This document shows positions 1 to 64,000 of a stretch of 64,000 nucleotides of DNA, piece after piece. A program made the position numbers and the translations under genes. Each line of letters starts with the position of its first letter. The stretch's first letter is position 1. The DNA lies in assembly GCA_030018355.1 (NCBI GenBank), contig JASEFN010000003.1, positions 209,939-273,938 of the forward strand, given 5' to 3'. The notes below the pieces were generated by a model, which saw nothing but the letters and a program-made list of their open reading frames with translations, was not told the DNA's origin and searched no databases. This DNA is from Caldisericia bacterium. Lineage in GTDB: Bacteria > Caldisericota > Caldisericia > B22-G15.

Positions 1-600
1 AATTTCCATACAGGTTTTTATGTTTTGGGTGCACTTGCTGCACTTAAAACAGAAACAGGAAAGATAGGTTATATTGGTGGACTTGAATTACCATTTACAC
101 ATGGTGAAATAAATGCAGTAAAACAAGCAATAAAAGATTTAGGCTCAAATGCAACTCTTGACTATGTATATGCAGGAGATTTTAACGATCCTCTTAAAGC
201 AAGACAAGCTGCAGAAAGTTTAATTGCAAAAGGTGTAGATGTTATTTTGAGTTCTGTAAACCTTGGAAATTATGGAATTTACAATGCTCTTGATGAAGCA
301 AAAAGACCAGTTTATATAACAGTTAAATATACTGATAAGTATTCCCAGGCCCCACAAAATTATCTAACAGCAGACCTTTTTGATTTTAGAGTTCCTTTAA
401 GAGAAGTTGTAAGTAGAGTTTTAAAAGGTGAGAAAGGTGGATTTTTAATGCTTGAATATGGTGAAGGTAAGGCTCGTTATACGCAATTTCCTATTAAAAA
501 TGTAACAGATGAGATTAATGCAAAAGTTAAACAAATTGCAGATGATGTTGCCTCAGGAAAAATTAAAGTAATTGAAAAACTTGACGTTATAAATCCATAA
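1..600 (+). CDS. BMP-family ABC transporter substrate-binding protein, C-terminal part
   Basis: The reading frame is open from the first base, so the gene starts outside the window; 199 C-terminal residues are visible. They match the second half of the BMP/PnrA-like (Med) lipoprotein family, which binds nucleosides or related sugars outside the cytoplasmic membrane. Visible hallmarks are the tract ending in KIGYIGG, then a helix resembling NAVKQAIKDL, and later the segment AKGVDVILSS, which corresponds to the family's 'GADV' region. A double ATPase and two permeases follow, completing an importer. A perfect terminator hairpin sits 21 bases after the stop. The true start, signal peptide and lipobox cannot be seen. 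Family assignment is firm; the exact ligand is unknown. Confidence 0.85.
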   Translation, partial: NFHTGFYVLGALAALKTETGKIGYIGGLELPFTHGEINAVKQAIKDLGSNATLDYVYAGDFNDPLKARQAAESLIAKGVDVILSSVNLGNYGIYNALDEAKRPVYITVKYTDKYSQAPQNYLTADLFDFRVPLREVVSRVLKGEKGGFLMLEYGEGKARYTQFPIKNVTDEINAKVKQIADDVASGKIKVIEKLDVINP

Positions 601-620
601 GTTATAAATTATTTCATTAA

Positions 621-646
621 AGGGGAGGATATGTCCTCCCCTGTTT
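621..646 (+). terminator. Rho-independent terminator / attenuator between binding protein and ABC genes
   Basis: A perfect 9-bp inverted repeat (AGGGGAGGA, 621-629, and TCCTCCCCT, 634-642) with a TATG loop is followed by GTTTTT. It lies between the binding-protein stop and the ATPase start only 10 bases later, with no recognisable new promoter. It probably acts as a partial terminator, letting the binding protein be made in excess over the membrane complex. Confidence 0.85.
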
Positions 647-655
647 TTATTAATT

Positions 656-2194
656 ATGAGAGAAATATTTGTTGAATTAAAAAATATAAGAAAAGTTTTT
701 GGTGAAGTTATAGCATTAGATAATGTTAATTTTTCAGTTTTTAAAGGAGAAATTCATGGACTTTTGGGTGAAAATGGCGCTGGAAAATCAACTTTGATGA
801 ACATTCTTTATGGTTTATACTCTCCAGATGAGGGAGAAATTTATATTGAGGGAAAAAAAGTTAAAATTTCGTCTCCATTTGATTCAATAAAACTTGGTAT
901 AGGAATGGTTCATCAAGTCTCAACTCTTGTCCCTCAATTTAATGCACTTGAAAATATAATTCTTGGAACAGAATATGATAAATATAAACTTAATTATGAA
1001 AAAGAGAAAGAAAAAATAATTAAAATTTCAAAAGAACTTAATTTTGAATTTCCACTTGAAATTAAAGTTAAGGATCTCCCTGCTGGTATAAAGCAAAAGA
1101 TAGAAATTGTTAGATCTCTCTTCAGAGGAGCTAAACTTTTAATTTTAGATGAACCAACAACATCTCTTGTTGAAAGTGAATTTCAACAACTTTTAAAAAC
1201 TTTAAAAACTCTTGTCGAAAAAGGTGTAACAATAATTTTTATAACTCATAAGATGAGAGAAGTTTTACTTGCTTGTGATAGAGTAACGATTTTAAGAAAA
1301 GGAAAAGTTCAAGGCACTCTTACTAAAGAAGAAATGACAACTGAAGCAATTGTTAAACTTATGTTTCAAGAAAAAGATCTTAAAGTAACAGAAAGTGCAC
1401 TTCCTAAAGTTGAGTTGCCACCGCAAAAAAGAAAAAGTGAAAAACCAATTCTTATTTTAAAAAATGTTTATGTTGAACCAACAGAAAAATCTGTAGGTTT
1501 AAAGAATGTGTCTTTTGAACTATTTGGTGGAGAAATTTTAGGTGTCGCATCAGTTTCAGGAAATGGAGAGAAAGAACTTGCTCAAGTAATTGTTAACCCT
1601 AAACTTATGAAAGACGGAGATATTATTTTTAATGGTGAATCAATTAAAGATTTATCAACAATTGAGGTTTTTGAAAAAGGTCTTTTTTATACGCCAGAGG
1701 ATAGAATAAAAGAAGGTATTTTACCAGATGGATCTATAGTTGAGAATGTTTTATTAGGACACCATTTTGAAGATAGGTTTCTTGATAGAAGAGTTTTTGT
1801 AAAATGGAATGAAGTAAAAGAAATTACAAAAGATGTAATTAGAAAATTTAACGTTTATACTCCCTCTGAAGATTTACAAATAAGAAGACTATCTGGAGGA
1901 AATATACAAAAAGTGATAATTGGAAGATCATTTGTTAATCCAATAAAAGTTCTTATAACTCATAACCCAACATCGGGTCTTGATTTCTCTACAGTCGAAT
2001 TTATTTTTAGAAAACTTGTTGAAACAAGAGAAAATGGAAGTGGAGTTCTTTGGATTGGAGAAGATTTGGATGAATTACTTATTCTTTGTGATAGAATAAT
2101 TGTCTTACATAAGGGAGAGGTTAAAGGAATTTTTGAAAGGAAAGATTTTGATAAATTTAAGATGGGTCTTCTTATGATTGGAGGAGAAGCATGA
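656..2194 (+). CDS. BMP-type ABC importer, duplicated ATP-binding protein
   Basis: This 512-residue protein has two ABC ATPase halves in one chain, as in RbsA/YufO-type importers that power nucleoside or sugar uptake. The first half has Walker A GENGAGKST at residues 38-46 and Walker B LLILDEPTT around 161-169. Its signature region reads LPAGI (141-145) rather than LSGGQ. The second half has LSGGN (412-416) and a Walker A region reading SVSGNGEKE (about 300-308), as is usual for the less active half of this family. The ATG follows the terminator hairpin by 10 bases and has no Shine-Dalgarno. The stop overlaps the next permease by 4 bp, so translation is probably coupled. The substrate is not determinable from sequence. 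Confidence 0.9.
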   Translation: MREIFVELKNIRKVFGEVIALDNVNFSVFKGEIHGLLGENGAGKSTLMNILYGLYSPDEGEIYIEGKKVKISSPFDSIKLGIGMVHQVSTLVPQFNALENIILGTEYDKYKLNYEKEKEKIIKISKELNFEFPLEIKVKDLPAGIKQKIEIVRSLFRGAKLLILDEPTTSLVESEFQQLLKTLKTLVEKGVTIIFITHKMREVLLACDRVTILRKGKVQGTLTKEEMTTEAIVKLMFQEKDLKVTESALPKVELPPQKRKSEKPILILKNVYVEPTEKSVGLKNVSFELFGGEILGVASVSGNGEKELAQVIVNPKLMKDGDIIFNGESIKDLSTIEVFEKGLFYTPEDRIKEGILPDGSIVENVLLGHHFEDRFLDRRVFVKWNEVKEITKDVIRKFNVYTPSEDLQIRRLSGGNIQKVIIGRSFVNPIKVLITHNPTSGLDFSTVEFIFRKLVETRENGSGVLWIGEDLDELLILCDRIIVLHKGEVKGIFERKDFDKFKMGLLMIGGEA

Positions 2195-3246
2195 AAGATA
2201 GTAAAAAATTTCTAAGAACCTTTTTCATATATTTAATCTCAATTATTCTTGCATTTATAGTTATCTCAATAGTTACAATTCTTTTTGGATATAATGTTTT
2301 AGGAGTTTTAAGAACTTTGCTTACGACTTCTTTTAAATCATGGTTTGGTTTTCAAGAAACAATTAAAAAAACAATTCCTCTTATTTTTACAACTTATGCA
2401 TTTACAATTCCATTTATGATTAAATTTTTTAATATAGGAGCATTTGGTCAGATGTTATTTGGTGGAACAGTAACATCTATAATTGGATTAACTCTTTCAA
2501 ATCAACTTGGAATTAATCTACCTTCATTTATTATGATTCCTCTTCTTATTATCTCAGGAATTTTGTCTGGAGGACTATTTGCTCTAATAGCAGGTTACCT
2601 TACAGCAAAATTTGATATAAATCCAATTATTTCAACAATCATGCTTAACTTTGTTGCAATGCAATTTTTAAATTTTATTGCAACAAATCCTCTATATAGA
2701 GATCCATATGAGGGTCATCCAATTTCACTTCCGCTACCAAAATCAGGAACTTTAGGATTTTTTTATGGAATTCCATACTCAATATTTTTTGCAATTTTTG
2801 TAATAATTTTTGTTTATTTTTTAATTACAAAAACAAGACTTGGATATGAAATTAAAGCAATTGGTTATAATTTAGATGCAGCACAAACATATGGAATAAA
2901 TTTTCATAAAACTATTCTTATAACCTTTTTTATCTCTGGTGCACTTGCTGGCCTTGGTGGAACTCTTGAAATTATAAATATTCATAAAAAGTTAATTGAA
3001 GGTTTTGCTCAAACAAGTGGTGCTCAATATGGAATTTTTGGAATTTTAACAAGTTTAATAGTTTCAGGAAATCCTATTGGTGTCCCTATTGCTTCTTTTT
3101 TAATGTCTGTATTACTTGTTGGAGCAGATGCACTTCAAAGAACAATGCAAATTCCAGTTGAAATGGTTTTTGTTGCTCAAGCATTAATTGTTCTTTTTAT
3201 TGTAGTTTTTAGAGAAGCATTTGAAAGGAGGAAAAAAATAAAATGA
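2191..3246 (+). CDS. BMP-type ABC importer permease, first subunit
   Basis: This 351-residue multi-spanning membrane protein belongs to the branched-chain/ribose permease superfamily in the form found beside BMP lipoproteins (YufP-like). Long hydrophobic helices run through the whole chain. The tract FFNIGAFGQMLFGG (about 80-93) is the conserved 'NIGAEGQ' region of this permease type. The segment LGYEIKAIGYNLDAA (about 217-231) is the cytoplasmic loop expected to contact the ATPase. It overlaps the ATPase and the second permease by 4 bp each, forming a tight operon. It is clearly paralogous to the permease at 34863-35927. Confidence 0.88.
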   Translation: MKDSKKFLRTFFIYLISIILAFIVISIVTILFGYNVLGVLRTLLTTSFKSWFGFQETIKKTIPLIFTTYAFTIPFMIKFFNIGAFGQMLFGGTVTSIIGLTLSNQLGINLPSFIMIPLLIISGILSGGLFALIAGYLTAKFDINPIISTIMLNFVAMQFLNFIATNPLYRDPYEGHPISLPLPKSGTLGFFYGIPYSIFFAIFVIIFVYFLITKTRLGYEIKAIGYNLDAAQTYGINFHKTILITFFISGALAGLGGTLEIINIHKKLIEGFAQTSGAQYGIFGILTSLIVSGNPIGVPIASFLMSVLLVGADALQRTMQIPVEMVFVAQALIVLFIVVFREAFERRKKIK

Positions 3247-4160
3247 TTGCTGCTATAAATTCTTTCATATCACAAACAATAACATATGCTGTTGTATACA
3301 CATTAACTAGTCTTGGAATAGTGATTGCTGGAAGAGCAGGTATTTTTAATGTATCAGGAGAAGGTATAATGCTCGCTTCTGCTTCATTAGGTTTTATAGT
3401 TAGTTTCCTTTCACAAAATTCAATTTTAGGATTCATTGTCGGAGCAATTTTAGGTGGAATTTTTGGTTTAATTCTCTCTTCACTTCATGAAAGGTTTAAA
3501 GTAAATCAATTTGTTCTTGGTATTTCTCTTGTAATTTTAGGAACAGGACTTTCTGATCTATTTTATAAATTGATAATTGGAATAAGACTTACTGCACCAA
3601 GGGCGCCAAAGACACCAACAATTTCTATACCATTTTTAAATAAAGTTCCAATTATTTCTGCATTTTTAAATCAAGACATAATTGTTTACTTCCTTTACAT
3701 TGTAATTATTTTTGCATGGTGGTTTTATTACAAAACAAAAATTGGTCTTGAAACAAGAGCAATTGGAGAAAATCCCAAGGCAGCAGATGTTGTTGGTGTT
3801 AATGTAACAAGAAGAAGAATTTTATCAACAACAATTGGTTCAATTTTAATTGGAATTTCTGGTGCATATTTACCAATAGTTATTACTGGAACATACACTC
3901 CTGATATTTCAGCAGGTAGGGGTTTTATGGCTGTAGGTATTGCAATATTTGCAAGTTGGAGACCTCAAAGAGCAATTCTTGGTGGATTTTTATTTGCTGC
4001 AATTGAAGTTTTAGCATTTAGATTACAGGTACTATCCCAAAGAATTCCATATCAATTTTTCTTAATGCTTCCATTTATTTCAGTTTTACTTGTAATGATG
4101 TTATTTAAGAAACAAATTGAATTTCCAGCATCAGTTGGTAAACCTTACAGTAGAGAGTAG
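3243..4160 (+). CDS. BMP-type ABC importer permease, second subunit
   Basis: This 305-residue membrane protein is of the YufQ-like permease type. It shows the characteristic FNVSGEGIMLASA tract near residue 38, a variant of the family's 'NIGIEGIML' motif. The ATPase-contact loop IGLETRAIGENPKAADVVG lies around residue 170. An in-frame AGGAGG (3227-3232) lies upstream within the preceding gene, at good spacing from the ATG. It ends the operon and abuts the convergent HD-protein gene with no bases between, so no separate terminator is present. The parallel copy is at 35924-36859. Confidence 0.88.
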   Translation: MIAAINSFISQTITYAVVYTLTSLGIVIAGRAGIFNVSGEGIMLASASLGFIVSFLSQNSILGFIVGAILGGIFGLILSSLHERFKVNQFVLGISLVILGTGLSDLFYKLIIGIRLTAPRAPKTPTISIPFLNKVPIISAFLNQDIIVYFLYIVIIFAWWFYYKTKIGLETRAIGENPKAADVVGVNVTRRRILSTTIGSILIGISGAYLPIVITGTYTPDISAGRGFMAVGIAIFASWRPQRAILGGFLFAAIEVLAFRLQVLSQRIPYQFFLMLPFISVLLVMMLFKKQIEFPASVGKPYSRE

Positions 4161-5840
4161 TTAAATTATTAATTTGATTTTGTCACCTTTCTTTAATTTT
4201 GTTATATGAATTAAATTTCTATTTTTACTTAATGGAAAAATTAAATCTCCTTCTCTTGTCAATTTGCCAATAAAATACAAATTTAATTTATCAATTTCTT
4301 TTTCATTATTATTAATTGGAATTTTCAAAATTTTATTATTATTTAATTTTATAATTGCTTTATCATAATTTATAATTATATCTTTTATTTCATAATATCT
4401 TTCTTTAGGAACCTTATTTGAATACTTTACTTTACCAATAAATTTTGGAATTTTTTCTATATTTTTATATTTAAAAAGATCAAAATTATATTGAATAATT
4501 CTTGATATTGTTAATGGTTTTTTAAGAAAAACTTCGAAGGCAAGTTCATTTATATTAAACTTTTTCTTTTTCATCAAATCTATGAGATATTTAGAGAATT
4601 TGGATATTGAAGGAGGTCTTATTGGAGAAAGAGTTTTCATTAAAAATTTTTCTATATTATTTAAATTAAATTCATTTTTTTCAAATTTTTTTAAATAATT
4701 TATCCTTGACTCTAATTTTTTTAGTTCCTTTATTTTATTTTCTATTTCTTTGACTTTGCCACCTTTTTTTAGATTCTTTATATGTTTTTTTACCCCTTTA
4801 ATTTTTATTTTAAGTTCATTTAACTCATTAAATCTTCCATAATTTATAATTTCTTGAGTCCCTTTTACCATATCTTGAAAAGTTAAATCAATGTCTTCTG
4901 GTATTTTAACAAAAATTGTTTTTAAAATTTTCTCTGGATTTAATGGATAAAAATATTTTTTCTTTGTTTTTTCTATATTTATTTCATCTACAAAATTTCC
5001 ATCAATACTATTGATTTTTAAAAATAATTTATCAACCCCTTTTCCAACTATATAATATTCATAATCCTCAACTTCAAAAATAAGATTTCCAAAAGAAAGA
5101 GTCTCTTCAATTAATTTTTTAAATCCCTTTTTTGTTCTTAAAAATTTTGTTTCAACATCAAAAATAGAATTTGGTGGTTCAATTCCAAAATAAAAAAAGT
5201 CAAAGAGAATTGTTTTAAATATTGAAGAAACTGCCCTTGAGTGTGTATATAAATTTATATCATTTGCACCCTTTCTTGTTTCAGATAAGGCATTTTCCAT
5301 AAAAAACTTTGATATTTTAAAAATTTCTTCTCTATTTAAGTTAAATATATAATAATCTAATAAATTTAAAAATTTTATTCTGAGCAAATCAATTTTTTTG
5401 AGTTCTAATTTTTTAAGATTTAAGAAAAAATCAGAAATATAAACTGAATAAAATGGTTGTTTTCCTCTATTTGGTGGATTTGATGAATCTAACCTATCAC
5501 ATATTTGTAGCATCTTTATAAAAAAGTTTTTGTCAAATCTTTTACATTTATCAATATATTTACATCTTTCACATCCATGATGAGAACAGATAAAATTTAT
5601 TGGTGATATATCTTCTAATAGATCTGAAAAAGAAAAAAAGATTTTATTTAATGGTGTTCTTAAAAATTTATTTAGATTTTCTGGAATTTTATCCTCAAGA
5701 ATAAGAATTGCATGTTGATCTTTTACATTTAAATCTCTATCTTTTGAAATTAAAAAATGAGATGAAATTTTTCCTATATCGTGAAAAAAAGATGAGATTT
5801 CAAGATATTTAATGAATTCACTTAAATTTTTTATATCCAT
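4161..5840 (-). CDS. Unrecognised HD-domain protein with Cys cluster and Cas10-like motifs
   Basis: I cannot assign this 559-residue protein to a named family. The N-terminus has an HD metal-dependent phosphohydrolase pattern: HDIGK (H20, D21), H43, a His pair (H87, H88) and D115. A four-cysteine cluster (C85, C90, C93, C99) is interleaved with the His pair and could bind zinc. Around residues 187-206 the stretch TRKGANDINLYTHSRAV recalls the 'ND.SL..HS' segment of Cas10/Cmr2-type proteins. Residues about 338-390 are a Lys/Glu-rich coiled coil, and the C-terminus is beta-rich. No GGDD palm motif and no helicase are present. The ATG lies 6 bases past the tmRNA CCA end with no Shine-Dalgarno. 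No cas genes or CRISPR are nearby. The open frame is intact and full length, so the gene is real; its function is unknown. Confidence 0.8.
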   Translation of the reverse strand: MDIKNLSEFIKYLEISSFFHDIGKISSHFLISKDRDLNVKDQHAILILEDKIPENLNKFLRTPLNKIFFSFSDLLEDISPINFICSHHGCERCKYIDKCKRFDKNFFIKMLQICDRLDSSNPPNRGKQPFYSVYISDFFLNLKKLELKKIDLLRIKFLNLLDYYIFNLNREEIFKISKFFMENALSETRKGANDINLYTHSRAVSSIFKTILFDFFYFGIEPPNSIFDVETKFLRTKKGFKKLIEETLSFGNLIFEVEDYEYYIVGKGVDKLFLKINSIDGNFVDEINIEKTKKKYFYPLNPEKILKTIFVKIPEDIDLTFQDMVKGTQEIINYGRFNELNELKIKIKGVKKHIKNLKKGGKVKEIENKIKELKKLESRINYLKKFEKNEFNLNNIEKFLMKTLSPIRPPSISKFSKYLIDLMKKKKFNINELAFEVFLKKPLTISRIIQYNFDLFKYKNIEKIPKFIGKVKYSNKVPKERYYEIKDIIINYDKAIIKLNNNKILKIPINNNEKEIDKLNLYFIGKLTREGDLIFPLSKNRNLIHITKLKKGDKIKLII

Positions 5841-5846
5841 TTATTT

Positions 5847-6200
5847 TGGTGGAGGCGGCGGGAATTGAACCCGCGTCCATGGAATCTCAGTTTAAACCTT
5901 CTACAGGTTTAGCCTGTTTTTTCTTTCTCCTCCTCTCTCTTCTGAACAGGCACAGAAGAGAGAAGCGTATCCTCATTTCTTTTTACCTTTATCCCTGAGG
6001 ATGAGGATAAAGGCGAGTCTCCTTTTCGCCTCAGTTTGAGAGACCAAGGAGACAAGAATCTCTCAAACTGGCAGTAGACCTTATGCTACTGCAAAAGCAT
6101 AATTTGTGTTGGCATTTTAAATCTTTTGAGAGTTTTAGGGTCCTCTCAAACCCACCTGCTGGTTTAAACCTCCATTCCATGTCGAACTCCTTTCGCCCCC
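5847..6200 (-). ncRNA. ssrA: tmRNA
   Basis: tmRNA rescues stalled ribosomes and tags their unfinished peptides. On the minus strand the 5' end GGGGGCG (6194-6200) pairs with CGCCTCC before the discriminator A and encoded CCA (end at 5847), forming the alanine tRNA-like acceptor stem. The 5' arm continues AAAGGAGTTCGACA and the 3' arm contains GGGTTCAATTCCCG, both typical of one-piece tmRNA. The total is 354 nt. The tag frame lies at 6081-6113. GC content is clearly higher than in the surrounding genes. It sits 10 bases after deoB and 6 bases before the HD-protein gene on the same strand. Confidence 0.96.
6081..6113 (-). other. tmRNA proteolysis-tag reading frame (ANTNYAFAVA)
   Basis: After GATTTAAAAT on the minus strand the resume codon GCC starts a 10-codon frame ending in TAA, encoding ANTNYAFAVA. 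The AN start and the hydrophobic C-terminus fit known tags. The last three residues are AVA instead of the common LAA. Confidence 0.88.
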
Positions 6201-6209
6201 GCTTTATTT

Positions 6210-6218
6210 ATTATACCA
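6210..6218 (-). promoter_or_regulatory. Extended -10 promoter of ssrA
   Basis: On the minus strand TGG is followed by TATAAT (plus-strand 6210-6215), an extended -10 element ending 10 bases before the mature tmRNA 5' end. The -10 box overlaps the deoB stop codon. No good -35 hexamer is seen at 16-18 bp. Confidence 0.65.
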
Positions 6219-7368
6219 TAATTTTTTTCAAAAAAGAGTTGCCATATTTTGTCTTTAAACCAAAAATATCTCCTATTGTTGCTCCCAAATCTGAAAATTT
6301 ATTAATATTAATATAATTGTCTTTTTTAATACTCTTTCCATATATAAAAATTGGGACATTCTCTCTTGTGTGATCTGTATGTTTTAAAAATGTTGGATCA
6401 TTACCATGATCTGCTGTTATTATTAAAATATCTTCATCTTTTAACCATCTTAAATAATTTCCAAGAAATCCATCAAATTCAAGAAGTGCATTTGCAAAAC
6501 CCCACAAATCTCTTCTATGTCCATAATTCATATCAAAATCAACAAGATTTGTAAAAATTATAGAGTAATCATTTTTTTCTATTGTTATCTTTAAAAGTTG
6601 AGCCATATTTTCAGTGTTGTTTTCAATGTGGATTGTATCTGTAAAACCTCTTTTTGCAAAAATATCATAAACTTTTCCAATTCCAAGAGTTTTATAACCA
6701 TTTTTAATCATAATATCTAAAAGAGTATCTTCTGGTGGTTCAAGTGAATAATCTTTTCTATCAGGTGTTCTATAAAATTTACCAACTTCTCCTGCAAATG
6801 GTCTTGCTATAACTCTTGCAACAGCGTGTTCACCTTTTAATATCTCTCTTGCAATTTCACACATTTTATATAGTTCATTTAAAGGAATAACATCTATGTG
6901 TGCTGCTATTTGAAAAACAGAGTCAGCAGAAGTATAAACAATTGGATAGCCAGTTTTTATATGTTCTTCACCTAATTTTTTTATAATTTCTGTTCCAGAT
7001 GCAGGTTTATTCCATAATACCTTTCTTTTTATTCTTTTTTCAAATTCTTTTATAATTTCATCTGGAAATCCATCTGGGTAAACTGGAAAAGGTTTTGATA
7101 ATTTTACTCCCATAAGTTCCCAATGTCCTGTTGTTGTGTCTTTTCCGGGAGATTCCTCTTCTAAAACACCAAAACTCGTTTCTGTTTTATGATTTAAATT
7201 ATAAAGTAAATTTAATAAACCAAAATTTGTTAAATTTGGAAATTTTATTCCCGTTTTTTCAATTACATGTAGTAAAGTATTACTATTTTCATCTCCATAA
7301 CTTTTTGCATCTTTTGCACCACCAATACCTACTCCATCAAGAATTACTAAAATCACTCTTTTTATCAT
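6211..7368 (-). CDS. deoB: Phosphopentomutase
   Basis: The enzyme interconverts ribose-1-phosphate or deoxyribose-1-phosphate with the 5-phosphates in nucleoside breakdown. The 385-residue chain has the alkaline-phosphatase-superfamily metalloenzyme layout. It begins IKRVILVILDGVGIGG with the metal-binding Asp at residue 11, has DTTTGHWELMG near residues 77-87 containing the phosphorylated Thr, and TADHGNDPTFLKHTDHTRE near residues 318-336 with the C-terminal metal ligands. GGAGG precedes the ATG. The start overlaps the recombinase gene by 32 bp. Its presence fits with the nucleoside-type BMP importers at both ends of the left half of the window. Confidence 0.95.
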   Translation of the reverse strand: MIKRVILVILDGVGIGGAKDAKSYGDENSNTLLHVIEKTGIKFPNLTNFGLLNLLYNLNHKTETSFGVLEEESPGKDTTTGHWELMGVKLSKPFPVYPDGFPDEIIKEFEKRIKRKVLWNKPASGTEIIKKLGEEHIKTGYPIVYTSADSVFQIAAHIDVIPLNELYKMCEIAREILKGEHAVARVIARPFAGEVGKFYRTPDRKDYSLEPPEDTLLDIMIKNGYKTLGIGKVYDIFAKRGFTDTIHIENNTENMAQLLKITIEKNDYSIIFTNLVDFDMNYGHRRDLWGFANALLEFDGFLGNYLRWLKDEDILIITADHGNDPTFLKHTDHTRENVPIFIYGKSIKKDNYININKFSDLGATIGDIFGLKTKYGNSFLKKIMV

Positions 7369-8260
7369 TTTTCCTCCACAAAGGATGTGTGTTTAAATAT
7401 ATTTCTCTCAAATAATCTTTTGTGAGATGAGTATAAATTTGTGTTGTTGATATATCAACATGACCTAAAAGTTCTTGAACACTTCTTAAATCTGCACCTC
7501 TTTCAAGAAGGTGTGTTGCAAATGAATGCCTTAACATATGAGGATGAACCCTTTTCTTTAGTTTTGCTTTTTTTGAATATCTTTTTAATATGTTGTTTAT
7601 ATGCTGCCTTAATAATTTTTCACCTTTTTTATTTATAAACAAAAACTCACTCTCTATTTTTAATTTTTTTCTCTCCTCAAGATAATCAACTATATAAGTT
7701 TTTGCTAATTCTCCAAATGGGACAATTCTTTCTTTACTTCCTTTTCCAAAACATTTTAAATAATTATTTTCAAAATCAAGATCAGAAACCTTTAAATTTA
7801 TAATTTCCGAAACCCTTAAACCAGAACTATATAAAAGTTCAACAATTGCTCTGTCTCTTTTTCCTTTTAAGGTTTTATTATCTATTACATTGATTAATTT
7901 TTCTATTTCTTCAACTGTTAACACTTGAGGAAGTTTTTTCTCATTTTTTGGAAAAACTAAATCTTGAGTTGGATCTGTTAGAATTAACTCTTCTCTAATT
8001 AAAAATTTATAAAAAGATCTTATTGCAGATATTTTTCTTCTCAATGAAGATGGTTTTAGTTTCTTTTTTGAAAGAAAAATTAAATAATTAAAGGCATCCT
8101 TCTTATCAATTTCATAAATATCTTTTTTTATTAACTCAAGATATTCTTTAAAATCATCAAGATCATTTTTATAAGATAAAATTGTATTTTTAGAAAATTC
8201 TTTTTCAAATTCAAGATATGAAATGAATGTTTCAAATAGATCTAATGTTTTCATAGGCAT
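7337..8260 (-). CDS. Tyrosine site-specific recombinase, XerC/XerD type
   Basis: This 307-residue integrase-family protein is likely the chromosome-dimer resolution recombinase. It has an N-terminal SAM-like DNA-binding domain (FETFISYLEFEKEFSKNT) and a C-terminal catalytic domain. The full catalytic set is visible: R149 (SSGLRVSEI), K173 (FGKGSKER), H241 and R244 (HMLRHSF), H267 (LLGHVDI) and the nucleophile Y276 (TQIYTHL). Two start codons (MPM) are possible; the first overlaps the Nudix gene by 29 bp. Its position in a housekeeping run, with no phage genes nearby, favours a Xer role over a mobile element. A choice between XerC, XerD or a single-recombinase XerH-like system cannot be made here. 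Confidence 0.9.
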   Translation of the reverse strand: MPMKTLDLFETFISYLEFEKEFSKNTILSYKNDLDDFKEYLELIKKDIYEIDKKDAFNYLIFLSKKKLKPSSLRRKISAIRSFYKFLIREELILTDPTQDLVFPKNEKKLPQVLTVEEIEKLINVIDNKTLKGKRDRAIVELLYSSGLRVSEIINLKVSDLDFENNYLKCFGKGSKERIVPFGELAKTYIVDYLEERKKLKIESEFLFINKKGEKLLRQHINNILKRYSKKAKLKKRVHPHMLRHSFATHLLERGADLRSVQELLGHVDISTTQIYTHLTKDYLREIYLNTHPLWRKNDKKSDFSNS

Positions 8261-8762
8261 AAAGTATCGAAAAAGCAGTTTTTAAATCTTCTATTTCTCC
8301 TTTAAGAATGAGTTTATATGCTTCTTCTATTGTTAAAAAAACTACTTTTTCTATTTCTCCTTCATGTTTAAATTTATCTGAAACAAAATATGAATTTTTA
8401 CATAAAAAAATATGTATTATTTCATTTGAAAAACCAGGAGAAGAGGCAAATGAGCCTATTTTTTCAAAATCTCCTGAAAATCCAGTTTCTTCTAAAAGTT
8501 CTCTTTTAGCACATTCAAGAGGGTCCTCACCCTTTTTTAATTTACCTGCTGGAATTTCTAAAAGAATTTTTTCAAGAGGAGATCTAAATTGCTTTACAAG
8601 TATCAAGTTTTTTTCTTTCGTTATAGGAATAATTCCTACTGCCCCTGGATGAAGAACAATTTCTCTAAATGACTCTTTTGTATCATTTACTAAAATTTTC
8701 CTTTGAATGACTTTTATCAGTTTTCCATCAAATACTATATCTTCTTTTATCTTTTTTTCCAT
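8232..8762 (-). CDS. Nudix hydrolase, ADP-ribose pyrophosphatase-like
   Basis: This 176-residue protein has a complete Nudix box, G-x5-E-x7-REL-x-EE-x-GF, starting at GKLKKGEDP around residue 73 and ending EETGF. That motif binds Mg2+ and cleaves nucleoside diphosphates linked to another group. The preceding IPAG and the N-terminal strand pair match ADP-ribose/ADP-sugar pyrophosphatases (NudF-like). The start overlaps the stop of the peptidase gene upstream (TAATG), implying translational coupling. It may clear ADP-ribose, but the substrate is inferred from family only. Confidence 0.88.
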   Translation of the reverse strand: MEKKIKEDIVFDGKLIKVIQRKILVNDTKESFREIVLHPGAVGIIPITKEKNLILVKQFRSPLEKILLEIPAGKLKKGEDPLECAKRELLEETGFSGDFEKIGSFASSPGFSNEIIHIFLCKNSYFVSDKFKHEGEIEKVVFLTIEEAYKLILKGEIEDLKTAFSILYAYENIRSI

Positions 8763-9841
8763 TAATTCTCGAAGTAGAAATCGATTATTCTTTCAACAAC
8801 ATCAATACTCTTCATTAAATCTTCAATTCTTATATACTCTTCCTTTGTATGAACATTCATCATTCCACAAGAAAGAACTATAGTTTTTATTCCTTTTTCA
8901 TGAAATATATTTGAATCAGAACCACCCATTGTAGGTCTTACGATTGGCTTTATGTTTAAAGAATCAAAGACTCTTTTTATTAAAACAATCAATTTATCAT
9001 CTTCAGAAAACTTGTATCCATTATATTCTCTATTTAAATAGTAATCTAATTTTCCTCCTCCTCCTTTTTCTGTCTCTTCAATAAATATTTTTATAATTTC
9101 ATCTGTTAATTTTAAAAGTTTGTTTTCGTCTCTACTTCTTGCTTCACCATGAACTTCAACAAAATCTGGAACAACATTTGTTGCATTTCCACCCTTAATA
9201 ATTCCTATATTTGCAGTAGTCTCTTCATCAATTTTTCCTAATTTAATTCTTCCTATTGCTCTTGATGCAAGCAGTATTGCATTTATTCCTTTTTCTGGCT
9301 CTGCTCCAGCATGTGATGCTTTTCCATAAATAAAAAATTTAAAAGTATTATGATATGGAGACTCACTAACAATTTCACCAGGAGGATTATGCATATCAAA
9401 AACAAATCCCTCTTTTGCATCTATATAGGAAAGATTAACATTCTTTGCCCCTTTAAGTCCTGTTTCTTCTTCAACAGTTAAGACTATATCAACAACTCCA
9501 TTGAGTTTATCTTTTTTCCTTTTTACGCCTTCAAGAATTGCAATTACACCAGATTTATCATCTGCACCTAAAATTGTTTTTCCGTCTGTTTTAATTATTC
9601 CATTTTCAATAATTACATTTATAGAATCACCATCAATAGGGACTGTATCTATGTGAGCATTAAGTAAAAGTGCTTTGTTCCCTTTACCAACTTTAAGATA
9701 CATATTTCCCAAGTCATCAATTTTCCATTCACCAAGATCTTTATAAAGTGTAAGTATCTTTTCTCTTACCTTTTCCTCATGACCAGAAGGAGAAGGAATT
9801 TTACAAAGTTCAATGAAATTTTTTATTGCATTATCCATCAT
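8762..9841 (-). CDS. M20-family dipeptidase/tripeptidase (PepT-like)
   Basis: This 359-residue zinc exopeptidase resembles the PepT-like branch of M20 peptidases. Metal-binding and catalytic landmarks are in order: HIDTVP (His and Asp, about 62-67), GADDKSG (about 96-102), the general-base pair EEETG (about 125-129), D in VFDMH (about 149) and the final His in NVHTKEE (about 331). The dimerisation-domain segment KASHAGAEPE is at about residues 173-182. It should act in the cytoplasm on small peptides. It overlaps the coiled-coil gene upstream by 4 bp and the Nudix gene downstream by 1 bp. Either of two adjacent ATG codons could be the start. Confidence 0.9.
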   Translation of the reverse strand: MMDNAIKNFIELCKIPSPSGHEEKVREKILTLYKDLGEWKIDDLGNMYLKVGKGNKALLLNAHIDTVPIDGDSINVIIENGIIKTDGKTILGADDKSGVIAILEGVKRKKDKLNGVVDIVLTVEEETGLKGAKNVNLSYIDAKEGFVFDMHNPPGEIVSESPYHNTFKFFIYGKASHAGAEPEKGINAILLASRAIGRIKLGKIDEETTANIGIIKGGNATNVVPDFVEVHGEARSRDENKLLKLTDEIIKIFIEETEKGGGGKLDYYLNREYNGYKFSEDDKLIVLIKRVFDSLNIKPIVRPTMGGSDSNIFHEKGIKTIVLSCGMMNVHTKEEYIRIEDLMKSIDVVERIIDFYFEN

Positions 9842-10200
9842 TGACCACTCTCTTCTTTAACTTCTTTTTTCACCTCTTCTTCTATTTTTTTAACCTCCTC
9901 CTCTTTAATGCCTTTTTGAGATCTTATTTTTTCAATCTCTTCTTCTTTTTCTTTTATTTCATTCTCTATTTTTTTGATCTCCTCAAAAATTGATTGAACT
10001 GCCTCAAAAATTTCATCTTTTGATTTTCCTTGCTTGTATAAATCATAAACTTTTGTTCCAAGTTCCTTTAATTTTCCTCCTTTTTTACCTTCTAAAACAA
10101 GAATTGAACCTTTTAAATTTGCAATTTCAGCAAACTCTTTTGTTTTTTCTGCACTTACCTTTAATCCCTTTTTAATTTTTTCCCAAAATGATCCATTCAT
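9838..10200 (-). CDS. Small coiled-coil protein
   Basis: I do not recognise a named family with certainty. The 120-residue protein begins with an amphipathic segment (SFWEKIKKGLKVSAEKTKEF) resembling the N-terminus of small helical proteins often paired with a zinc ribbon. Here no cysteines follow. Residues about 70-118 are almost entirely Glu/Lys/Ile heptads, predicting a long charged coiled coil. GGAGG lies upstream at good spacing. Its stop overlaps the peptidase start by 4 bp, so the two are co-translated. A structural or scaffold role is possible but not shown. Confidence 0.75.
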   Translation of the reverse strand: MNGSFWEKIKKGLKVSAEKTKEFAEIANLKGSILVLEGKKGGKLKELGTKVYDLYKQGKSKDEIFEAVQSIFEEIKKIENEIKEKEEEIEKIRSQKGIKEEEVKKIEEEVKKEVKEESGQ

Positions 10201-10224
10201 CTTTTTTACCTCCTTTTAATATAT

Positions 10225-11454
10225 TTAAAATTTAACATGTTTTCTTATATCATTTATATCAAGATTTATATAATTTGGTTCACCTGTACTTTTAATTGCA
10301 GATTCAATATCTTTTAATCCATTACCTGAAACTATTACAACAATTTTTTCGTTTTCATCTATTTTTCCTTCTTTTTTCATTTTAATTAAGCCAGCAAGGG
10401 GTGTTACGCCAGCAGGTTCACCAAATATGCCTGTAAGTTTTCCAAGAAGTGGTATTGCACTAAGAATTTCTTCATCAGAAACAGAAATAAAATTTCCATT
10501 ATATTCTCTTGCAAGTTTCAAGGCCATATTTCCATTTCTTGGATATCCTACACATATTGAATCTGCGACTGTTTTTGGATTATCAATTGGTTCAACTCTC
10601 TCTTTATTTTCAATAAATGCTTTAACAATAGGAGATGCACCCTCTGCTTGTACCCCAATTACTTGAGGAATTTTATTAATCAAGTTTAATTTATATAAAT
10701 CATAAAAACCTTTATAAACTCCACTATAAATAACTCCATCACCAACAGAAACAAAAATTTTATCTGGCACTTCAAAATTCATTTGTTCCCATATTTCAAA
10801 AGAGACACTTTTCTTACCTTCAATTGTATATGGATTATAAGCGGTATTTCTATTATACCAGCCAAACTCATCACTTGCTTTAATGCAAAGATCAAAACAT
10901 TCATCATAACTTCCCTTTACAGCAAAAACATTTGCACCAAAAGCAAGAAGTTGTGCAATTTTTGCTTTTGGAGCAGTTTCTGGAACAAAAATATATGTTT
11001 TTATTCCAACACTTGCTGCAATTCCTGCAAGAGATGATGCTGCATTTCCTGTTGATGCTGTTGTAATTGAGTTAAACCCAAGTTCCATTGCTTTTTTAAC
11101 AACTATAAAAGATGCTCTATCTTTAAAGGAGGCTGTTGGGTTTCTACCGTCATCTTTAATCAATAAGTTGTTAAGTTTAAGATATTCATTTAATCTTTTT
11201 GATTTATAAAGTGGAGTCATTCCAACATTTAGAGGTGGAGAGTTTTGTATATCTTCTATTGGAAAAAGTTCATGGTATCTTAAAATATTGTTTGGTCTAT
11301 CTTTTAAGTTTTCTTTTTTGAAGTTTAAATTTTTATAATCAAGTTCTACAAAAAGAATTCCATCTTTTCCGCACTTTGGGCAAGTATATTTTACTTCACT
11401 TTCTTCATATTCACTTCCGCAAAGAATACATTTTAAAAATTTAATTTTTTTCAT
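10225..11454 (-). CDS. thrC: Threonine synthase
   Basis: The enzyme converts O-phosphohomoserine to threonine using pyridoxal phosphate. The 409-residue chain has an N-terminal zinc-ribbon-like segment (CILCG near residue 10 and CPKCG near 25) found in the archaeal-type/short bacterial branch. The PLP lysine lies in NPTASFKDRAS near residue 112. The phosphate-binding loop STGNAASS lies near 140, and GNGLKD near the C-terminus. A TATAAT box ends 6 bases before the ATG, so the transcript may be leaderless. The start lies 7 bases after the MFS stop. Confidence 0.93.
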   Translation of the reverse strand: MKKIKFLKCILCGSEYEESEVKYTCPKCGKDGILFVELDYKNLNFKKENLKDRPNNILRYHELFPIEDIQNSPPLNVGMTPLYKSKRLNEYLKLNNLLIKDDGRNPTASFKDRASFIVVKKAMELGFNSITTASTGNAASSLAGIAASVGIKTYIFVPETAPKAKIAQLLAFGANVFAVKGSYDECFDLCIKASDEFGWYNRNTAYNPYTIEGKKSVSFEIWEQMNFEVPDKIFVSVGDGVIYSGVYKGFYDLYKLNLINKIPQVIGVQAEGASPIVKAFIENKERVEPIDNPKTVADSICVGYPRNGNMALKLAREYNGNFISVSDEEILSAIPLLGKLTGIFGEPAGVTPLAGLIKMKKEGKIDENEKIVVIVSGNGLKDIESAIKSTGEPNYINLDINDIRKHVKF

Positions 11455-11460
11455 GATTTT

Positions 11461-11466
11461 ATTATA
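11461..11466 (-). promoter_or_regulatory. Candidate -10 box for a leaderless thrC transcript
   Basis: The minus strand reads TATAAT, then 6 bases, then the thrC ATG (11454). There is no Shine-Dalgarno. The box overlaps the MFS stop codon. The base composition makes chance TATAAT common, so confidence rests on the repeated geometry at gmk, rapZ and the uridine kinase gene. Confidence 0.5.
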
Positions 11467-12631
11467 ATACTAAAAACATTCCAATTGAAGCAATTATTCC
11501 CATAATTCCACCAAAAATAAATGTTGCTTGTGGAGAAATAAATTGCCAAAGTAAACCACCAATTAAAGATGCAGGGAAAAGTCCTATTCCAACGAGGGTT
11601 GCATGGAGTCCAATTAAACTACCTTTTATTTCATCTGGTGAAATATCTGCTACAAGGGCTTTCTCAACTCCCTCAGTAAAAGCAGAGTATAAACCATAAA
11701 TTGAAAATAGAATATATATAAGAAGAGTGCTTTTAGCGAATGCGTAAGAAAGGTAAACTATTCCATAAATTAAATAACCTATAACAATTATCCATTTTCT
11801 TCCAATTTTGTCAGATAATCTACCTAATGGATATGAAAAAAGTGCATAAGTTATATTGTAGACAAGATATAGAGAGAGAACTGAAATAATCGAAAATCCT
11901 ATACTTTTTGCTTTTAATAAAAGAAATTGATTTGATGAATTACCAAATGTAAAAATAAGAGTTATGAGAAGAAATCCCTTCAATTTTTTTGGTATAATTT
12001 TTAAATTTAAAATTAACTTTTTTCCAAGAGGCAACCCTTTCGCTGTCTCCTTAACAAAAAATAAAATAAATACACCCAAAATTCCAGGAATTATACTAAA
12101 TAAAATAATGTACCTAAAAATAGGTAAATAATTAGCAACAATATTCGCTCCTTTTTCAATTGATAAAAGTTCAAATCTTTTAATTAAATATAAAGAGATT
12201 AAAACACCAAAAAATGCACCAAGTGTATCCATAGTTCTATGTATTCCAAATGCTCTTCCTCTTCTTTCATTTACAGATTCTGCAATTAATGCATCTCTTG
12301 GAGCAGTTCTAATACCTTTACCTATTCTGTCAATAACTCTTCCTAAAAAAACTCCTCCCCAACTTTGGGCAAAATACATAAAAATTTTTCCAATTACTGA
12401 AAATGAATAACCAAAAATTGCAAGTGGTTTTCTTTTTTTAATGATATCTGATAAATTTCCTGAAAATACTTTAAGTAAACTTGCTAAACTTTCAGCAATT
12501 CCTTCAATTAAACCAATAATTTGAGGTCCTCCTCCAAGAGCAACAATATAAAGAGAGAGTAAAGGATAAAACATTTCTGTGCTAATGTCTACTAAAAAAG
12601 AGGTTAAGCCAGTTAAAATAACATTAAACAT
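11462..12631 (-). CDS. Major facilitator superfamily transporter
   Basis: This 389-residue protein has about 12 hydrophobic segments. MFS landmarks include the loop GNLSDIIKKRKPLA after helix 2 (about 58-71) and its counterpart GRLSDKIGRKWI in the second half. RIDRIGKGIRTAPRDALIAE after helix 4 (about 100-118) is typical of a subgroup annotated as drug-resistance or sugar-phosphate-like MFS carriers. It sits in the cytoplasmic membrane; the substrate is unknown. GGAGG precedes the ATG. thrC follows after 7 bases. Confidence 0.87.
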   Translation of the reverse strand: MFNVILTGLTSFLVDISTEMFYPLLSLYIVALGGGPQIIGLIEGIAESLASLLKVFSGNLSDIIKKRKPLAIFGYSFSVIGKIFMYFAQSWGGVFLGRVIDRIGKGIRTAPRDALIAESVNERRGRAFGIHRTMDTLGAFFGVLISLYLIKRFELLSIEKGANIVANYLPIFRYIILFSIIPGILGVFILFFVKETAKGLPLGKKLILNLKIIPKKLKGFLLITLIFTFGNSSNQFLLLKAKSIGFSIISVLSLYLVYNITYALFSYPLGRLSDKIGRKWIIVIGYLIYGIVYLSYAFAKSTLLIYILFSIYGLYSAFTEGVEKALVADISPDEIKGSLIGLHATLVGIGLFPASLIGGLLWQFISPQATFIFGGIMGIIASIGMFLVL

Positions 12632-12665
12632 AAAAACCTCCTAACTTTTTATCATTATTATTATT

Positions 12666-13517
12666 TTAGTCTAAAAAGTAAAAATCAATATATGATGATA
12701 TTGTATTAATTTCGATAAAAATTTTATTTTTCCCTCCTTCCAAATAGTATATATTATGGTTTTTCTTTTTAAATCCTAAATCAATTAAATTAGATGTTAT
12801 ATTTTTTGATTTTAAATTCAATTCTACATTATAAATTTTTCTTAAACCAATTTTAATAAAAGATGGTTTAACATTTATTTTTATGAATAATTCATTTTGA
12901 TTTTTTGGTAATTTTATTTCAATAAATGAAGACTCCGAATTTAAAAAAAACTCTTTTAATAAAATATTTGAAAAATCAAGTTCATAATTTAATGATTTAC
13001 CTTTTATATTTAAATTTAAAATTTTATTCTCATTAACAATTAAATTGTATTCATCAGAATTATTAATATATCTTTTTATAACATTTTGTAATAAAAAGTA
13101 ATTGGTTTTATCTTTTAAAATTTCACTGTATAGGTAAATCTTTTTATATGATGTATAATCAAAAATAAAATCTTCATTTATTTTTTCACCAAATATTTTA
13201 AAATATCCTGACTCAATTTTTAAATTTATATTTAAAAGTTTATTTAAACTCTCTTTTTTAAATGTCTCAGAAAATAAAATTCTTTTTTCAAGAAAATTTG
13301 GATAAATGTAAAAATAAAAAATGGTTGCTATTAAAGTTATTATAAGAAGAATGAATTTTCCTCTTTTTAAAATTGAATTTAAAATTAAATAAAAAGAGAA
13401 AATTAGTATAAGTTGAATTTTATAAATTTTAAAAAAACTTAACAAATCAATGGTTATAAAAAAATAAAAAATTATAAAAATGAAAATAAAAAAGATTATT
13501 AATTTAATTTTTTTCAC
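12666..13517 (-). CDS. Unrecognised membrane-anchored protein
   Basis: I recognise no family. The 283-residue protein has three hydrophobic helices in the first 75 residues, rich in Ile/Phe, followed by about 200 residues of beta-rich soluble sequence with much Lys, Asn, Ile and Glu (for example NIKGKSLNYELDFSNILL). That layout suggests an exported or periplasm-facing domain on a membrane anchor. The first ATG overlaps the stop of the GTPase gene by 4 bp, so it is probably translated with it. Codon use matches its neighbours, and there is no sign of decay. Confidence 0.7.
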   Translation of the reverse strand: MKKIKLIIFFIFIFIIFYFFITIDLLSFFKIYKIQLILIFSFYLILNSILKRGKFILLIITLIATIFYFYIYPNFLEKRILFSETFKKESLNKLLNINLKIESGYFKIFGEKINEDFIFDYTSYKKIYLYSEILKDKTNYFLLQNVIKRYINNSDEYNLIVNENKILNLNIKGKSLNYELDFSNILLKEFFLNSESSFIEIKLPKNQNELFIKINVKPSFIKIGLRKIYNVELNLKSKNITSNLIDLGFKKKNHNIYYLEGGKNKIFIEINTISSYIDFYFLD

Positions 13518-14497
13518 TTCGTATGGAACTCAACAATGTCTTTATCTTGTAATATATAATCTCTATTTACTTGTTGACCTTCAAATCTACTTGAGCCCCA
13601 AAGTCGAGCATATTTTAAATTTTTTGCAATCTCTTTATGTAATTTATAAGCAGCATCTAAAACAGTTGATCCCTTTTTTAAAATTAGCGGATCTGTCATA
13701 TCAGGTGGTTTACCAGGTTCTTTTGTATAAACTCTTATAATATTTAATCCTTCAAAGATTTTTTTCATAACAACTTCAATATTTATTATTGATTCACATG
13801 ACCCAAAAGTAATAGGAATAGAAGTATTTAAATTTTTTAAAATATTATCAATTTCATCTTGAGTTAATAAATCAGATTTATTAATAAAAATTAATCCTCT
13901 TTTATTTAATGGACCAAAGAGATGATCTTCGCTTAATCCCTCACCAAGAATTTTTATTCCTTTATCACTAAGAATTTTTAAAATTTTATCTAATTCTTCA
14001 TTTAAATTCATTTCAAATGATAAGACTATTAAAATAAGATCTGAATTTCTAATAATGTCAAAAATTGTATAATCACTATCTTGATCAATTGGTGGTAGAT
14101 CAATAAATTGAATTTTTATATCCTCAAAAGGAACCATACCCACAACGGGTGTTTTTGTTGTAAAAGGGTAATCCCCTATTTCAGATGGAACAGAGGATAG
14201 AAGATAAAAAAGTGTTGATTTTCCTGAATTTGGTGGACCAACAAGTGTAACTTGTCCTGCACCCTCTCTCTCAATATAAAAAGAACTTCTCTTACCTTTA
14301 TTTTTTCTTTGATATTCTAACTCTTCTTTTAATTTTGATATTTTTGCCTTAATCTCTGCTTGTAATTTATCTGTCCCTTTATGTTTTGGCATTATTGCAT
14401 ACATTTTTTTAAGAATTTCAATTTTTTCTTGAATTGTTTTTTTCTCTCTATATTCTCTTTCTAATTCATAAAATTGAGGTGGTAAATTAGCAGGCAT
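13514..14497 (-). CDS. OBG/DRG-family TGS GTPase
   Basis: A GTP-binding protein of the OBG-HflX-like/DRG type, about 327 residues. It starts MPANLPPQFYELE, the conserved N-terminus of this family, which fixes the start at 14497. A helical N-terminal region precedes the G domain: G1 GPPNSGKST (about 82-90), the switch tract YPFTTKTPV, G3 reading DLPP rather than DxxG, and G4 NKSD. The C-terminal 70 residues are a TGS domain (TKEPGKPPDMTDPLIL onward), which in relatives contacts RNA or ribosomes. The ATG is 8 bases from the encoded CCA of tRNA-Ser, with no Shine-Dalgarno, so it probably depends on the tRNA transcript. Confidence 0.87.
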   Translation of the reverse strand: MPANLPPQFYELEREYREKKTIQEKIEILKKMYAIMPKHKGTDKLQAEIKAKISKLKEELEYQRKNKGKRSSFYIEREGAGQVTLVGPPNSGKSTLFYLLSSVPSEIGDYPFTTKTPVVGMVPFEDIKIQFIDLPPIDQDSDYTIFDIIRNSDLILIVLSFEMNLNEELDKILKILSDKGIKILGEGLSEDHLFGPLNKRGLIFINKSDLLTQDEIDNILKNLNTSIPITFGSCESIINIEVVMKKIFEGLNIIRVYTKEPGKPPDMTDPLILKKGSTVLDAAYKLHKEIAKNLKYARLWGSSRFEGQQVNRDYILQDKDIVEFHTK

Positions 14498-14505
14498 ATA
14501 AAAAA

Positions 14506-14598
14506 TGGCGGATGGGGCGGGATTCGAACCCGCGAGGCAGGGTTTACCCACCTACCGCATTTCAAGTGCGGTGCCTTCAACCACTCGGCCACCCATCC
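14506..14598 (-). tRNA. tRNA-Ser (UGA)
   Basis: The minus-strand sequence folds as a class II tRNA. The acceptor is GGATGGG/CCCATCC with discriminator G and an encoded CCA. The D-loop region is GCCGAGTGGTTGAAGGC, the anticodon arm CCGCA-CTTGAAA-TGCGG gives anticodon TGA, and the T arm is GCGGG-TTCGAAT-CCCGC. A long variable arm (TAGGTGGGTAAACCCTGCCTC) lies between, as expected for serine. GC is about 63% by hand count against under 30% around it. No promoter is visible between ferredoxin and the tRNA. Confidence 0.97.
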
Positions 14599-14604
14599 AA
14601 ATTA

Positions 14605-14622
14605 GAGGGGATTTCTCCCCTC
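14605..14622 (-). terminator. Hairpin between ferredoxin and tRNA-Ser
   Basis: GAGGGG (14605-14610) and CCCCTC (14617-14622) form a 6-bp GC-rich stem 6 bases upstream of the tRNA 5' end. On the minus strand it is followed only by TAATTT, so termination would be weak. It could be a leaky terminator for ferredoxin or a processing site. Confidence 0.5.
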
Positions 14623-14635
14623 AAAAAATAAAAAA

Positions 14636-14833
14636 TTACTCCAATGTAATTGCTCCGGTTGGACAAGCGTCAACACAGAGCCCACATTCAATACATGCTT
14701 CTGGGTGAACAACATATGATTTTCTATTTTCACCTTCTCCTCTCATTTCAAAAACATTTGGATCTGCTGGACATACATTGTAACACTCTTCATCACCATT
14801 GCACTTCTCATGGTCAATAATTGGTCCAGGCAT
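14636..14833 (-). CDS. Ferredoxin, two iron-sulfur clusters with Asp in place of one Cys
   Basis: A 65-residue soluble electron carrier. The C-terminal site is canonical (C47, C50, C53, C57 in CIECGLCVDACP). The N-terminal site reads CNGDEECYNVCP: C11, D14, C17, C21, with Asp where the second cysteine of CxxCxxC should be. This matches the Asp-ligated type known from Pyrococcus ferredoxin, where the cluster is [4Fe-4S] with Asp or readily becomes [3Fe-4S]. A strong AGGAGG precedes the ATG, and an upstream TGATAAAAT could be an extended -10. It is the first gene of a leftward run that includes tRNA-Ser. Confidence 0.92.
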   Translation of the reverse strand: MPGPIIDHEKCNGDEECYNVCPADPNVFEMRGEGENRKSYVVHPEACIECGLCVDACPTGAITLE

Positions 14834-14857
14834 TATTCACCTCCTAAAAAATATCTA

Positions 14858-14887
14858 TTGTTATTTTATCATATTTTATAATATAAT
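14858..14887 (+). promoter_or_regulatory. Promoter of the histidine kinase operon
   Basis: TTGTTA (14858-14863), an 18-bp spacer and TATAAT (14882-14887), about 28 bases before the kinase ATG. The intergenic region is shared with the divergent ferredoxin gene. Confidence 0.55.
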
Positions 14888-14914
14888 TAAGAAAACTATT
14901 GATCTTTGAGGTTT

Positions 14915-17116
14915 ATGATGAAAAAATATTTAAATTTTATATTAATTTTTCTAATATCAAATTTTTTAGTTTTGCTGTTTTTTTACATTTTTAAATATTC
15001 ATATATTACTCACTTATTAATTGAGTTCTTCGCAATCTTTATGCAAATTTCATTATTCTTAATTCTTATTATCTTACCAAGATCAAGAATAACTCCGCTT
15101 ATAGAAATATTAGGTATGGCATGTTTGAGTGGAGGTATTTTAGATATTTTTCATACAATTTATTATCCAGGTGGTCCTTCTAATATAAGTAATATTCAAC
15201 TCTCTGTTGCATATTGGATGCTTGCTCGATTGATTCAATCTGTTTCTTTCTTTTCAAGCATCTTTTTTATAAAATATAAAACTATAAGATGGAAATTATT
15301 ATATTTTAACATGATAACAATAACAATAATAGCAATTTTCTTACCACATTATCTACCAAAAAATATATTTTATGTTGAGGGAACAGGTACAACTATTTTA
15401 AAAAACATGTTAGAAATAATTTATGGTTTACTATTTATCTCTTCTGCTATTTATCTAATAAGATATCCATATATATTTTTTGGAAGACTATCTTTGGGTT
15501 TATCAGAATTCTGTTTCATAGGATATATTACTGGATTTGAGCCAATTGTATGGCTCGGTCATAGTTTAAAATTTACAGGTTTTTTATTAATTGCAATTTT
15601 TAGATACAAAGAGTTTTTATTTGAACCTTTAAAATCTATTAAAGAGATTGAAGAGAAATATATAAAAGAAGATATTGAATCAAAAGTTAATTTAAAAGAG
15701 ATAACAGAATTAATAGAGTTAAATCTAAAAATAAGAGATGAGATTATAAAATATCAAGATTTAGATAGTATCTACAAAACTCTTGAAAAATATTATAGTA
15801 ATTATTTTAAATCTATACCTTGTGCTTTATTTGAAAACAAAAATTTAATTTATAAGAGTGTTTCAGAATTACCAAATAATTATTTTGAATATAATAATAG
15901 CAATGAATTTAATAAATTAGAATTTGATGAATTAACTATTTTTTCAACAAAAATTGACGATAAAATAAAAGAAAATCTTCTTTTATCTTTGTTTAAGTTT
16001 ATTTTGGTATATATTAAAAAATTAAAACTAATAGATGAATTGGAAAAAACTAAAAGTGAATTGATTAAAGTTGATGAATATAGAAAATTTTTTATAAGAT
16101 CTTTTTCACATGATATTAGAACACCATTGAATGTTGTTTATGGTTATGTGCAACTTTTATTAAGCGGTTTTTATGGAGAAATTTCTAAAGATATTTTAGA
16201 AATCTTTAATAATATTAACTTTTCTTTGAAAAATGCTTTAAATTTTGTAGAAGATATATTAAATTTAACAAAACTTGAAACTGGAGATTTAAAATTAAAA
16301 ATAAAAGAGATAAATATAAAAAATTTATTTAATAATATAATATATGAATTGAGTCATCTTGCAAAAGAAAAAGAACTCTATTTAAATCATAAATTTATAG
16401 GTAAAGAGATTGTTTTTACTGATGAGTATGCAATAAAATCAATATTGACAAATTTGATATCAAATTCAATAAAATTTACTAATACTGGCGGAGTTGATAT
16501 TTTAGTTGAGGTTAAAGAAGATGAATTAATAATTAATGTAAAGGATACAGGTGTGGGAATTGAAAAAGATAAAATAAATGATATATTTAAACCATTTGTA
16601 AAGTTAACAGAAAATGGAAGAGGTTTTGGTTTGGGTTTAAGTTTAGTAAAACATTATGTAGATTTATTGAATGGAACTATTAATGTTGAAAGTGAAGTTG
16701 GAAAGGGTTCAATGTTTGTTGTAACTATTCCAATAAGAGTAATTGAAACAAAAGAAATTGAATTTAAAGAGAAAAAAGATATTTTAATAATTGATGAAAA
16801 TGAATTAACAAGAATTTATTTAAAAAATATTTTAAGAAAATACAATATTATTGAAGCAAGTAATTATAAAGAAGGTATAATAAAAGCATATGAGTCATAT
16901 CCCAATATTATGATTATTCATTATAATTTACCAGAATTAAATGGATTAGAACTAATAAGATATTTTAAAACACAAGAAGAGTTTAAAGATACAAAATTTA
17001 TTTTATTTACAGTATCAAAAGAAATAGAAACTGATGAAGCAATAATTATCGATAAAGGGACAAATCCAAATGATATTTTGGAAATTATAAATAATTTAAT
17101 TGGAGGAAAAAGTTGA
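14915..17116 (+). CDS. Membrane histidine kinase with C-terminal degenerate receiver domain
   Basis: A 733-residue hybrid-type sensor kinase. About eight hydrophobic helices fill residues 1-240; the tract GGILDIFHTIYYPGGPS resembles the MASE3 membrane sensor. A linker domain (about 260-370) follows. HisKA has SHDIRTPLN with the phosphorylated His near residue 397, and the ATPase domain has N-box NLISNSIKFTN, G1 DTGVGIEKD and G2 GRGFGLGLSL. The last 120 residues look like a receiver, but the phospho-acceptor position reads IIHYNLPELNG, with His where Asp is expected. GAGG lies just before tandem ATG codons, so the start could be 14915 or 14918. The HD-GYP response regulator follows after 1 base. 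Confidence 0.9.
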   Translation: MMKKYLNFILIFLISNFLVLLFFYIFKYSYITHLLIEFFAIFMQISLFLILIILPRSRITPLIEILGMACLSGGILDIFHTIYYPGGPSNISNIQLSVAYWMLARLIQSVSFFSSIFFIKYKTIRWKLLYFNMITITIIAIFLPHYLPKNIFYVEGTGTTILKNMLEIIYGLLFISSAIYLIRYPYIFFGRLSLGLSEFCFIGYITGFEPIVWLGHSLKFTGFLLIAIFRYKEFLFEPLKSIKEIEEKYIKEDIESKVNLKEITELIELNLKIRDEIIKYQDLDSIYKTLEKYYSNYFKSIPCALFENKNLIYKSVSELPNNYFEYNNSNEFNKLEFDELTIFSTKIDDKIKENLLLSLFKFILVYIKKLKLIDELEKTKSELIKVDEYRKFFIRSFSHDIRTPLNVVYGYVQLLLSGFYGEISKDILEIFNNINFSLKNALNFVEDILNLTKLETGDLKLKIKEINIKNLFNNIIYELSHLAKEKELYLNHKFIGKEIVFTDEYAIKSILTNLISNSIKFTNTGGVDILVEVKEDELIINVKDTGVGIEKDKINDIFKPFVKLTENGRGFGLGLSLVKHYVDLLNGTINVESEVGKGSMFVVTIPIRVIETKEIEFKEKKDILIIDENELTRIYLKNILRKYNIIEASNYKEGIIKAYESYPNIMIIHYNLPELNGLELIRYFKTQEEFKDTKFILFTVSKEIETDEAIIIDKGTNPNDILEIINNLIGGKS

Positions 17117-17117
17117 T

Positions 17118-18149
17118 ATGAAAATATTAATCGTTGAAGATGATCCTTTAACGAGAAAAATGATGGAAAATATGATCAATTTGTTAAAATATGATTTTGA
17201 ATCTGTTTCAAATGGAGTTGAGGCTATTAATGCTGTTAAAGAAAGAGATTTTGACATAATTTTGATGGATATAAATATGCCTTTAATGGATGGTATAAAA
17301 GCAACTGAAGAGATAAGAAAATTAGAGAAAGAGTGCTTTATTATTATGTTAACTTCTTATGGAGATGAAGAAATGATGAAAGATGCTGCATTAAAGGGCG
17401 CAGATGATTATATAATAAAACCAGTTGAATTAAATATATTAAAAACAAAAATTGAACTTGCAAGAAAAACCTATATTTTTTATAAATATAAACACGAATT
17501 TTTAAAAGAGACAACAAAAAAATTGACATTAAAAGAAGAAGAGATCGAAAAGTTAATAAATGAAAATAGTAAACTAACCTTTGAACTTTTAGAAAAATTA
17601 TCAAAGATTTCTGAATATAGAGATGATGAAACATTTGAACATACACAAAGAGTAGGAACATTATCTTTTGAAATTTCATTGAAATTAAATCTTCCATATG
17701 ATTTTTGTTATTATATTAAATATGCATCACCTTTGCATGATATTGGAAAAATTGGAATTCCAGATAGAATTTTATTAAAACCTGCAAAACTTACAGATAG
17801 TGAATTTGAAATTATGAAACAACATACAATAATAGGTGCTGAAATTTTAAAAGGTTCAACATCAGCAATATTAAAAATGGCAGAAACAATTGCTTTAACA
17901 CATCATGAAAGATGGGATGGTAATGGTTATCCCAATAAACTCAAAGGATTGGAGATTCCTTTAGGAGGGAGAATAGTAAATATAATTGATTCAATTGATG
18001 CTATGGCAACGAAAAGACCTTATAAAGAAAAATATAGTGAAGAAAGGGTTTTAGATGAGATTAAAAATAATAAAGAAAAGAGATATGACCCACTTTTAGT
18101 TGATTTAGTTATAAACTTTTGGGATGAAATAAGAGAGAATTACTATTAA
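17118..18149 (+). CDS. Response regulator with HD-GYP phosphodiesterase domain
   Basis: A 343-residue REC-HD-GYP protein. The receiver starts MKILIVEDDP and has the phospho-acceptor Asp in ILMDINMPLMDG near residue 51. A coiled-coil linker (about 130-165) leads to the HD-GYP domain with HDIGKIGIPDRIL near residue 207 and HHERWDGNGYP near 262, the hallmarks of cyclic di-GMP phosphodiesterases. GGAGG at 17102 sets the start at 17118. It is translated straight after the histidine kinase, its likely phosphodonor. With the GGDEF protein at 18750-20285 it suggests local cyclic di-GMP control. Confidence 0.93.
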   Translation: MKILIVEDDPLTRKMMENMINLLKYDFESVSNGVEAINAVKERDFDIILMDINMPLMDGIKATEEIRKLEKECFIIMLTSYGDEEMMKDAALKGADDYIIKPVELNILKTKIELARKTYIFYKYKHEFLKETTKKLTLKEEEIEKLINENSKLTFELLEKLSKISEYRDDETFEHTQRVGTLSFEISLKLNLPYDFCYYIKYASPLHDIGKIGIPDRILLKPAKLTDSEFEIMKQHTIIGAEILKGSTSAILKMAETIALTHHERWDGNGYPNKLKGLEIPLGGRIVNIIDSIDAMATKRPYKEKYSEERVLDEIKNNKEKRYDPLLVDLVINFWDEIRENYY

Positions 18150-18159
18150 GGAGGTTAAT

Positions 18160-18756
18160 ATGTACACAAGAACACTTGAAGAATACTTAAACCTTTTATC
18201 TTCTCCTTCACCAACTCCTGGAGGTGGTAGTGTAGGTGATTTGATGCTTTCATTTTCAGCAAGTCTTCTTTCTATGGTATGTGGATTATCAAAAGGAGTT
18301 GAAACTTATATTGAAGATTTAAAAAAACTAAGAGATGAATTTTATAATTTATCAATTGAAGATGAGGAGTCATTTAATTTAGTAATGAATGCTTATAAAT
18401 TGCCAAAAGAGAGTGATGAAGAAAAGAAAATTAGAAAAGAAAAGATACAGGAAGCACTAAAAAAGGCAACAGAGACCCCTTTTAAAAGTTTAAAACTTGC
18501 TAAAAATTTAATTCCATTTATTGAAATTTTATTGAAGGAAGGTAATAAAAATGCAATTTCTGATATTGGTGTTGCTATACTTTCATTAAAAAGTGGTGCT
18601 TTATCTTCATATTTAAATGTAAAGATAAATTTAAATTCTATTAAAGATGATAATTTTGTAAATGAAATTAGTAATGAATGTGAAAAAATAAAAAATGAGA
18701 TTTTAGAATTTGCCGAAAGAAGTTTTAAAGAAGTCTTAAATATTTTAAATCAATAA
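18160..18756 (+). CDS. Formimino-THF cyclodeaminase / cyclohydrolase family protein
   Basis: A 198-residue helical protein of the FTCD_C/FchA family, which acts on one-carbon tetrahydrofolates: ammonia release from formimino-THF or hydrolysis of methenyl-THF. The N-terminal loop SPSPTPGGGSVGDLMLSFSA (about 14-33) is the family signature and folate-binding region. A perfect AAGGAGG precedes the ATG, 10 bases after the HD-GYP gene. Other folate enzymes (glyA, folD, fhs) occur elsewhere in the window. It converges with the GGDEF gene with 7 bp overlap. Which of the two reactions it performs is not decidable. Confidence 0.87.
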   Translation: MYTRTLEEYLNLLSSPSPTPGGGSVGDLMLSFSASLLSMVCGLSKGVETYIEDLKKLRDEFYNLSIEDEESFNLVMNAYKLPKESDEEKKIRKEKIQEALKKATETPFKSLKLAKNLIPFIEILLKEGNKNAISDIGVAILSLKSGALSSYLNVKINLNSIKDDNFVNEISNECEKIKNEILEFAERSFKEVLNILNQ

Positions 18757-20285
18757 TAAACCCTATCTCCTCCTAAAGATTTTGAAAAGTAAGCATATTT
18801 ATCTGCTTTTTCTAAAAGTTCTATTGAATTAATTGCATCTTCTGGATATGTAGATATGCCAATGCTAGCAGTTATTTTTACACCTTCAATTTCACTTGCA
18901 TTTATTTCCTCTTTTAATCTATCTGCAATTTTTTTTGCACCTTCTTTATCTGTCATAGGCAAAACTATTACAAATTCATCTCCACCATATCTAAATGCAT
19001 AATCTGATTTCCTTATAATTCTTTGAACTATTCTTGCAATATTAACAAGAATTAAACTACCAACTTGATGGCCTTTTGTATCGTTGATTCTTTTAAAATT
19101 ATCAAGGTCAAAAAATATAATAGATAAAGGTAAATTATATCTTTTTGCCTTTTCAAACTCCTTTTCAACTGTTTCTTTTAAAAATCTAAAATTTCCTAAT
19201 CCAGTTAACTCATCAATTAAACTTAACTTTTTTGTTTCCTCATAAAGTTTTGCATTTATTATTGCAACACCTATAGTATTGGAAAGTGTTTCAATTAAAA
19301 GAACATCACTTTCTGTAAATCTATTATAAACTTTTGATTCAATATTAATAACACCAATTGGTTCATTTTCATAAAATATAGGAACTGCAAGTTCAGATTT
19401 TGTGCCTAAATCTTCTATATAATCAGGATCTTTTGACACATCATTAACAACAATTGTTTTTCTTTCTCTAAACGCCTTTGTTATTATGCCTTTTGGATAA
19501 TCTATATCTATTTCAAAATTTTTTATATGGAATCCAAAATTTACCAATTCTTTCAATTTATTATCAACTTTGAGCAAAATACCAACCTTTTCATAACCAA
19601 AATTATTAACGAGAACATATACAATTTTCTCTAAAAGATCAATCGTATTTAATGATGAAAGAAAATAATTTGATATTTGATTTATTATATTAATTAATTT
19701 TAATTTTTCTTCAATCTCTTTTATTGAATAAATTCTCTCGATAGATATATTTAAAAGATTTCCAATTGTAAGTAATGAATCAATTTCAGTTTTACTCAAA
19801 CTTTTTTCACTCTCAACCCCCAAAACCCCCTTAATTTTATTTTTTATGAATATTGGATAAACAAATTCAGATTTAATGTTCTCAACAACTTTTAAATAAG
19901 TTTTTTCTTTTGTTACATCATCTATATAAATCCAATTTTTTGTTTCAAAAACTTTAGATAAAATACCTTCTCCAAGTTTTATCCTTCTTTTGTCAATTTC
20001 GTATGTTCTTAAGTTATAAGTTCCCTTTAACACAAGTTCATTAGTCTCTTCATCAAGAAAATAAATAAAAACATTTTTAAAACCAAGAATTTTATAAATA
20101 TAATCTGAAATTTTAATTAATAATTTGTCTAAATCAGTTTCTTTTATTGTTAATTCTGATAATTTATAGATATTTTTAATTTTATTCTCATAAAACTCTA
20201 TTTTTAGAGCAATAATATTCTTAAAAAAAATAAAAATAATTAAAAAAATTAATATAAAAATTAAACTAATTAATAAAATTTGCAT
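18750..20285 (-). CDS. GAF-GAF-GGDEF diguanylate cyclase
   Basis: A 511-residue protein with one N-terminal membrane helix (about 1-25), two GAF sensor domains (about 45-185 and 195-345), and a C-terminal GGDEF domain starting LIDELTGLGNFRFLKE. The active site is intact: FRYGGDEFV near residue 430. The RKSD five residues before it matches the RxxD product-inhibition site. It should make cyclic di-GMP under control of a small ligand bound by the GAF domains. AAGGAAG precedes the ATG. It is convergent with the cyclodeaminase gene. Confidence 0.92.
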   Translation of the reverse strand: MQILLISLIFILIFLIIFIFFKNIIALKIEFYENKIKNIYKLSELTIKETDLDKLLIKISDYIYKILGFKNVFIYFLDEETNELVLKGTYNLRTYEIDKRRIKLGEGILSKVFETKNWIYIDDVTKEKTYLKVVENIKSEFVYPIFIKNKIKGVLGVESEKSLSKTEIDSLLTIGNLLNISIERIYSIKEIEEKLKLINIINQISNYFLSSLNTIDLLEKIVYVLVNNFGYEKVGILLKVDNKLKELVNFGFHIKNFEIDIDYPKGIITKAFRERKTIVVNDVSKDPDYIEDLGTKSELAVPIFYENEPIGVINIESKVYNRFTESDVLLIETLSNTIGVAIINAKLYEETKKLSLIDELTGLGNFRFLKETVEKEFEKAKRYNLPLSIIFFDLDNFKRINDTKGHQVGSLILVNIARIVQRIIRKSDYAFRYGGDEFVIVLPMTDKEGAKKIADRLKEEINASEIEGVKITASIGISTYPEDAINSIELLEKADKYAYFSKSLGGDRVYY

Positions 20286-20304
20286 TTTACTTCCTTAAAT
20301 AAAA

Positions 20305-21513
20305 TTATTCAAAATAATTTTCAACTATTTTCATTATACTATATTTTATGGCTTCATAAAAAAGTCCACCTTGTAGATACCCAATATAAGGCTCTTTTAG
20401 TGGTGCATCAAAAGAAAATTCGATAGATGAGCCTTGTGTAAATGTTCCTGCTGCCATAATTACTTCATAATTGAAGAAATCTTCTTTTATTGGTTCTAAA
20501 AAAACATCTGAATCTATTGGTGAAAATTTTTGAACAAGTTGTGCAAATTTTATTAATTTATCTCTACTTTCAAATTTGATTCCAAGAAGTGTATCTCCTC
20601 TTTTTTCATACCATTGCGGGAAAACCTCAAAATTATATTTTTTTAATAAATTTGATGCAAATGTTATTCCTTTAAGTGTTTCACATACAATATGAGGTGC
20701 AAAATATAAACCTAAATAAGCAAATCTTTTAAAGTTTATTTGAGCACCTCCATATTTTCCAATGCCAGGAGATGTTAAAAGAGAAGCACATTTTTCAATA
20801 AGTTTACCTTTTCCAGCAATATAACCTCCAAATGGCGTTATTCCTCCTCCAGGATTTTTTGTCATTGAGCCAGCAATAAGATCTGCTCCATATGTGGTTG
20901 GTTCTTTTTCTTCAACAAATTCACCATAACAATTATCAACAAAAACTATAATATCTTCCTTTATTTCTCTAATTTTTTTAATATATTCACCAATCTCTTC
21001 ATTTGTTAAAGTTCTTCTATTTCCACTATAACCCATAGATTTTTGAATAAAAACCATCTTTGTTTTTTTAGAAATAACTTTTTTTAAATCTTGTGGATTA
21101 TTTATTAAATCAATTTCTTTGTAAAGAACATTCATATCTTTTAATGAAAGAGGAGATTTTTTAATTCCAATAATTCTTTGTATTGTGTCGTATGGTTCTC
21201 CTGTTATTGTTAAAAGCTCATCATCGGGTTTTAATAAGGAGAATAGAACAATAGAAATTGCATGAGATCCAGATGAAATTTGAGATCTAACAAGAGAATC
21301 TTCAGCATCAAAGACTTTAGCAAATACTCTTTCAAGTTTTTCTCTTCCAATATCACCAAATCCATAACCAGTTGAATCACAAAAATCGCTCTCTCTAACC
21401 TTAAATTCTCTAAATGCTTCAATCACCTTTATAAAATTTTTTTCTTTTATTTTTTCATATTCTTTTATCTTATTTTGAATTTCATCTTCAACCTTTTTTA
21501 TGATATCTTCCAT
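20305..21513 (-). CDS. Methionine gamma-lyase-like PLP enzyme ('aluminium resistance' family)
   Basis: A 402-residue PLP-dependent fold-type I protein of the family historically called aluminium resistance protein, widespread in Firmicutes-like genomes and usually next to miaA, as here. Landmarks: N-terminal DSTGYGFGD..REKLE..FA, the SSGSHAI loop (about 83-89), the Asp in VFVDNCYGEF, and the presumed PLP Lys in AGSMTKNPGGGI (about 200-211). The true reaction of the family is poorly established; cleavage of sulfur amino acids is inferred. It overlaps the end of miaA by 16 bp. Confidence 0.87.
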   Translation of the reverse strand: MEDIIKKVEDEIQNKIKEYEKIKEKNFIKVIEAFREFKVRESDFCDSTGYGFGDIGREKLERVFAKVFDAEDSLVRSQISSGSHAISIVLFSLLKPDDELLTITGEPYDTIQRIIGIKKSPLSLKDMNVLYKEIDLINNPQDLKKVISKKTKMVFIQKSMGYSGNRRTLTNEEIGEYIKKIREIKEDIIVFVDNCYGEFVEEKEPTTYGADLIAGSMTKNPGGGITPFGGYIAGKGKLIEKCASLLTSPGIGKYGGAQINFKRFAYLGLYFAPHIVCETLKGITFASNLLKKYNFEVFPQWYEKRGDTLLGIKFESRDKLIKFAQLVQKFSPIDSDVFLEPIKEDFFNYEVIMAAGTFTQGSSIEFSFDAPLKEPYIGYLQGGLFYEAIKYSIMKIVENYFE

Positions 21514-22412
21514 CTATTCCTCACAATTTCTAAAATCTCATCAACAACTTTTTCACTATCTTTATTCTCAATATTAATAAAAATTATATCTTTTTCTTTT
21601 CTTAACCATATAATCTGTTTTCTTGCATATTCTTTTGTTTTTTTAATAATCTCATTTTTACATGTTGTAATATTTATTTCTCCTTTTAAATATTTTAAAA
21701 CTTCTTCATAACCTATTGCTTTAATTGATGTTTTGGAAAAACCAAATTTTTCATTTATATATTTAACTTCTTCAACAAAACCTCTTTCAAACATTCTTTC
21801 AACTCTATCTTTTATTTTCTCATAAAGAAGTTTTCTATCCATTATTAAGGCAATTTTTATTGAATCAAATCTTTCTATCATATTTTGAAAAGTTGAAAAA
21901 GGTTTATTGTAAATATAAAAAACTTCTAACGCTCTAACAATTCTCTTTTTATCATTTTTTGAGATTTTATTTGCATACTCTGGATCAACTCTTTTTAATT
22001 CTTCATAAAGAGAATCTAAGCCCTCTTTATTTACTCTTTCTAATAAATTTTTTCTTATTGTATCATCTTTTTCAGGTGGATCAAAATATAAAAGAGTTCT
22101 TAAATATAAGCCTGTTCCCCCAACAATTATTGGCATTTTTCCTTTATTTATAATCTCATCAATCTTTTTCAATGCAATCTCTTTATATAAGCCACTTGAA
22201 AACTCTTCATTTGGATCAATTATGTCAATAAGGTGATGAGGTATACCTTCCATCTCATCTTTTTTTATTTTATTTGTTCCAATATTCATATATTTATACA
22301 CTTGAAAGGCATCACAAGAGATAATTTCTCCATTAATTTTTTTTGCGAGTTTTACTCCTATTTCACTTTTTCCTACTCCTGTAGGACCTCCAATATATAT
22401 TACCTTTTTCAT
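21498..22412 (-). CDS. miaA: tRNA dimethylallyltransferase
   Basis: The enzyme adds an isopentenyl group to A37 of tRNAs reading UNN codons, which includes the tRNA-Ser in this window. The 304-residue chain has the P-loop GPTGVGKSE (about 9-17), DAFQVYKYMNIGTNK (about 34-48), the GGTGLYL stretch (about 98-104) and the C-terminal tract YARKQIIWLRKE (about 267-278) that contacts tRNA. Its ATG is only 15 bp from the divergent uvrC ATG, with no Shine-Dalgarno, and the spacer is essentially a TTATAA core. The mRNA is therefore probably leaderless. Confidence 0.94.
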   Translation of the reverse strand: MKKVIYIGGPTGVGKSEIGVKLAKKINGEIISCDAFQVYKYMNIGTNKIKKDEMEGIPHHLIDIIDPNEEFSSGLYKEIALKKIDEIINKGKMPIIVGGTGLYLRTLLYFDPPEKDDTIRKNLLERVNKEGLDSLYEELKRVDPEYANKISKNDKKRIVRALEVFYIYNKPFSTFQNMIERFDSIKIALIMDRKLLYEKIKDRVERMFERGFVEEVKYINEKFGFSKTSIKAIGYEEVLKYLKGEINITTCKNEIIKKTKEYARKQIIWLRKEKDIIFINIENKDSEKVVDEILEIVRNRWKIS

Positions 22413-22418
22413 CTATTT

Positions 22419-22424
22419 TATAAT
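22419..22424 (+). promoter_or_regulatory. Candidate -10 box in the 15-bp miaA-uvrC spacer
   Basis: TATAAT lies between the divergent start codons. On the other strand the same bases read TTATAAAAT, so both genes may use overlapping -10 elements. The box ends 3 bases before the uvrC ATG, very tight even for a leaderless mRNA; the in-frame ATG at 22443 would fit better. Confidence 0.4.
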
Positions 22425-22427
22425 ACA

Positions 22428-24050
22428 ATGAATTTAAGAGATATGAAATGGCCAGATGATCTTAAAAAAGTACCCTCTGCTTCTGGAGTTTACATTTTTT
22501 ACAATGATAAAAATGAAGTAATTTATGTTGGAAAAGCAACCTCATTGAAAGAGAGGTTAAGAAGTTACCTTGACACTAAGAGTGTTATTTTTCCAAAAGA
22601 TAAAATTTTAAGAGAATCAATTTCTAATTTTGATTACATTGTAACATCTTCACCCTCAGAAGCACTTCTTCTTGAAGCAAATTTAATTAAAAAACATAAA
22701 CCAAAATATAATATAAGATTAAAAGATGATAAATCTTATCCATATTTAAAAATTGTTATGGATGATTTTCCATATATTGAAGTTAAAAGAGGATTAAAAC
22801 AAGATAACGCTCTTTATTTTGGTCCTTTTGTTGATGTTAAATCATTAAGAAGAGTTGTTTCTTTGGGAAGGAAGATATTTAAATTAAGAAGGTGCATAAA
22901 AAAACTTCCAAATAAAAAATGTATCTATTTTGATATTGGGGAATGTAGTGCACCATGTATAGGAAATATATCAAAAGAAGATTATCAAAAGAAAGTTAAA
23001 GATTTTATTTTATTTATTAAAAATGATTATAAAAAATTAAAAGATTCTCTTATAACACAGATGAATGAATATGTTAAAAAACTTCAATTTGAAAAAGCAG
23101 CAGTAATAAGAGATTCAATAAAGGCAATTGATAAAGTTTTTTATTCTCAAAGAGTATTAACAAATGAAGATATATCATTTGATGTAATTTATCTAATAAA
23201 AGAAAAAGATAGAGTTTTAATTGAGTATTTAGAAATAAGAAATGGAAGGCTTATATTTGAAAAACCTTATGAGATGATAGGAAATAGTGAATCAAAAGAA
23301 ATTATTTCAACATTTATTTCATTATTTTATTCAAGAAAAATTGATGCTCCAGATTTAATAATTACAAATTATAAATTAGCCAAAAAAGATGAAATAAAGA
23401 AATTTTTACAAGAGAAGTTTAGAAAAGATATTGTCATAAGGTTACCTAAAAGTGATTTTGAAAAGAGTGTAGTTGAATTTGCGAGTGAAAATGCAAAAGA
23501 ACATCTAATGAAATTAATTTCACCAATTAAAGATGAAACACTTAAAAAAATAAAGGAACTATTAAAATTAAATAAAATTCCAGAATATATTGAAGGTTAT
23601 GATATCTCAAATATTAGAGGAAAATATGCAGTTGGATCTCTTGTTGTTTTTCAAAATGGAGTTCCAAAAAAAGATTTTTATAGAAAATTTAAAATAAAGT
23701 TCACAAAAGGACCAGATGATTATGGAATGCTTAAGGAGGTTTTTTTAAGAAGATTTTCTCATATTGGTGATAAGAAATTTTCTTGGGAACCAGATTTAAT
23801 TTTGATAGACGGAGGTAAAGGACAACTAAATATTGCTCTTGAAGTTAAAAAAGAACTAAATTTACCCTATAAATTTATTTCAATTGCAAAAGAAAATGAA
23901 ATTCTCTTTTTTGAAGATTTTGATTATGAGATTGTTCTTCCAAAAAATAGTGATGTTCTTCAACTCTTTCAAAAAATAAGAGATGAGGCTCATAGATTTG
24001 CTAAAAATTATTTTAAAAAACTTTTAAGAAAAGGTGAGTTAGATAGTTAA
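22428..24050 (+). CDS. uvrC: Excinuclease ABC subunit C, lacking the C-terminal HhH domain
   Basis: UvrC makes both incisions in nucleotide excision repair. The 540-residue product has the GIY-YIG nuclease domain (SGVYIFYNDKNEVIYVGKA, about 19-37), a cysteine-rich stretch (CIKKLPNKKCIYFDIGECSAPC), the UVR motif (about 210-245) and the RNase H-like domain (YDISNIRGKYAVGSLV, LIDGGKGQLN). It then ends RDEAHRFAKNYFKKLLRKG plus four residues. The tandem helix-hairpin-helix domain that normally follows, about 50-60 residues, is absent, and the stop runs into the convergent kinase gene. The start is 22428, or possibly ATG 22443. Confidence 0.93.
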   Translation: MNLRDMKWPDDLKKVPSASGVYIFYNDKNEVIYVGKATSLKERLRSYLDTKSVIFPKDKILRESISNFDYIVTSSPSEALLLEANLIKKHKPKYNIRLKDDKSYPYLKIVMDDFPYIEVKRGLKQDNALYFGPFVDVKSLRRVVSLGRKIFKLRRCIKKLPNKKCIYFDIGECSAPCIGNISKEDYQKKVKDFILFIKNDYKKLKDSLITQMNEYVKKLQFEKAAVIRDSIKAIDKVFYSQRVLTNEDISFDVIYLIKEKDRVLIEYLEIRNGRLIFEKPYEMIGNSESKEIISTFISLFYSRKIDAPDLIITNYKLAKKDEIKKFLQEKFRKDIVIRLPKSDFEKSVVEFASENAKEHLMKLISPIKDETLKKIKELLKLNKIPEYIEGYDISNIRGKYAVGSLVVFQNGVPKKDFYRKFKIKFTKGPDDYGMLKEVFLRRFSHIGDKKFSWEPDLILIDGGKGQLNIALEVKKELNLPYKFISIAKENEILFFEDFDYEIVLPKNSDVLQLFQKIRDEAHRFAKNYFKKLLRKGELDS

Positions 24051-25627
24051 TATTTAAAAGAACCATCTCCAATAAATTCTCTTAAAATTGATGTTTTGGG
24101 AACATCTGTTGGTTGTAGAGGCACAAAATGATCTAAAAAATTTAAAAGAATATTTGCTTTTACATATTCATCATCTTTTTCATCTATACTTAAAAGATTT
24201 CTCTCTGCATAATACTTTAATATTGGAAGTTCATATAAAAGAGAGGAGTTAAACATAACATCTACACTTTCTTGAAATGGAAATATATATTTCTCTTCAC
24301 CCTGAATTACATTTTTCCACTGCTTTATAGTTTCTTTTGGTGAAATTTTTCTAAAAACTGCGTCTCTAACTATCCTTCTAATTAATCTTAAATCTCTTGT
24401 TGGGATTCTATTTAAATTATCAAAATTTATTTGAGTTAAAGCAGAGATATAAATTTTAAATTTTAATTTTTCATCAATCTCCTCAGTTAAAATAGGATTA
24501 AGAGAATGAAGTCCTTCAACTAAAATAATCATTCCATCTTGTGGCTCTATTTCATAACCTTTGACTCTTTTTCCAGTAGCAAAATTAAATTTAGGAGAAT
24601 GAATTTTTTTTCCATTTAATAATTCACTTATATTTTTTTGAAGAAATTTATAATCAATAGAGGCTATTGATTCATAATCAGGTTCACCATACTCATTTAA
24701 AGGAGTTTTCTCTCTATCAAGAAAATAATCATCAGTAGAAATGGTAATTGGTTTAAAGCCAATTACTCTAAGATAAATTCCAAGTTTTTTTGTAAATGTT
24801 GTTTTACCAGATGATGTAGGACCAGCAATTAAAACTAACTTACTTTTTCTTTCATAAATCAAATCACCAATCTCTTTTATCTTTTTTTCATGAAGCACCT
24901 CTTGAATTAAAATCAGTTCTAAAATTTCATTTTTAATTATTTTTTCATTTAAATCACCAACAAATTTTACACCAAGAGTATTTATCCAGTTTTGAGACTC
25001 TTCAAATGTATTGAAAAGTTTTTCTCTTTTATCTATATCTCCAACTCTATATTTATCTTTTTTGTCTGGCAAAAGAATTAAAAAACCATTTCTATAGGGT
25101 TTAATGTCAAAAACTTTTATCATACCTGTTCTTGGAAGGAGAGGGCCTAAAAAATATGAATAATAATCATCAATTGAATAAACAGTTATTATATCTTTTG
25201 AAAGATATTTAAATAGTTTTGGTTCAAAATTTCCTCTTTTGATTGAGAGAAGTTTTATTGCATCTTCTTTTCTTAAGTCAAATTTCTTTAAGTAAACATC
25301 ATTTTTTATTAGTTTTATTAATTCATTTTTTATTATTGGTACAAGATCTTTTATTTCTTTACTTTCTATAACTTCACCATAAATTCCATCGCCATATGAG
25401 TATTTAATTTGGACTGTGAGATTAAAAAGAGAATTAAATAGATATGAAATAAGAAAAGTTATAGTTCTTTCATAGGTTCTCATTCCCTCCATATCTTGAA
25501 TATCAATAAGTTTAAAGGTTGAATTTTCTTCTATTTCATCTAAAAAACCAACTCTTCTATTATTTACTATTGCTGAAGTATAAGGATAATCTATGTCGCT
25601 AATTAAGTCTATTAACCTTATTCTCAT
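24047..25627 (-). CDS. Uridine kinase-like nucleoside kinase with threonyl-tRNA-synthetase-like N-terminus
   Basis: A 526-residue protein. The C-terminal half is a uridine kinase/phosphoribulokinase-type P-loop kinase with GPTSSGKTTF near residue 268, STDDYFLDREKTP, then DGMIILVEGLHSLNP and RRIVRDA near the end. The N-terminal half (about 1-200) matches the TGS/SAD-like region found fused to such kinases in Firmicutes and Thermotogae. The expected reaction is phosphorylation of a nucleoside, probably uridine, inferred from family. An extended -10 lies exactly 7 bases before the ATG, with no Shine-Dalgarno. It converges with uvrC by 4 bp. Confidence 0.87.
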   Translation of the reverse strand: MRIRLIDLISDIDYPYTSAIVNNRRVGFLDEIEENSTFKLIDIQDMEGMRTYERTITFLISYLFNSLFNLTVQIKYSYGDGIYGEVIESKEIKDLVPIIKNELIKLIKNDVYLKKFDLRKEDAIKLLSIKRGNFEPKLFKYLSKDIITVYSIDDYYSYFLGPLLPRTGMIKVFDIKPYRNGFLILLPDKKDKYRVGDIDKREKLFNTFEESQNWINTLGVKFVGDLNEKIIKNEILELILIQEVLHEKKIKEIGDLIYERKSKLVLIAGPTSSGKTTFTKKLGIYLRVIGFKPITISTDDYFLDREKTPLNEYGEPDYESIASIDYKFLQKNISELLNGKKIHSPKFNFATGKRVKGYEIEPQDGMIILVEGLHSLNPILTEEIDEKLKFKIYISALTQINFDNLNRIPTRDLRLIRRIVRDAVFRKISPKETIKQWKNVIQGEEKYIFPFQESVDVMFNSSLLYELPILKYYAERNLLSIDEKDDEYVKANILLNFLDHFVPLQPTDVPKTSILREFIGDGSFKY

Positions 25628-25634
25628 CTATTTA

Positions 25635-25643
25635 ATTTTAACA
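25635..25643 (-). promoter_or_regulatory. Extended -10 for a leaderless nucleoside-kinase transcript
   Basis: The minus strand reads TGTTAAAAT, then 7 bases, then the ATG at 25627. The same TGnTAAAAT-N7-ATG arrangement occurs at rapZ. It places the transcription start at or next to the start codon. Confidence 0.55.
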
Positions 25644-25689
25644 TTTATGTTGTAAAATTATTAAGAGTCATAATTTTATGGAGGATAAA

Positions 25690-26958
25690 ATGGTTGAATT
25701 TTTAAAGAAAGTGGATCCTGAAATTTTTGATGCAATTTACAAAGAAATAGAAAGAGAACATTCAAATCTTGAACTTATAGCATCAGAAAATTTTGTAAGT
25801 TATGGAGTTCTTGCAGCACTTGGTTCTCCACTAACTAATAAATATGCAGAAGGTTATCCAGGAAAGAGATATTATGGTGGTTGTGAATTCGTTGATATAG
25901 CAGAAGAATTGGCTATAAATAGAGCAAAGATGCTTTTTAATGCAGAACATGCAAATGTTCAACCACATTCTGGGACTCAGGCAAATATGGCAGTTTATTT
26001 TACTGTTCTAAATCCAGGAGATACTATTTTATCAATGGAACTTTCTCATGGCGGACACCTTTCTCATGGAAGCCCTGTTTCTTTTTCTGGAAGATACTAC
26101 AGGGTTATTTATTATGGAGTAAAAAAAGATGATGAAACAATTGATTTCGATATGGTAAGAGATCTTGCTTTAAAAGAAAGACCTAAACTTATTGTTACAG
26201 GCTATTCTGCTTATCCAAGAAAAATTGATTTTGAGAAATTTAGAGAAATTGCGAATGAAGTAAATGCTTATCTTATGGCAGATATTGCTCATATTGCAGG
26301 ATTAGTTGCAACTGGATTTCACCCATCTCCTGTTCAATATGCAGATTTTGTAACTTCAACAACACACAAAACTTTAAGAGGACCAAGAGGTGCATTTATA
26401 TTAACAAAAGAGATCTATAAAAAAGATTTAGATAAAAATGTTTTTCCAGGAATTCAAGGTGGCCCATTAATGCATGTAATTGCAGCAAAAGCAGTTTGTT
26501 TTAAAGAAGCAATGAGTGAAGATTTTAAAAAGTATCAAGAGAGAATTGTTAAAAATGCAAAAAAATTAGCAGAAACATTAAAAAATGAAGGCGCTCGTCT
26601 TGTTTCAGATGGCACAGATACACATCTTATGTTAGTTGATTTAAGACCTTTTAAAATTACAGGAAAAGATGCTGAAAGAATTTTAGGAAGTGTGAATATA
26701 ACAGTTAACAAAAATACAATTCCATTTGATCCTGAAAAACCATTTATTGCAAGTGGAATAAGACTTGGAACTCCTGCATTAACAACAAGAGGAATGGGAG
26801 AAGAAGAAATGGAAATTATTGGAAAATTAATAGCAAAAGTTCTTAAAAATCCAAATGATGATAATGTTTTAAATGAGGTTAGAAAAGAAGTTAAAGAACT
26901 TTGTGAAAGATTTCCTCTATATAAGGAATTAAGAGAGGAGTTTAAAAAATATCTTTAA
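25690..26958 (+). CDS. glyA: Serine hydroxymethyltransferase
   Basis: The enzyme converts serine and tetrahydrofolate to glycine and methylene-THF, feeding the folate genes seen elsewhere in the window. It has 422 residues counted from ATG 25690, which follows GGAGG (25681-25685) at ideal spacing. Landmarks: [14 protein letters not shown] (about 24-37), [15 protein letters not shown] (about 53-67), [19 protein letters not shown], and the PLP lysine in [13 protein letters not shown] (about 219-231). Length and motifs are typical of the bacterial enzyme. Confidence 0.96.
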
Positions 26959-26994
26959 TTTGATAAAATTAAAAAAACATTTTAGGAGGGTGTA

Positions 26995-27369
26995 ATGATT
27001 CAAGACTTCAATTTAATTAAAGAAAAATTAGTAAATTTAAAAGAAAGAGACAAAACAATTGAAACATTAATTGTTGTAAGCAAGGATGGTTTACCAATTT
27101 CATCAACACTTGAAACTGAGGACGAAGAAAAATTAGCAGCACTTTCTGCCTCTTTAATTATGTTAGGAGAGAGAGCAATTGAAGATTTTAATAAAGGGGA
27201 ATTTGAAGAGATTTTAGCAAAAGGGAAAAATGGTTATATTGCAATTTATAATCTTGAACAAGGAATGGCTCTTGTTGCAACATTAAATAATGAAGCAAAA
27301 CTTGGTTTAATAAGACTCGAATTAAAGAGTTTAGTAAAAGATTTAAATCAATTAATTCAAGGTTATTAA
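26995..27369 (+). CDS. Roadblock/LC7-domain protein
   Basis: This 124-residue protein has the Roadblock/LC7 fold pattern: a helix, then IETLIVVSKDGLPISSTL, EEKLAALSASLIMLGERA, GYIAIYNLEQGMALVATL and a final helix. Relatives often act as partners or activators of small Ras-like GTPases in gliding, polarity or regulation. No MglA-type GTPase is visible within reach. A strong AGGAGGGTG precedes the ATG. It appears to be a separate unit 37 bases after glyA and converges with the dehydrogenase gene by 4 bp. Confidence 0.85.
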   Translation: MIQDFNLIKEKLVNLKERDKTIETLIVVSKDGLPISSTLETEDEEKLAALSASLIMLGERAIEDFNKGEFEEILAKGKNGYIAIYNLEQGMALVATLNNEAKLGLIRLELKSLVKDLNQLIQGY

Positions 27370-28346
27370 AATAAAATGTGAGGTAAATTTAAATCTTTAG
27401 TAGTATATAAACCAGGTTCCTTACTTAATAAAATTGGTATGTAATTACTTACAACTGCAGCAGTTCCAAGATCTCCTTGTATTCCATTTTTTATAATCAG
27501 TTCTACATTTGGCTTTCCAAATATCTTTACTCTATCAAAACTCTCTTTTTCATTTAAAGCCATAATTAAAATCAATTCTATTACTTTCCCATCTTTAGAA
27601 ATTCCTTGAACCTTTTGATATTGTCCTCTTACTAATCCCTTTTTTACTTCCAAATATTCTGTTTTTATGTCTTCTTCTGCAATTAATGGTTCAAGGATTT
27701 CATTAAATTCTAATATTTCTAAGTTTAAAGTGTCAAAAATAAAGAAAAGAGATTCAAGAAGTCCAACATGTCCTATTTTATTTTCATTTTTTAATTTATT
27801 AAACTCCTCAACTGTCAAACCTGAACCTATTTTTATTTGAAGTTGTTTTCTTCTTTTACTTGCATCAAGGACTCTTTCAGCAGAAATTTTTTCTATTTGT
27901 GTTGAAAGAGTAGTTATAAAAACGACAAGAGTATCAAGAATAAAGCCAGGGTTTATTCCTGTCCCAAGAATTCTTACACCATTTTCTTTAGCAATTTTAT
28001 TTAACTCCTCTGCTTCTTTTTTATGAAAATAATATGGATAAAAAAGTTCTTCGCAAGTAGAAATAATATTATATCCATTAGATAATAAAAATTTAAATTG
28101 TTCAAAAGTATCAGAGATTCTTGAGCCAGTTGAGTGAATGACAATATCACATTTTTCAAATTCTTTTATATCTTTTTTAATATACAAATTTAATTTTCCA
28201 TAGCCTATTAATTCCCCAATATCTTTATTTAATAGTTCATCTTTAATATCCACAGCGCCAACCAATTTAAAATTTTTATTATTTAAAAGAACTTTTAAAA
28301 TTTCAAGACCAATTGTTCCAAGACCATAGGATATAAATTTAATCAT
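27366..28346 (-). CDS. 2,4-diaminopentanoate dehydrogenase-like / DapB-like NAD(P) oxidoreductase
   Basis: A 326-residue protein with an N-terminal Rossmann fold (YGLGTIGLEILK, about 7-18) and the dihydrodipicolinate-reductase-like architecture of the Ord family. Conserved features include DIVIHSTGSRISDT (about 67-80), the Thr/Cys/Glu stretch IISTCEEL, and GTGINPGFILDTL (about 128-140). In ornithine fermenters this family oxidises 2,4-diaminopentanoate; other ornithine-pathway genes are not in the window. It overlaps the TRAP permease gene by 4 bp, so it is the last gene of the TAXI-TRAP operon, suggesting the imported compound is related to its substrate. Confidence 0.8.
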   Translation of the reverse strand: MIKFISYGLGTIGLEILKVLLNNKNFKLVGAVDIKDELLNKDIGELIGYGKLNLYIKKDIKEFEKCDIVIHSTGSRISDTFEQFKFLLSNGYNIISTCEELFYPYYFHKKEAEELNKIAKENGVRILGTGINPGFILDTLVVFITTLSTQIEKISAERVLDASKRRKQLQIKIGSGLTVEEFNKLKNENKIGHVGLLESLFFIFDTLNLEILEFNEILEPLIAEEDIKTEYLEVKKGLVRGQYQKVQGISKDGKVIELILIMALNEKESFDRVKIFGKPNVELIIKNGIQGDLGTAAVVSNYIPILLSKEPGLYTTKDLNLPHILF

Positions 28347-30595
28347 TTTTTACCTCCTTTTTGTCTAACTTTTTGAATCACATACACTAATGCGCCAATA
28401 CCGATACCAATTAAATCTGTTTTTAAACCAGGAACAATTAATAAAATAGATGATAAAAATAACAAAACTCTTTCTAAAAAATTTAATTTGGTTACAAAAT
28501 ATCCAATTGATGATGCACCAAGAAAGATAACTCCAATAATGGCAGTTATATATGCAATAATTGCTTCACTCCATACAAAATTTACTCCAAGTAAAATTGG
28601 ATTGTAAACAAAAACAAAAGGGACCAAAAAACCTGCAAGTGCTAATTTGAATGCTGTGAAACCTGTTTTAAATGGATTTGAACCTGCAATTCCTGCACCT
28701 GCATAAGCAGCAAGTGCAACTGGCGGTGTTACATCAGCAAGAATTCCATAATAAAAAACAAACATGTGTGCAATTAACATTCTTGTTGTTGGGTCGTATT
28801 TGGTTAGAAATGGAAAAAGTGCTGGTGCTGTAATAATTGCCATTATAATATAATTTCCTGTAGTTGGAATTCCCATTCCTAAAATTAAACATGCTATAAC
28901 AGTAAAAATAAGAGTAAATGGCATTGGAGTATCAATTTTTATAAATGGCAAAAACTTAGCAAAAATTGAGTTAAAGAAATCTTTTACACTTGTTGCTAAT
29001 GATACTACAGCAGTTGCAAATCTTAAGGCAAGACCTGTTAAAGTTGACATTCCTGCAATAAATCCTGCAGAAGCACATGCTGCAACAACTGATAGAGAGG
29101 TATATGCTCCTTCCTCAAAACCCTCAAGTGTTAAAAGAAGAGTATTTTTAAAAACTTTTATAATTCTATCTATAAAAATTTTATTTTTATTTTCATATTT
29201 AACTACAGATTTTAAAATAAATATTAAATAACAAAAAACTATAGATAAAAGCGCAGTTAAGAATGCTAAATAAATAATATTAATTGAACTTAAAAAGAAA
29301 AATATAAAAAAGAATATTAAAGGAATATAAATTGATATATATAGAAATAAAACTTTATTCCTTTCGTCAAAATCTTGTGTTACAGTTTTTGCAATTTCTG
29401 AGAGTAGACTTGTAAGAATTACAGAAATGATTGAAACAAATGCGGCCTCCATAACTGTGAAACCTGCCATAAGTTTGTAAACTAAAACTATAAATGGTGT
29501 TAATATATATCCTTTATATGTTAATTCATAAATTAAATTTGGTATCTCCTCCTTTCTTAAGCCTCTTAAACCTAATCTTTTTGCTTCAAAATGGAGAGAG
29601 AAGTATACACCCATAAAATATAAAATTGCCGGAACAATTGCTGCAAAAATTATTCTTACATAAGGAACCCCAATAAATTCAGCCATAATAAATGCTGCTG
29701 CTCCCATAACAGGAGGCATAATTTGCCCACCAGTTGATGCTGCTGCTTCTACTGCACCTGCAAAGTAATCTTTATATCCAGTTTTTTTCATAAGTGGAAT
29801 ATTAAATACGCCATCTGTTACAACATTTGCAACTGAACTTCCACTAACTGTTCCTAATGCAGCACTTGTTATTACAGAGATTTTTGCAGGACCTCCTGGT
29901 GCTTTTCCTGCAATTGCACGTGCAATATTAACAATAAGTTCTGAAACTCCTGTTCTCTCAGCAAGCGCACCAAAAAGTATAAAAGCATAAACAAATTTTG
30001 TTGAAACAGAAATAGGTATTCCAAAAATACCATCAAGAGTGTAAAATAAATGATCAACAACTCTTGTAATTGTAAATCCTCTATGAGCAAAAATTCCAGG
30101 AATTGATTTCCCAAATATAGCATATAAAACAAAAAGCAAAGCAATAATCATTAAAGGTAAACCAACAACCCTTCTTGTTCCTTCAAGAATTAAAATTATA
30201 GCAATTAAACCTATTACAATATCAATTTGAGTAGGAACTCCTGCTCTATATATGAGTTGTTCATAAAAAATTATTGGATAGAGAAAAACAATAACAACTA
30301 GTATGGAAATTACCCAATCATATAAAGGAATTTTATCTTTTTTCTCTTTTGATGTTGGTGGTATTAATAAATAGATAAGCAAAAATGCAAATCCAACATG
30401 AAGAGGTCTTTGGATCTGAGGAGGGAAAAATTTAAACCCGATTGTATAAAATTGAAATATTGAAAAAGCAATTGCAACTATTTTAACTAAATAAAGTTCA
30501 AAGCCTTTTAACTTTCTTCTTTTTCCACTTACTTCATACTTTTCAAGAATCTCTTTACCTTTTAATATTTCTTCTTCTCTTAACTCGCTCATCAA
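28343..30595 (-). CDS. TRAP transporter fused permease (4TM/12TM)
   Basis: A 750-residue membrane protein joining the small and large TRAP subunits, the form that accompanies TAXI binding proteins. About four helices occupy residues 35-170. The large DctM-like part follows, with GTVSGSSVANVVTDGVFNIP (about 248-267), STGGQIMPPVMGAAAF (about 284-299) and a second inverted half containing GMGIPTTGNYIIMA and DVTPPVALAAYAGAGIAGSNP. It uses ion gradients to drive uptake of organic acids or amino acids; the substrate is unknown. It overlaps both neighbours by 4 bp. Confidence 0.93.
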   Translation of the reverse strand: MMSELREEEILKGKEILEKYEVSGKRRKLKGFELYLVKIVAIAFSIFQFYTIGFKFFPPQIQRPLHVGFAFLLIYLLIPPTSKEKKDKIPLYDWVISILVVIVFLYPIIFYEQLIYRAGVPTQIDIVIGLIAIILILEGTRRVVGLPLMIIALLFVLYAIFGKSIPGIFAHRGFTITRVVDHLFYTLDGIFGIPISVSTKFVYAFILFGALAERTGVSELIVNIARAIAGKAPGGPAKISVITSAALGTVSGSSVANVVTDGVFNIPLMKKTGYKDYFAGAVEAAASTGGQIMPPVMGAAAFIMAEFIGVPYVRIIFAAIVPAILYFMGVYFSLHFEAKRLGLRGLRKEEIPNLIYELTYKGYILTPFIVLVYKLMAGFTVMEAAFVSIISVILTSLLSEIAKTVTQDFDERNKVLFLYISIYIPLIFFFIFFFLSSINIIYLAFLTALLSIVFCYLIFILKSVVKYENKNKIFIDRIIKVFKNTLLLTLEGFEEGAYTSLSVVAACASAGFIAGMSTLTGLALRFATAVVSLATSVKDFFNSIFAKFLPFIKIDTPMPFTLIFTVIACLILGMGIPTTGNYIIMAIITAPALFPFLTKYDPTTRMLIAHMFVFYYGILADVTPPVALAAYAGAGIAGSNPFKTGFTAFKLALAGFLVPFVFVYNPILLGVNFVWSEAIIAYITAIIGVIFLGASSIGYFVTKLNFLERVLLFLSSILLIVPGLKTDLIGIGIGALVYVIQKVRQKGGKK

Positions 30596-31062
30596 AGCCT
30601 CCTAATTTCGATTTTTAAAAATCTGTTCCCAAAAAGATTAGATAAATTAAATGTTTTATTTTTATATACTAAAGTAAAAGAGCCTTTTTCATAAATACCA
30701 TAAATTATTTTTTCAAATTCTCTTTTCATATTTTTTAATTTAAATACACCATTTTCAAGAATTAAGGTTTCGTTCTCTTGTGCTTCTGTTGGAAGACCTG
30801 CACATTGATCATAAAAATGAAATTCATATAATAAAATTTTTCCATTTTTTATTTTATAAAACTCATAAACTTTAGTTAATGCAACAGAATGGATATAAGT
30901 TATACAAAATGTATCATTTTCTTTAATTAAAAAAGAGAAAAGATTTTTATTTGACTTATAATCAATAAAGTTTAAAATATATAAATTTTCAGAAAATAGG
31001 TATGAAGAGTTTAAAATAAAAATTAATATCAAAATTAAAGTTAAAAATAATTTCTTTAACAT
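30592..31062 (-). CDS. DUF1850-family protein of TAXI-TRAP operon
   Basis: A 156-residue exported or membrane-anchored protein with one N-terminal hydrophobic helix (LFLTLILILIFILNSSYLF). It carries the family pattern YIHSVALTKVYEFYKI followed by EFHFYDQCAGLPTEAQ. DUF1850 genes sit between TAXI receptors and fused TRAP permeases in many genomes, as here; their role in transport is not known to me. The start is set at the ATG encoding MLKKLF, because the upstream in-frame codons form a terminator hairpin. No Shine-Dalgarno is possible between hairpin and ATG. Confidence 0.82.
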   Translation of the reverse strand: MLKKLFLTLILILIFILNSSYLFSENLYILNFIDYKSNKNLFSFLIKENDTFCITYIHSVALTKVYEFYKIKNGKILLYEFHFYDQCAGLPTEAQENETLILENGVFKLKNMKREFEKIIYGIYEKGSFTLVYKNKTFNLSNLFGNRFLKIEIRRL

Positions 31063-31066
31063 ACTT

Positions 31067-31094
31067 AAAAGGGGTGGCATATCAACCACCCCTT
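31067..31094 (-). terminator. Terminator-like hairpin between TAXI receptor and DUF1850/TRAP genes
   Basis: AAGGGGTGG and CCACCCCTT form a perfect 9-bp stem (31086-31094 and 31069-31077) with an 8-base loop, followed by TT on the minus strand so that four Ts end the structure. It begins 14 bases after the receptor stop and ends about 5 bases before the next ATG. It probably lowers expression of the downstream permease genes. Confidence 0.75.
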
Positions 31095-31108
31095 AAATAA
31101 AAATCTAT

Positions 31109-32122
31109 TTACTTTATTAATCCTAATTCTTTGAAATATTTTTCTGCTCCAGGATGAAATGGAATTGCTACTCCTTTTACTGCATTTTCAGGTGTTATAT
31201 CTTTTCCTTTAGCATGTACTTTCTCAAGGTCTGCTTTATGTTCAAAAACTGCTTTTACAATATGATAAACAACTTCTGGATCAAGAGTTTCATCACAAAC
31301 CCATTGAGCAAGACATGTTACTGTTTGAACATCTTTTTCCATTCCTTTATATGTTTCTTTTGGAATAACAAATTTTGAGTAATATGGAACTTTTTGAATA
31401 AGTTCATTTATTTTATCATCAGTAATTTCTACAATTGTTATCTCTTTAGTAGTTGAAAGTTCAACTATACTTGCTGTTGGTATTCCTGCGGTTGTGAATA
31501 ATGCATCAATTCTCTCATCTTTTAAAGCATCTGCTGCTTCAGCAAATGACATAAATTGTTCTTCAATGTCATCATATGTTATTCCATGTAATGAAAGAAT
31601 TGTTCTCGCATCTATTTCAGTTCCACTTCCTTTATCGCCAACTGCGACTTTTTTACCTTTCAAATCAAATACAGTTTTAATTCCAGATTTTTTAAGTGCT
31701 ACAATTTGAATTGTCTCTGGATAAAGTGACATAATTACTCTTAAATTTTTCATTGGTGGTTTATCTTTAAAGGCTTCTGTTCCTGTATATGCCCAATAAA
31801 CAACATTATTTTGAGCAAAACCAGTTTCAATTTCCTTATTTGTGATCATATTTACATTAGCAACTGAGGCTCCAGATGTTTGTGCTGTTGCAACAATATC
31901 CACTTTACCTTGTGGTGTTTCATAATCTGCAAAATTTGAAATAATTGAAGCAATTGCTCCTCCAACAGGGAAATAGGTCCCACCAGTTCCACCAGTTGCA
32001 ATTCCAATAAAGACTTTTGTTGGGCCAACTGGTTTTTCTTCTGGTTTTTTACAAGATACAATACTAAAAGAAATTAAAATAATAATTAAAACTAAAATGA
32101 GAATAAATTTTTTAAAATACAT
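31109..32122 (-). CDS. TAXI-family TRAP transporter solute-binding lipoprotein
   Basis: A 337-residue extracytoplasmic receptor. AGGAGG precedes the ATG at 32122, giving a signal peptide (KKFILILVLIIILISFSIVS) and a lipobox Cys (IVSC, residue 24). The TAXI signature is clear: FIGIATGGTGGTYFPVGGAIA near residues 42-62. Typical later features are GVAIPFHPGAEKYFKELG at the C-terminus and CDETLDPEVVYHIVKAVF. It should hand a ligand such as glutamate or another carboxylate to the fused permease; the ligand is inferred. It is transcribed divergently from the BMP operon. Confidence 0.93.
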   Translation of the reverse strand: MYFKKFILILVLIIILISFSIVSCKKPEEKPVGPTKVFIGIATGGTGGTYFPVGGAIASIISNFADYETPQGKVDIVATAQTSGASVANVNMITNKEIETGFAQNNVVYWAYTGTEAFKDKPPMKNLRVIMSLYPETIQIVALKKSGIKTVFDLKGKKVAVGDKGSGTEIDARTILSLHGITYDDIEEQFMSFAEAADALKDERIDALFTTAGIPTASIVELSTTKEITIVEITDDKINELIQKVPYYSKFVIPKETYKGMEKDVQTVTCLAQWVCDETLDPEVVYHIVKAVFEHKADLEKVHAKGKDITPENAVKGVAIPFHPGAEKYFKELGLIK

Positions 32123-32150
32123 ATTAAACCTCCTTTTTAAAATTTTTTTC

Positions 32151-32179
32151 ATTTTATTAAATTGTATAATATTTGTCAA
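32151..32179 (-). promoter_or_regulatory. Promoter of the TAXI-TRAP operon
   Basis: On the minus strand TTGACA (plus 32174-32179), a 17-bp spacer and TAAAAT (32151-32156), about 30 bases before the receptor ATG. The -35 box points away from the BMP promoter 14 bp to its right. Confidence 0.75.
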
Positions 32180-32193
32180 TAATTTAATATAAC

Positions 32194-32222
32194 TTGACAA
32201 ATATAAAACTTACTAATAGAAT
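32194..32222 (+). promoter_or_regulatory. Promoter of the second BMP importer operon
   Basis: A perfect TTGACA (32194-32199), a 17-bp spacer and TAGAAT (32217-32222), 36 bases before the GTG start. Together with the opposing promoter the -35 regions make an inverted repeat TTGTCAA-N14-TTGACAA. Confidence 0.8.
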
Positions 32223-32258
32223 AAATTTGAAAATCCCGCTAATTTAAGGAGGTGTAAA

Positions 32259-33266
32259 GTGAGTAAAAAATTTATTTTTTTAGGGGTTTTAATTTTAATC
32301 GCACTTCTAATTTTCACTGCATGTGCAAAGAAGGAAGAAAAACCAGTGGAAGAAAAAAAGATTAAAGTTGTTGGAGTTTATGCTACTCCTCTTGAGGAAC
32401 CATGGCCAAATGTTATTCACCAAGCATTGCTTAAGGCAAAAGAAACACTTGGAATTGAGTATGAATGGGTAGAGAGTGTAGGTTATACTGACTTTGAGAG
32501 AGTTTTAAGAGAAATTGCAGACACAAAGAAACCAGATATTATAATGGGAGATGCTTTTGGAAATGAAGAACCTGCAAGAAGAGTTGCAAAGGATTATCCA
32601 AACATTGCTTTTGCTTTTGGTTCAGGTGGTGGACCAATGAATCCAAATTTTGCAGTTTTTGACAACTGGATTCATGAGCCAGCATATTTATGTGGATTAA
32701 TTGCTGGCAAGTTAACAAAAACAAATGTTGTTGGTGTTGTAGGAGGTTATCCAGTTCCAGAAGTGAATAGAATTGTTAATGCATTTATTCAAGGTGTAAA
32801 AGAGGCAAACCCAAATGCAAAAGTAAAAGTAACATTTATAGGAAGTTGGTTTGATCCACCAAAAGCAAAAGAGGCTGCAATTGCACAAATTGAGGCAGGG
32901 GCAGATGTAATGTATGCAGAAAGATATGGTGTAATAGATGCATGTAAAGAGAGAAATATTCCATGTTTTGGTAGTTTGTTAGACCAATGGGAACTTGCAC
33001 CAGATTTAGTAATTACAGGTCCAGTTTGGGATATGTATCCAACAGTTGAATATGTTGTTGAACAAGTTAAAAAGGGCACTTTTGAAGCAATTGATCTTAA
33101 AGATTTTTCTATGATGGCAAAAGGTGGAGCAAAACTTGCACCATATCATAATTGGGAAACAAAACTTCCACAAGAAATAAAAGATTTAGTTGAAAAGAGA
33201 AAACAAGAGATACTTTCAGGTGTATTTAGAGTAGATGTTAATGAAGGAGTTCCAAAATCTGATTAA
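32259..33266 (+). CDS. BMP-family ABC transporter substrate-binding lipoprotein
   Basis: A complete 335-residue BMP/PnrA-like receptor. The GTG start follows AAGGAGG. The signal peptide ends in a lipobox (FTAC, Cys 22). The mature domain shows PWPNVIHQALLKA, GDAFGNEEPARRVAKDYP, VVGVVGGYPVPEVNRIVNAF (about 147-166) and GADVMYAERYGVIDAC, all expected of the family, which binds nucleosides or similar ligands. A terminator hairpin follows 21 bases after the stop, then the ATPase and permeases. Confidence 0.93.
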   Translation: MSKKFIFLGVLILIALLIFTACAKKEEKPVEEKKIKVVGVYATPLEEPWPNVIHQALLKAKETLGIEYEWVESVGYTDFERVLREIADTKKPDIIMGDAFGNEEPARRVAKDYPNIAFAFGSGGGPMNPNFAVFDNWIHEPAYLCGLIAGKLTKTNVVGVVGGYPVPEVNRIVNAFIQGVKEANPNAKVKVTFIGSWFDPPKAKEAAIAQIEAGADVMYAERYGVIDACKERNIPCFGSLLDQWELAPDLVITGPVWDMYPTVEYVVEQVKKGTFEAIDLKDFSMMAKGGAKLAPYHNWETKLPQEIKDLVEKRKQEILSGVFRVDVNEGVPKSD

Positions 33267-33287
33267 TTTTTAATTTTTTAAAACATA

Positions 33288-33313
33288 TGGGGGCTTTTGC
33301 GCCCCCATTTTTT
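33288..33313 (+). terminator. Terminator / attenuator after the second BMP receptor
   Basis: TGGGGGC (33288-33294) pairs perfectly with GCCCCCA (33301-33307), followed by six Ts. It lies between receptor and ATPase, like the hairpin at 621-646. Confidence 0.88.
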
Positions 33314-33346
33314 AAATAAATCTATATTTATACAAGGTGTGATGAT

Positions 33347-34876
33347 ATGGAAGAATATATTGTTTTAATGAAAGATATTAAGAAAAGATTTCCAGGTGTT
33401 AATGCAAATGATGGAATAACATTTTATGCAAAAAGAGGAGAAATTGTTTCTCTACTTGGTGAAAATGGTGCAGGTAAAACAACTTTAATGAAAATTTTAT
33501 ATGGTTTATATAGAAAAGATTCAGGAGAAATATATATAAAAGGAAAAAAAGTTGAAATAAATTCACCAAAAGATGCAATAAAGCAAGGAATTGGTATGGT
33601 TCATCAACATTTCACTCTTGTTAATCCATTTACAGTGACAGAAAACATTATTTTAGGATTAGAAGATAATAAATTTGTTTTGGATATTAAAAAGGCAAAA
33701 GATAAAGTTTTAGAAATAATGAAAAGATATGAATTATATGTTGATCCAGATGCAAAAATAAATGAATTATCTGTTGGAGAAAAACAAAAGGTAGAAATTT
33801 TAAAAATTTTATTTAGAAACATAGATATTTTAATTCTTGATGAACCAACAGCAGTACTTACACCTCAAGAGGTTAGAGAACTATTTAAAACCTTAAAAAT
33901 TTTAAAAGAAGAAGGAAAAACAATAATATTTATCTCTCATAAGTTAGATGAGGTTCTTGAAATAAGTGATAGAATCGTCATTTTAAGAAATGGAAAAGTT
34001 TCTGGAGAAAGAGATCCAAAAAATACAAATAAGAAGGAACTTGCATCGCTTATGGTTGGAAAAGAAGTTTTTGACATATTTGACCTAATACCAACAAAAC
34101 AAGAGGAAATTATATTAAAAATCGAAAATTTAAAAGCAATAAGTGATAGAGGTCACATTGCTTTAAAAAATTTAAACTTTAATGTTAAAAGAGGAGAAAT
34201 AGTTGGACTTGCAGGTGTTTCTGGTAATGGACAAAAAGAATTAGAAGAAATTATAAGTGGAGTAAGGTTTCCTTTAGAAGGGAGAGTTATTTATAAAGGT
34301 GTAGATATAACTTACCTTACACCAAAAGAGAGAATTAATAGAGGAATGGGAAGAATTCCTGAGGATAGAATGGAAATGGGTCTTGTTTTAGATTTACCTG
34401 TTTTTGAAAATTTAATAATTGAATATTTTGACAAAAGCCCATTATCAAAAGGAACATTTTTAAATTATAAAGAAATTTTTAATTATTGCGACAATTTGAT
34501 TAAAACTTATGATATTAAAACACCAAACCAATTGGTAACAACAAAAAAACTTTCTGGAGGGAATTTACAAAAGTGCATTCTTGCAAGAATTCTTTCAATG
34601 AATCCAGATTTTGTTCTTGCATCTCAACCAACAAGAGGACTTGATGTTGGAGCAACAGAATTTATTCACAAAAAACTTATTGAATTAAGAGAAAAAGGTG
34701 CTGGCATTCTTTTAATCTCTGAGGATTTAGATGAGATATTAAATCTTTCAGATAGAATTTTAGTAATTTATAATGGTGAAATTATGGGAGAGATTAAAAG
34801 AGGAGAACTTACAAGAGAAGAGATTGGTTTGATGATGACTGGTACAAAAAAGGAGGATTTACATGCCTTTGCCTAA
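33347..34876 (+). CDS. BMP-type ABC importer, duplicated ATP-binding protein
   Basis: A 509-residue double ATPase paralogous to the one at 656-2194. The first half has Walker A GENGAGKTT (38-46), signature LSVGE and Walker B ILILDEPTAVL. The second half has SGNGQKELEE, LSGGNLQKC and a Walker B region ending SQPTRGLDVGATEF, the typical RbsA-like C-half. It starts 34 bases after the terminator tract, behind an AAGGTG-type ribosome-binding site, and overlaps the next permease by 14 bp. Unlike the first copy, its N-half signature is close to consensus. Confidence 0.92.
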   Translation: MEEYIVLMKDIKKRFPGVNANDGITFYAKRGEIVSLLGENGAGKTTLMKILYGLYRKDSGEIYIKGKKVEINSPKDAIKQGIGMVHQHFTLVNPFTVTENIILGLEDNKFVLDIKKAKDKVLEIMKRYELYVDPDAKINELSVGEKQKVEILKILFRNIDILILDEPTAVLTPQEVRELFKTLKILKEEGKTIIFISHKLDEVLEISDRIVILRNGKVSGERDPKNTNKKELASLMVGKEVFDIFDLIPTKQEEIILKIENLKAISDRGHIALKNLNFNVKRGEIVGLAGVSGNGQKELEEIISGVRFPLEGRVIYKGVDITYLTPKERINRGMGRIPEDRMEMGLVLDLPVFENLIIEYFDKSPLSKGTFLNYKEIFNYCDNLIKTYDIKTPNQLVTTKKLSGGNLQKCILARILSMNPDFVLASQPTRGLDVGATEFIHKKLIELREKGAGILLISEDLDEILNLSDRILVIYNGEIMGEIKRGELTREEIGLMMTGTKKEDLHAFA

Positions 34877-35927
34877 ATTTAGATTGGTTAAACGAGAAAA
34901 AATTTCGCCAATATTTAGAATTGTTTTACCATTTATTGCAATTGGAGTTTCTTTTATTTTTTCTTCTATAATTATTTTATTAGCAGGAAGAAATCCAATT
35001 ATTGCAATTTATAGTATATTTTATGGTGCACTTGGTACAAGGCTTGGTTTATTAGAAACAATTGTAAAAGCAATTCCATTAATTTTAACAGGTATAGCAG
35101 TTGCTCTTGCTTTCACTGGAAAATTTTGGAATATTGGTGCAGAGGGTCAATTTTATGCAGGTGCTCTTGCAGCAACATATATTGGAATAAGTTATCTTAA
35201 TCTTCCTAAATTTTTATATATACCTCTTTTATTATTAGTTGGTTTTCTTGCAGGAGGACTTTGGGCACTTTTGCCAGGTTTTTTAAAAACATATTTAAAG
35301 GCAGATGATGTGGTTACAACACTTTTATTGAATTACATAATGATTTATTTTGTTACTGCTATTCTTGAAGGACCATGGAGAGATCCTGAAACAATGTGGC
35401 CACAATCGATAAGAATTTCTGATAATGCTATATTTCCTAAACTAATAGAGAGATCTCGAGTCCATTTTGGATTAATAATTTCAATTTTAGTTGTTTTTGT
35501 AGTTTATATATTAATTAAATATACAAAACTTGGATTTAGTATAAGAGCAACTGGGGCAAATCCAAAGGCAAGTAATTTTTTAGGTATTGATATTAAAAAA
35601 ACAATTTTAATTACATCAATTATTAGTGGTGGAATTGCTGGTCTTGCAGGAGTAGGAGAAGTAGCAGGTTTACATTATCGTCTTACAGAAAATATTTCTC
35701 CTGGTTATGGTTATACAGGAATTGTTGTTGCAATGCTTGGTGGATTACATCCTTTTGGGGTTCTTTTATCTGCTTTCTTTTTTGCAATAATTATAACAGG
35801 TGCACAATATATGAGTAGGGCTACAGGAGTTACTATGTTTATGGCTGATGTTATACAAGGAATTACACTTTTAGTTTTGCTCGCTATGTTAATTTTCTAT
35901 GAATATGAAATAAGGAGGGCAAAATGA
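34863..35927 (+). CDS. BMP-type ABC importer permease, first subunit
   Basis: A 354-residue multi-spanning permease of the YufP-like type. The tract FWNIGAEGQFYAGALAA near residue 84 is the textbook motif of this family. LGFSIRATGANPKASNFLG (about 223-241) is the ATPase-coupling loop. AGGAGG within the ATPase gene precedes the ATG. It overlaps the ATPase gene by 14 bp and the second permease by 4 bp. Confidence 0.92.
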   Translation: MPLPKFRLVKREKISPIFRIVLPFIAIGVSFIFSSIIILLAGRNPIIAIYSIFYGALGTRLGLLETIVKAIPLILTGIAVALAFTGKFWNIGAEGQFYAGALAATYIGISYLNLPKFLYIPLLLLVGFLAGGLWALLPGFLKTYLKADDVVTTLLLNYIMIYFVTAILEGPWRDPETMWPQSIRISDNAIFPKLIERSRVHFGLIISILVVFVVYILIKYTKLGFSIRATGANPKASNFLGIDIKKTILITSIISGGIAGLAGVGEVAGLHYRLTENISPGYGYTGIVVAMLGGLHPFGVLLSAFFFAIIITGAQYMSRATGVTMFMADVIQGITLLVLLAMLIFYEYEIRRAK

Positions 35928-36859
35928 AAGACATATTAACAATTGGTTTTTTAATAGGTCTTCTTTCAGCAACAATAAGAATGGCAACCCCCCTAATACT
36001 TGCAACTTTAGGAGAAGTTATATGCGAAAGAAGTGGTGTTTTAAATCTTGGAATTGAAGGCATTATGCTTTATTCATCTCTTATTGCTTACTTAACTGTC
36101 TATTTTACAAATAATCTATGGTTAGGTGTAGTTACAGCAATAATTGTTGGGATTCTTTTTGGTATTCTTATGGCATTTTTTTCTGTTTCATTAGGTGTTT
36201 CTCAACATGTTAGTGGTCTTGGAATTACTCTTTTTGCTACTGGTCTCTCATTGTTTACATATAGACAAATAATTGGTGCTCCAACAATTCCCCCAACAAT
36301 TGAAACTTTTAAAACCCTAACAATACCAATTCTTTCAAACATTCCAATTTTAGGTCCTATTTTATTTGATCAATATATTTTAACTTATATTGCTTTAATT
36401 CTTGTTCCTCTTTTTTCTTTTCTTTTATATAAAACAAATTTTGGTTTGTCTTTAAGAGCGGTAGGTGAAAATCCTGAAGCAGCAGACGCTTTAGGAATCA
36501 ATGTTTATAAAACAAGATACATTGCTTTAATAATTGGTGGTGCTCTTATGGGGCTTTCTGGTTCTTTTTTTACTTTAGCATATTTCAATATGTTTTTATA
36601 TGGAATAGTTGGTGGAAGAGGTTGGGTTTCAATTGCTCTTACAATTTTTGCAAATTGGGATCCAAAGAGAGTGCTTTTAGGTGCACTTTTGTTTGGAGGA
36701 ATTGATGCATTCCAGTTAAGACTTCAAGCAATAGGATTTAATATACCTTATCAATTTTTCTTAATGATGCCATATGTTTTAACAATAATTGTTCTTGTTC
36801 TGGTTGCAAGAAATGCTTTAGCACCATCATCTCTTCTTAAGCCATATAAAAGAGAGTGA
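35924..36859 (+). CDS. BMP-type ABC importer permease, second subunit
   Basis: A 311-residue YufQ-like permease with VLNLGIEGIMLYSSLIAY near residue 39 and the coupling loop FGLSLRAVGENPEAADALG around residue 178. GGAGG lies upstream inside the preceding gene. It completes the second importer. The nth gene begins inside its stop codon (GTGA), so the DNA-repair gene is translationally coupled to the transporter. Confidence 0.92.
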   Translation: MKDILTIGFLIGLLSATIRMATPLILATLGEVICERSGVLNLGIEGIMLYSSLIAYLTVYFTNNLWLGVVTAIIVGILFGILMAFFSVSLGVSQHVSGLGITLFATGLSLFTYRQIIGAPTIPPTIETFKTLTIPILSNIPILGPILFDQYILTYIALILVPLFSFLLYKTNFGLSLRAVGENPEAADALGINVYKTRYIALIIGGALMGLSGSFFTLAYFNMFLYGIVGGRGWVSIALTIFANWDPKRVLLGALLFGGIDAFQLRLQAIGFNIPYQFFLMMPYVLTIIVLVLVARNALAPSSLLKPYKRE

Positions 36860-37500
36860 ATATAGAAAAAATAATTGAAAAGTTAAGAGAGTTTTATAAA
36901 TCAAATAATAAAACATTAATGGATAAAGTTTCTCAAAGAGAAGACCCATTTAAGGTTCTTATTGCTTGTATAATTTCCCAAAGAACAAAAGATGAAACAA
37001 CAGATAAAATTGTAGATAATCTTTTTAGAATAATTAAAAATCCTTATGATCTACAAAAATTTGAATTAGAAGAATTAGAAAAATTAATTTATCCATCAGG
37101 ATTTTATAGAGTTAAAGCTAAAAGATTAAAAGAACTTTCGAAAGTCTTAATTGAGAAATATGGTGGATTGGTTCCAGATAGTATTGATGAACTTTTAAAA
37201 CTTCCTCAAGTTGGAAGAAAAACTGCAAATATTGTTATTACAAAAGGTTATAAAAAACCAGGAATTGCAGTTGATACTCATGTTCATAGAATTGCTAATA
37301 GAATTGGAATAGTAAAAACAAAAAAACCAGAAGAAACAGAGTTTAAACTAAGAGAGATTGTTCCAAAAAAATATTGGATAGAATTAAATGATTATCTGGT
37401 TAAATTTGGAAAAAATATTTGCACTCCAATATCCCCAAAATGTTCCATTTGTCCAATTGAAATGTATTGTCAAAAAGTAAATGTGAAAAAATTTAGATAA
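36856..37500 (+). CDS. nth: Endonuclease III
   Basis: A bifunctional DNA glycosylase/AP lyase for oxidised pyrimidines, 214 residues. The helix-hairpin-helix LPQVGRKTANIVI (about 115-127) contains the catalytic Lys. The catalytic Asp is in AVDTHVHRIANRIG (about 137-150). The C-terminal 4Fe-4S motif C-x6-C-x2-C-x5-C reads CTPISPKCSICPIEMYC. It starts with GTG overlapping the permease stop and converges with folD by 8 bp. Confidence 0.95.
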   Translation: MNIEKIIEKLREFYKSNNKTLMDKVSQREDPFKVLIACIISQRTKDETTDKIVDNLFRIIKNPYDLQKFELEELEKLIYPSGFYRVKAKRLKELSKVLIEKYGGLVPDSIDELLKLPQVGRKTANIVITKGYKKPGIAVDTHVHRIANRIGIVKTKKPEETEFKLREIVPKKYWIELNDYLVKFGKNICTPISPKCSICPIEMYCQKVNVKKFR

Positions 37501-38347
37501 ATTTAAAACTCATCAAGTAATTTTTTATTAAAATTAGATTTGTGATTTTTGAAACTCCATGAGGTACTGGTGTAATTCCAAGGCACTTTTCTAAAACAGA
37601 ATTTAAATCTACATCTCCAACAATTTTTCCATCAGCCCTTTTGTTTATTCCTATGTCAATAATAATTGAATTTTCTTTTATCATATCTTTTTTTATTAAT
37701 TCTGGAACTCCTGCACAAGCAAAAATAATATCTCCAAGAATTAAAAAATCTTTTAAATTTTTAACTTTAGAGTGTAAGTTTAAAGGAACAAGATTATTCA
37801 TAAGAGAGATAATGTAAAGTGGTCTTCCAACACCTATGCTTCTTCCAACAATTACTGCTAACTTTCCTGTAAGATAATTTAAATCATTAAATTTTTTTAA
37901 AACAAAATCCTTTAAAATTTCAAAAGATGCAAGAACAACCGATGGAATAAATTTAGGTTTAAATGAGAAAAGTTTTCCAAGATTAATATATGTTAAACAA
38001 TCTATATCTTTATTTGGATCTATTGAAGAAAAAACATTAAATTCATTTAAATCTTCTCTTAATGGTCTAATTGGTAAAATTCCCATTGCATTTTTGTCAT
38101 TATTTAATTTTTCTATTTCATTTATTATCTCTTTCTCATCCATATCATAAAAATTAAAATTTTTATAATTTAAAGAGAAGGAATCAAATAGTTCATTTAA
38201 TCCTTTTAAAAATAATATTGCATCATGTCTTTTTGTAAAAATCAAAAAAGAGATAAATTTATTTTTTGTATCTAACCTTTTTAATTCTAATTTTATTTCA
38301 TTTTCTAATCTTATCTTTAATTCATCAATATTTATAATTTCGCCCAT
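37493..38347 (-). CDS. folD: Methylene-THF dehydrogenase / methenyl-THF cyclohydrolase
   Basis: A 284-residue bifunctional folate enzyme interconverting methylene-, methenyl- and formyl-THF. The NAD(P)-binding loop VGRSIGVGRPL (about 187-197) and the C-terminal ITPVPHGVSKITNLIL match FolD, although the last motif usually reads TPVPGGVGPMT. The N-terminal catalytic region reads FISFLIFTKRHDAILFLKG, more divergent than usual: the conserved YxxxK catalytic pair is not evident. It begins immediately after the fhs stop codon. The fhs-folD pair makes formyl-THF metabolism. A diverged active site is possible. Confidence 0.83.
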   Translation of the reverse strand: MGEIINIDELKIRLENEIKLELKRLDTKNKFISFLIFTKRHDAILFLKGLNELFDSFSLNYKNFNFYDMDEKEIINEIEKLNNDKNAMGILPIRPLREDLNEFNVFSSIDPNKDIDCLTYINLGKLFSFKPKFIPSVVLASFEILKDFVLKKFNDLNYLTGKLAVIVGRSIGVGRPLYIISLMNNLVPLNLHSKVKNLKDFLILGDIIFACAGVPELIKKDMIKENSIIIDIGINKRADGKIVGDVDLNSVLEKCLGITPVPHGVSKITNLILIKNYLMSFKFI

Positions 38348-40039
38348 CTATTTTAAACCAAATACATTTCCATTTTCATCAATATCAATATATCTCCCAA
38401 TTGGATCTGATGGAAGAGAGGGCATTGTGCTTATTTCTTGAGTATATGCTACAACAAATCCTGCTCCATTTGATATTTTTAAATCTATTATAGGAATCAC
38501 AAAGTCTCTTGGTCTTCCCTTTAAAGTTGGGTCTGAAGAAAGAGAGAGATGAGTTTTTGCCATACATATTGGTAAAGAAGAGAATCCTAAATTTTCAAAA
38601 AGTTCAATTTTTTTCTTTGCTTCAGAAGAAAATGAAACATCTTTTGCTCCATAAATTTTTGTTGAAATTATTTTTATTTTTTCTTCAATTGATAAATTTA
38701 GATCGTATAAAAAGTTAAAATTAATAGAATTGTCTTCAGTTAATTTAATAATTGATTTAGCAAGTGAGATTCCACCATCTCCTCCTTTCTGATATACTTC
38801 AGAGATAACAAAATCATCTGCTCCATTTTCAATAGATATTTTTCTTAACAATTCAATTTCCTCTAAATCATCATTATCAAATAAATTAAGATTAACTATA
38901 ACTTTAACTCCATGTAATTTTAAATTTTCAATATGTTTTTTAAGATTTTCTGCTCCCTTTAACACTGCATCAATATTTTTCTCAATTAACTCTTTTGGAA
39001 GAGGTTTTCCAGGTGCTACTTTTATATTTTCTCCATGCATTTTTATAGCCCTTATACTAACTACTAATACAGCCAAATGTGGTTTTAAATTTGAATATCT
39101 ACATTTTATGTTAAAAAATTTTTCTGCACCAAGATCAGTTCCAAAACCTGCTTCTGTTATTAAATAATCAGAAAGTTTTATACCAATTAAATCTGCAATT
39201 ATAGACGAATTTCCATGAGCAATATTTCCAAATGGTCCTGTATGAACAAAAACAGGTGAATTCTCAATTGTTTGAATTAAATTTGGCATTAATGCATCTT
39301 TTGTTAAAAGTGCTAAACTTCCAGCAACTTTTAAATCTTCTGCAAAAACTGGTTTTTTATCAAAGGTAAAGCCCACTATGATTTTTCCTAATCTCTCTCT
39401 TAAATCTTTAAGGTTTTTTGAGAGAGCAAGAATTGCCATAATCTCTGATGCAGATGTTATTTCAAAACCACTTTCATGAAGAACAAAATTTTCATTTACA
39501 CCACCTATAATTTTTCTTAAACTTCTATCAGAGATATCTATTACTCTTTTTATATTGATTGAATTTAAATCTATATGTAATGGGTTTTTATGATAAATAG
39601 AGTTGTATAAAAAGGAGACAAGCAAATTGTGGGCAGTATAAACAGCATAATTATCTCCTGTAAAATGTGTATTAAATTCAACCATTGGATAAACTTGAGA
39701 ATATCCTCCACCATGTGCTCCACCTTTTATTCCAAAAACTGGACCTAATGATGGTTGTCTTATTGTAATAATTCCTGCTTTTCCAAGTTTTTTGAATGCT
39801 TGTCCCAATCCAATTGTTGTAGTTGTTTTTCCTTCTCCAAGTGGTGTTGGATTTATTCCAGTTATTAAAATATATTTTCCATCTTTTTTATCTTTTATTT
39901 TTTCTAAAACAGAAAGTTTTATTTTTGCAATATAATCTCCATATTTTATTAAATCGTCTTGTTCTAATCCAATACTTTCTGCAATTTCTTCAATTTTTTT
40001 TGGTTTACATTCTCTATTTATTTCTATATCACTCTTCAT
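38348..40039 (-). CDS. fhs: Formate-tetrahydrofolate ligase
   Basis: The enzyme makes 10-formyl-THF from formate, THF and ATP. At 563 residues it has family length. The ATP-binding loop TPLGEGKTTTTIGLGQAF lies near residues 65-82, followed by RQPSLGPVFGIKGGAHGGGYSQV, the hallmark THF-site segment. GKIVGFTFDKKPVFAEDLKVAGSLA and the C-terminal LSSDPTLKGRPRDFVIP fit too. AAGGAG precedes the ATG; the start overlaps the upstream small gene by 11 bp. It is part of a C1-folate set with folD. Confidence 0.96.
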   Translation of the reverse strand: MKSDIEINRECKPKKIEEIAESIGLEQDDLIKYGDYIAKIKLSVLEKIKDKKDGKYILITGINPTPLGEGKTTTTIGLGQAFKKLGKAGIITIRQPSLGPVFGIKGGAHGGGYSQVYPMVEFNTHFTGDNYAVYTAHNLLVSFLYNSIYHKNPLHIDLNSINIKRVIDISDRSLRKIIGGVNENFVLHESGFEITSASEIMAILALSKNLKDLRERLGKIIVGFTFDKKPVFAEDLKVAGSLALLTKDALMPNLIQTIENSPVFVHTGPFGNIAHGNSSIIADLIGIKLSDYLITEAGFGTDLGAEKFFNIKCRYSNLKPHLAVLVVSIRAIKMHGENIKVAPGKPLPKELIEKNIDAVLKGAENLKKHIENLKLHGVKVIVNLNLFDNDDLEEIELLRKISIENGADDFVISEVYQKGGDGGISLAKSIIKLTEDNSINFNFLYDLNLSIEEKIKIISTKIYGAKDVSFSSEAKKKIELFENLGFSSLPICMAKTHLSLSSDPTLKGRPRDFVIPIIDLKISNGAGFVVAYTQEISTMPSLPSDPIGRYIDIDENGNVFGLK

Positions 40040-40295
40040 ACTCTTCTCCTTTCAAAGAGAATATAACAAGATTTTCACTATCAATACACGGAACATCAAT
40101 TTCATTATTAATAGACCAAGGAATTTTGCCATCCATTCTTAAAACCTGAATCCAGGGATAAAGAACATAAAAAGCATGCATACATATACCAAATGGTACA
40201 TGAATATCATCTTTTATTTCCCAACTATCATTAACATTATGATTGGCTGCGCAAAATCCTTTTTTACTTTTAACCTTTATAATAACTTTCCTCAT
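40029..40295 (-). CDS. TIGR04076-family small cysteine protein
   Basis: An 88-residue protein with the pattern CAANHNVNDSWEI near the N-terminus and VPFGICMHAFYVLYPWIQVL in the middle, matching the small TIGR04076 family of unknown function. Its conserved Cys and His suggest a metal or cofactor site. AAGGAG lies 9 bases before the ATG. It overlaps the fhs start by 11 bp, so it is co-translated with the folate genes. Confidence 0.78.
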   Translation of the reverse strand: MRKVIIKVKSKKGFCAANHNVNDSWEIKDDIHVPFGICMHAFYVLYPWIQVLRMDGKIPWSINNEIDVPCIDSENLVIFSLKGEEYEE

Positions 40296-40314
40296 AAAAT
40301 GCTGCTCCTTTTAT

Positions 40315-40716
40315 TTAAAATATAGAACCCTCAATTTTCCATCCATCATCATAAAGAATTAAAATATAAGCGCCTCTGTACTCAACATCTTTTCCATTCT
40401 CATTTATTGTTAAAACAAAATGAACTCTTGCTCTTTTTTTATCTGTTGACATTACAACATCTTCAACTCTAACTCTTGTAATTTTTCTATTATTTTTTTT
40501 CATCAATTCGAATGAATTTTTAAAATCTTCAAGAGTCCCCTTTTCTTTTAACATATCACCAGATAAAAGTTTATATGCTTCTTCATAATTTTCTCTCATT
40601 ATAAGTTTAAAATATCTAATTAAAGTTCCCTCTGGTGTTTTTGTACTTGTACAAGAAATAAAAATCAATGAGATTAAAGTAAACAAGATAAAAGTTAAAA
40701 TAATTCTTTTTTTCAT
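40315..40716 (-). CDS. Small lipoprotein with DUF4878/NTF2-like domain
   Basis: A 133-residue predicted lipoprotein starting at the ATG after GAGGTGAAATT. The signal peptide ILTFILFTLISLIFIS ends at a lipobox Cys. The mature part has PEGTLIRYFKLIMRENYEEAYKLLSGDM, an NTF2-like/DUF4878 start in which a small cone-shaped alpha-beta fold is expected, and ends DDGWKIEGSIF. The function is unknown; these proteins are usually exported and solute- or envelope-related. It precedes the TIGR04076 gene by 19 bases. Confidence 0.78.
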   Translation of the reverse strand: MKKRIILTFILFTLISLIFISCTSTKTPEGTLIRYFKLIMRENYEEAYKLLSGDMLKEKGTLEDFKNSFELMKKNNRKITRVRVEDVVMSTDKKRARVHFVLTINENGKDVEYRGAYILILYDDGWKIEGSIF

Positions 40717-40775
40717 AATTTCACCTCTTTTCTTCAATTCTATAACATTATAATATATAATTATAAAATTTTTAA

Positions 40776-40784
40776 TGATAAAAT
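40776..40784 (+). promoter_or_regulatory. Extended -10 for a leaderless rapZ transcript
   Basis: TGATAAAAT, then 7 bases, then the rapZ ATG at 40792. There is no Shine-Dalgarno. The arrangement is identical to that before the nucleoside kinase gene. Confidence 0.58.
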
Positions 40785-40791
40785 TTATTTG

Positions 40792-41658
40792 ATGAACAAA
40801 ACAAAAGATTTTGTTATAATTACAGGTGTTTCTGGTGCAGGAAAAACTAAAGCATCTGAATTTTTAGAAGATATTGGTTATTTTTGTATAGATAATTTGC
40901 CATTAAATTTAATTGAAAAATTTGTTGAAATTTTTAAAAAAGGAGGCTCTCAAATAAAAAGGGTTTCAATTACTCTTGATTTAAGAGAAAGTGAATTTGA
41001 AAAAAAATTTCCTATAATTATTGAAAAATTAAAAAGGGATGGAATTAATCCATTTATAATTTTTCTTGAAGCAGACCAAGAGACACTTATAAAAAGATAT
41101 AAAGAGACAAGAAGAAAACATCCTTTATATTCAGAAGAAGGACTTTTATCTTCAATTAAAACTGAAAAAGAGAAATTAAGTATTATAAGAGATTTAAGCG
41201 ATGTAATAATTGATACAACAGAAATGTCACTTTCAGATTTAAAGAGAAAATTAACAGAAACTCTTTTAGAGACAAAAGAGTCAATATTTTCGATAACAAT
41301 AATAACTTTTGGTTATAAATATGGTATTCCAATAGATTCTGATTTAATTTTCGATGTAAGATTTTTACCAAATCCATTTTATTTAGATAAATTAAGGAAT
41401 ACAACTGGTCTTGATGATGAGGTTAAAAATTTTGTTTTATCACATGAAACAACAAAAGGATTTATATCAAGATTTAAAGATTTAATTCTATTTTTAATAC
41501 CAGAATATATTAAAGAAGGAAAAGTCTCACTTATTATATCATTTGGATGCACAGGTGGAAAACATAGATCTGTTGTTATTGGAGAAGAAGTTAAAAAAAT
41601 ATTAGAAAATTATGGTTATAAATCAACAATTTTTCATAGGGACATAAGGAAAGAATGA
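40792..41658 (+). CDS. rapZ: RNase adapter / nucleotide-binding protein RapZ
   Basis: A 288-residue P-loop protein. Walker A GVSGAGKTKASEFLED lies near residues 13-28, followed by GYFCIDNLP, the Walker B-like Asp tract, and the C-terminal SFGCTGGKHRSVVIGE segment. Relatives bind nucleotides and in E. coli control glucosamine-phosphate synthase RNAs; in Gram-positives the gene sits with yvcK and whiA, exactly as here. It starts a long rightward run, and its stop overlaps the yvcK start by 4 bp. Confidence 0.95.
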   Translation: MNKTKDFVIITGVSGAGKTKASEFLEDIGYFCIDNLPLNLIEKFVEIFKKGGSQIKRVSITLDLRESEFEKKFPIIIEKLKRDGINPFIIFLEADQETLIKRYKETRRKHPLYSEEGLLSSIKTEKEKLSIIRDLSDVIIDTTEMSLSDLKRKLTETLLETKESIFSITIITFGYKYGIPIDSDLIFDVRFLPNPFYLDKLRNTTGLDDEVKNFVLSHETTKGFISRFKDLILFLIPEYIKEGKVSLIISFGCTGGKHRSVVIGEEVKKILENYGYKSTIFHRDIRKE

Positions 41659-42968
41659 AAGAGAAAATTAAAAGTTTTTTAAAGTGGTTTTATCCAGGAA
41701 TGAATATAAAAAGATGGATCCTACTAATGATCCTTGGACTTGTTCTTCTTGCTCTTGGTTTGATGGTAATAATAGATTTTACAACTCTTGGTGCAATAAA
41801 AAGGCTAATTATTAATTTCATAATTGTTTTTATGAAAGGAAACTTTACATTTCCAAATTGGCTTGTTAAATTAATTGCTCTTCTTTATTTCTTTGTTGGT
41901 ATATTTTGTATAATTTTTGGTTTTCAAAGATTACTTAACTCTCTTTTTACTGCATTACTTAAAGAAAAAAGAAGTGAAGTTGTAAATATTGTTCATAAAT
42001 ATAGATTTAAAGAGAAGTTAAAGAGAGTTGTAACAATTGGTGGTGGAACTGGAATGTCAACAATATTAAGAGGTCTTAAAGAGTATCCATTTTATCCTAT
42101 TGCAATTGTGACAGTAACAGATGATGGAGGAAGTTCAGGTAGATTGAGAGAAGAATTGGGTATACCACCACCTGGAGATATTAGAAACTGTATTGTATCT
42201 CTCTCAGAAAGTGAAGAATTTCTAAAAGAACTTTTCCAATATAGATTTAAAGAAGGCGAATCACTTCAGGGCCACTCGATGGGTAATTTATTAATTGCAG
42301 GTTCAATTAAATTAAAAGATAGTTTACTTTATGGAATAAAAAAACTTGAAGAAGCGTTAAATATTTATGGTAAAGTCATACCAGTATCTGAAAGTTTTCT
42401 TACTTTAAAAGGAGAGTTTGAAGATGGAGATGTTCTTTATGGTGAAACAAATATTAGAAATAAAAAAGGAAAAATAAAAAAGATATCATTTGAACCTTTT
42501 TATGCAAAACCAACATATGAAGCAATTGAAGAAATTCAAAATGCTGATTTAATAGTGATTGGTCCAGGTAGTTTATTTACATCAATCATTCCTCCTTTAC
42601 TTTTTTCACATATTGTTGAAGCGATTAAAAATTCAAAAGCAAAGAAAATCTATATTTTAAATTTAATGACAGAAAATGGTGAAACTGATAATTTTACTGC
42701 ATCAATGCATGTTGAAAAGATTTATGAATATACAAATCAAAAATTATTTGATTACATAATAGTAAACACTGGAAAAATAAGCGATTATTATCTTAATAAA
42801 TATAAAGAGTATAACTCTTATCCTGTTGTTATAGATGAAGATAAATTAAGAAAATTAAATTTAAAAATAATAAAAGATGACTATGTATATGTTGAAAGTG
42901 GATATTTAAGACACAATCCTAAAAAAATATATGAAACTCTTAAAAAGTTATTGAAATGGAAAATTTAG
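41655..42968 (+). CDS. yvcK: YvcK/GlmM-regulating gluconeogenesis factor, membrane-anchored form
   Basis: A 437-residue protein of the CofD/YvcK (UPF0052) family, linked to cell-wall and central-carbon control. Two hydrophobic helices lie in the N-terminal 100 residues (LLMILGLVLLALGLMVII and LIALLYFFVGIFCIIFG), an extension absent from the shorter B. subtilis protein. The soluble domain starts VTIGGGTGMSTILRGLK near residue 120. TDDGGSSGRLREELG and PPPGDIRNC follow, then VIGPGSLFTSIIPPLL. It overlaps rapZ by 4 bp and whiA by 13 bp. Confidence 0.94.
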   Translation: MKEKIKSFLKWFYPGMNIKRWILLMILGLVLLALGLMVIIDFTTLGAIKRLIINFIIVFMKGNFTFPNWLVKLIALLYFFVGIFCIIFGFQRLLNSLFTALLKEKRSEVVNIVHKYRFKEKLKRVVTIGGGTGMSTILRGLKEYPFYPIAIVTVTDDGGSSGRLREELGIPPPGDIRNCIVSLSESEEFLKELFQYRFKEGESLQGHSMGNLLIAGSIKLKDSLLYGIKKLEEALNIYGKVIPVSESFLTLKGEFEDGDVLYGETNIRNKKGKIKKISFEPFYAKPTYEAIEEIQNADLIVIGPGSLFTSIIPPLLFSHIVEAIKNSKAKKIYILNLMTENGETDNFTASMHVEKIYEYTNQKLFDYIIVNTGKISDYYLNKYKEYNSYPVVIDEDKLRKLNLKIIKDDYVYVESGYLRHNPKKIYETLKKLLKWKI

Positions 42969-43870
42969 ATCTCTACTCAATTACTGTTAAAAGAGACTTA
43001 TTAAGAACAAAAATAAATGATTATAATGAAGTTATTGCTGAAATTCAAGGTTTTTTAATTACTTGTGGGAAAGTAATTTTAAGCAAAGATTATACTAAAA
43101 TTGTTTTTCTTCTATCTTCACCAGAAATATCAAGAAGGGTTATTACTGATTCTAATAAAATTTTTAAAACAAAAAAAGATATAAAACTAGTCAAAAAGAG
43201 AGGAAAAAATTTTATTGAGATTTCTTATGAAATTAAATTAGATGATTTAATAAAATCTGAAATTATTGATGAAAATGATCTTAAAGTTCATTTTAAACCA
43301 AAGGGTGAAAATGCTGTAAAGAGTTTCTTGAGAGGTGCTTTTTTAGGTTCAGGTGTAATAAGAAATCCTAAAAAGGGTTATTATCTTGAAATAAGATTTA
43401 ATAAAGAATCTTCATATTATGAGTTTTATGAAATAACAAAAATATTTCATTTTAATTTTAAAGAAAGAGAGAAAGATGGTTATAATATTTTATATTTACA
43501 AAACAAAGATGATATTAAGGAGTTTTTATTATTTATTGGTGCATCCTACTCATATTTTTCTCTTTTTGAAAATTTAATTATGAAAGATATGAAAAATGAA
43601 TTAACAAAAAACTTAAATTTTGAATTAAAAAATTTAAAGAAAACAGTTGATGCTTATGTGAAAGCAAGAGATGCTATAATTTATATAAAAGAAAAAGGTT
43701 ATTATAAAAAATTAACTCCTGCACTTAAAGAGATTGTAGATTTGAGATTAAAGTATCCTGAGTTAAGTTTAAGAGAACTTGCATTAAAACTTGGAGTATC
43801 AAAATCTTGTGTTAATCATAGATTAAGGAGAATTATTGAAATTGCAGGAAAATTAAAGAATGAAAAGTAA
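42956..43870 (+). CDS. whiA: WhiA-type DNA-binding regulator
   Basis: A 304-residue protein with a degenerate LAGLIDADG-homing-endonuclease-like domain (about 100-200: KSFLRGAFLGSGVIRNPKKGYYLEIRF is its core) and a C-terminal helix-turn-helix. The last 40 residues contain LRELALKLGVSKSCVNHRLRRI, the recognition region typical of WhiA. It affects sporulation in actinobacteria and division or nucleoid organisation in Firmicutes. Its position after yvcK is the conserved order. It overlaps rpoN by 11 bp. Confidence 0.94.
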   Translation: MENLDLYSITVKRDLLRTKINDYNEVIAEIQGFLITCGKVILSKDYTKIVFLLSSPEISRRVITDSNKIFKTKKDIKLVKKRGKNFIEISYEIKLDDLIKSEIIDENDLKVHFKPKGENAVKSFLRGAFLGSGVIRNPKKGYYLEIRFNKESSYYEFYEITKIFHFNFKEREKDGYNILYLQNKDDIKEFLLFIGASYSYFSLFENLIMKDMKNELTKNLNFELKNLKKTVDAYVKARDAIIYIKEKGYYKKLTPALKEIVDLRLKYPELSLRELALKLGVSKSCVNHRLRRIIEIAGKLKNEK

Positions 43871-45143
43871 AGGAGAGTTAAGGAATTTAATAAAATTATC
43901 ACAAAATTTATATTTAAAACAGAACTTAATTCAGTTGATGAATATTCTTTATTATCCTGCAATTGAATTAAGAGAAATTTTGGTTAATAAATATGAAGAA
44001 AACCCTTTTTTAGAAATTGAAAATATGGATTTTGATGAATTACCAGAAGATATTGATTTTGAGGATATAGAGGATGGTAATTCAGGTGGGTTTTTAGAAA
44101 GTTTTATAAAAGAAGAAAAGAAATTTAAAGACTATCTTGAAGAACAGTTAATTTTATTTGATTTTGATGAAGTTGAAAATAAGATTGCAAAATATCTTAT
44201 TTGGAATATAGATGAGAGAGGACTTTTAAAAATTAATCTAAATGAAATAGAAAAAGATTTGAATATTAAAAAAGAAAAAATTTTAAAAGTTTTGAATATT
44301 TTAAAAAATGAACTTCATCCTCCAGGGGTTCTCGCATTTAACGAAAAGGAGAGCATTTTAATTCAATTGTTAAGAAACAAACTTATTAAGAAGAATGAAA
44401 TTGATGAATGGGAAAAAGTTATTGATAAATATTTAAAAAATGAGGAGATAGAGGAAAAGTACTTTAAAAAACTTTCTAAAGTTTATATTTATCCAACTAA
44501 AATTTTTGAGAAAAGTTTAATTATGTATATTTCACCTGAACTCTACTTAGAAAAAGAGGATGGCTCTTTGAAAGTTGTGTATAATAATTCTATAATTCCA
44601 AAAGTTAAATTTAACATTAATCTTTATAATAACATGAAATCGAGAATATTTGAGTTAACAAAAGAGGAGAGAGAGTTTTTTAAAAATAAAGTTAAAGATG
44701 CTAAAGATTTGATTTATTTAATTTCAGAAAGAGAGGAGAAAATATTAAAGGTTGCAAATTTTTTAATTGAGAGGCAAAAAGATTTCTTTTTGAATAATGG
44801 TTATCTTGAGAGTATAACACTAAAAGAAATTGCTCGTGAATTAAAAATTTCTATATCAACAGTTTCAAGAATTTTAAATGAAAAGTATATAGAGACTCCA
44901 AAAGGAGTTTTTCCTTTAAAATTCTTTTTAGGTAAGGAGAAATTAAAGAAGGGGGTTTTTGGAACAAAAATAAAAATGATTATTAAAGAGTTAATAGATA
45001 AAGAAAATAAAGAAAAACCTCTTTCAGATTCTGAAATTGCAAAAATTTTAAATGAAAAAGGGATTTTTATAAAAAGGAGAACTGTTGCTAAATATAGAGA
45101 AGAGTTAAAAATTCCACCTAAAAATAAAAGAAAGACAAAATGA
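43860..45143 (+). CDS. rpoN: RNA polymerase sigma-54 factor
   Basis: A 427-residue sigma-54. The N-terminal activator-interacting region (LYLKQNLIQLMNILYYPAIELREIL) is followed by an acidic stretch. The core-binding domain and HTH (LKEIARELKISISTVSRIL) come next, and the RpoN box reads KRRTVAKYREELKI near the C-terminus. It recognises -24/-12 promoters and needs AAA+ activators, none of which are in this window. It occupies the place just upstream of gap that cggR holds in many Firmicutes. No obvious -24/-12 promoter was identified nearby. Confidence 0.94.
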   Translation: MKSKGELRNLIKLSQNLYLKQNLIQLMNILYYPAIELREILVNKYEENPFLEIENMDFDELPEDIDFEDIEDGNSGGFLESFIKEEKKFKDYLEEQLILFDFDEVENKIAKYLIWNIDERGLLKINLNEIEKDLNIKKEKILKVLNILKNELHPPGVLAFNEKESILIQLLRNKLIKKNEIDEWEKVIDKYLKNEEIEEKYFKKLSKVYIYPTKIFEKSLIMYISPELYLEKEDGSLKVVYNNSIIPKVKFNINLYNNMKSRIFELTKEEREFFKNKVKDAKDLIYLISEREEKILKVANFLIERQKDFFLNNGYLESITLKEIARELKISISTVSRILNEKYIETPKGVFPLKFFLGKEKLKKGVFGTKIKMIIKELIDKENKEKPLSDSEIAKILNEKGIFIKRRTVAKYREELKIPPKNKRKTK

Positions 45144-45197
45144 TTTTAAAATTAGTAAATAATCTGATATATTTAATAAAAAGAAAGGAGGAATTAA

Positions 45198-46205
<1,008 letters not shown>

Positions 46206-46206
46206 G

Positions 46207-47391
46207 ATGAAATTAAGAACACTAAAAGATATAGATTTAAAAGGAAAAAGAGTTCTTTATAGAGTTGATTATAATGTTCCATTAACAGATGATTTAAAAG
46301 TAAGAGATGATACAAGAATTAAAGAGACACTTCCCACAATTGAGTACATGAGAAATAATGGCGCAATAATAATAATTCTTACACATTTAGGAAGACCAAA
46401 AGGTGAGAGAAAAAAAGAACTATCTTTAAAACCTGTTAGAGATAAATTAAGTGAATTGCTGAATTTAGATGTTAAATTAATTGATGATATTTTCAGTAAT
46501 GATGCTAAAACTCAAGTTTTATCTCTTAAAGAAGGTGATATTGTTATGTTTGAAAATTTAAGATTCTATCCCGAAGAAGAGAAAAATGTTGAATCTTTTG
46601 CAGAATTATTAGCAGAATTTGGAGATATATATGTAAGTGATGCTTTTGCTGTTTCGCATAGAGAAAATACATCGGTTTTTCTTTTACCAAGTATGTTACC
46701 TTCATATGCTGGATTTTTAATGGAAAAAGAGGTAAATACTTTATCAAAACTTATTGAAAATCCAGAAAGACCTTATGTAATTATTATTGGTGGTGCAAAA
46801 GTATCTGATAAAATTGGTGTATTAAAAAATCTTGTTAATAAAGTTAATTCGATTTTAATTGGTGGTGGTTCAGCATTTACATTTCTTAAAGCAGAAGGAT
46901 ATAATATTGGATCTTCTATTTATGAAAGAGATATGGAAAATGTTGCAAAAGATATAATTGAACTTGCTTCTAAGAAAAATGTAAAATTTTTACTTCCTGT
47001 AGACATTCATGCAACTGAAGAATTAAAAGAGGGAAGAGATCATATGATTGTTCCAATTGAAAAAATTCCATATGATTGGTATGGAGTAGATATTGGTCCT
47101 AAAACTATTGAAATTTTTAAAGAAGAGATAAAAAATGCAAAGACTATTTTTTGGAGTGGTCCTCTTGGAGTTTATGAAATGGAATTATATTCTACTGGAA
47201 CAAAAGAGATTGCAAAAGCTGTCAGCGAAACAGAAGGAATCAAAGTTGTTGGTGGTGGTGATACTATTTCAGCGTTAAATAAATTTGGTTTATTGGATAA
47301 AATGACTCATGTTTCAACTGGAGGTGGTGCTCTTCTTGAATTTTTAGAGGGAAAAATATTGCCAGGAATAAAAGTTTTAATGGAGGAGTAA
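46207..47391 (+). CDS. pgk: Phosphoglycerate kinase
   Basis: A 394-residue monofunctional enzyme making ATP from 1,3-bisphosphoglycerate. The start at 46207 gives the family-type beginning MKLRTLKDIDLKGKRVLYRVDYNVPL. Later motifs are HLGRPKGERK (about 60-69), FENLRFYPEEEKN, AVSHRENTS and the C-terminal GGGDTISALNKFG and STGGGALLEFLEGK. GGGG lies upstream inside the end of gap. It is tightly linked to gap and trxB. Confidence 0.97.
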   Translation: MKLRTLKDIDLKGKRVLYRVDYNVPLTDDLKVRDDTRIKETLPTIEYMRNNGAIIIILTHLGRPKGERKKELSLKPVRDKLSELLNLDVKLIDDIFSNDAKTQVLSLKEGDIVMFENLRFYPEEEKNVESFAELLAEFGDIYVSDAFAVSHRENTSVFLLPSMLPSYAGFLMEKEVNTLSKLIENPERPYVIIIGGAKVSDKIGVLKNLVNKVNSILIGGGSAFTFLKAEGYNIGSSIYERDMENVAKDIIELASKKNVKFLLPVDIHATEELKEGRDHMIVPIEKIPYDWYGVDIGPKTIEIFKEEIKNAKTIFWSGPLGVYEMELYSTGTKEIAKAVSETEGIKVVGGGDTISALNKFGLLDKMTHVSTGGGALLEFLEGKILPGIKVLMEE

Positions 47392-47394
47392 TTT

Positions 47395-48300
47395 ATGTAT
47401 GATTTAATAATAATAGGTGGAGGACCAGCAGGTCTTACTGCTTCAATCTATGCAAAGAGATTTGGTTTAGAAACTTTACTTATTGAAAAACTTGGAACTG
47501 GTGGTCAAGTGCCACTAACAGATTTAATTGAAAATTATCCAGGTTTTCCTCAAGGTATTTCTGGTGTTGAACTTGCAACAAATATTACTGAACAAGCAAA
47601 AAAATTTAATGTTGAAATAATAAATGATGAAGTTGTTAATGTTGAATTTAATGAAATAAAAAAGGTAAAAACAACTTTTGATGTTTACGAATCAAGAGGA
47701 GTTATTATAGCAACTGGAGCATCTCCAAAAAAACTTAATATTCCAGGAGAAAAAGAGTTTACTGGAAGAGGTGTATCTTATTGTGCAGTTTGTGATGCTT
47801 ATTTTTATAAAAATAGAGATGTTGTAGTAGTTGGTGGTGGAGATTCAGCATTAACTGAGGCTCTTTATCTTACAACATTTGTAAATAAACTTTATCTTGT
47901 TCATAGAAGAGATAAATTTCGTGCTGCCCAATATTTACAGGAGAAGGTCTTTAATAATAAAAAAATAGAAATTATTCTTAATTCAGAATTAAAAGAGATT
48001 AAAGGCTATAAGAGAGTTGAGAAAGTTTTGATTTATAATAAAGAAAAGGGTGAAAATATTGAATTAAATGTGAGTGGGGTTTTTATTTATATAGGTTTAA
48101 CCCCTAATACTGAATTGTTTAGAAATAAAATAAATCTTGATGAAAATGGTTTTATTATTACTGATGAGGATATGAGAACAAATATAAGATTTGTTTATGC
48201 TGCTGGAGATGTTAGAAGAAAAAGTCTAAGACAGATTATAACAGCATGTAGTGATGGAGCAATAGCAGCAAATACATTTTGTATAGACTCTTGTGATTAA
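47395..48300 (+). CDS. trxB: Thioredoxin reductase
   Basis: A 301-residue FAD/NAD(P)H disulfide reductase. The FAD-binding GGGPAGLTASIYA (about 8-20), redox CAVC in SYCAVCDAYF (about 133-136), NAD(P) loop GGGDSALTEA and the C-terminal YAAGDVRRKSLRQIITACSDGAIAA are in order. GGAGG overlaps the end of pgk. Its thioredoxin partner is not in the window. The stop codon is directly followed by the ftsE ATG. Confidence 0.95.
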   Translation: MYDLIIIGGGPAGLTASIYAKRFGLETLLIEKLGTGGQVPLTDLIENYPGFPQGISGVELATNITEQAKKFNVEIINDEVVNVEFNEIKKVKTTFDVYESRGVIIATGASPKKLNIPGEKEFTGRGVSYCAVCDAYFYKNRDVVVVGGGDSALTEALYLTTFVNKLYLVHRRDKFRAAQYLQEKVFNNKKIEIILNSELKEIKGYKRVEKVLIYNKEKGENIELNVSGVFIYIGLTPNTELFRNKINLDENGFIITDEDMRTNIRFVYAAGDVRRKSLRQIITACSDGAIAANTFCIDSCD

Positions 48301-48966
48301 ATGTTAAAATTTGTTGGAGTTTACAAATTTTATGGAGAAAAAGAGGCTTTATCAAATATTAGTTTTGAGATAGAAAAGGGTGAGTTTGTATTTATTGCTG
48401 GTCCAACTGGTGCTGGTAAGACGACATTACTTAAACTTGTAAGAAAAGAGATTGAGCCAACAAGAGGTGAGATATTTTTTAAAAATAAATCATTAAAAAA
48501 TATAAAAAATGTTTATGAATTAAGAAGAGAAATTGGAACGGTTTTTCAAGATTATAAACTTTTTCCAAAAAAAACAGTTTATGAAAATGTATCTTTTCCA
48601 CTTGAAATTCTTGGTATACCAAATAGTGTAATAAGGAAAAAAGTTTATGAGGTTTTAAAAGAGGTTAATTTACTTGATAAAAGAAATCAATTTCCACATA
48701 CTCTTTCAGGGGGTGAAAAACAAAGAGTTGCTATTGCAAGAGCAATTGTAAATGAACCAGATCTTCTTATTGCAGATGAACCAACTGGAAATCTTGATTG
48801 GAAAACTTCATTTTCAATAGTTGATCTTTTTGTTGAAATTAATTTAAAAGGTACAACAATTATTATGTCAACCCACAATGAAGAGATAATAAAAAGATAT
48901 AATAAAAGAGTTATATATTTAAGAGATGGTAAAAAGGTTCATGAAAAGTATCCTCATATTTATTAG
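48301..48966 (+). CDS. ftsE: Cell-division ABC ATPase FtsE
   Basis: A 221-residue ABC ATPase. Walker A GPTGAGKTTLLK (about 37-48), signature LSGGEKQRVAIA (about 138-149), Walker B LLIADEPTGNLD (about 156-167) and the switch His in MSTHNEE are all intact. FtsE with FtsX controls septal murein hydrolases. ftsX follows with overlap, then an EnvC-type hydrolase activator and a Ctp protease, a coherent envelope module. Confidence 0.95.
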   Translation: MLKFVGVYKFYGEKEALSNISFEIEKGEFVFIAGPTGAGKTTLLKLVRKEIEPTRGEIFFKNKSLKNIKNVYELRREIGTVFQDYKLFPKKTVYENVSFPLEILGIPNSVIRKKVYEVLKEVNLLDKRNQFPHTLSGGEKQRVAIARAIVNEPDLLIADEPTGNLDWKTSFSIVDLFVEINLKGTTIIMSTHNEEIIKRYNKRVIYLRDGKKVHEKYPHIY

Positions 48967-49840
48967 AGAATTAAAAGAAGCCTTAATAAATATAAGGAGA
49001 TCAATTTTCTTAACACTTATTTATTTTATTGCTATTGTAGTTTCTCTTTACTCAATTGGAATGATCTTTTTCTTTCTTGATTATTCAAATGGTATTAAAA
49101 AGGGTGTTGAGAGTAAAATTGAAATATCGTTTTATTTAAAAAGAGATACAACTCAAGAAAGAATAAATGAAATTGAAAATGAAATTAAAATATTAAAAGG
49201 CGTTGAAAGTGTTAGATACATTTCTCCAGATATGGCTCTTGAAAATTTAATTAAAGAATATCCTGAATATGAAAATATTTTAAAAGATCTTAATAAAAAT
49301 CCATTACCTCCTACTTTTTTTGTTAAGCCTGATTCTGTGTATTCTGTTAAAAACATAATTGATGCAATTTCAAAAATTCCTGAAATACAAGAATTTTTTT
49401 ATTCAAAAGATTTAGTTGATAAAATATTATTTTCAATAAAAACTTTTTCTTTTTTAAGTATAGTCCTCTTTGCAATCTTTATTGGAATATTTATTTTCTT
49501 TTTATCATCAACAATCTCCCTTTCACTTTATGCAAGAAGAGAAGATATTGAGATTATGAGGTTAATTGGAACACAACCTTCATATATTAAAATGCCTTTT
49601 TATTACGAGGGAATAATTTTAAGTATTTTTGGAAGTATTATATCTTCTATTTTATTAAACAAATCTTATATTGAATTAAATAGACTCTTAAATCTTATTC
49701 TTCCATTTTTTGAAGTTGAAAGTTTTGTCAATAAATATGGGATTTTGCCATATATTTATTTGAATATATTAAGTATAATAATATCAATAATAGTTTCTTA
49801 TTTTGTATTAAGAAGATATCTTAAGGAGATATATACATGA
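48941..49840 (+). CDS. ftsX: Cell-division protein FtsX
   Basis: A 299-residue membrane partner of FtsE. It has one N-terminal helix (TLIYFIAIVVSLYSIGMIFF), an extracellular domain (about 50-165, with SVRYISPDMALENLIKEYP) and three C-terminal helices typical of MacB/FtsX permeases (REDIEIMRLIGTQPSYIKMPF between them). The start within ftsE is either 48926 or 48941; the latter has an AAGG upstream. Its outer domain should bind the M23/coiled-coil protein encoded next. Confidence 0.92.
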   Translation: MKSILIFIRELKEALINIRRSIFLTLIYFIAIVVSLYSIGMIFFFLDYSNGIKKGVESKIEISFYLKRDTTQERINEIENEIKILKGVESVRYISPDMALENLIKEYPEYENILKDLNKNPLPPTFFVKPDSVYSVKNIIDAISKIPEIQEFFYSKDLVDKILFSIKTFSFLSIVLFAIFIGIFIFFLSSTISLSLYARREDIEIMRLIGTQPSYIKMPFYYEGIILSIFGSIISSILLNKSYIELNRLLNLILPFFEVESFVNKYGILPYIYLNILSIIISIIVSYFVLRRYLKEIYT

Positions 49841-50967
49841 AAAAATTAATTCTTATTTTACTTTTAATTTTTTTACTCTTATCTCCATCTTTAATAAAGG
49901 CAGATGACGATTTAGAAAAAGAGAAGAAAATATTAAACAATTTAAAATCAACGCTTGAGTTATTTCAAAAAAAATTAAATGAAACAGTTTCTTATAAAAA
50001 AACAATTTTGGGTGAAATTGATGAAATTGAATCAAGGATAAAAGAAGTTAGTTTAAAAATAGCAAATTTAGAAAAAAATATAAATGATACAAAAAATAAA
50101 ATTGAAATTTTAGAAAATAATATTCTTTTAACACAAATTGAAATTAATAAAGATAAAGAAATAATTGGTGATAAACTATTCTTAATTTATAAAATAAAAA
50201 ATGAACTTCCAATTGATATTTATTTCTCTTCAAAAACAATAGGAGAACTTTTTACAAGAATTAATTTTTTAAATATTCTTATTAGATCAAATAGAGAATC
50301 TTTAGAAGAACTAAGAAAAAAGGAAGAGGCATTAAGAAAAGAAAAAGAGAATTTAGAAAAAGAAAAGAAGAATTTAGAATCTTTTTTAAAAGAAAATGAA
50401 ATTTTAAAAAACTCCTTAACTCAAGAAGAGAAAAAGAGAGATGTTTTACTTAAAACTCTTTTAACAAAAGAAGAGGAATATAAAAAAGAGATAGAGATAT
50501 ATAAAAAGAAAATAGAGGAACAGGAAGAAAAAATTCAGGAAATAATAAGAAGAGCAGAACTTGCAAAAAGGTTGCCTGAAGTTGGAAATATAATTTGGCC
50601 TGTAAAAGGTTCAATTGTATCTCCTTTTGGAATGAGGATACATCCTATATATAAAGTTTGGGCATTTCATTCTGGAGTTGACATTGATGCTTCTACTGGA
50701 ACACCAATTAAAGCGGTCGCTGATGGAATCGTAATTTATGCTGGATGGCTTGGCTCTTATGGTATTGTTGTATTTATAAAACATGGAGGAAATATCACAA
50801 CAGTTTATGCTCATATGCAATATTTTACTGTTGAATTAAATCAATATATTAAACAAGGAGATATAATTGGATATGTTGATAATACTGGGTTATCAACTGG
50901 TCCACATCTTCATTTTGAAATAAGAATAGATGGGAAACCAGTTGATCCTCAAAAATGGCTACCATAA
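49837..50967 (+). CDS. Secreted coiled-coil M23 peptidase, EnvC/PcsB-like
   Basis: A 376-residue exported protein with signal peptide (LILILLLIFLLLSPSLIKA) and a long coiled coil (about 23-245, heptads of Lys/Glu/Leu). The C-terminal LytM/M23 domain (about 255-376) keeps the zinc ligands: His in FGMRIHPIYK..FHSGVDID, then HLHFEIR. It could therefore be an active hydrolase, unlike the degenerate E. coli EnvC. The position immediately after ftsEX, with 4-bp overlap, indicates activation by FtsEX at division sites. Confidence 0.92.
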   Translation: MKKLILILLLIFLLLSPSLIKADDDLEKEKKILNNLKSTLELFQKKLNETVSYKKTILGEIDEIESRIKEVSLKIANLEKNINDTKNKIEILENNILLTQIEINKDKEIIGDKLFLIYKIKNELPIDIYFSSKTIGELFTRINFLNILIRSNRESLEELRKKEEALRKEKENLEKEKKNLESFLKENEILKNSLTQEEKKRDVLLKTLLTKEEEYKKEIEIYKKKIEEQEEKIQEIIRRAELAKRLPEVGNIIWPVKGSIVSPFGMRIHPIYKVWAFHSGVDIDASTGTPIKAVADGIVIYAGWLGSYGIVVFIKHGGNITTVYAHMQYFTVELNQYIKQGDIIGYVDNTGLSTGPHLHFEIRIDGKPVDPQKWLP

Positions 50968-50980
50968 AAAGAGGTGAATT

Positions 50981-52114
50981 ATGAGAAAAATTTACTTTAT
51001 TTTTTTAATTTTGATTGTTTTATCTTTTATATTTGGCTTCTCTTTATCTTATTTAATTTTTAATAAACCAATAATTCCTATAGCAACAAATAAATTCGAA
51101 CTATTAAATGAAGTTAGTGATCTTATTGTAAAAAATTATGTTGATGAAAAAAATGAGATTGATTTATGTAAAGGACTTGTCTCTTCATTAAATGATCCAT
51201 ATTCAAACTTTTTCACACCAGAGGAGTATTCAAAATTTAAAGAAGATATTTCTGGTGAATATGTTGGAATAGGAGTTTTAATTGGAATGAGAGACAATAA
51301 AATAAAAATTCTCCAAGTTTTTAAAAATTCTCCTGCTTTTGAGGCAGGCCTTCCAGTTGGTTCTTACATAATTGAAGTTGACGGAGTAAAAACTGAAAAT
51401 TTGTCGCTTGATGAAGTTGCAAATATGGTCAGAGGAAAAGAGGGTACATTTGTGAATATTAAAGTTGAAAAAAATAGCGAAATTTTATCATTTAAAATAC
51501 AAAGAAGAAAAATAGTTGCAGAAACAGTTAGTTATAAAATTATAGAAAATAATATCGGATATTTGAAAATTTTAACATTTACAGATAGCACTCCTAATGA
51601 AGTTGTAGACGCTCTAACAGAATTTAATAAAGAAAATATAAAAGGACTAATATTAGATTTAAGGGATAACCCTGGAGGATTACTTTCTTCTCTTAAAAAA
51701 GTTGCTGACTATTTACTTCCAGAAGGAACTCTTTTTTATATAGAAAAAAAGGGTGAAAAAATAGAAGTCAAAACTTATGGTAAAGGTCTTAATTTTCCTT
51801 TGGTTGTTTTGGTTAATGAAAATAGCGCCTCTGCAAGCGAAATTCTTGCTGGAGCAATTAAAGATAGAAATTTAGGAACTTTAATAGGAACAAAAACATA
51901 TGGGAAGGGATTAATCCAAACTATTTATAATTTAAAAGGAGGATATGGTTTAGAATTAACAACTGAAAGATATTTAACTCCCAGTTTATATGCCCTTAAT
52001 GGAAAAGGAATTGAACCAGATATTGTTATAGAATTTGAAGAAAATAAAGAAGATCCTTTTATGGATTCTCAAATGGTTAAAGCAATCGAATATTTAAAGA
52101 AGTTAATTAAATAA
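50981..52114 (+). CDS. C-terminal processing protease, S41 family
   Basis: A 377-residue protein with an N-terminal signal/anchor helix, a PDZ domain (GVLIGMRDNKIKILQVFKNSPAFEAGLPVG region, about 90-165) and the S41 catalytic core. The nucleophile Ser lies in NENSASASEILAGAIKDR (about 284-301) and the Lys in GTKTYGKGLIQ. DLRDNPGGLL is the substrate-groove loop. CtpA-type proteases degrade or mature envelope proteins such as M23 hydrolases. GAGGTGA precedes the ATG. The partner may be the EnvC-like gene just upstream. Confidence 0.93.
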   Translation: MRKIYFIFLILIVLSFIFGFSLSYLIFNKPIIPIATNKFELLNEVSDLIVKNYVDEKNEIDLCKGLVSSLNDPYSNFFTPEEYSKFKEDISGEYVGIGVLIGMRDNKIKILQVFKNSPAFEAGLPVGSYIIEVDGVKTENLSLDEVANMVRGKEGTFVNIKVEKNSEILSFKIQRRKIVAETVSYKIIENNIGYLKILTFTDSTPNEVVDALTEFNKENIKGLILDLRDNPGGLLSSLKKVADYLLPEGTLFYIEKKGEKIEVKTYGKGLNFPLVVLVNENSASASEILAGAIKDRNLGTLIGTKTYGKGLIQTIYNLKGGYGLELTTERYLTPSLYALNGKGIEPDIVIEFEENKEDPFMDSQMVKAIEYLKKLIK

Positions 52115-52118
52115 GAGA

Positions 52119-52124
52119 TATAAT
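52119..52124 (+). promoter_or_regulatory. Candidate -10 box for a leaderless gmk transcript
   Basis: TATAAT, 6 bases, then the gmk ATG (52131), with no Shine-Dalgarno; it lies in the 16-bp gap after ctp. No convincing -35 is seen. Confidence 0.52.
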
Positions 52125-52130
52125 TTAATT

Positions 52131-52703
52131 ATGCTTATTGTAATTTCTGGACCATCTGGCTCTGGAAAGGGAACAATAATAAAAGAGGTTTTAAAGATAA
52201 GACCTGAATTAGTTTATTCAGTATCTTACACAACAAGACCAAAAAGAGAAGGAGAAGTTCATGGGAAAGATTACTATTTTATAAGTACAAGTGAATTTGA
52301 AGATTTAATAAAGAAAAATTTTTTTCTTGAATGGGCAAAAGTTTATAATTTCTATTATGGTACAAGCAAAGAATTTGTAATGGAAAATTTAAGAAAAAAT
52401 AAAGATGTAATACTCGAAATAGAGATTCAAGGTGCAAGAAAAATAAGAGAAATTTTTGACAAACAAAATGCAGTTTTTATATTTATTGCTCCACCTGATT
52501 TTGAAGAACTTAAGAGAAGAATTCTCGAACGAAAAAGAGGAGAAACAGAAGATGAGATAAAAGAACGACTTAACTTTGCTGTTCAAGAACTTGAGGAAAG
52601 TAAAAAATATGATTATATTATTATTAATGACTCAGTAGAAAAAGCAGTTAAAGAAGTTATAGATATTATTGAAAAAGAAAGGAGGAAGTTTTATGGCGTT
52701 TAA
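52131..52703 (+). CDS. gmk: Guanylate kinase
   Basis: A 190-residue enzyme phosphorylating GMP to GDP. The P-loop GPSGSGKGTIIKEVL lies near residues 6-20, the GMP-binding SVSYTTRPKREGEVHGKDYYF near 36-56, and EIQGARKIRE follows. The length is slightly shorter than E. coli Gmk. The omega-subunit gene overlaps its end by 11 bp, the common gmk-rpoZ-coaBC order. The start is probably leaderless. Confidence 0.95.
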   Translation: MLIVISGPSGSGKGTIIKEVLKIRPELVYSVSYTTRPKREGEVHGKDYYFISTSEFEDLIKKNFFLEWAKVYNFYYGTSKEFVMENLRKNKDVILEIEIQGARKIREIFDKQNAVFIFIAPPDFEELKRRILERKRGETEDEIKERLNFAVQELEESKKYDYIIINDSVEKAVKEVIDIIEKERRKFYGV

Positions 52704-52878
52704 TTTTGATAGAGCAATTAAAAGAACAAAAGGAAATAAATATATTTTTACAATTGGAGTAATTAAGAGAGCAAAAGAACTATTTTCATTATATCCCTCA
52801 CCTCAAAAATCTCCAGCCTCTTTTATTGATTTAGCAGCAAAAGATATAGAGGAAGAAAGAGTTGAGGTTATTAAATAA
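52693..52878 (+). CDS. rpoZ: RNA polymerase omega subunit
   Basis: A 61-residue omega subunit. The ATG at 52693 lies behind GGAGG (52681-52685), giving MAFNFDRAIKR. The short conserved core YIFTIGVIKRAKEL (about 17-30), the insertion and FIDLAAKDIEEERV (about 44-57, normally 'ALxEIxxGKV') are recognisable. Omega helps assemble RNA polymerase. It overlaps both gmk and coaBC. The divergence is notable, but the context makes the call firm. Confidence 0.85.
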   Translation: MAFNFDRAIKRTKGNKYIFTIGVIKRAKELFSLYPSPQKSPASFIDLAAKDIEEERVEVIK

Positions 52879-54052
52879 TAAAAAAGTTTTAATAGGAATT
52901 ACAGGTGGTATTGCTGCTTATAAAGTTCCAAATCTTATCAGAGATTTAATAAAATTAAATTGTGAAGTAAAAGTAATTCTAAGTGAAAGTGCATTAAATT
53001 TTTTAACTCCTTACACTTTAAAAATTTTAACTAAAAACGATGTTTTAATTGATCAATTTGAAACATATGATAAAGGAAAAATTATTCACACATCACTTGC
53101 AAATTGGCCAGATTTATATGTAATTGTTCCTGCAACTGCAAATACAATTGCAAAAATTAGAAATGGTATAGCAGATAATCTTATAACCCTCTTTCCACTT
53201 TCCTCAACAACCAAAATTCTAATTGTTCCATCAATGCATACAAATATGTATGAAAATAAGATAACTCAGGAAAATCTAAGTGTTTTAAAAGAGAGAGGTT
53301 TTTTTATTTTAGAACCAGAAATTGGTGTTCTTGCTGGGGGTGATATTGGGAAAGGAAGATTACCTGAAAATGAAAGAATTTTGTTTGAAATAATTTATTT
53401 ACTTTATAAAAAACCTCTTAAAAATAAAAAGGTATTAATTACTGCAGGACCAACAAGAGAATTTATAGATAAAGTAAGATTTATTTCAAATCCTTCAAGT
53501 GGGAAAATGGGTTTTGAACTTGCAATTGAGAGCGTATTAAGAGGTGGAGATACAACTTTAATTTCTGGACCTGTTAATTTATTACCACCCCCAAGATTAA
53601 ATTATATAGGTGTAAATTCTGCCTATGAGATGTTTAATGAAGTTTCTAAATATTTTGATAAGATAGATTATTTAATTATGTCATCTGCTGTTTGTGACTT
53701 TAAGCCTAAGGAAACTTATAAAGAAAAAATAAAAAAAGAAAATTTTTCTTATAATCTTCAACTTGAAGAAACAATTGATATCTTAAAAGAAGTTGGAAAA
53801 AGAAAAAAGCATCAAAAATTAATTGGATTTGCTCTTGAAACAGAAAATATTTTTGAGAATGCAAAAAAGAAACTTATTGAAAAAAATCTTGATATGATTG
53901 TAATAAATACAATATCAGAAGAGAGTGGTTTTGAGGTTGAAACAAATAAAATATCAATAATGAAAAAAGATGATAATAAAATATATTCTTTTCCTGTTTT
54001 ACCAAAAAGTGAGGTTGCAAAAATAATTTTTGACTTTATGGAGGAGTTATGA
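52862..54052 (+). CDS. coaBC: Phosphopantothenoylcysteine decarboxylase / synthase, with altered CoaC site
   Basis: A bifunctional coenzyme A enzyme of 396 residues, probably starting at TTG 52862 behind GAGGAAGA. The N-terminal flavin-dependent CoaC half has GITGGIAAYK, the active-site His (H76) and PATANTIAKIRNGIADN. Two usually invariant residues differ: the PxMN motif reads PSMHTNMY (His at 126) and the LACG motif reads LAGGDIGKGR (Gly at 159). The C-terminal CoaB half is normal: ITAGPTREFIDKVRFISNPSSGKMG and SAVCDFKP. It overlaps rpoZ by 17 bp and asnS by 4 bp. Confidence 0.9.
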   Translation: MRLLNNKKVLIGITGGIAAYKVPNLIRDLIKLNCEVKVILSESALNFLTPYTLKILTKNDVLIDQFETYDKGKIIHTSLANWPDLYVIVPATANTIAKIRNGIADNLITLFPLSSTTKILIVPSMHTNMYENKITQENLSVLKERGFFILEPEIGVLAGGDIGKGRLPENERILFEIIYLLYKKPLKNKKVLITAGPTREFIDKVRFISNPSSGKMGFELAIESVLRGGDTTLISGPVNLLPPPRLNYIGVNSAYEMFNEVSKYFDKIDYLIMSSAVCDFKPKETYKEKIKKENFSYNLQLEETIDILKEVGKRKKHQKLIGFALETENIFENAKKKLIEKNLDMIVINTISEESGFEVETNKISIMKKDDNKIYSFPVLPKSEVAKIIFDFMEEL

Positions 54053-55341
54053 ACTGGGTTTATATTGAAGATTTAAAAGATTATGTTGGAAAGGATGTTG
54101 AAATAAGAGGATGGTTATACAATTCAAGGTTTTCAGGAAAGATAATTTTTTTAATTTTAAGAGATGGAACTGGTTTTGCACAATGTGTAGTTTCTCTTGG
54201 AGATGTGGGTGAAGAGATTTTTGAAAGAGCAAAAAAATTAACACTTGAATCTTCTTTAATTCTTAGAGGAGTTGTAAGAGAAGAGAAAAGAGCAATTGGT
54301 GGTTATGAAATTTTAACAAAAGATATTGAAATAATTCAGATTGTGGAAAATTATCCAATTGGACCAAAAGAGCATGGTATTGAATTTTTAATGGAAAATA
54401 GACATCTTTGGCTTCGATCAAGAAAACAATGGGCAATACAAAGAATAAGAAATGAACTTATAAAAAGTATCAGAGATTTCTTTTATGAAAACAAATTTTT
54501 ACTTTTTGATTCTCCAATTTTAACACCATCTGCATGTGAGGGAACAACTACTCTTTTCGAAATAGATTATTTTGGTGAGAAAGCATTTCTTTCTCAAAGT
54601 GGTCAATTATATAATGAGATTGGTGCTGCAGCATTTGGTAAAGTTTATTGTTTTGGACCAACATTTAGAGCAGAAAAATCAAAGACAAGAAGACATCTTA
54701 TGGAATTTTGGATGGTTGAACCAGAGGTTGCCTTTTTAGATCTTGAAGGAAATATGAAATTAATTGAAGATTTTGTTTCTTATATAGTACAAAGAGTTAT
54801 TGAGAGAAAAAAAGAGGAATTAAAAATTCTTGAAAGAGATACTTCAAAACTTGAAAAGGTAAAACCTCCTTTTCCAAGGATAACATATACAGAAGCACTT
54901 GAAATATTAAAAAGGAAAGGGAAAGAGATACCTTGGGGTGATGATTTTGGAGGAGATGAGGAGACAGCAATATCAGAAGAGTTTGAAAAACCTGTAATGG
55001 TCTATAAATATCCAAAAAAATGTAAAGCGTTTTATATGAAAGAGGATCCAGAAAATCCTGATCTTTCACTTTCTGTTGATCTACTTGCTCCTGAAGGATA
55101 CGGAGAAATTGTTGGTGGTGGACAAAGAGAGGATAGTTATGAAAAACTACTAAAAAGAATGGAAGAATTGAATATTCCAATTGGACCATATGAATGGTAT
55201 CTTGAATTAAGAAAATATGGTACATTTCCTCATTCTGGATTTGGTCTTGGCGTTGAAAGAACTTTAGCATGGATTTGTGGAATACACCATGTTAGAGAGA
55301 CAATACCTCTTCCAAGATTACTTGAAAGAATTTATCCATAA
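54049..55341 (+). CDS. asnS: Asparaginyl-tRNA synthetase
   Basis: A 430-residue class II synthetase. The N-terminal OB-fold anticodon domain (about 14-100: VEIRGWLYNSRFSGKIIFLILRDGTG) precedes motif 1 and motif 2 (YCFGPTFRAEKSKTRRHLMEFWMVEPE, read in parts) and motif 3 (GFGLGVERTLAWICG near 404). AsnRS rather than AspRS or LysRS is supported by SACEGTTTLFEIDYFGEKAFLSQSGQ-type features and an N-terminal domain of the Asn type. GGAGG precedes the ATG. It ends the long rapZ-asnS run. Confidence 0.93.
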   Translation: MNWVYIEDLKDYVGKDVEIRGWLYNSRFSGKIIFLILRDGTGFAQCVVSLGDVGEEIFERAKKLTLESSLILRGVVREEKRAIGGYEILTKDIEIIQIVENYPIGPKEHGIEFLMENRHLWLRSRKQWAIQRIRNELIKSIRDFFYENKFLLFDSPILTPSACEGTTTLFEIDYFGEKAFLSQSGQLYNEIGAAAFGKVYCFGPTFRAEKSKTRRHLMEFWMVEPEVAFLDLEGNMKLIEDFVSYIVQRVIERKKEELKILERDTSKLEKVKPPFPRITYTEALEILKRKGKEIPWGDDFGGDEETAISEEFEKPVMVYKYPKKCKAFYMKEDPENPDLSLSVDLLAPEGYGEIVGGGQREDSYEKLLKRMEELNIPIGPYEWYLELRKYGTFPHSGFGLGVERTLAWICGIHHVRETIPLPRLLERIYP

Positions 55342-55390
55342 ATTGTGTTAGAATTAAATTGATAAATTTTTTCAAAAAGGAGATTTTGAT

Positions 55391-56542
55391 ATGTATGTAT
55401 ATTTAAATAATGCAGCTACAACAAAAGTTGATGGAAGAGTTTTATTTAAAATGAGTAAATATTTTTCTGAACTTTATGAAAATCCAATGACTTCAAACTA
55501 TTCTCCTCTTGCAAAGAATGTTGAAGATGAGATGGATAAAGCGAGAGAGTCTATTGCAAAATTACTCAATTGTAAACCAAATGAGATATATTTCACTTCA
55601 GGTGGTACTGAATCTGATAATTGGGCAATAAAAGGTATTTGTTTAAGAAATTGGGATAAAAAAGGAGAAATTATCTCAACTCCAATTGAGCATATGGCAA
55701 TTATTGCAACTCTTAAAACTGTTGAAAAGTGGGGATTTAAAGTAAAATTTTTACCTGTGAATAAATACGGTATGGTTGATCCAGATGATTTAAAAAAGTT
55801 AATAACAAAAGATACTCTTCTTGTTTCAGTTATGCATGCAAATAATGAAATAGGAACTATTGAACCAATTGAAGAGATTGGAAAAATTTGTAGAGAAAAA
55901 GGAATTGTTTTTCATACAGATGCAGTTCAAACTGCGTGTCATATTGATATTGATGTTAAAAAAATGAATATTGATTTACTATCGCTTTCTGCACATAAAT
56001 TTTATGGACCAAAAGGAGTTGGTGCACTTTTTATAAGAGAAGGAGTTGAAATAGATCCATTTATGGATGGCGGACATCAAGAGAAAGGTTTAAGATCTGG
56101 TACACACAACTCTCCATCAATTATTGGAATGGGAGAAGCAGTTAATATTGCTTTAAAAGAGATGGAAGAAGAAAGAAAAAATGTACTTTATATGAGAAAT
56201 ATGATAGAAGAAAAAATTAAAAATCTTGAAGGTGTTTATATAAATGGAGATCCTTATAAAAGATTACCAAATAATTTAAGTATATCAATTGAGGGTGTAA
56301 AAGCAGAATCTCTTTTAGTTTATCTTGCATTAAATGGAATAATTGTCTCTGCTGGTGCTGCATGCAGTGCAAAAGAAAAAGAGGTTTCACATGTATTAAA
56401 AGCAATTGGTCTTCCAGAAGATCTTGCTTACAATACAATAAGAATTTCACTTGGAAAATTTAATTATCCAAAAGAAATTGAATATTTTAATGAAGTTTTA
56501 GAAACAGGTATTAAAAAGTTAAGAGAATTAGCACCAAGATAA
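55391..56542 (+). CDS. Cysteine desulfurase (first copy)
   Basis: A 383-residue PLP enzyme that takes sulfur from cysteine for Fe-S clusters or tRNA thiolation. Landmarks: N-terminal LNNAATTKVDGRVL, TSGGTESDNWAIKG (about 73-86), the His of MHANNEIGTIEP, the PLP Lys in LSAHKFYGPKGVGALF (about 199-214) and the active-site Cys in SAGAACSAKEKEVSHVLKAIG (Cys about 324). AAGGAG precedes the ATG. It opens a run of NifS-NifU-MIP18-NifS-NifU genes with almost no gaps. Confidence 0.93.
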   Translation: MYVYLNNAATTKVDGRVLFKMSKYFSELYENPMTSNYSPLAKNVEDEMDKARESIAKLLNCKPNEIYFTSGGTESDNWAIKGICLRNWDKKGEIISTPIEHMAIIATLKTVEKWGFKVKFLPVNKYGMVDPDDLKKLITKDTLLVSVMHANNEIGTIEPIEEIGKICREKGIVFHTDAVQTACHIDIDVKKMNIDLLSLSAHKFYGPKGVGALFIREGVEIDPFMDGGHQEKGLRSGTHNSPSIIGMGEAVNIALKEMEEERKNVLYMRNMIEEKIKNLEGVYINGDPYKRLPNNLSISIEGVKAESLLVYLALNGIIVSAGAACSAKEKEVSHVLKAIGLPEDLAYNTIRISLGKFNYPKEIEYFNEVLETGIKKLRELAPR

Positions 56543-56552
56543 GGACATTCTA

Positions 56553-56936
56553 ATGTATTTATTTGGAGAAAAATTTGTAGATCACTTTTTAAATCCAAGA
56601 AATGTTGGAGAGATTGAGAATCCAGATTCTATTGGTATAGTAGAAGAGGAAAAAGGCGGAGGCAAAATTATTTTTTATATAAAGGTTAATGGAGATAGAA
56701 TTATTGATATTAAGTATAAAATTTTAGGATGTCCATCAGCAATCAGTAGTGCGAGTTTAATTTCAGAAAGTTTTATAGGAGCGACATTAGAAGAGTGTTT
56801 AAAAATTGATATAAATTTTTTAAAAAATAATTTTGGAGATTTATCTCAAGACGTTCTTTATTGTGGAAATTTATCAATTGAAGCATTTAAGAATGCAATT
56901 ATTAATTTCTTAAAAAAGGAGGAAAAGAATGATTGA
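56553..56936 (+). CDS. IscU/NifU-like scaffold lacking one ligand cysteine
   Basis: A 127-residue NifU N-terminal-domain protein. FLNPRNVGEIENPDSIG matches the family start. The second and third ligand cysteines are present (C60 in LGCPSAI and C104 in LYCGNLS). The first, normally in a PxCGD motif near residue 36, is replaced by a Gly-rich stretch (EEEKGGGKII) that also loses the Asp. It cannot coordinate a cluster in the usual three-Cys way. AAGG precedes the ATG. It is placed between a cysteine desulfurase and a MIP18-like gene. Confidence 0.86.
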   Translation: MYLFGEKFVDHFLNPRNVGEIENPDSIGIVEEEKGGGKIIFYIKVNGDRIIDIKYKILGCPSAISSASLISESFIGATLEECLKIDINFLKNNFGDLSQDVLYCGNLSIEAFKNAIINFLKKEEKND

Positions 56937-57228
56937 TAGAGAAAAAGTAATTGAAGTTTTAAAAGGAATATATGATCCAGAGATACCAATAAATATTTGG
57001 GATCTTGGACTTGTATATAAACTTGATATAAATGAAAATAACGATATTTATATTTTAATGACACTTACATTTGCAGGTTGTCCTATTGGAAGTTATCTTA
57101 TAAATAAGGTTGAAGAAGAGTTGAAAAAAATTGAAAATGTTAACAATGTAAAAGTTGAATTAACATTTGATCCTCCATGGACACCAGATAGAATAAATGA
57201 AGAGGTAAAAAAAGAGTTAGGAATTTAA
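56929..57228 (+). CDS. MIP18/SufT-type (DUF59) metal-sulfur cluster protein
   Basis: A 99-residue protein. VLKGIYDPEIPINIWDLGLVYKLD (read in parts) at the N-terminus, the conserved Cys in LTFAGCPIGSYL (about 50) and the C-terminal DPPWTPDRINEEVKKELG are hallmarks of SufT/PaaD-like DUF59 proteins that aid Fe-S cluster maturation. GGAGG precedes the ATG. It overlaps the NifU-like gene by 8 bp and shares one base with the next desulfurase start (TAATG). Confidence 0.92.
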   Translation: MIDREKVIEVLKGIYDPEIPINIWDLGLVYKLDINENNDIYILMTLTFAGCPIGSYLINKVEEELKKIENVNNVKVELTFDPPWTPDRINEEVKKELGI

Positions 57229-58394
57229 TGTTTATGAAAAGAATATATCTTGATAATGCAACAACAACAAGGGTTGATGATGAGGTTTTAAAAGAGATAA
57301 ACTATTATTATACAGAGATTTATGGTGTTCCATCTTCAATTTTTAGTCATAGAGAAGGTCTTTTGGCAAAAGAAAAAGTGGAAAGCACAAGAGAGTTAAT
57401 TTCAAAAAAGATAAATAAAAAAGAGGGTGAAATAATTTTCACTTCAGGTGGAACTGAAGGAAATAATATTATTATAAAAGGAGTGAGTAATAAACTTAAA
57501 GAAAAGGGAAATCACTTGATAACCTCTCCGATAGAACACCTTTCAGTTTTAAATGTAATGAAGTTCCTTGAAAAGAAAGGATTTCAAATTTCATATGTTA
57601 GAGTTGACAAAAATGGTTTTGTAGATTTAGATGAATTAAAAAAACTAATTAAAAAAGATACCATTTTAATTTCAATTCAACATGTAAATCAAGAAACAGG
57701 TGTCATTCAAAATATTGAAGAGATTGGAAAAATTGCAAAAGAAAAAGAAGTTTTATTTCATGTTGATAGTTCTCTTGGTTTTCCATTTTTAGATGTTGAT
57801 GTAGAGAAAATGAATATCGATTTTTTAACTATTACAGCCCATAAATTTCATGGTCCAAAAGGAGTTGGGGCAATTTACATAAGAGATTTGAATAAACTTA
57901 AACCTATTATGCATGGTGGATACAATGAATTTAACTTAAGACCAGGAACAGAAAATGTGCCTTTGATTGCTGGTTTAGGAAAAGCAATAGAAATCTTTAA
58001 TAAAGAAGATTATAAAAGAATTAATGAGTTAAGATTATATTTACTTGAAAAAATTAAAAATGAAATTTCAGATATAAGGATTAATACACCAATTGAAAAA
58101 TCTCATTCAGGAATTTTAAATATAACATTTTATTTTGTTGAAGGAGAATCTATTGTTTTACGAATGGATATGGTGGGAGTTTCTCTTATAACTGGTTCTG
58201 CATGTTATAGTAAATCTCTTGAAGCAAGCCATGTTTTACTTGCTATGGGTTTATCACATGAAGATGCACATGGTTCAATTAGATTTTCTCTTTCAAAATA
58301 CAATACAAAAGAAGAAATTGATTATGTGGTTGAAGAATTGAAAAAAACAATTAAATTTTTAAGAGACCTTAGTCCTCTTAAAAGGGAGAATTAA
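57228..58394 (+). CDS. Cysteine desulfurase (second copy)
   Basis: A 388-residue NifS/IscS-like enzyme clearly paralogous to the gene at 55391. It shows LDNATTTRVDDEVL, TSGGTEGNNIIIKG, the PLP Lys in ITAHKFHGPKGVGAIYI (about 206-222), and the Cys in TGSACYSKSLEASHVLLAMG (about 325). The active-site His region reads QHVNQETG rather than HVNNEIG-like. A GTP-like start choice exists: ATG at 57228 or 57234. Its partner scaffold is the complete NifU gene two bases further on. Confidence 0.92.
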   Translation: MFMKRIYLDNATTTRVDDEVLKEINYYYTEIYGVPSSIFSHREGLLAKEKVESTRELISKKINKKEGEIIFTSGGTEGNNIIIKGVSNKLKEKGNHLITSPIEHLSVLNVMKFLEKKGFQISYVRVDKNGFVDLDELKKLIKKDTILISIQHVNQETGVIQNIEEIGKIAKEKEVLFHVDSSLGFPFLDVDVEKMNIDFLTITAHKFHGPKGVGAIYIRDLNKLKPIMHGGYNEFNLRPGTENVPLIAGLGKAIEIFNKEDYKRINELRLYLLEKIKNEISDIRINTPIEKSHSGILNITFYFVEGESIVLRMDMVGVSLITGSACYSKSLEASHVLLAMGLSHEDAHGSIRFSLSKYNTKEEIDYVVEELKKTIKFLRDLSPLKREN

Positions 58395-58396
58395 CC

Positions 58397-59032
58397 ATGT
58401 CAATGCCATATTCTAAAAAAGTTATTGAACTTTTTTTAAACCCAAAAAATGTTGGTGAAATAGAAAATCCAGATGGTTTTGCAACAGAAGGTAGTCCTGC
58501 ATGTGGAGATATGGTTTCTGTATATATAAAAGTTGATAAAGAAACTCAAAGAATTGTAGATATAAAGTTTAAATCTTTTGGATGTGCATCAAATATAGCA
58601 ACTGCATCAATTGTAACTGAGATGGTTAAAGGTAAAACTATTGAAGAAGCAAAGAAAATAACATGGAAAGAAGTTGTTGATGAGTTAGGTGGTCTCCCAC
58701 CCATTAAACTTCATTGTTCAATACTTGCAGTTGATGCACTTCAAGCAGCAATAACAAATTATGAAGAGAAAATGGGAATTCAGAAAGAAAAGGTTCCAAC
58801 AGATGAAAATTTAATTAGAAAAAGACTTAGACATGTTATTGACCCAAATACTGGGAAAGAAATTATTGGTAGTGGAGTTGTTAAAAAAATTGAGATAAAA
58901 GATGGAATTATAAATATCGAACTCAATATGAGCGAATTAAATCAATTTGCTAATTCAATAAAAGAAGAGATTCAAGAAAAATTAAAATATAGATGGGATG
59001 TAAAGGAGGTAAATGTAAAATTTTCAGATTAA
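58397..59032 (+). CDS. NifU-like scaffold fused to a DUF59-like domain
   Basis: A 211-residue protein. The N-terminal NifU/IscU domain has all three ligand cysteines (C36 in PACGDM with D38, C63 in FGCASNIA, C107 in LHCSIL). Instead of the usual C-terminal Nfu domain with CxxC, residues about 136-211 (LRHVIDPNTGKEIIGSGVVKKIEIKDG, read in parts) resemble a DUF59/MIP18 domain, but without its conserved Cys: the position reads NMSELNQFA. It is the likely working scaffold for the adjacent desulfurase. Confidence 0.88.
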   Translation: MSMPYSKKVIELFLNPKNVGEIENPDGFATEGSPACGDMVSVYIKVDKETQRIVDIKFKSFGCASNIATASIVTEMVKGKTIEEAKKITWKEVVDELGGLPPIKLHCSILAVDALQAAITNYEEKMGIQKEKVPTDENLIRKRLRHVIDPNTGKEIIGSGVVKKIEIKDGIINIELNMSELNQFANSIKEEIQEKLKYRWDVKEVNVKFSD

Positions 59033-59033
59033 A

Positions 59034-59246
59034 ATGCTGGAGTTTATTTTAGCAACAAATTTAAAAAAAGATCTACTTGAGATTCTTGATGAAGTTGAAA
59101 AAGGAAGATCATATCTCATTGTTAAAAAGGGTAAACCTTCTGCTGTTCTTCTTAATGTAGAATATTATGAAAGTCTAATTGAAACTGTAAAACTTCTTAA
59201 AGATAAAGAATTTTTAAAAGAATATTTAAAAATTGAAGAAGATTAG
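59034..59246 (+). CDS. Phd/YefM-family antitoxin, no toxin seen
   Basis: A 70-residue protein with the Phd/YefM pattern: ATNLKKDLLEILDEVEKGRSYLIVKKGKPSAVLLNVEYYESL (read in parts), then a variable C-terminal helix that would bind a toxin. It follows the NifU gene by 1 base. The next gene (59233 onward) is not a RelE/Doc/PIN-type toxin, so it appears to be an orphan. It may be a regulator of the Fe-S cluster genes or a remnant. Confidence 0.83.
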   Translation: MLEFILATNLKKDLLEILDEVEKGRSYLIVKKGKPSAVLLNVEYYESLIETVKLLKDKEFLKEYLKIEED

Positions 59247-59844
59247 ACTCCTTTTAGATAATTACTACTTGTCAAACGAAGATGTTTACAAAAATGGAAA
59301 AGTTATCTATTCTACAAAAATTAATTTTAATTATTTCAAATTTTCTTTAATAATCCTTTCAGCAAGAAAGTTTGATAAAGAGAAAATTTTAAAAATTTTA
59401 AATTCATTTAATCAAAAAGAAATTTATGAATATATCTTTGTTGTAGGAAAAAAGGAGGACAAAGAGTGGTTAATTAAAAATTTAAATATATTGAATGGAA
59501 AAGTCATTTTAAATCCCAATCCACATGATGTATTGTATACATCAATTAAACTCTCATTAAGAGCAATAAGTGAAAGAATAGATTATATCTGTTTTCATTT
59601 TTCAGTTTTGTCAGAAATTAAAAAAGAGACTGTTAAATATTTAATTGAAAGAGTTATAAAAAGTGATAAAGATATTTTTATTCCTATTTATCTTTCAAAA
59701 AGAGGACATCCTATCATTTTTAAAAAGGAAATGAAGAAAATTTTAAGTTCATTAAGAAAAGAAAAAGGACTTCCTTATATTTTAAAAAATTTCAAAGATA
59801 GAATAGAAGAGATTGATGTTAGTGATGTAGGAATTTTAAAATGA
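59233..59844 (+). CDS. Degenerate MobA/CoxI-like nucleotidyltransferase
   Basis: A protein of up to 203 residues (start uncertain; TTG 59233). The C-terminal half matches MobA-like/CoxI-type NTP transferases: ILNPNPHDVLYTSIKLSL, FIPIYLSKRGHPIIFKKEM (about 150-168), KGLPYILKNF and the ending EEIDVSDVGILK. The N-terminal nucleotide-binding loop (GxSxRMG type) is absent, and the metal-binding Asp tract (normally DQP) reads FHFSVL. Molybdenum cofactor genes are not in the window. Without those residues catalysis is unlikely. It is linked to the preceding antitoxin gene by overlap. Confidence 0.72.
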   Translation: MKKIRLLLDNYYLSNEDVYKNGKVIYSTKINFNYFKFSLIILSARKFDKEKILKILNSFNQKEIYEYIFVVGKKEDKEWLIKNLNILNGKVILNPNPHDVLYTSIKLSLRAISERIDYICFHFSVLSEIKKETVKYLIERVIKSDKDIFIPIYLSKRGHPIIFKKEMKKILSSLRKEKGLPYILKNFKDRIEEIDVSDVGILK

Positions 59845-60608
59845 GAATTGCAACATGGAATATAAATTCAATAAAATTAAGAATTGAATATTTAATTAAA
59901 TTGATAAAAGATTATCAAATAGATGTAATTTGTCTTCAAGAAACAAAAATTAGTGACGAAAATTTTCCAATTGAACCTTTTGAAAAAGAGAATCTTTTTG
60001 TTTCTTATTCTGGTGAAGGTGGAAGAAATGGAGTTGCAATTATATCTAAATTAAAGCCAAAGTTCGAAAGAATTGGTTTTTTGGATGGAGAGGAGGATAC
60101 TGAGAGAAGATTAATTGCTGTTAAAATAGAAGATAAATATTTTGTTAGTGTTTATGTGCCTCTTGGAGGACCAAAATCTTCAGAAAGATTTTTTTATAAA
60201 TTAAGATTTTTTGATAGATTAAAAAGATATTTTAATAGATTCCACAAAAACGATGAAAAAATATTTCTTTGTGGAGATTTTAATGTAGCACTTGAAGAGA
60301 TAGATGTGTATAACCCACAAGAACTTGAAGGAGAGATTGGATTTTTAAAAGAAGAGAGAGAAAAACTTAAAGAATTTTTGGATTGGGGATTTTATGATTC
60401 ATTTAGGTTTATTTATCCAGATAAAAAAGAATTTTCTTGGTGGGATTATAGATGGAATTCATATGAAAAAAATCGAGGAATGAGACTTGATTATATATTT
60501 ATAACACAAACCCTTATAGAAAATTTAGTGGATGTAATTTTATTAAAAAACTATAGAGAAATTGAAAAGCCATCAGATCACATTCCGGTTATAGTAAGTA
60601 TAAAATGA
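59841..60608 (+). CDS. xth: Exodeoxyribonuclease III / AP endonuclease
   Basis: A 255-residue EEP-family nuclease for base excision repair. It starts MRIATWNINSIKLRIEYL with the metal-site Asn, has CLQETKISDENFP (Glu, about 31-43), GGRNGVAIISK, the catalytic GDFNVALEEIDVYNP (about 144-158) and the final DYIFITQTL and SDHIPVIVS (Asp-His). Length and order are typical of XthA/ExoA. It overlaps the NTP-transferase-like gene by 4 bp and partners functionally with Nth in this window. Confidence 0.95.
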   Translation: MRIATWNINSIKLRIEYLIKLIKDYQIDVICLQETKISDENFPIEPFEKENLFVSYSGEGGRNGVAIISKLKPKFERIGFLDGEEDTERRLIAVKIEDKYFVSVYVPLGGPKSSERFFYKLRFFDRLKRYFNRFHKNDEKIFLCGDFNVALEEIDVYNPQELEGEIGFLKEEREKLKEFLDWGFYDSFRFIYPDKKEFSWWDYRWNSYEKNRGMRLDYIFITQTLIENLVDVILLKNYREIEKPSDHIPVIVSIK

Positions 60609-60619
60609 AATTATAATAT

Positions 60620-61990
60620 CTAAAAATTTGTTTTGATTAAATTTCTTTTTAAATTTATTTCATAACTTTTTTTAAAATGATAACCATAAATTGTTAATGT
60701 GATGTAAGTTATTATTGATTTTGGATTTTTTATAATAGTTTTTATAAAGGTTTTCCAATAATAAAATCTTGAATTTTCAATTAGTCCCAATTTAAATGTT
60801 GATTTTAAAAAGGCTAAAAAAGCGGGATAAATTTCAGATAAACAAATTTTATGTTTATTTTTTGGTTTATAATTTTTTATAAAATTCCAAACTCTTTGAT
60901 AAAATTCTTTATAAGAATATAAATCATTGATTATGTTTTTATATCCTTCAATCAATTTTTCCTTACTTAACCTTTTAGGAATAAAATTAACAAGAAAATC
61001 TGTATTATTACCACTACTTATATTTAAAATTCTATTTTCTTTCCTTAATCTATAAAAAAGTTTTGTTTCTGGAAGAACATTCAAAATTCCTACCATCGCT
61101 GTTACTATACCACTTTTTTGAACAAATTTTTTCATTTTATCAAAAATTGAAACATCATCATTATCAAAACCAATTATAAACCCACCCATAACCTCAAATC
61201 CTCTTTTTTGTAAAATTTTTATATCATCAATTAAATTTCTTTTAGTATTTTGTATTTTATTAGCCTCTTTTAAACTTTCCTCATCAGGTGTTTCAATTCC
61301 AATAAAAACTTTATTAAAATTTGCTTCAATCATTAAATCCATAAGTTCATTATCATCAGTAAGATTAATTGATGTTTCAGTAAAAAGATTGAAAGGGAAA
61401 TGTTTTTCCTTTTGCCAATCTATTAAATACTTAAGCATTTCTTTAACATTTTTTTTATTTCCTATAAAGTTATCATCAACAATAAAAACTGAGCCTCTCC
61501 ACTTTTTTTCATATAATACATCAAACTCCTTTATCATCTGTTCAGGTGTTTTTGTTCTTGGTATTCTTCCGTTTATTAAAACAATATCGCAAAATTCACA
61601 ATCAAATGGACATCCTCTTGAATATTGAATTGACATTGATGCATAATTTTTAAAATTAATTAAATCCCATTTTGGCAATGGAACAAACCTTAAATCAGGT
61701 TTTTCTTCTTGTTTATAAATGTGTTTAAGTTCATTATTTAAGATATCTTGAATTAATTGTGGCATAATTAATTCCCCCTCACCTATTACAATTGAATCTA
61801 TATCTGGATAATCAACAAAGGCAGTTGTAAAAAGTGGACCTCCTGCAACTATTTTTTTATTAAATTTTTTAATCCTCTTTAATATACTATCTAAGGAATC
61901 TTTTTGAACAAGCATAGCACTTATAAAAATAAAATCTGCTATTATAAGAGTTATATTTTTCTTAAATGTTACATATGATAATATATACAT
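60620..61990 (-). CDS. B12-binding radical SAM protein (DUF4070 type), 5'-truncated
   Basis: About 456 residues. The radical SAM core has the cluster motif CPFDCEFC in MSIQYSRGCPFDCEFCDIV (about 130). VDDNFIGNKKNVKE, ETSINLTDDNEL, GIETPDEESLKEANK and the C-terminal DUF4070-type region IVTAMVGILNVLPETKL follow. The B12-binding domain is only partly there: it begins near ADFIFISAMLVQKDS, so the first roughly 65 residues of the family (MKVLLVYP.. onwards) are missing. The only upstream in-frame codons run into the divergent hydrolase gene. ATG 61990 is the plausible start, with no Shine-Dalgarno. Possibly a truncated or inactivated gene. Confidence 0.82.
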   Translation of the reverse strand: MYILSYVTFKKNITLIIADFIFISAMLVQKDSLDSILKRIKKFNKKIVAGGPLFTTAFVDYPDIDSIVIGEGELIMPQLIQDILNNELKHIYKQEEKPDLRFVPLPKWDLINFKNYASMSIQYSRGCPFDCEFCDIVLINGRIPRTKTPEQMIKEFDVLYEKKWRGSVFIVDDNFIGNKKNVKEMLKYLIDWQKEKHFPFNLFTETSINLTDDNELMDLMIEANFNKVFIGIETPDEESLKEANKIQNTKRNLIDDIKILQKRGFEVMGGFIIGFDNDDVSIFDKMKKFVQKSGIVTAMVGILNVLPETKLFYRLRKENRILNISSGNNTDFLVNFIPKRLSKEKLIEGYKNIINDLYSYKEFYQRVWNFIKNYKPKNKHKICLSEIYPAFLAFLKSTFKLGLIENSRFYYWKTFIKTIIKNPKSIITYITLTIYGYHFKKSYEINLKRNLIKTNF

Positions 61991-61994
61991 TAGA

Positions 61995-62930
61995 ATGGAA
62001 TTTATTGATATTGAAAATATTTTTGGATTTGAAAAAGATTTTAAAGATTTAGAAGTTAAAGAGGATAAGTTCAAAAATTTTTATTTTAAAAAAGTAAAAT
62101 TTAGAAGCACTCTTCAATCAATGTATGATGAAAATAATTTTATATATGGTTATATATTTTATCCAGAAAAAAATTATAATGGAATAAATATAATTGCAAT
62201 TCATCCTGTTCATGAAGCATATCCAGCATTTGAGTATGCTTGTGTTTACTATTTTACAAAAAGGTGTTATAAAGTTTCTTATATTTCACTTCCATATCAT
62301 AGAGAAAGAACTCCCAAAGGAAAAAAATGCGGTGAACTTTTCTTTAGCAATGAAGATGAAGATTATTTCTTTTCAATGAGACAAAGTGTTGTTGATTTAA
62401 GGCACTTTATATATTTTTTAAAAACTTATGAGAATGATTTAAACTTTTATGGAATTGGACTTTCCTTGGGAGCAATTTTATTAAATATTTTAATGGGAGT
62501 AGATAATGAAATTAAAAAAGGAGTTTCAATTATGGGAGGAGGAAATATTTTAAGATTAACTTGGGAGGGCCTTTATGGAATTTCATCAAGAAGATATTAT
62601 AAAAGCAAAGGTTTAAACTATGAAACATATAAGAAGGAGTTAAAAGAATATTTAAATTATATTGAAAAAGTTAAAAAAGAGAAAAAATTAATAAAAACAG
62701 ATAAATTATGGTATCTTGTGGATCCATTAACTTACTCATCTTTTAATAATCCAAGAAATGTTCTTTTTATTAACGGAATTTTTGATTTTGTGGTTGTGAA
62801 AAGTTCTGTAATTGAACTTTGGAAAAATTTGGGAAAACCAAAATTAATTTGGATTCCATCAAGTCACTATTTTATACCTGTTTTTTTCCCATTTGTTCTT
62901 TATCTCTCAGAAATGTTTTTTAAAAGTTAA
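61995..62930 (+). CDS. Alpha/beta hydrolase family protein
   Basis: A 311-residue protein with the alpha/beta-hydrolase pattern: strand IIAIHPVHEAYPAFEYA (oxyanion region), the nucleophile elbow GIGLSLGAIL (Ser about 158), an acid candidate in NGIFDFVVVKSS and the final His in SSHYFIPV. The substrate is unknown; distant relatives are uncharacterised. The ATG is 4 bases from the divergent radical SAM start codon. A TATATA sits 7 bases upstream as a possible -10. Confidence 0.82.
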   Translation: MEFIDIENIFGFEKDFKDLEVKEDKFKNFYFKKVKFRSTLQSMYDENNFIYGYIFYPEKNYNGINIIAIHPVHEAYPAFEYACVYYFTKRCYKVSYISLPYHRERTPKGKKCGELFFSNEDEDYFFSMRQSVVDLRHFIYFLKTYENDLNFYGIGLSLGAILLNILMGVDNEIKKGVSIMGGGNILRLTWEGLYGISSRRYYKSKGLNYETYKKELKEYLNYIEKVKKEKKLIKTDKLWYLVDPLTYSSFNNPRNVLFINGIFDFVVVKSSVIELWKNLGKPKLIWIPSSHYFIPVFFPFVLYLSEMFFKS

Positions 62931-62947
62931 AACATTTTTATGAAATT

Positions 62948-62976
62948 TTGCTAATTTTAAAAATTTATTATATAAT
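62948..62976 (+). promoter_or_regulatory. Promoter of rpmB
   Basis: TTGCTA (62948-62953), a 17-bp spacer and TATAAT (62971-62976), 37 bases before the rpmB ATG. Confidence 0.72.
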
Positions 62977-63013
62977 TTAAACTTGTGAATTTTATTTAGG
63001 AGGAGTGAGTTTT

Positions 63014-63211
63014 ATGGCAAGAAGATGTGATATTTGTGGAAAAGGGCCAATGAGTGGAAACAATGTTTCCCACTCAAATAGAAAAACAAGAAGAGTTTGG
63101 AGACCAAACTTACATAAAGTTACTAAATTGGTAAATGGAAAACTTCTTAGACTTAATGTTTGTTCAAAATGTTATAAGAAACTTGATGAACTTATAGCGA
63201 CTCGCTTATAG
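63014..63211 (+). CDS. rpmB: 50S ribosomal protein L28
   Basis: A 65-residue ribosomal protein. The ATG at 63014 follows AGGAGG and gives [22 protein letters not shown], the conserved beginning. The zinc-ribbon cysteines (CDIC and CSKC near the C-terminus) are present, so it is the C+ form. Its own strong promoter lies upstream. The stop overlaps the convergent thiamine pyrophosphokinase gene by 20 bp. Confidence 0.97.
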
Positions 63212-63821
63212 CAAGGAGAAGGCCTTCATCAAATTGAACTTCTCCTTCTTTTCCAATGAATTCATTACTTAGTGTTATTGAACTTCCTAAGTAAATATTT
63301 TTACTATCAAGTTCATATTTAAAATTTTTGATCTTTAAATTTTTTATTTCAAAAGTTAAAGGATAAAAAGAGACAATTCCACAATTTCTTTTTTGAAATT
63401 TATAATATTTATTAATTATAAAAATAAAACAAGGAGGGTGAAAGATTAATCCTTTCCCACCCTCCTTGTGAATTTTTATTAGAAGAGAAATGTTGAATAG
63501 AGTATGATCAATTCTTTCTCCAATAGCACCCCAAAATTCAATTTCTTTAAAACCTCTTTCAATTAAATAATCAACAGCAAGTTCAGAATCACTTTTATCT
63601 TTTTCTTTTGGAAAAATTATTTTATTTTTAAATTCAACCTCATTTATAGAATCAAGATCTCCAATTATTAAATCTGGTTCAATATTAAGTTTAATAGAAT
63701 TTAAATAACCACCATTGCATGTAACTATAAATGGTCTATTTTTTACTCTTTTTTTATATTCATCATATTGAGTAGATAGATTTCCATTTAAGATAACAAT
63801 TGCTCTTTTTAAATTCTCCAA
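63192..63821 (-). CDS. Thiamine pyrophosphokinase
   Basis: A 209-residue enzyme transferring pyrophosphate from ATP to thiamine. [11 protein letters not shown] (metal and pyrophosphate site, about 54-64), [16 protein letters not shown] and [17 protein letters not shown] (about 98-114) are diagnostic. It starts at TTG 63821, overlapping the end of thiT by 13 bp, so uptake and activation of thiamine are co-translated. A perfect 12-bp hairpin (63429-63469) is embedded in the coding sequence. Confidence 0.93.
63429..63469. terminator. Terminator-like hairpin inside the TPK coding sequence
   Basis: ACAAGGAGGGTG (63429-63440) and CACCCTCCTTGT (63458-63469) form a perfect 12-bp stem. On the plus strand GAATTTTTATT follows, placing it 218 bases after the rpmB stop as a possible rpmB terminator. 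On the minus strand TTTATTTTTAT follows within the TPK codons. It could terminate in both directions. Confidence 0.6.
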
Positions 63822-64000
63822 ATTTCTTTTCTTCTCCTTAATAGATATAATACAAGAATTGCAACAATAGTTCCAGGTATAAGATGAGATAGTATATAAG
63901 ATGCTACATAAAAGTGGACATTCATTCCTTTAGGCGCAAATTGAGTAAAATATAGAATTCCTGAAATATAATGGAAAATAAATCTTCCAAATGCACCAAC
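63809..64000 (-). CDS. thiT: Thiamine-specific ECF transporter S component, C-terminal part
   Basis: Only the last 63 residues lie in the window, and the frame is open to the edge. They read GAFGRFIFHYISGILYF, then FAPKGMNVHFYVASYILSHL and a final helix ending RRRKEIWRI, matching ThiT, the membrane S component that binds thiamine for the energy-coupling-factor importer. The next gene is thiamine pyrophosphokinase, overlapping by 13 bp, which supports the call. The start and upstream control (for example a riboswitch) lie outside the window. Confidence 0.85.
   Translation of the reverse strand, partial: VGAFGRFIFHYISGILYFTQFAPKGMNVHFYVASYILSHLIPGTIVAILVLYLLRRRKEIWRI

Follow-up and report, generated by a model that had tools for sequence, protein, structure and literature searches.

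The gene considered here lies in a 64-kb stretch of DNA (the window: the whole stretch that was analyzed, 64,000 nucleotides), with a tmRNA on one side and a convergent ABC-transporter permease gene on the other (Table 1). Its 559-residue reading frame contains H20-D21-x-x-K24, H43, C85, H87-H88, C90, C93, C99, D115, N193-D194 and H200-S201; every residue listed in the preliminary description of this DNA (HDIGK, H43, H87-H88, D115 and ND..LY.HS) is accordingly in place, and the lack of a GGDD motif stated there is confirmed on the protein sequence. The coiled coil and β-rich C-terminus that it proposed are also seen in the predicted structure (residues 321-384 and 471-558, respectively). Four related genomes contain orthologues with 50-75% identity, dN/dS is 0.08-0.26 (ten pairs) and no HD residue varies in a 22-sequence alignment: for these reasons the frame is not a product of chance, and the gene is under purifying selection. 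The absence of a Shine-Dalgarno sequence is uninformative, because one is seen for 26 of the 55 reading frames of the window.

Table 1. The HD gene, the parts of its product and the elements directly upstream (window coordinates)
Feature	Position	Strand	Remarks
CDS, stand-alone Cas10/Csx11-derived HD protein, 559 aa	4161..5840	-	stop codon 4161-4163; orthologues
HD motif, residues H20-D21 (HDIGK)	5778..5783	-	invariant in alignment A1 and in 30/30 stand-alone sequences
CSHHGCERCKYIDKC, residues 85-99: HD ligand pair H87-H88 within C85/C90/C93/C99	5544..5588	-	H87/H88 invariant; Cys all-or-none by lineage
D115, putative metal-ligand Asp of the HD site	5496..5498	-	Glu in family f42
Segment aligned with Csx11 ETRIPSNDVTLWDHS	5238..5282	-	permutation described in PMC7689449, PMC3150331
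Palm1/RRM-like remnant, residues 231-298 (β-α-β-β-α...)	4947..5150	-	models and profile match to Csx11
Coiled-coil helices, residues 321-384, with H353-x-x-N356 signature	4689..4880	-	model; H353 and N356 invariant in alignments A1 and A3
β-rich C-terminal domain, residues 462-559 (model strands 471-558), end LIHITKLKKGDKIKL	4164..4457	-	counterpart of Csx11 C-terminal 'LVHVSxLKxGDxxxVTP' module
tmRNA (ssrA), directly upstream of the HD gene	5847..6200	-	HD ATG 6 nt past CCA; adjacency in 5/5 family genomes
Putative extended -10 (TGGTATAAT) of the tmRNA	6210..6215	-	conserved in four genomes compared, one of them outside deoB

What kind of protein is this? The PADLOC profile for Cas10c, the Cas10 of type III-C systems, matches residues 4-221 with E=1.2e-16; 21 of 22 family members scanned singly match it as well (best 1.5e-37), and generic Cas10 models are matched by three of the 22. 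The NCBIfam Csx11 model (TIGR02682) is also hit (E=8.9e-9), at 34.1 bits, well short of its curated cut-off of 249 bits. Aligned by hhalign with two genuine Csx11 proteins, the family scores 99.5% probability (E=5.9e-23), and the alignment extends through palm1. A Pfam search of the window protein yields no family at E≤10 and no match to HD (PF01966 or its relatives); a profile match to a characterized non-CRISPR HD family had been set beforehand as a possible refutation of Cas10 ancestry, and none turned up. A Cas3'' profile matches weakly across the HD motif. (A technical note: the sole match of a single-sequence scan of genome contigs, L002, proved misleading, being a response regulator of the HD-GYP type.)

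Predicted structures point to the same relatives. An AlphaFold2 model built from the family alignment (pLDDT 91.3, pTM 0.90), when submitted to Foldseek, places nine Csm1/Cas10 PDB chains on top (best E=7e-4, probability 1.00), with only noise below them; the model of a relative, L048, from the sister class (f7) places 18 Cas10 chains on top (best E=1.6e-5), later matches again being noise, and contains a clean β-α-β-β-α-β palm1 at residues 250-322. The HD and palm1 fold of Cas10 (Csm1/Cmr2) is present in this sense: the Foldseek matches are all Csm1, and palm1 is seen in the f7 model. TM-scores to the Cas10 chains are low (~0.3), as expected if the correspondence covers only some domains. Searches of PDB sequences with the HD protein return nothing but noise, and the kinship to Csm1 is visible only by predicted fold. 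A fold without an HD site would have counted against the assignment; the model instead matches Cas10, which has one, the agreement being judged from overall fold alone. Descent from a type III-C Cas10 (Csx11) is well supported: profile, structure, motif order and co-linearity all support an HD protein that derives from Cas10, stands alone and has no GGDD palm, and the protein is a new stand-alone variant of Cas10, close to what the preliminary description had guessed.

The HD domains of type III Cas10 proteins are circularly permuted, with a conserved histidine at the C-terminal and not the N-terminal end, unlike those of Cas3 and Cas10d (PMC3150331, PMC7689449, PMC10212523). The order in the window protein is H20-D21, H87/H88, D115 and H200, with no histidine ahead of H20; the domain is therefore to be placed with Cas10 and not with Cas3. 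The "Cas3/Cas10-type" order first proposed for it thus survives in its Cas10 half only, and an unpermuted Cas3''-type nuclease domain is not what is found, the conserved histidine being C-terminal instead of N-terminal. The likening of ND..LY.HS to a conserved patch of Cas10/Cmr2 was apt: H200, in this NDxxLxxHS motif, never varies and is matched in the alignment by the same histidine of Csx11. All 30 stand-alone sequences retain H20, D21, K24, H87, H88 and H200, and all but those of family f42 retain D115; f42 has Glu for the HD aspartate and lacks the N-D motif, which makes HD nuclease activity less certain there. Several Csx11 proteins, unlike the stand-alone family, are without their HD residues; indeed, a recognizable HD domain has been reported in about half of III-C systems, and a cyclase site in none (PMC11229360).

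The four cysteines that had been noticed around the histidine pair behave as one would expect of a metal site: among the 30 stand-alone sequences the set (C85/C90/C93/C99) is complete in f1 (the window's own family), f3, f4 and f251 and wholly missing in f7, f239 and f42. This all-or-none pattern implies that one metal or cluster is probably bound and that the core function probably does not depend on it; judged from the residues alone, the cluster is a putative Zn or Fe-S site. In two sequences of one f3 genus, L043 and L045 (genomes G029 and G035), H43 and the CAHHGC motif are separated by a long insertion rich in Thr and Asn.

The stand-alone proteins are about 430-685 residues long; Csx11 has about 920-1060. 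Sequence and model alike lack its zinc finger, palm2 and C-terminal helical bundle, a palm2 remnant being found only in f7. It is also the f7 proteins that display the relationship best, since they keep, in order, Csx11 segments 3-298 (HD and palm1), 537-567, ~702-724 and 754-836, the two middle pieces being individually weak matches. Their C-terminal part aligns with the C-terminal half of Csx11 at E=1.4e-9 (hhalign, 96%; the control against the N-terminal half gives 0.2%). For the window's own family the match at the same place is weak (E=1.5e-3), f251 and f42 also align there weakly, and f3 has lost the C-terminal module too. The C-terminal kinship of the window protein is, then, weak when taken alone, and the strong match comes by way of the f7 sequences. 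Ordered Csx11 pieces from both ends in f7 are most simply read as the outcome of internal deletion: a full-length Csx11 would have shed its zinc finger, its helical bundle and the greater part of palm2. The coiled coil with its invariant HxxN (H353/N356) is a mark of the stand-alone family. A second, partial copy in one genome (L091:5849-6718; G052:C96) begins in the coiled-coil part and has no HD domain.

How widespread is the stand-alone form? Of the 54 species of the window's phylum, 24 have it, distributed by family as 5/5 (f1), 14/18 (f3, including two seen only as contig-end fragments), 1/5 (f4), 4/5 (f7), 0/15 (f2) and 0/5 (f5), and so do all nine genomes of a second phylum; we take the two phyla probably to be Caldisericota (the window's) and Coprothermobacterota. 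Every other strong match in a sample of 386 genomes is a full-length Csx11-type protein or a fragment of one. The gene is missing from all 20 genomes of f2 and f5, which belong to the window's class, but their sister families have it; a difference in growth temperature is one conceivable, untested reason. Two genomes, G024 and G015, have a full-length Csx11 in place of the stand-alone form. (In the former, at L054:6611-10264, minus strand, the open frame of a Csx11-type Cas10 includes, at its N-terminal end, ~250 residues that on visual inspection resemble a nucleotidyltransferase of the AbiEii type; this may be a real fusion or an artefact of assembly.) Families form clades in the tree; the deeper order is unresolved, and a single origin is consequently likely but unproven. 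No match to the HD family was found on plasmids, phages or viral contigs, or among PHROGs. The family is best regarded as an undescribed, stand-alone one, single-copy and vertically inherited; the literature searched contains no description of it, which is not proof that none exists.

The neighbors of the HD gene, deoB among them, are ordinary genes that differ from lineage to lineage. The tie to tmRNA that had been suspected holds within f1, where the two genes are adjacent in all five genomes, in two genera, separated by 6 nt (the window's genome, G003 and G004) or ~30 nt (G001 and G002), and fails elsewhere: no tmRNA lies near the HD gene in any other lineage for which flanking sequence is available. 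The gene instead directly follows the lipoyl synthase genes LipS1 and LipS2 in f3, DUF58 and DUF4129 genes in f7 and an amidase gene in f239, lies opposite a phoH-HD operon in f42 and stands beside tRNA-Gln in f251. (At L037:6168-8022, in f3, the LipS1/LipS2 pair directly upstream has overlapping frames, possibly an f3 operon.) Such a context, constant inside each family but with nothing in common from one family to the next, is what a resident single gene would lead one to expect, and it argues against a general role connected with tmRNA. For the window's family, co-transcription of tmRNA and HD gene is inferred to be almost certain, and the tmRNA promoter is probably the HD gene's own, being the most plausible one. 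A scan for consensus promoters, which yielded no more sites than shuffled sequence did, failed to recover the extended -10. At window positions 6205-6215 (ATGGTATAATAA) the putative tmRNA -10 and the stop codon of deoB overlap.

That no CRISPR was in sight is true locally, a repeat scan of the 64-kb window having found no array, and untrue of the genome, which has a III-B locus ~61-69 kb before the start of the window and, on another contig, Cas1 with an array of ~100 repeats (this inventory comes from the families searched and the stretches fetched, not from the complete genome sequence). The III-B Cas10 (Cmr2) has its own LHDxxxK HD motif and GGDD, and the proposal that the HD protein is the missing HD subunit of that complex was rejected for this reason. 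INDEPENDENCE from CRISPR is seen in gene content: there is no RAMP match in 20 of the 31 genomes with the stand-alone gene, and neither RAMP nor Cas1 in ten, including G088 (99% complete, one contig), G014 (99%), G004 (96%) and G029 (95%). No array lies near any stand-alone copy, and no stand-alone locus has the RAMP neighbors that true Csx11 loci have. The stand-alone gene is independent of CRISPR genes.

What, then, might the protein do? We consider it quite likely to be a resident, CRISPR-independent, metal-dependent single-strand nuclease derived from Cas10/Csx11, its catalytic activity, substrate and cellular role all being inferred. An ancestral Csx11 would have lost its zinc finger, most of its second palm and its C-terminal helical bundle, and retained the permuted HD nuclease domain, a palm1 remnant and the C-terminal β module, with a coiled coil in mid-protein. 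The product would work without Cas1, RAMP proteins or crRNA, as a transition-metal-dependent nuclease on single-stranded nucleic acid, ssDNA being the favored substrate; this activity is assigned by inference from the Cas10 HD domain, which acts on ssDNA (PMC11229360). It would serve general nucleic-acid metabolism, with an unknown partner replacing control by guide RNA; the four-cysteine site may stabilize or sense, and the HD gene of the window's family would be expressed from the tmRNA promoter. A link to nucleotide second messengers, also entertained in the preliminary description, has nothing in its support: the protein no longer has a cyclase palm, and the subtype from which it derives, III-C, is itself without cyclase active sites (PMC11229360). 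Descent, the conserved site, CRISPR independence and purifying selection are matters of computation; that repair or turnover is more likely than defence is an inference, resting on prevalence and context only. It seems fairly likely, beyond this, that domestication is complete: a Cas10 stripped of its cyclase would have become a resident nuclease that two thermophilic phyla inherit vertically and whose cellular role has nothing to do with crRNA-guided immunity.

Could it nevertheless be a weapon? The ancestor is an immune effector, and the HD site is strictly retained where many III-C Cas10s lose theirs (PMC11229360); both points favor a CRISPR-independent innate defence nuclease, one directed against invading or damaged single-stranded nucleic acid and triggered by infection instead of crRNA. 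This is unlikely, if not to be lightly dismissed: the gene is single-copy, at a stable site in each family, among ordinary neighbors and outside defence islands; it has no match on plasmids or phages; and it reaches all the genomes of a lineage, which is unusual for defence genes. That the protein serves in trans as HD subunit of type III or type I complexes of the same cell, encoded elsewhere, is scarcely credible even though a III-B locus and an array with Cas1 are present in the window's genome, since so many carriers lack RAMP, or RAMP and Cas1, since the III-B Cas10 has its own HD and since no copy has an array nearby.

The close spacing to tmRNA (6-30 nt) and the shared promoter, in all five genomes and both genera of the window's family, could suggest an RNase or phosphohydrolase of trans-translation or tmRNA maturation; other lineages keep the same conserved core with no tmRNA nearby, and we regard such a role as very unlikely. 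Might the family instead be an ancestor of Cas10 that predates CRISPR, not a derivative? Deep-branching thermophilic hosts and an unresolved tree leave this a slim chance, no more, given that the family is specifically close to Csx11, a derived and cyclase-dead subtype, and not equally to all Cas10s, keeps the Csx11-type C-terminal module in order and is confined to two phyla. Finally, general membership of the HD superfamily would fit an ordinary phosphohydrolase (a dNTPase, HD-GYP or similar protein) that has converged on Cas10-like motifs; almost no weight can be given to this, because Pfam finds no HD match, fold and profile matches are to Cas10, and the permuted histidine is a hallmark of the Cas10 HD domain (PMC7689449, PMC10212523).

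If the protein is indeed a domesticated Cas10 nuclease, f7, f1 and f3 offer an intermediate series for how a large immune subunit may shrink to a resident enzyme, and a small Cas10-type nuclease of thermophiles (its activity inferred) becomes open to study without a crRNA complex. A practical consequence is that a Cas10 profile match from either of these phyla should not be scored as a CRISPR system.

Comparison with known systems places the stand-alone family nearest to Csx11/Cas10c (TIGR02682, PDLC01314), with which it shares the permuted HD domain and its ETRxPxND...HS motif, palm1, the C-terminal β module with LVHVSxLKxGD and the lack of an active cyclase. It differs in having none of the zinc finger, palm2, C-terminal helical bundle and RAMP-gene neighbors of Csx11, nor cas neighbors of any kind, and in possessing a coiled coil and, often, a cysteine cluster in the HD domain. 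The Cas10 proteins of III-A and III-B (Csm1 and Cmr2) have the same permuted HD order, and Csm1 provides the only significant PDB fold matches; the stand-alone proteins are without their GGDD cyclase and complex partners. The HD nuclease of Cas3 (Cas3'') shares the HD nuclease signature and a weak profile match, but is unpermuted. Where reuse of CRISPR parts has been reported, it mostly concerns entire systems in reduced form (type IV, Tn7-linked) or just the polymerase palm (mCpol). The latter, the minimal CRISPR polymerase, is a stand-alone palm (PMC8730458, PMC6452270), and so likewise a piece of Cas10 outside CRISPR, but the converse one: here the HD is kept and the active palm lost, so that what lives alone, in two phyla and in genomes with and without CRISPR, is the other half of Cas10, its HD nuclease. 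Csf1 of type IV-C, similarly a reduced large subunit with a Cas10-like HD domain (PMC8730458), has that domain at its C-terminus and is still a subunit of a CRISPR effector.

Follow-up and report, generated by a model that had tools for sequence, protein, structure and literature searches.

Organization of the ssrA-HD locus

The stretch of Caldisericia DNA analysed here, 64,000 nucleotides at its full length and hereafter the window, carries deoB, ssrA and a gene for an HD-domain protein on its minus strand (Table 1). ARAGORN and Rfam placed the tmRNA alike, and the Rfam match was full-length (model 1-374), with a tRNA-like domain and a tag ORF present. ssrA follows deoB at a distance of 10 nt, and an extended -10 element, TGGTATAAT, overlaps the deoB stop codon (6213..6211). 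The element lies upstream of ssrA in all five genomes compared as the window's family (G000, the window's own genome, and G001 to G004); it is a putative ssrA promoter and was absent from the list produced by a two-hexamer promoter scan. A sequence scan of positions 3900-7600 found no terminator-like sites on the minus strand. The coding part of the tag lies at window 6113-6081. Tags of the family (ANTNYAFAVA, ANTNYSYAVA and ANTNYAYAVA) end in AVA and those seen in family f7 in AYA, the usual tag end being LAA. Two tmRNA matches per genome scored over the cut-off in G041 (contigs C2 and C3) and G015 (C117 and C209), reflecting duplication or contamination.

Table 1. Features of the window at its two RNA-gene/coding-sequence junctions
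Feature	Coordinates	Strand	Remarks
deoB (phosphopentomutase)	6211..7368	-	NF003766, 501 bits; upstream of ssrA
Extended -10, putative ssrA promoter	6210..6218	-	Consensus match only
ssrA (tmRNA)	5847..6200	-	ARAGORN; Rfam RF00023, 174 bits; tag ANTNYAFAVA; encoded CCA 5849..5847
Spacer AAATAA, 6 nt	5841..5846	-	Proposed HD mRNA 5' leader and 3' maturation site
HD-domain protein, 559 aa	4161..5840	-	ATG 5840..5838; residues 4-221 resemble HD region of type III-C Cas10 (Csx11)
tRNA-Ser, second junction	14506..14598	-	ARAGORN
Obg-like GTPase, TGS domain	13514..14497	-	ATG 8 nt after tRNA-Ser CCA, no SD

A preliminary description of this DNA had held that AAATAA alone separates the CCA end of the tmRNA from the ATG of the HD gene, with neither a Shine-Dalgarno (SD) sequence nor a promoter between them. 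The gap is confirmed: the coordinates agree with it, and the HD start codon is forced because an in-frame stop codon (TAA) directly precedes the ATG, no ATG, GTG or TTG occurs in the next 40 codons, and the HD motif is invariant at residues 20-21. An alternative start codon was rejected on the first two of these grounds. The absence of an SD sequence was borne out for both the spacer and the tmRNA 3' end. The best -10-like hexamer able to start transcription in the gap matches TATAAT at two of six positions; a promoter was rejected on this basis for the 6-nt gaps, and this part of the description probably holds as well.

The HD protein

PADLOC matched the HD protein to Cas10c (1.2e-16), as it did 17 of 17 homologues, and TIGR02682 (Csx11) matched it at 8.9e-9, with 34 bits against a cut-off of 248.95 and coverage of model positions 13-230 of 1007 only. 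An N-terminal HD region and metal-ligand-type residues are common to the HD protein, Cas10 of type III-C (Csx11) and the Cas3'' HD nuclease. The HD protein differs from Cas10/Csx11, however, in its length of 559 aa, in the restriction of its match to that part of the model, and in the lack of a CRISPR-cas neighbourhood: no cas gene was matched at 1e-10 among the 10 neighbours scanned, and no CRISPR-like repeat array was found in the window. We did not file the protein as a Cas10 or CRISPR effector because it is too short, gave no match over the cut-off at full length and with the polymerase/cyclase region, and has neither cas genes among those neighbours nor an array in the window.

A Pfam scan of the protein gave no match, an HD-family profile run against solved structures returned chance matches only (E 1.5 and above), and no match was found in viral contigs; a contig search gave one distant HD match, in a Clostridia MAG. 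Residues H20, D21, H43, H87, H88 and D115 do not vary among the 17 homologues compared, which argues that the protein is likely an active metal-dependent hydrolase, presumably a nuclease or phosphohydrolase. At its far end the HD gene meets a convergent ABC permease gene stop-to-stop (4161 versus 4160). The gap to the convergent gene is 0 nt in G001, 2 nt in G003 and 7 nt in G004, where the neighbour is an RNase J gene.

Conservation of the ssrA-HD pair

Matches to the HD protein were found in 24 of the 61 genomes searched, and it is present in all five family genomes, the other four at 50-75% identity. In each of the five the HD gene lies immediately after ssrA, so that the co-occurrence by which the preliminary description had proposed to check the pairing was found throughout the family. 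The gap is 6 nt in G000 (AAATAA), G003 (AATTTG) and G004 (AATCTA); G004 belongs to another genus, and the 6-nt gap thus spans three species and two genera. We regard it as more than chance because it recurs across these species with different letters and because tight SD-less junctions recur elsewhere in G000. The gap measures 29 nt in G001 and G002, is SD-less there too, and contains TATAAT, which could be a promoter of the HD gene's own. G002 keeps the pair on a short contig, on which the gene upstream is not deoB.

RNA-gene/coding-sequence junctions across genomes

Junctions were defined by the longest ORF of at least 60 aa starting within 60 nt of the end of an RNA-gene array, and an SD sequence was scored as an exact match of at least 4 nt to AAGGAGGTGA within the spacer. 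All RNA genes were examined in G000 (46), G003 (44) and G018 (47), as were 42 of 43 in the distant control G058 and 32 of 35 in G004 (several at contig ends). Almost every RNA gene carries an encoded CCA (44 of 46 in G000). Eighteen of the 46 in G000 are followed by another RNA gene, which leaves 28 array ends: a coding sequence starts within 10 nt at nine of these, at 11-30 nt at eight and at 31-60 nt at one, with none within 60 nt at the other ten. The corresponding counts were 7, 11, 1 and 7 for the 26 array ends of G003 (the tmRNA junction, scored at 3 nt from a TTG before the ATG, being counted as within 10), and 7, 4, 3 and 7 for the 21 of G004. They were 3, 9, 3 and 12 for the 27 of G018, where one of the three closest (tRNA-Tyr, 1 nt) is spurious, its ORF continuing across the tRNA that follows. 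Among the 35 array ends of G058 the counts were 1, 5, 4 and 25, the sole junction within 10 nt being a 72-aa GTG ORF of doubtful reality. Fisher tests of G000 against G058, a control of one genome, gave p values of 0.003 (within 10 nt), 0.0005 (within 30 nt) and 0.04 (within 10 nt and SD-less); the difference from G018 (9/28 versus 3/27 within 10 nt) was not significant (p 0.10). The family genomes are related and do not count as independent trials.

Six of the nine closest junctions in G000 lack an SD sequence, and all six use ATG: tRNA(CAU)/tilS and tRNA-Arg/uvrA (5 nt each), tmRNA/HD and tRNA-Leu/PpiC-type isomerase (6 nt each), tRNA-Ser/Obg-like TGS GTPase (8 nt) and tRNA-Trp/secE (10 nt). 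At the remaining three, SD-like purines lie at the CCA or beside it (TGAGGTATTA, AGAGGTTTTA and AAAGGGGATT), as if their leader began at CCA. Several gaps are kept between genomes (partners in G003 and G004 being named by likeness of their first residues to scanned G000 proteins). Across three genomes they measure 5, 5 and 5 nt for tRNA-Arg/uvrA, 6, 6 and 6 nt for tmRNA/HD, and 10, 8 and 6 nt for tRNA-Trp/secE; across two they measure 5 and 5 nt for tRNA(CAU)/tilS and 6 and 6 nt for tRNA-Leu/PpiC-type. The tRNA with anticodon CAU that tilS follows after 5 nt (L098, L142) is, by its sequence features, presumably an elongator Met tRNA and not the Ile2 substrate of TilS. The tRNA-Ser junction is the second in the window; a start of the Obg-like GTPase at 14551, the mechanical first start, lies inside the tRNA and was rejected as not likely.

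Fifteen SD-less junctions from three genomes were read in all for matches to TATAAT. None of the 12 that were scored exceeded three of six positions, and the three read by eye included one CATAAT, in G004, too near the ATG to serve it. Because the best -10 hexamers, which fall in the acceptor arm and CCA, match at no more than three of six positions, a transcription start in the gap is unlikely on consensus grounds.

SD-less starts are not rare in the window. Among its 58 ORFs of at least 100 aa, an SD match of at least 4 nt was found at some start tried for 42 and at the first start for 31, leaving 16 with such a match at none of the starts tried. Several SD-less window ORFs overlap the preceding gene and can be translationally coupled; RNA-gene junctions cannot. 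TATAAT-like boxes placed about 12 nt ahead of the ATG, the layout of transcriptionally leaderless messages, were seen at window 10225-11454 and 21498-22412; the scan for -10 boxes near ATGs was run without a shuffle control, and these are leads only.

Candidate processing enzymes

RNase E/G was matched in none of 21 genomes, compared with 6 of 14 control genomes, and RNase Z (TIGR02651) scored over its cut-off in none of 31 genomes, compared with 9 of 14 controls; in tRNA punctuation of the mitochondrial type the 3' cut falls to tRNase Z. The single weak RNase Z match in G000 is an MBL nearest to Tm1679, another MBL. A 252-aa MBL of G018 was rejected as RNase Z, its best solved relatives being unnamed metal-dependent hydrolases; a search of the five family genomes, run without a positive control, returned nothing matching it. 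RNase Y scored over the cut-off in 21 of 21 genomes, but RNase Y is not known to cut tRNA or tmRNA 3' ends at CCA. An RNase J gene adjoins the HD gene in G004, as noted above. Cuts at this position are described in other bacteria: the RNase Z of T. maritima cuts just after a CCA that is encoded, and the CCA end is sometimes produced directly by RNase E (both in PMC7479834). In P. acnes, without an obvious RNase Z, cuts fall a few nucleotides after or inside CCA (PMC3848588).

Discussion

A model for expression of the HD gene

Our preferred explanation, which we consider reasonably probable, is that readthrough from ssrA followed by 3' maturation produces a near-leaderless HD mRNA, as part of a family-wide punctuation of transcripts by stable RNAs. 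ssrA and the HD gene would be transcribed together, as a single unit, from the extended -10 before ssrA; as no terminator is visible after the tmRNA, polymerase would continue past it into the HD gene. An endonucleolytic 3' maturation cut at or just after CCA would free the tmRNA and, in the same step, make an HD mRNA whose leader does not exceed 6 nt (AAAUAA-AUG), to be translated independently of an SD sequence. Throughout the family, mRNAs would be punctuated in this way by the 3' ends of tRNAs and tmRNA, the pair being a single instance. We infer each of these steps, cotranscription, cleavage and leaderless initiation, from the sequence. The earlier proposal that tmRNA maturation makes the 5' end of the HD mRNA is supported to this extent by the putative promoter before ssrA in five of five genomes, by the lack of a recognizable one for the 6-nt gap, and by the recurrence of the layout at tRNA genes.

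More tentatively, tRNA and tmRNA 3' maturation may be a general maker of near-leaderless 5' ends for housekeeping mRNAs (those of secE, uvrA, tilS, the PpiC-type protein, the Obg-like GTPase and the HD enzyme), through an endonuclease other than RNase E/G or a canonical RNase Z. Such a cut would tie the supply of these proteins to RNA maturation.

The best-surviving alternative is plain genome compaction, in which the short gaps carry no regulatory meaning. It is compatible with the processing model and holds that there is nothing beyond it, and in keeping with it many window genes overlap or touch and the RNA-gene arrays are dense. As the whole account we find it rather unlikely: gap lengths of 5 and 6 nt persist from one genus to another with changed letters, and compaction may explain the origin of the layout, yet the genes still need a route to expression.

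It is also conceivable that the precursor stays uncut before translation, the 30S subunit starting on the cotranscript beside the folded tmRNA, or the HD protein being made at a trickle. A cut cannot be read from sequence alone, little protein might suffice for an enzyme required at low dose, and the predicted precursor fold shows a paired acceptor arm and a weakly paired start codon. Ribosome dimensions, on the other hand, imply little space for the 30S footprint in the 5-6 nt between the folded acceptor stem and the AUG, and the same tight layout serves secE, uvrA and tilS, genes that need reliable expression; we consider this alternative improbable. To a promoter of the HD gene's own, lying inside ssrA and giving a leaderless primary transcript, we assign the same low probability. 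In some bacteria leaderless transcripts are widespread (PMC3848588), the 29-nt spacers of G001 and G002 contain TATAAT, and a -10-like box lies near the ATG of some other window genes; in G000, G003 and G004, however, the place of the -10 is taken by the GC-rich acceptor arm and CCA, with a best match of two of six.

Least probable, by a small step, is a joint function of ssrA and the HD enzyme, the latter being for instance a nuclease that clears non-stop mRNA or checks tmRNA, with selection for their co-expression: the pair is kept in five of five genomes while the protein has diverged to 50% identity, G002 retains it without deoB upstream, and the metal-ligand-type residues are invariant, but ssrA has a different partner in the sister family, no tmRNA was found in the 16 longer loci read around HD homologues from outside the family, and the tRNA junctions carry unrelated genes, mostly ordinary housekeeping ones. 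In that sister family, f3, a gene for an unrelated but conserved 197-aa membrane-like protein comes next at 8 of the 16 tmRNA loci examined (e.g. L041:895-1485); it is mostly preceded by purine-rich SD-like leaders of 11-20 nt, and the one member scanned has no Pfam or NCBIfam match. The 16 longer loci with outside HD homologues measure 7-20 kb and contain no tRNA either; the sister-family homologue adjoins radical SAM genes, such as one for a LipS2-type lipoyl synthase in G018. Because the f3 partner differs and no tmRNA was found in those 16 loci, the ssrA-HD link is best read as a shared promoter and shared processing. Of the coupling between rescue RNA and HD enzyme suggested in the preliminary description, the adjacency therefore stands and the functional tie is weakly supported; a tie specific to the window's family is possible.

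Comparison with known systems

If the processing model is correct, a mechanism regarded as typical of mitochondria operates in a bacterium, and maturation of stable RNAs, instead of promoters, can make leaderless messages. It would also open leaderless initiation and the 3' processing of tRNAs to direct genomic study in a lineage that has received little attention and in which neither RNase E/G nor a canonical RNase Z was recognized. Among the open-licence PMC papers listed by our searches, none reported bacterial near-leaderless mRNAs arising from tRNA or tmRNA maturation.

Leaderless mRNAs of Actinobacteria (P. acnes and S. coelicolor) were mapped to transcription start sites; their 5' ends coincide with the start codon or precede it by no more than 10 nt, as would be the case here (PMC3848588 and PMC4681348). 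At the HD junction the -10 box expected 7-12 nt before a 5' end near the ATG was not found, the best hexamer matching at two of six positions. No promoter is visible at the junctions described here; unlike the actinobacterial messages, theirs would therefore be made by RNA processing, if at all.

In E. coli, thrU-tufB is a tRNA-mRNA cotranscript whose long gap holds an SD sequence. The likeness would lie in an mRNA released from a tRNA precursor; the SD-less junctions described here, in contrast, span 5-10 nt.

A close anatomical parallel is the tRNA punctuation of mitochondrial transcripts that Ojala, Montoya and Attardi reportedly described in 1981. In both cases coding sequences lie directly against RNA genes, the mRNA 5' end would arise as the RNA is cut out, the leader is absent or a few nucleotides long, and there is no SD sequence. 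This anatomy, a coding sequence starting within a few nucleotides without an SD sequence, is found at 6 of the 28 array ends in G000. The present case differs from mitochondria in that the host is a bacterium, CCA is encoded, most genes are not beside a tRNA, SD-bearing genes are still common, and the cut is a predicted one.
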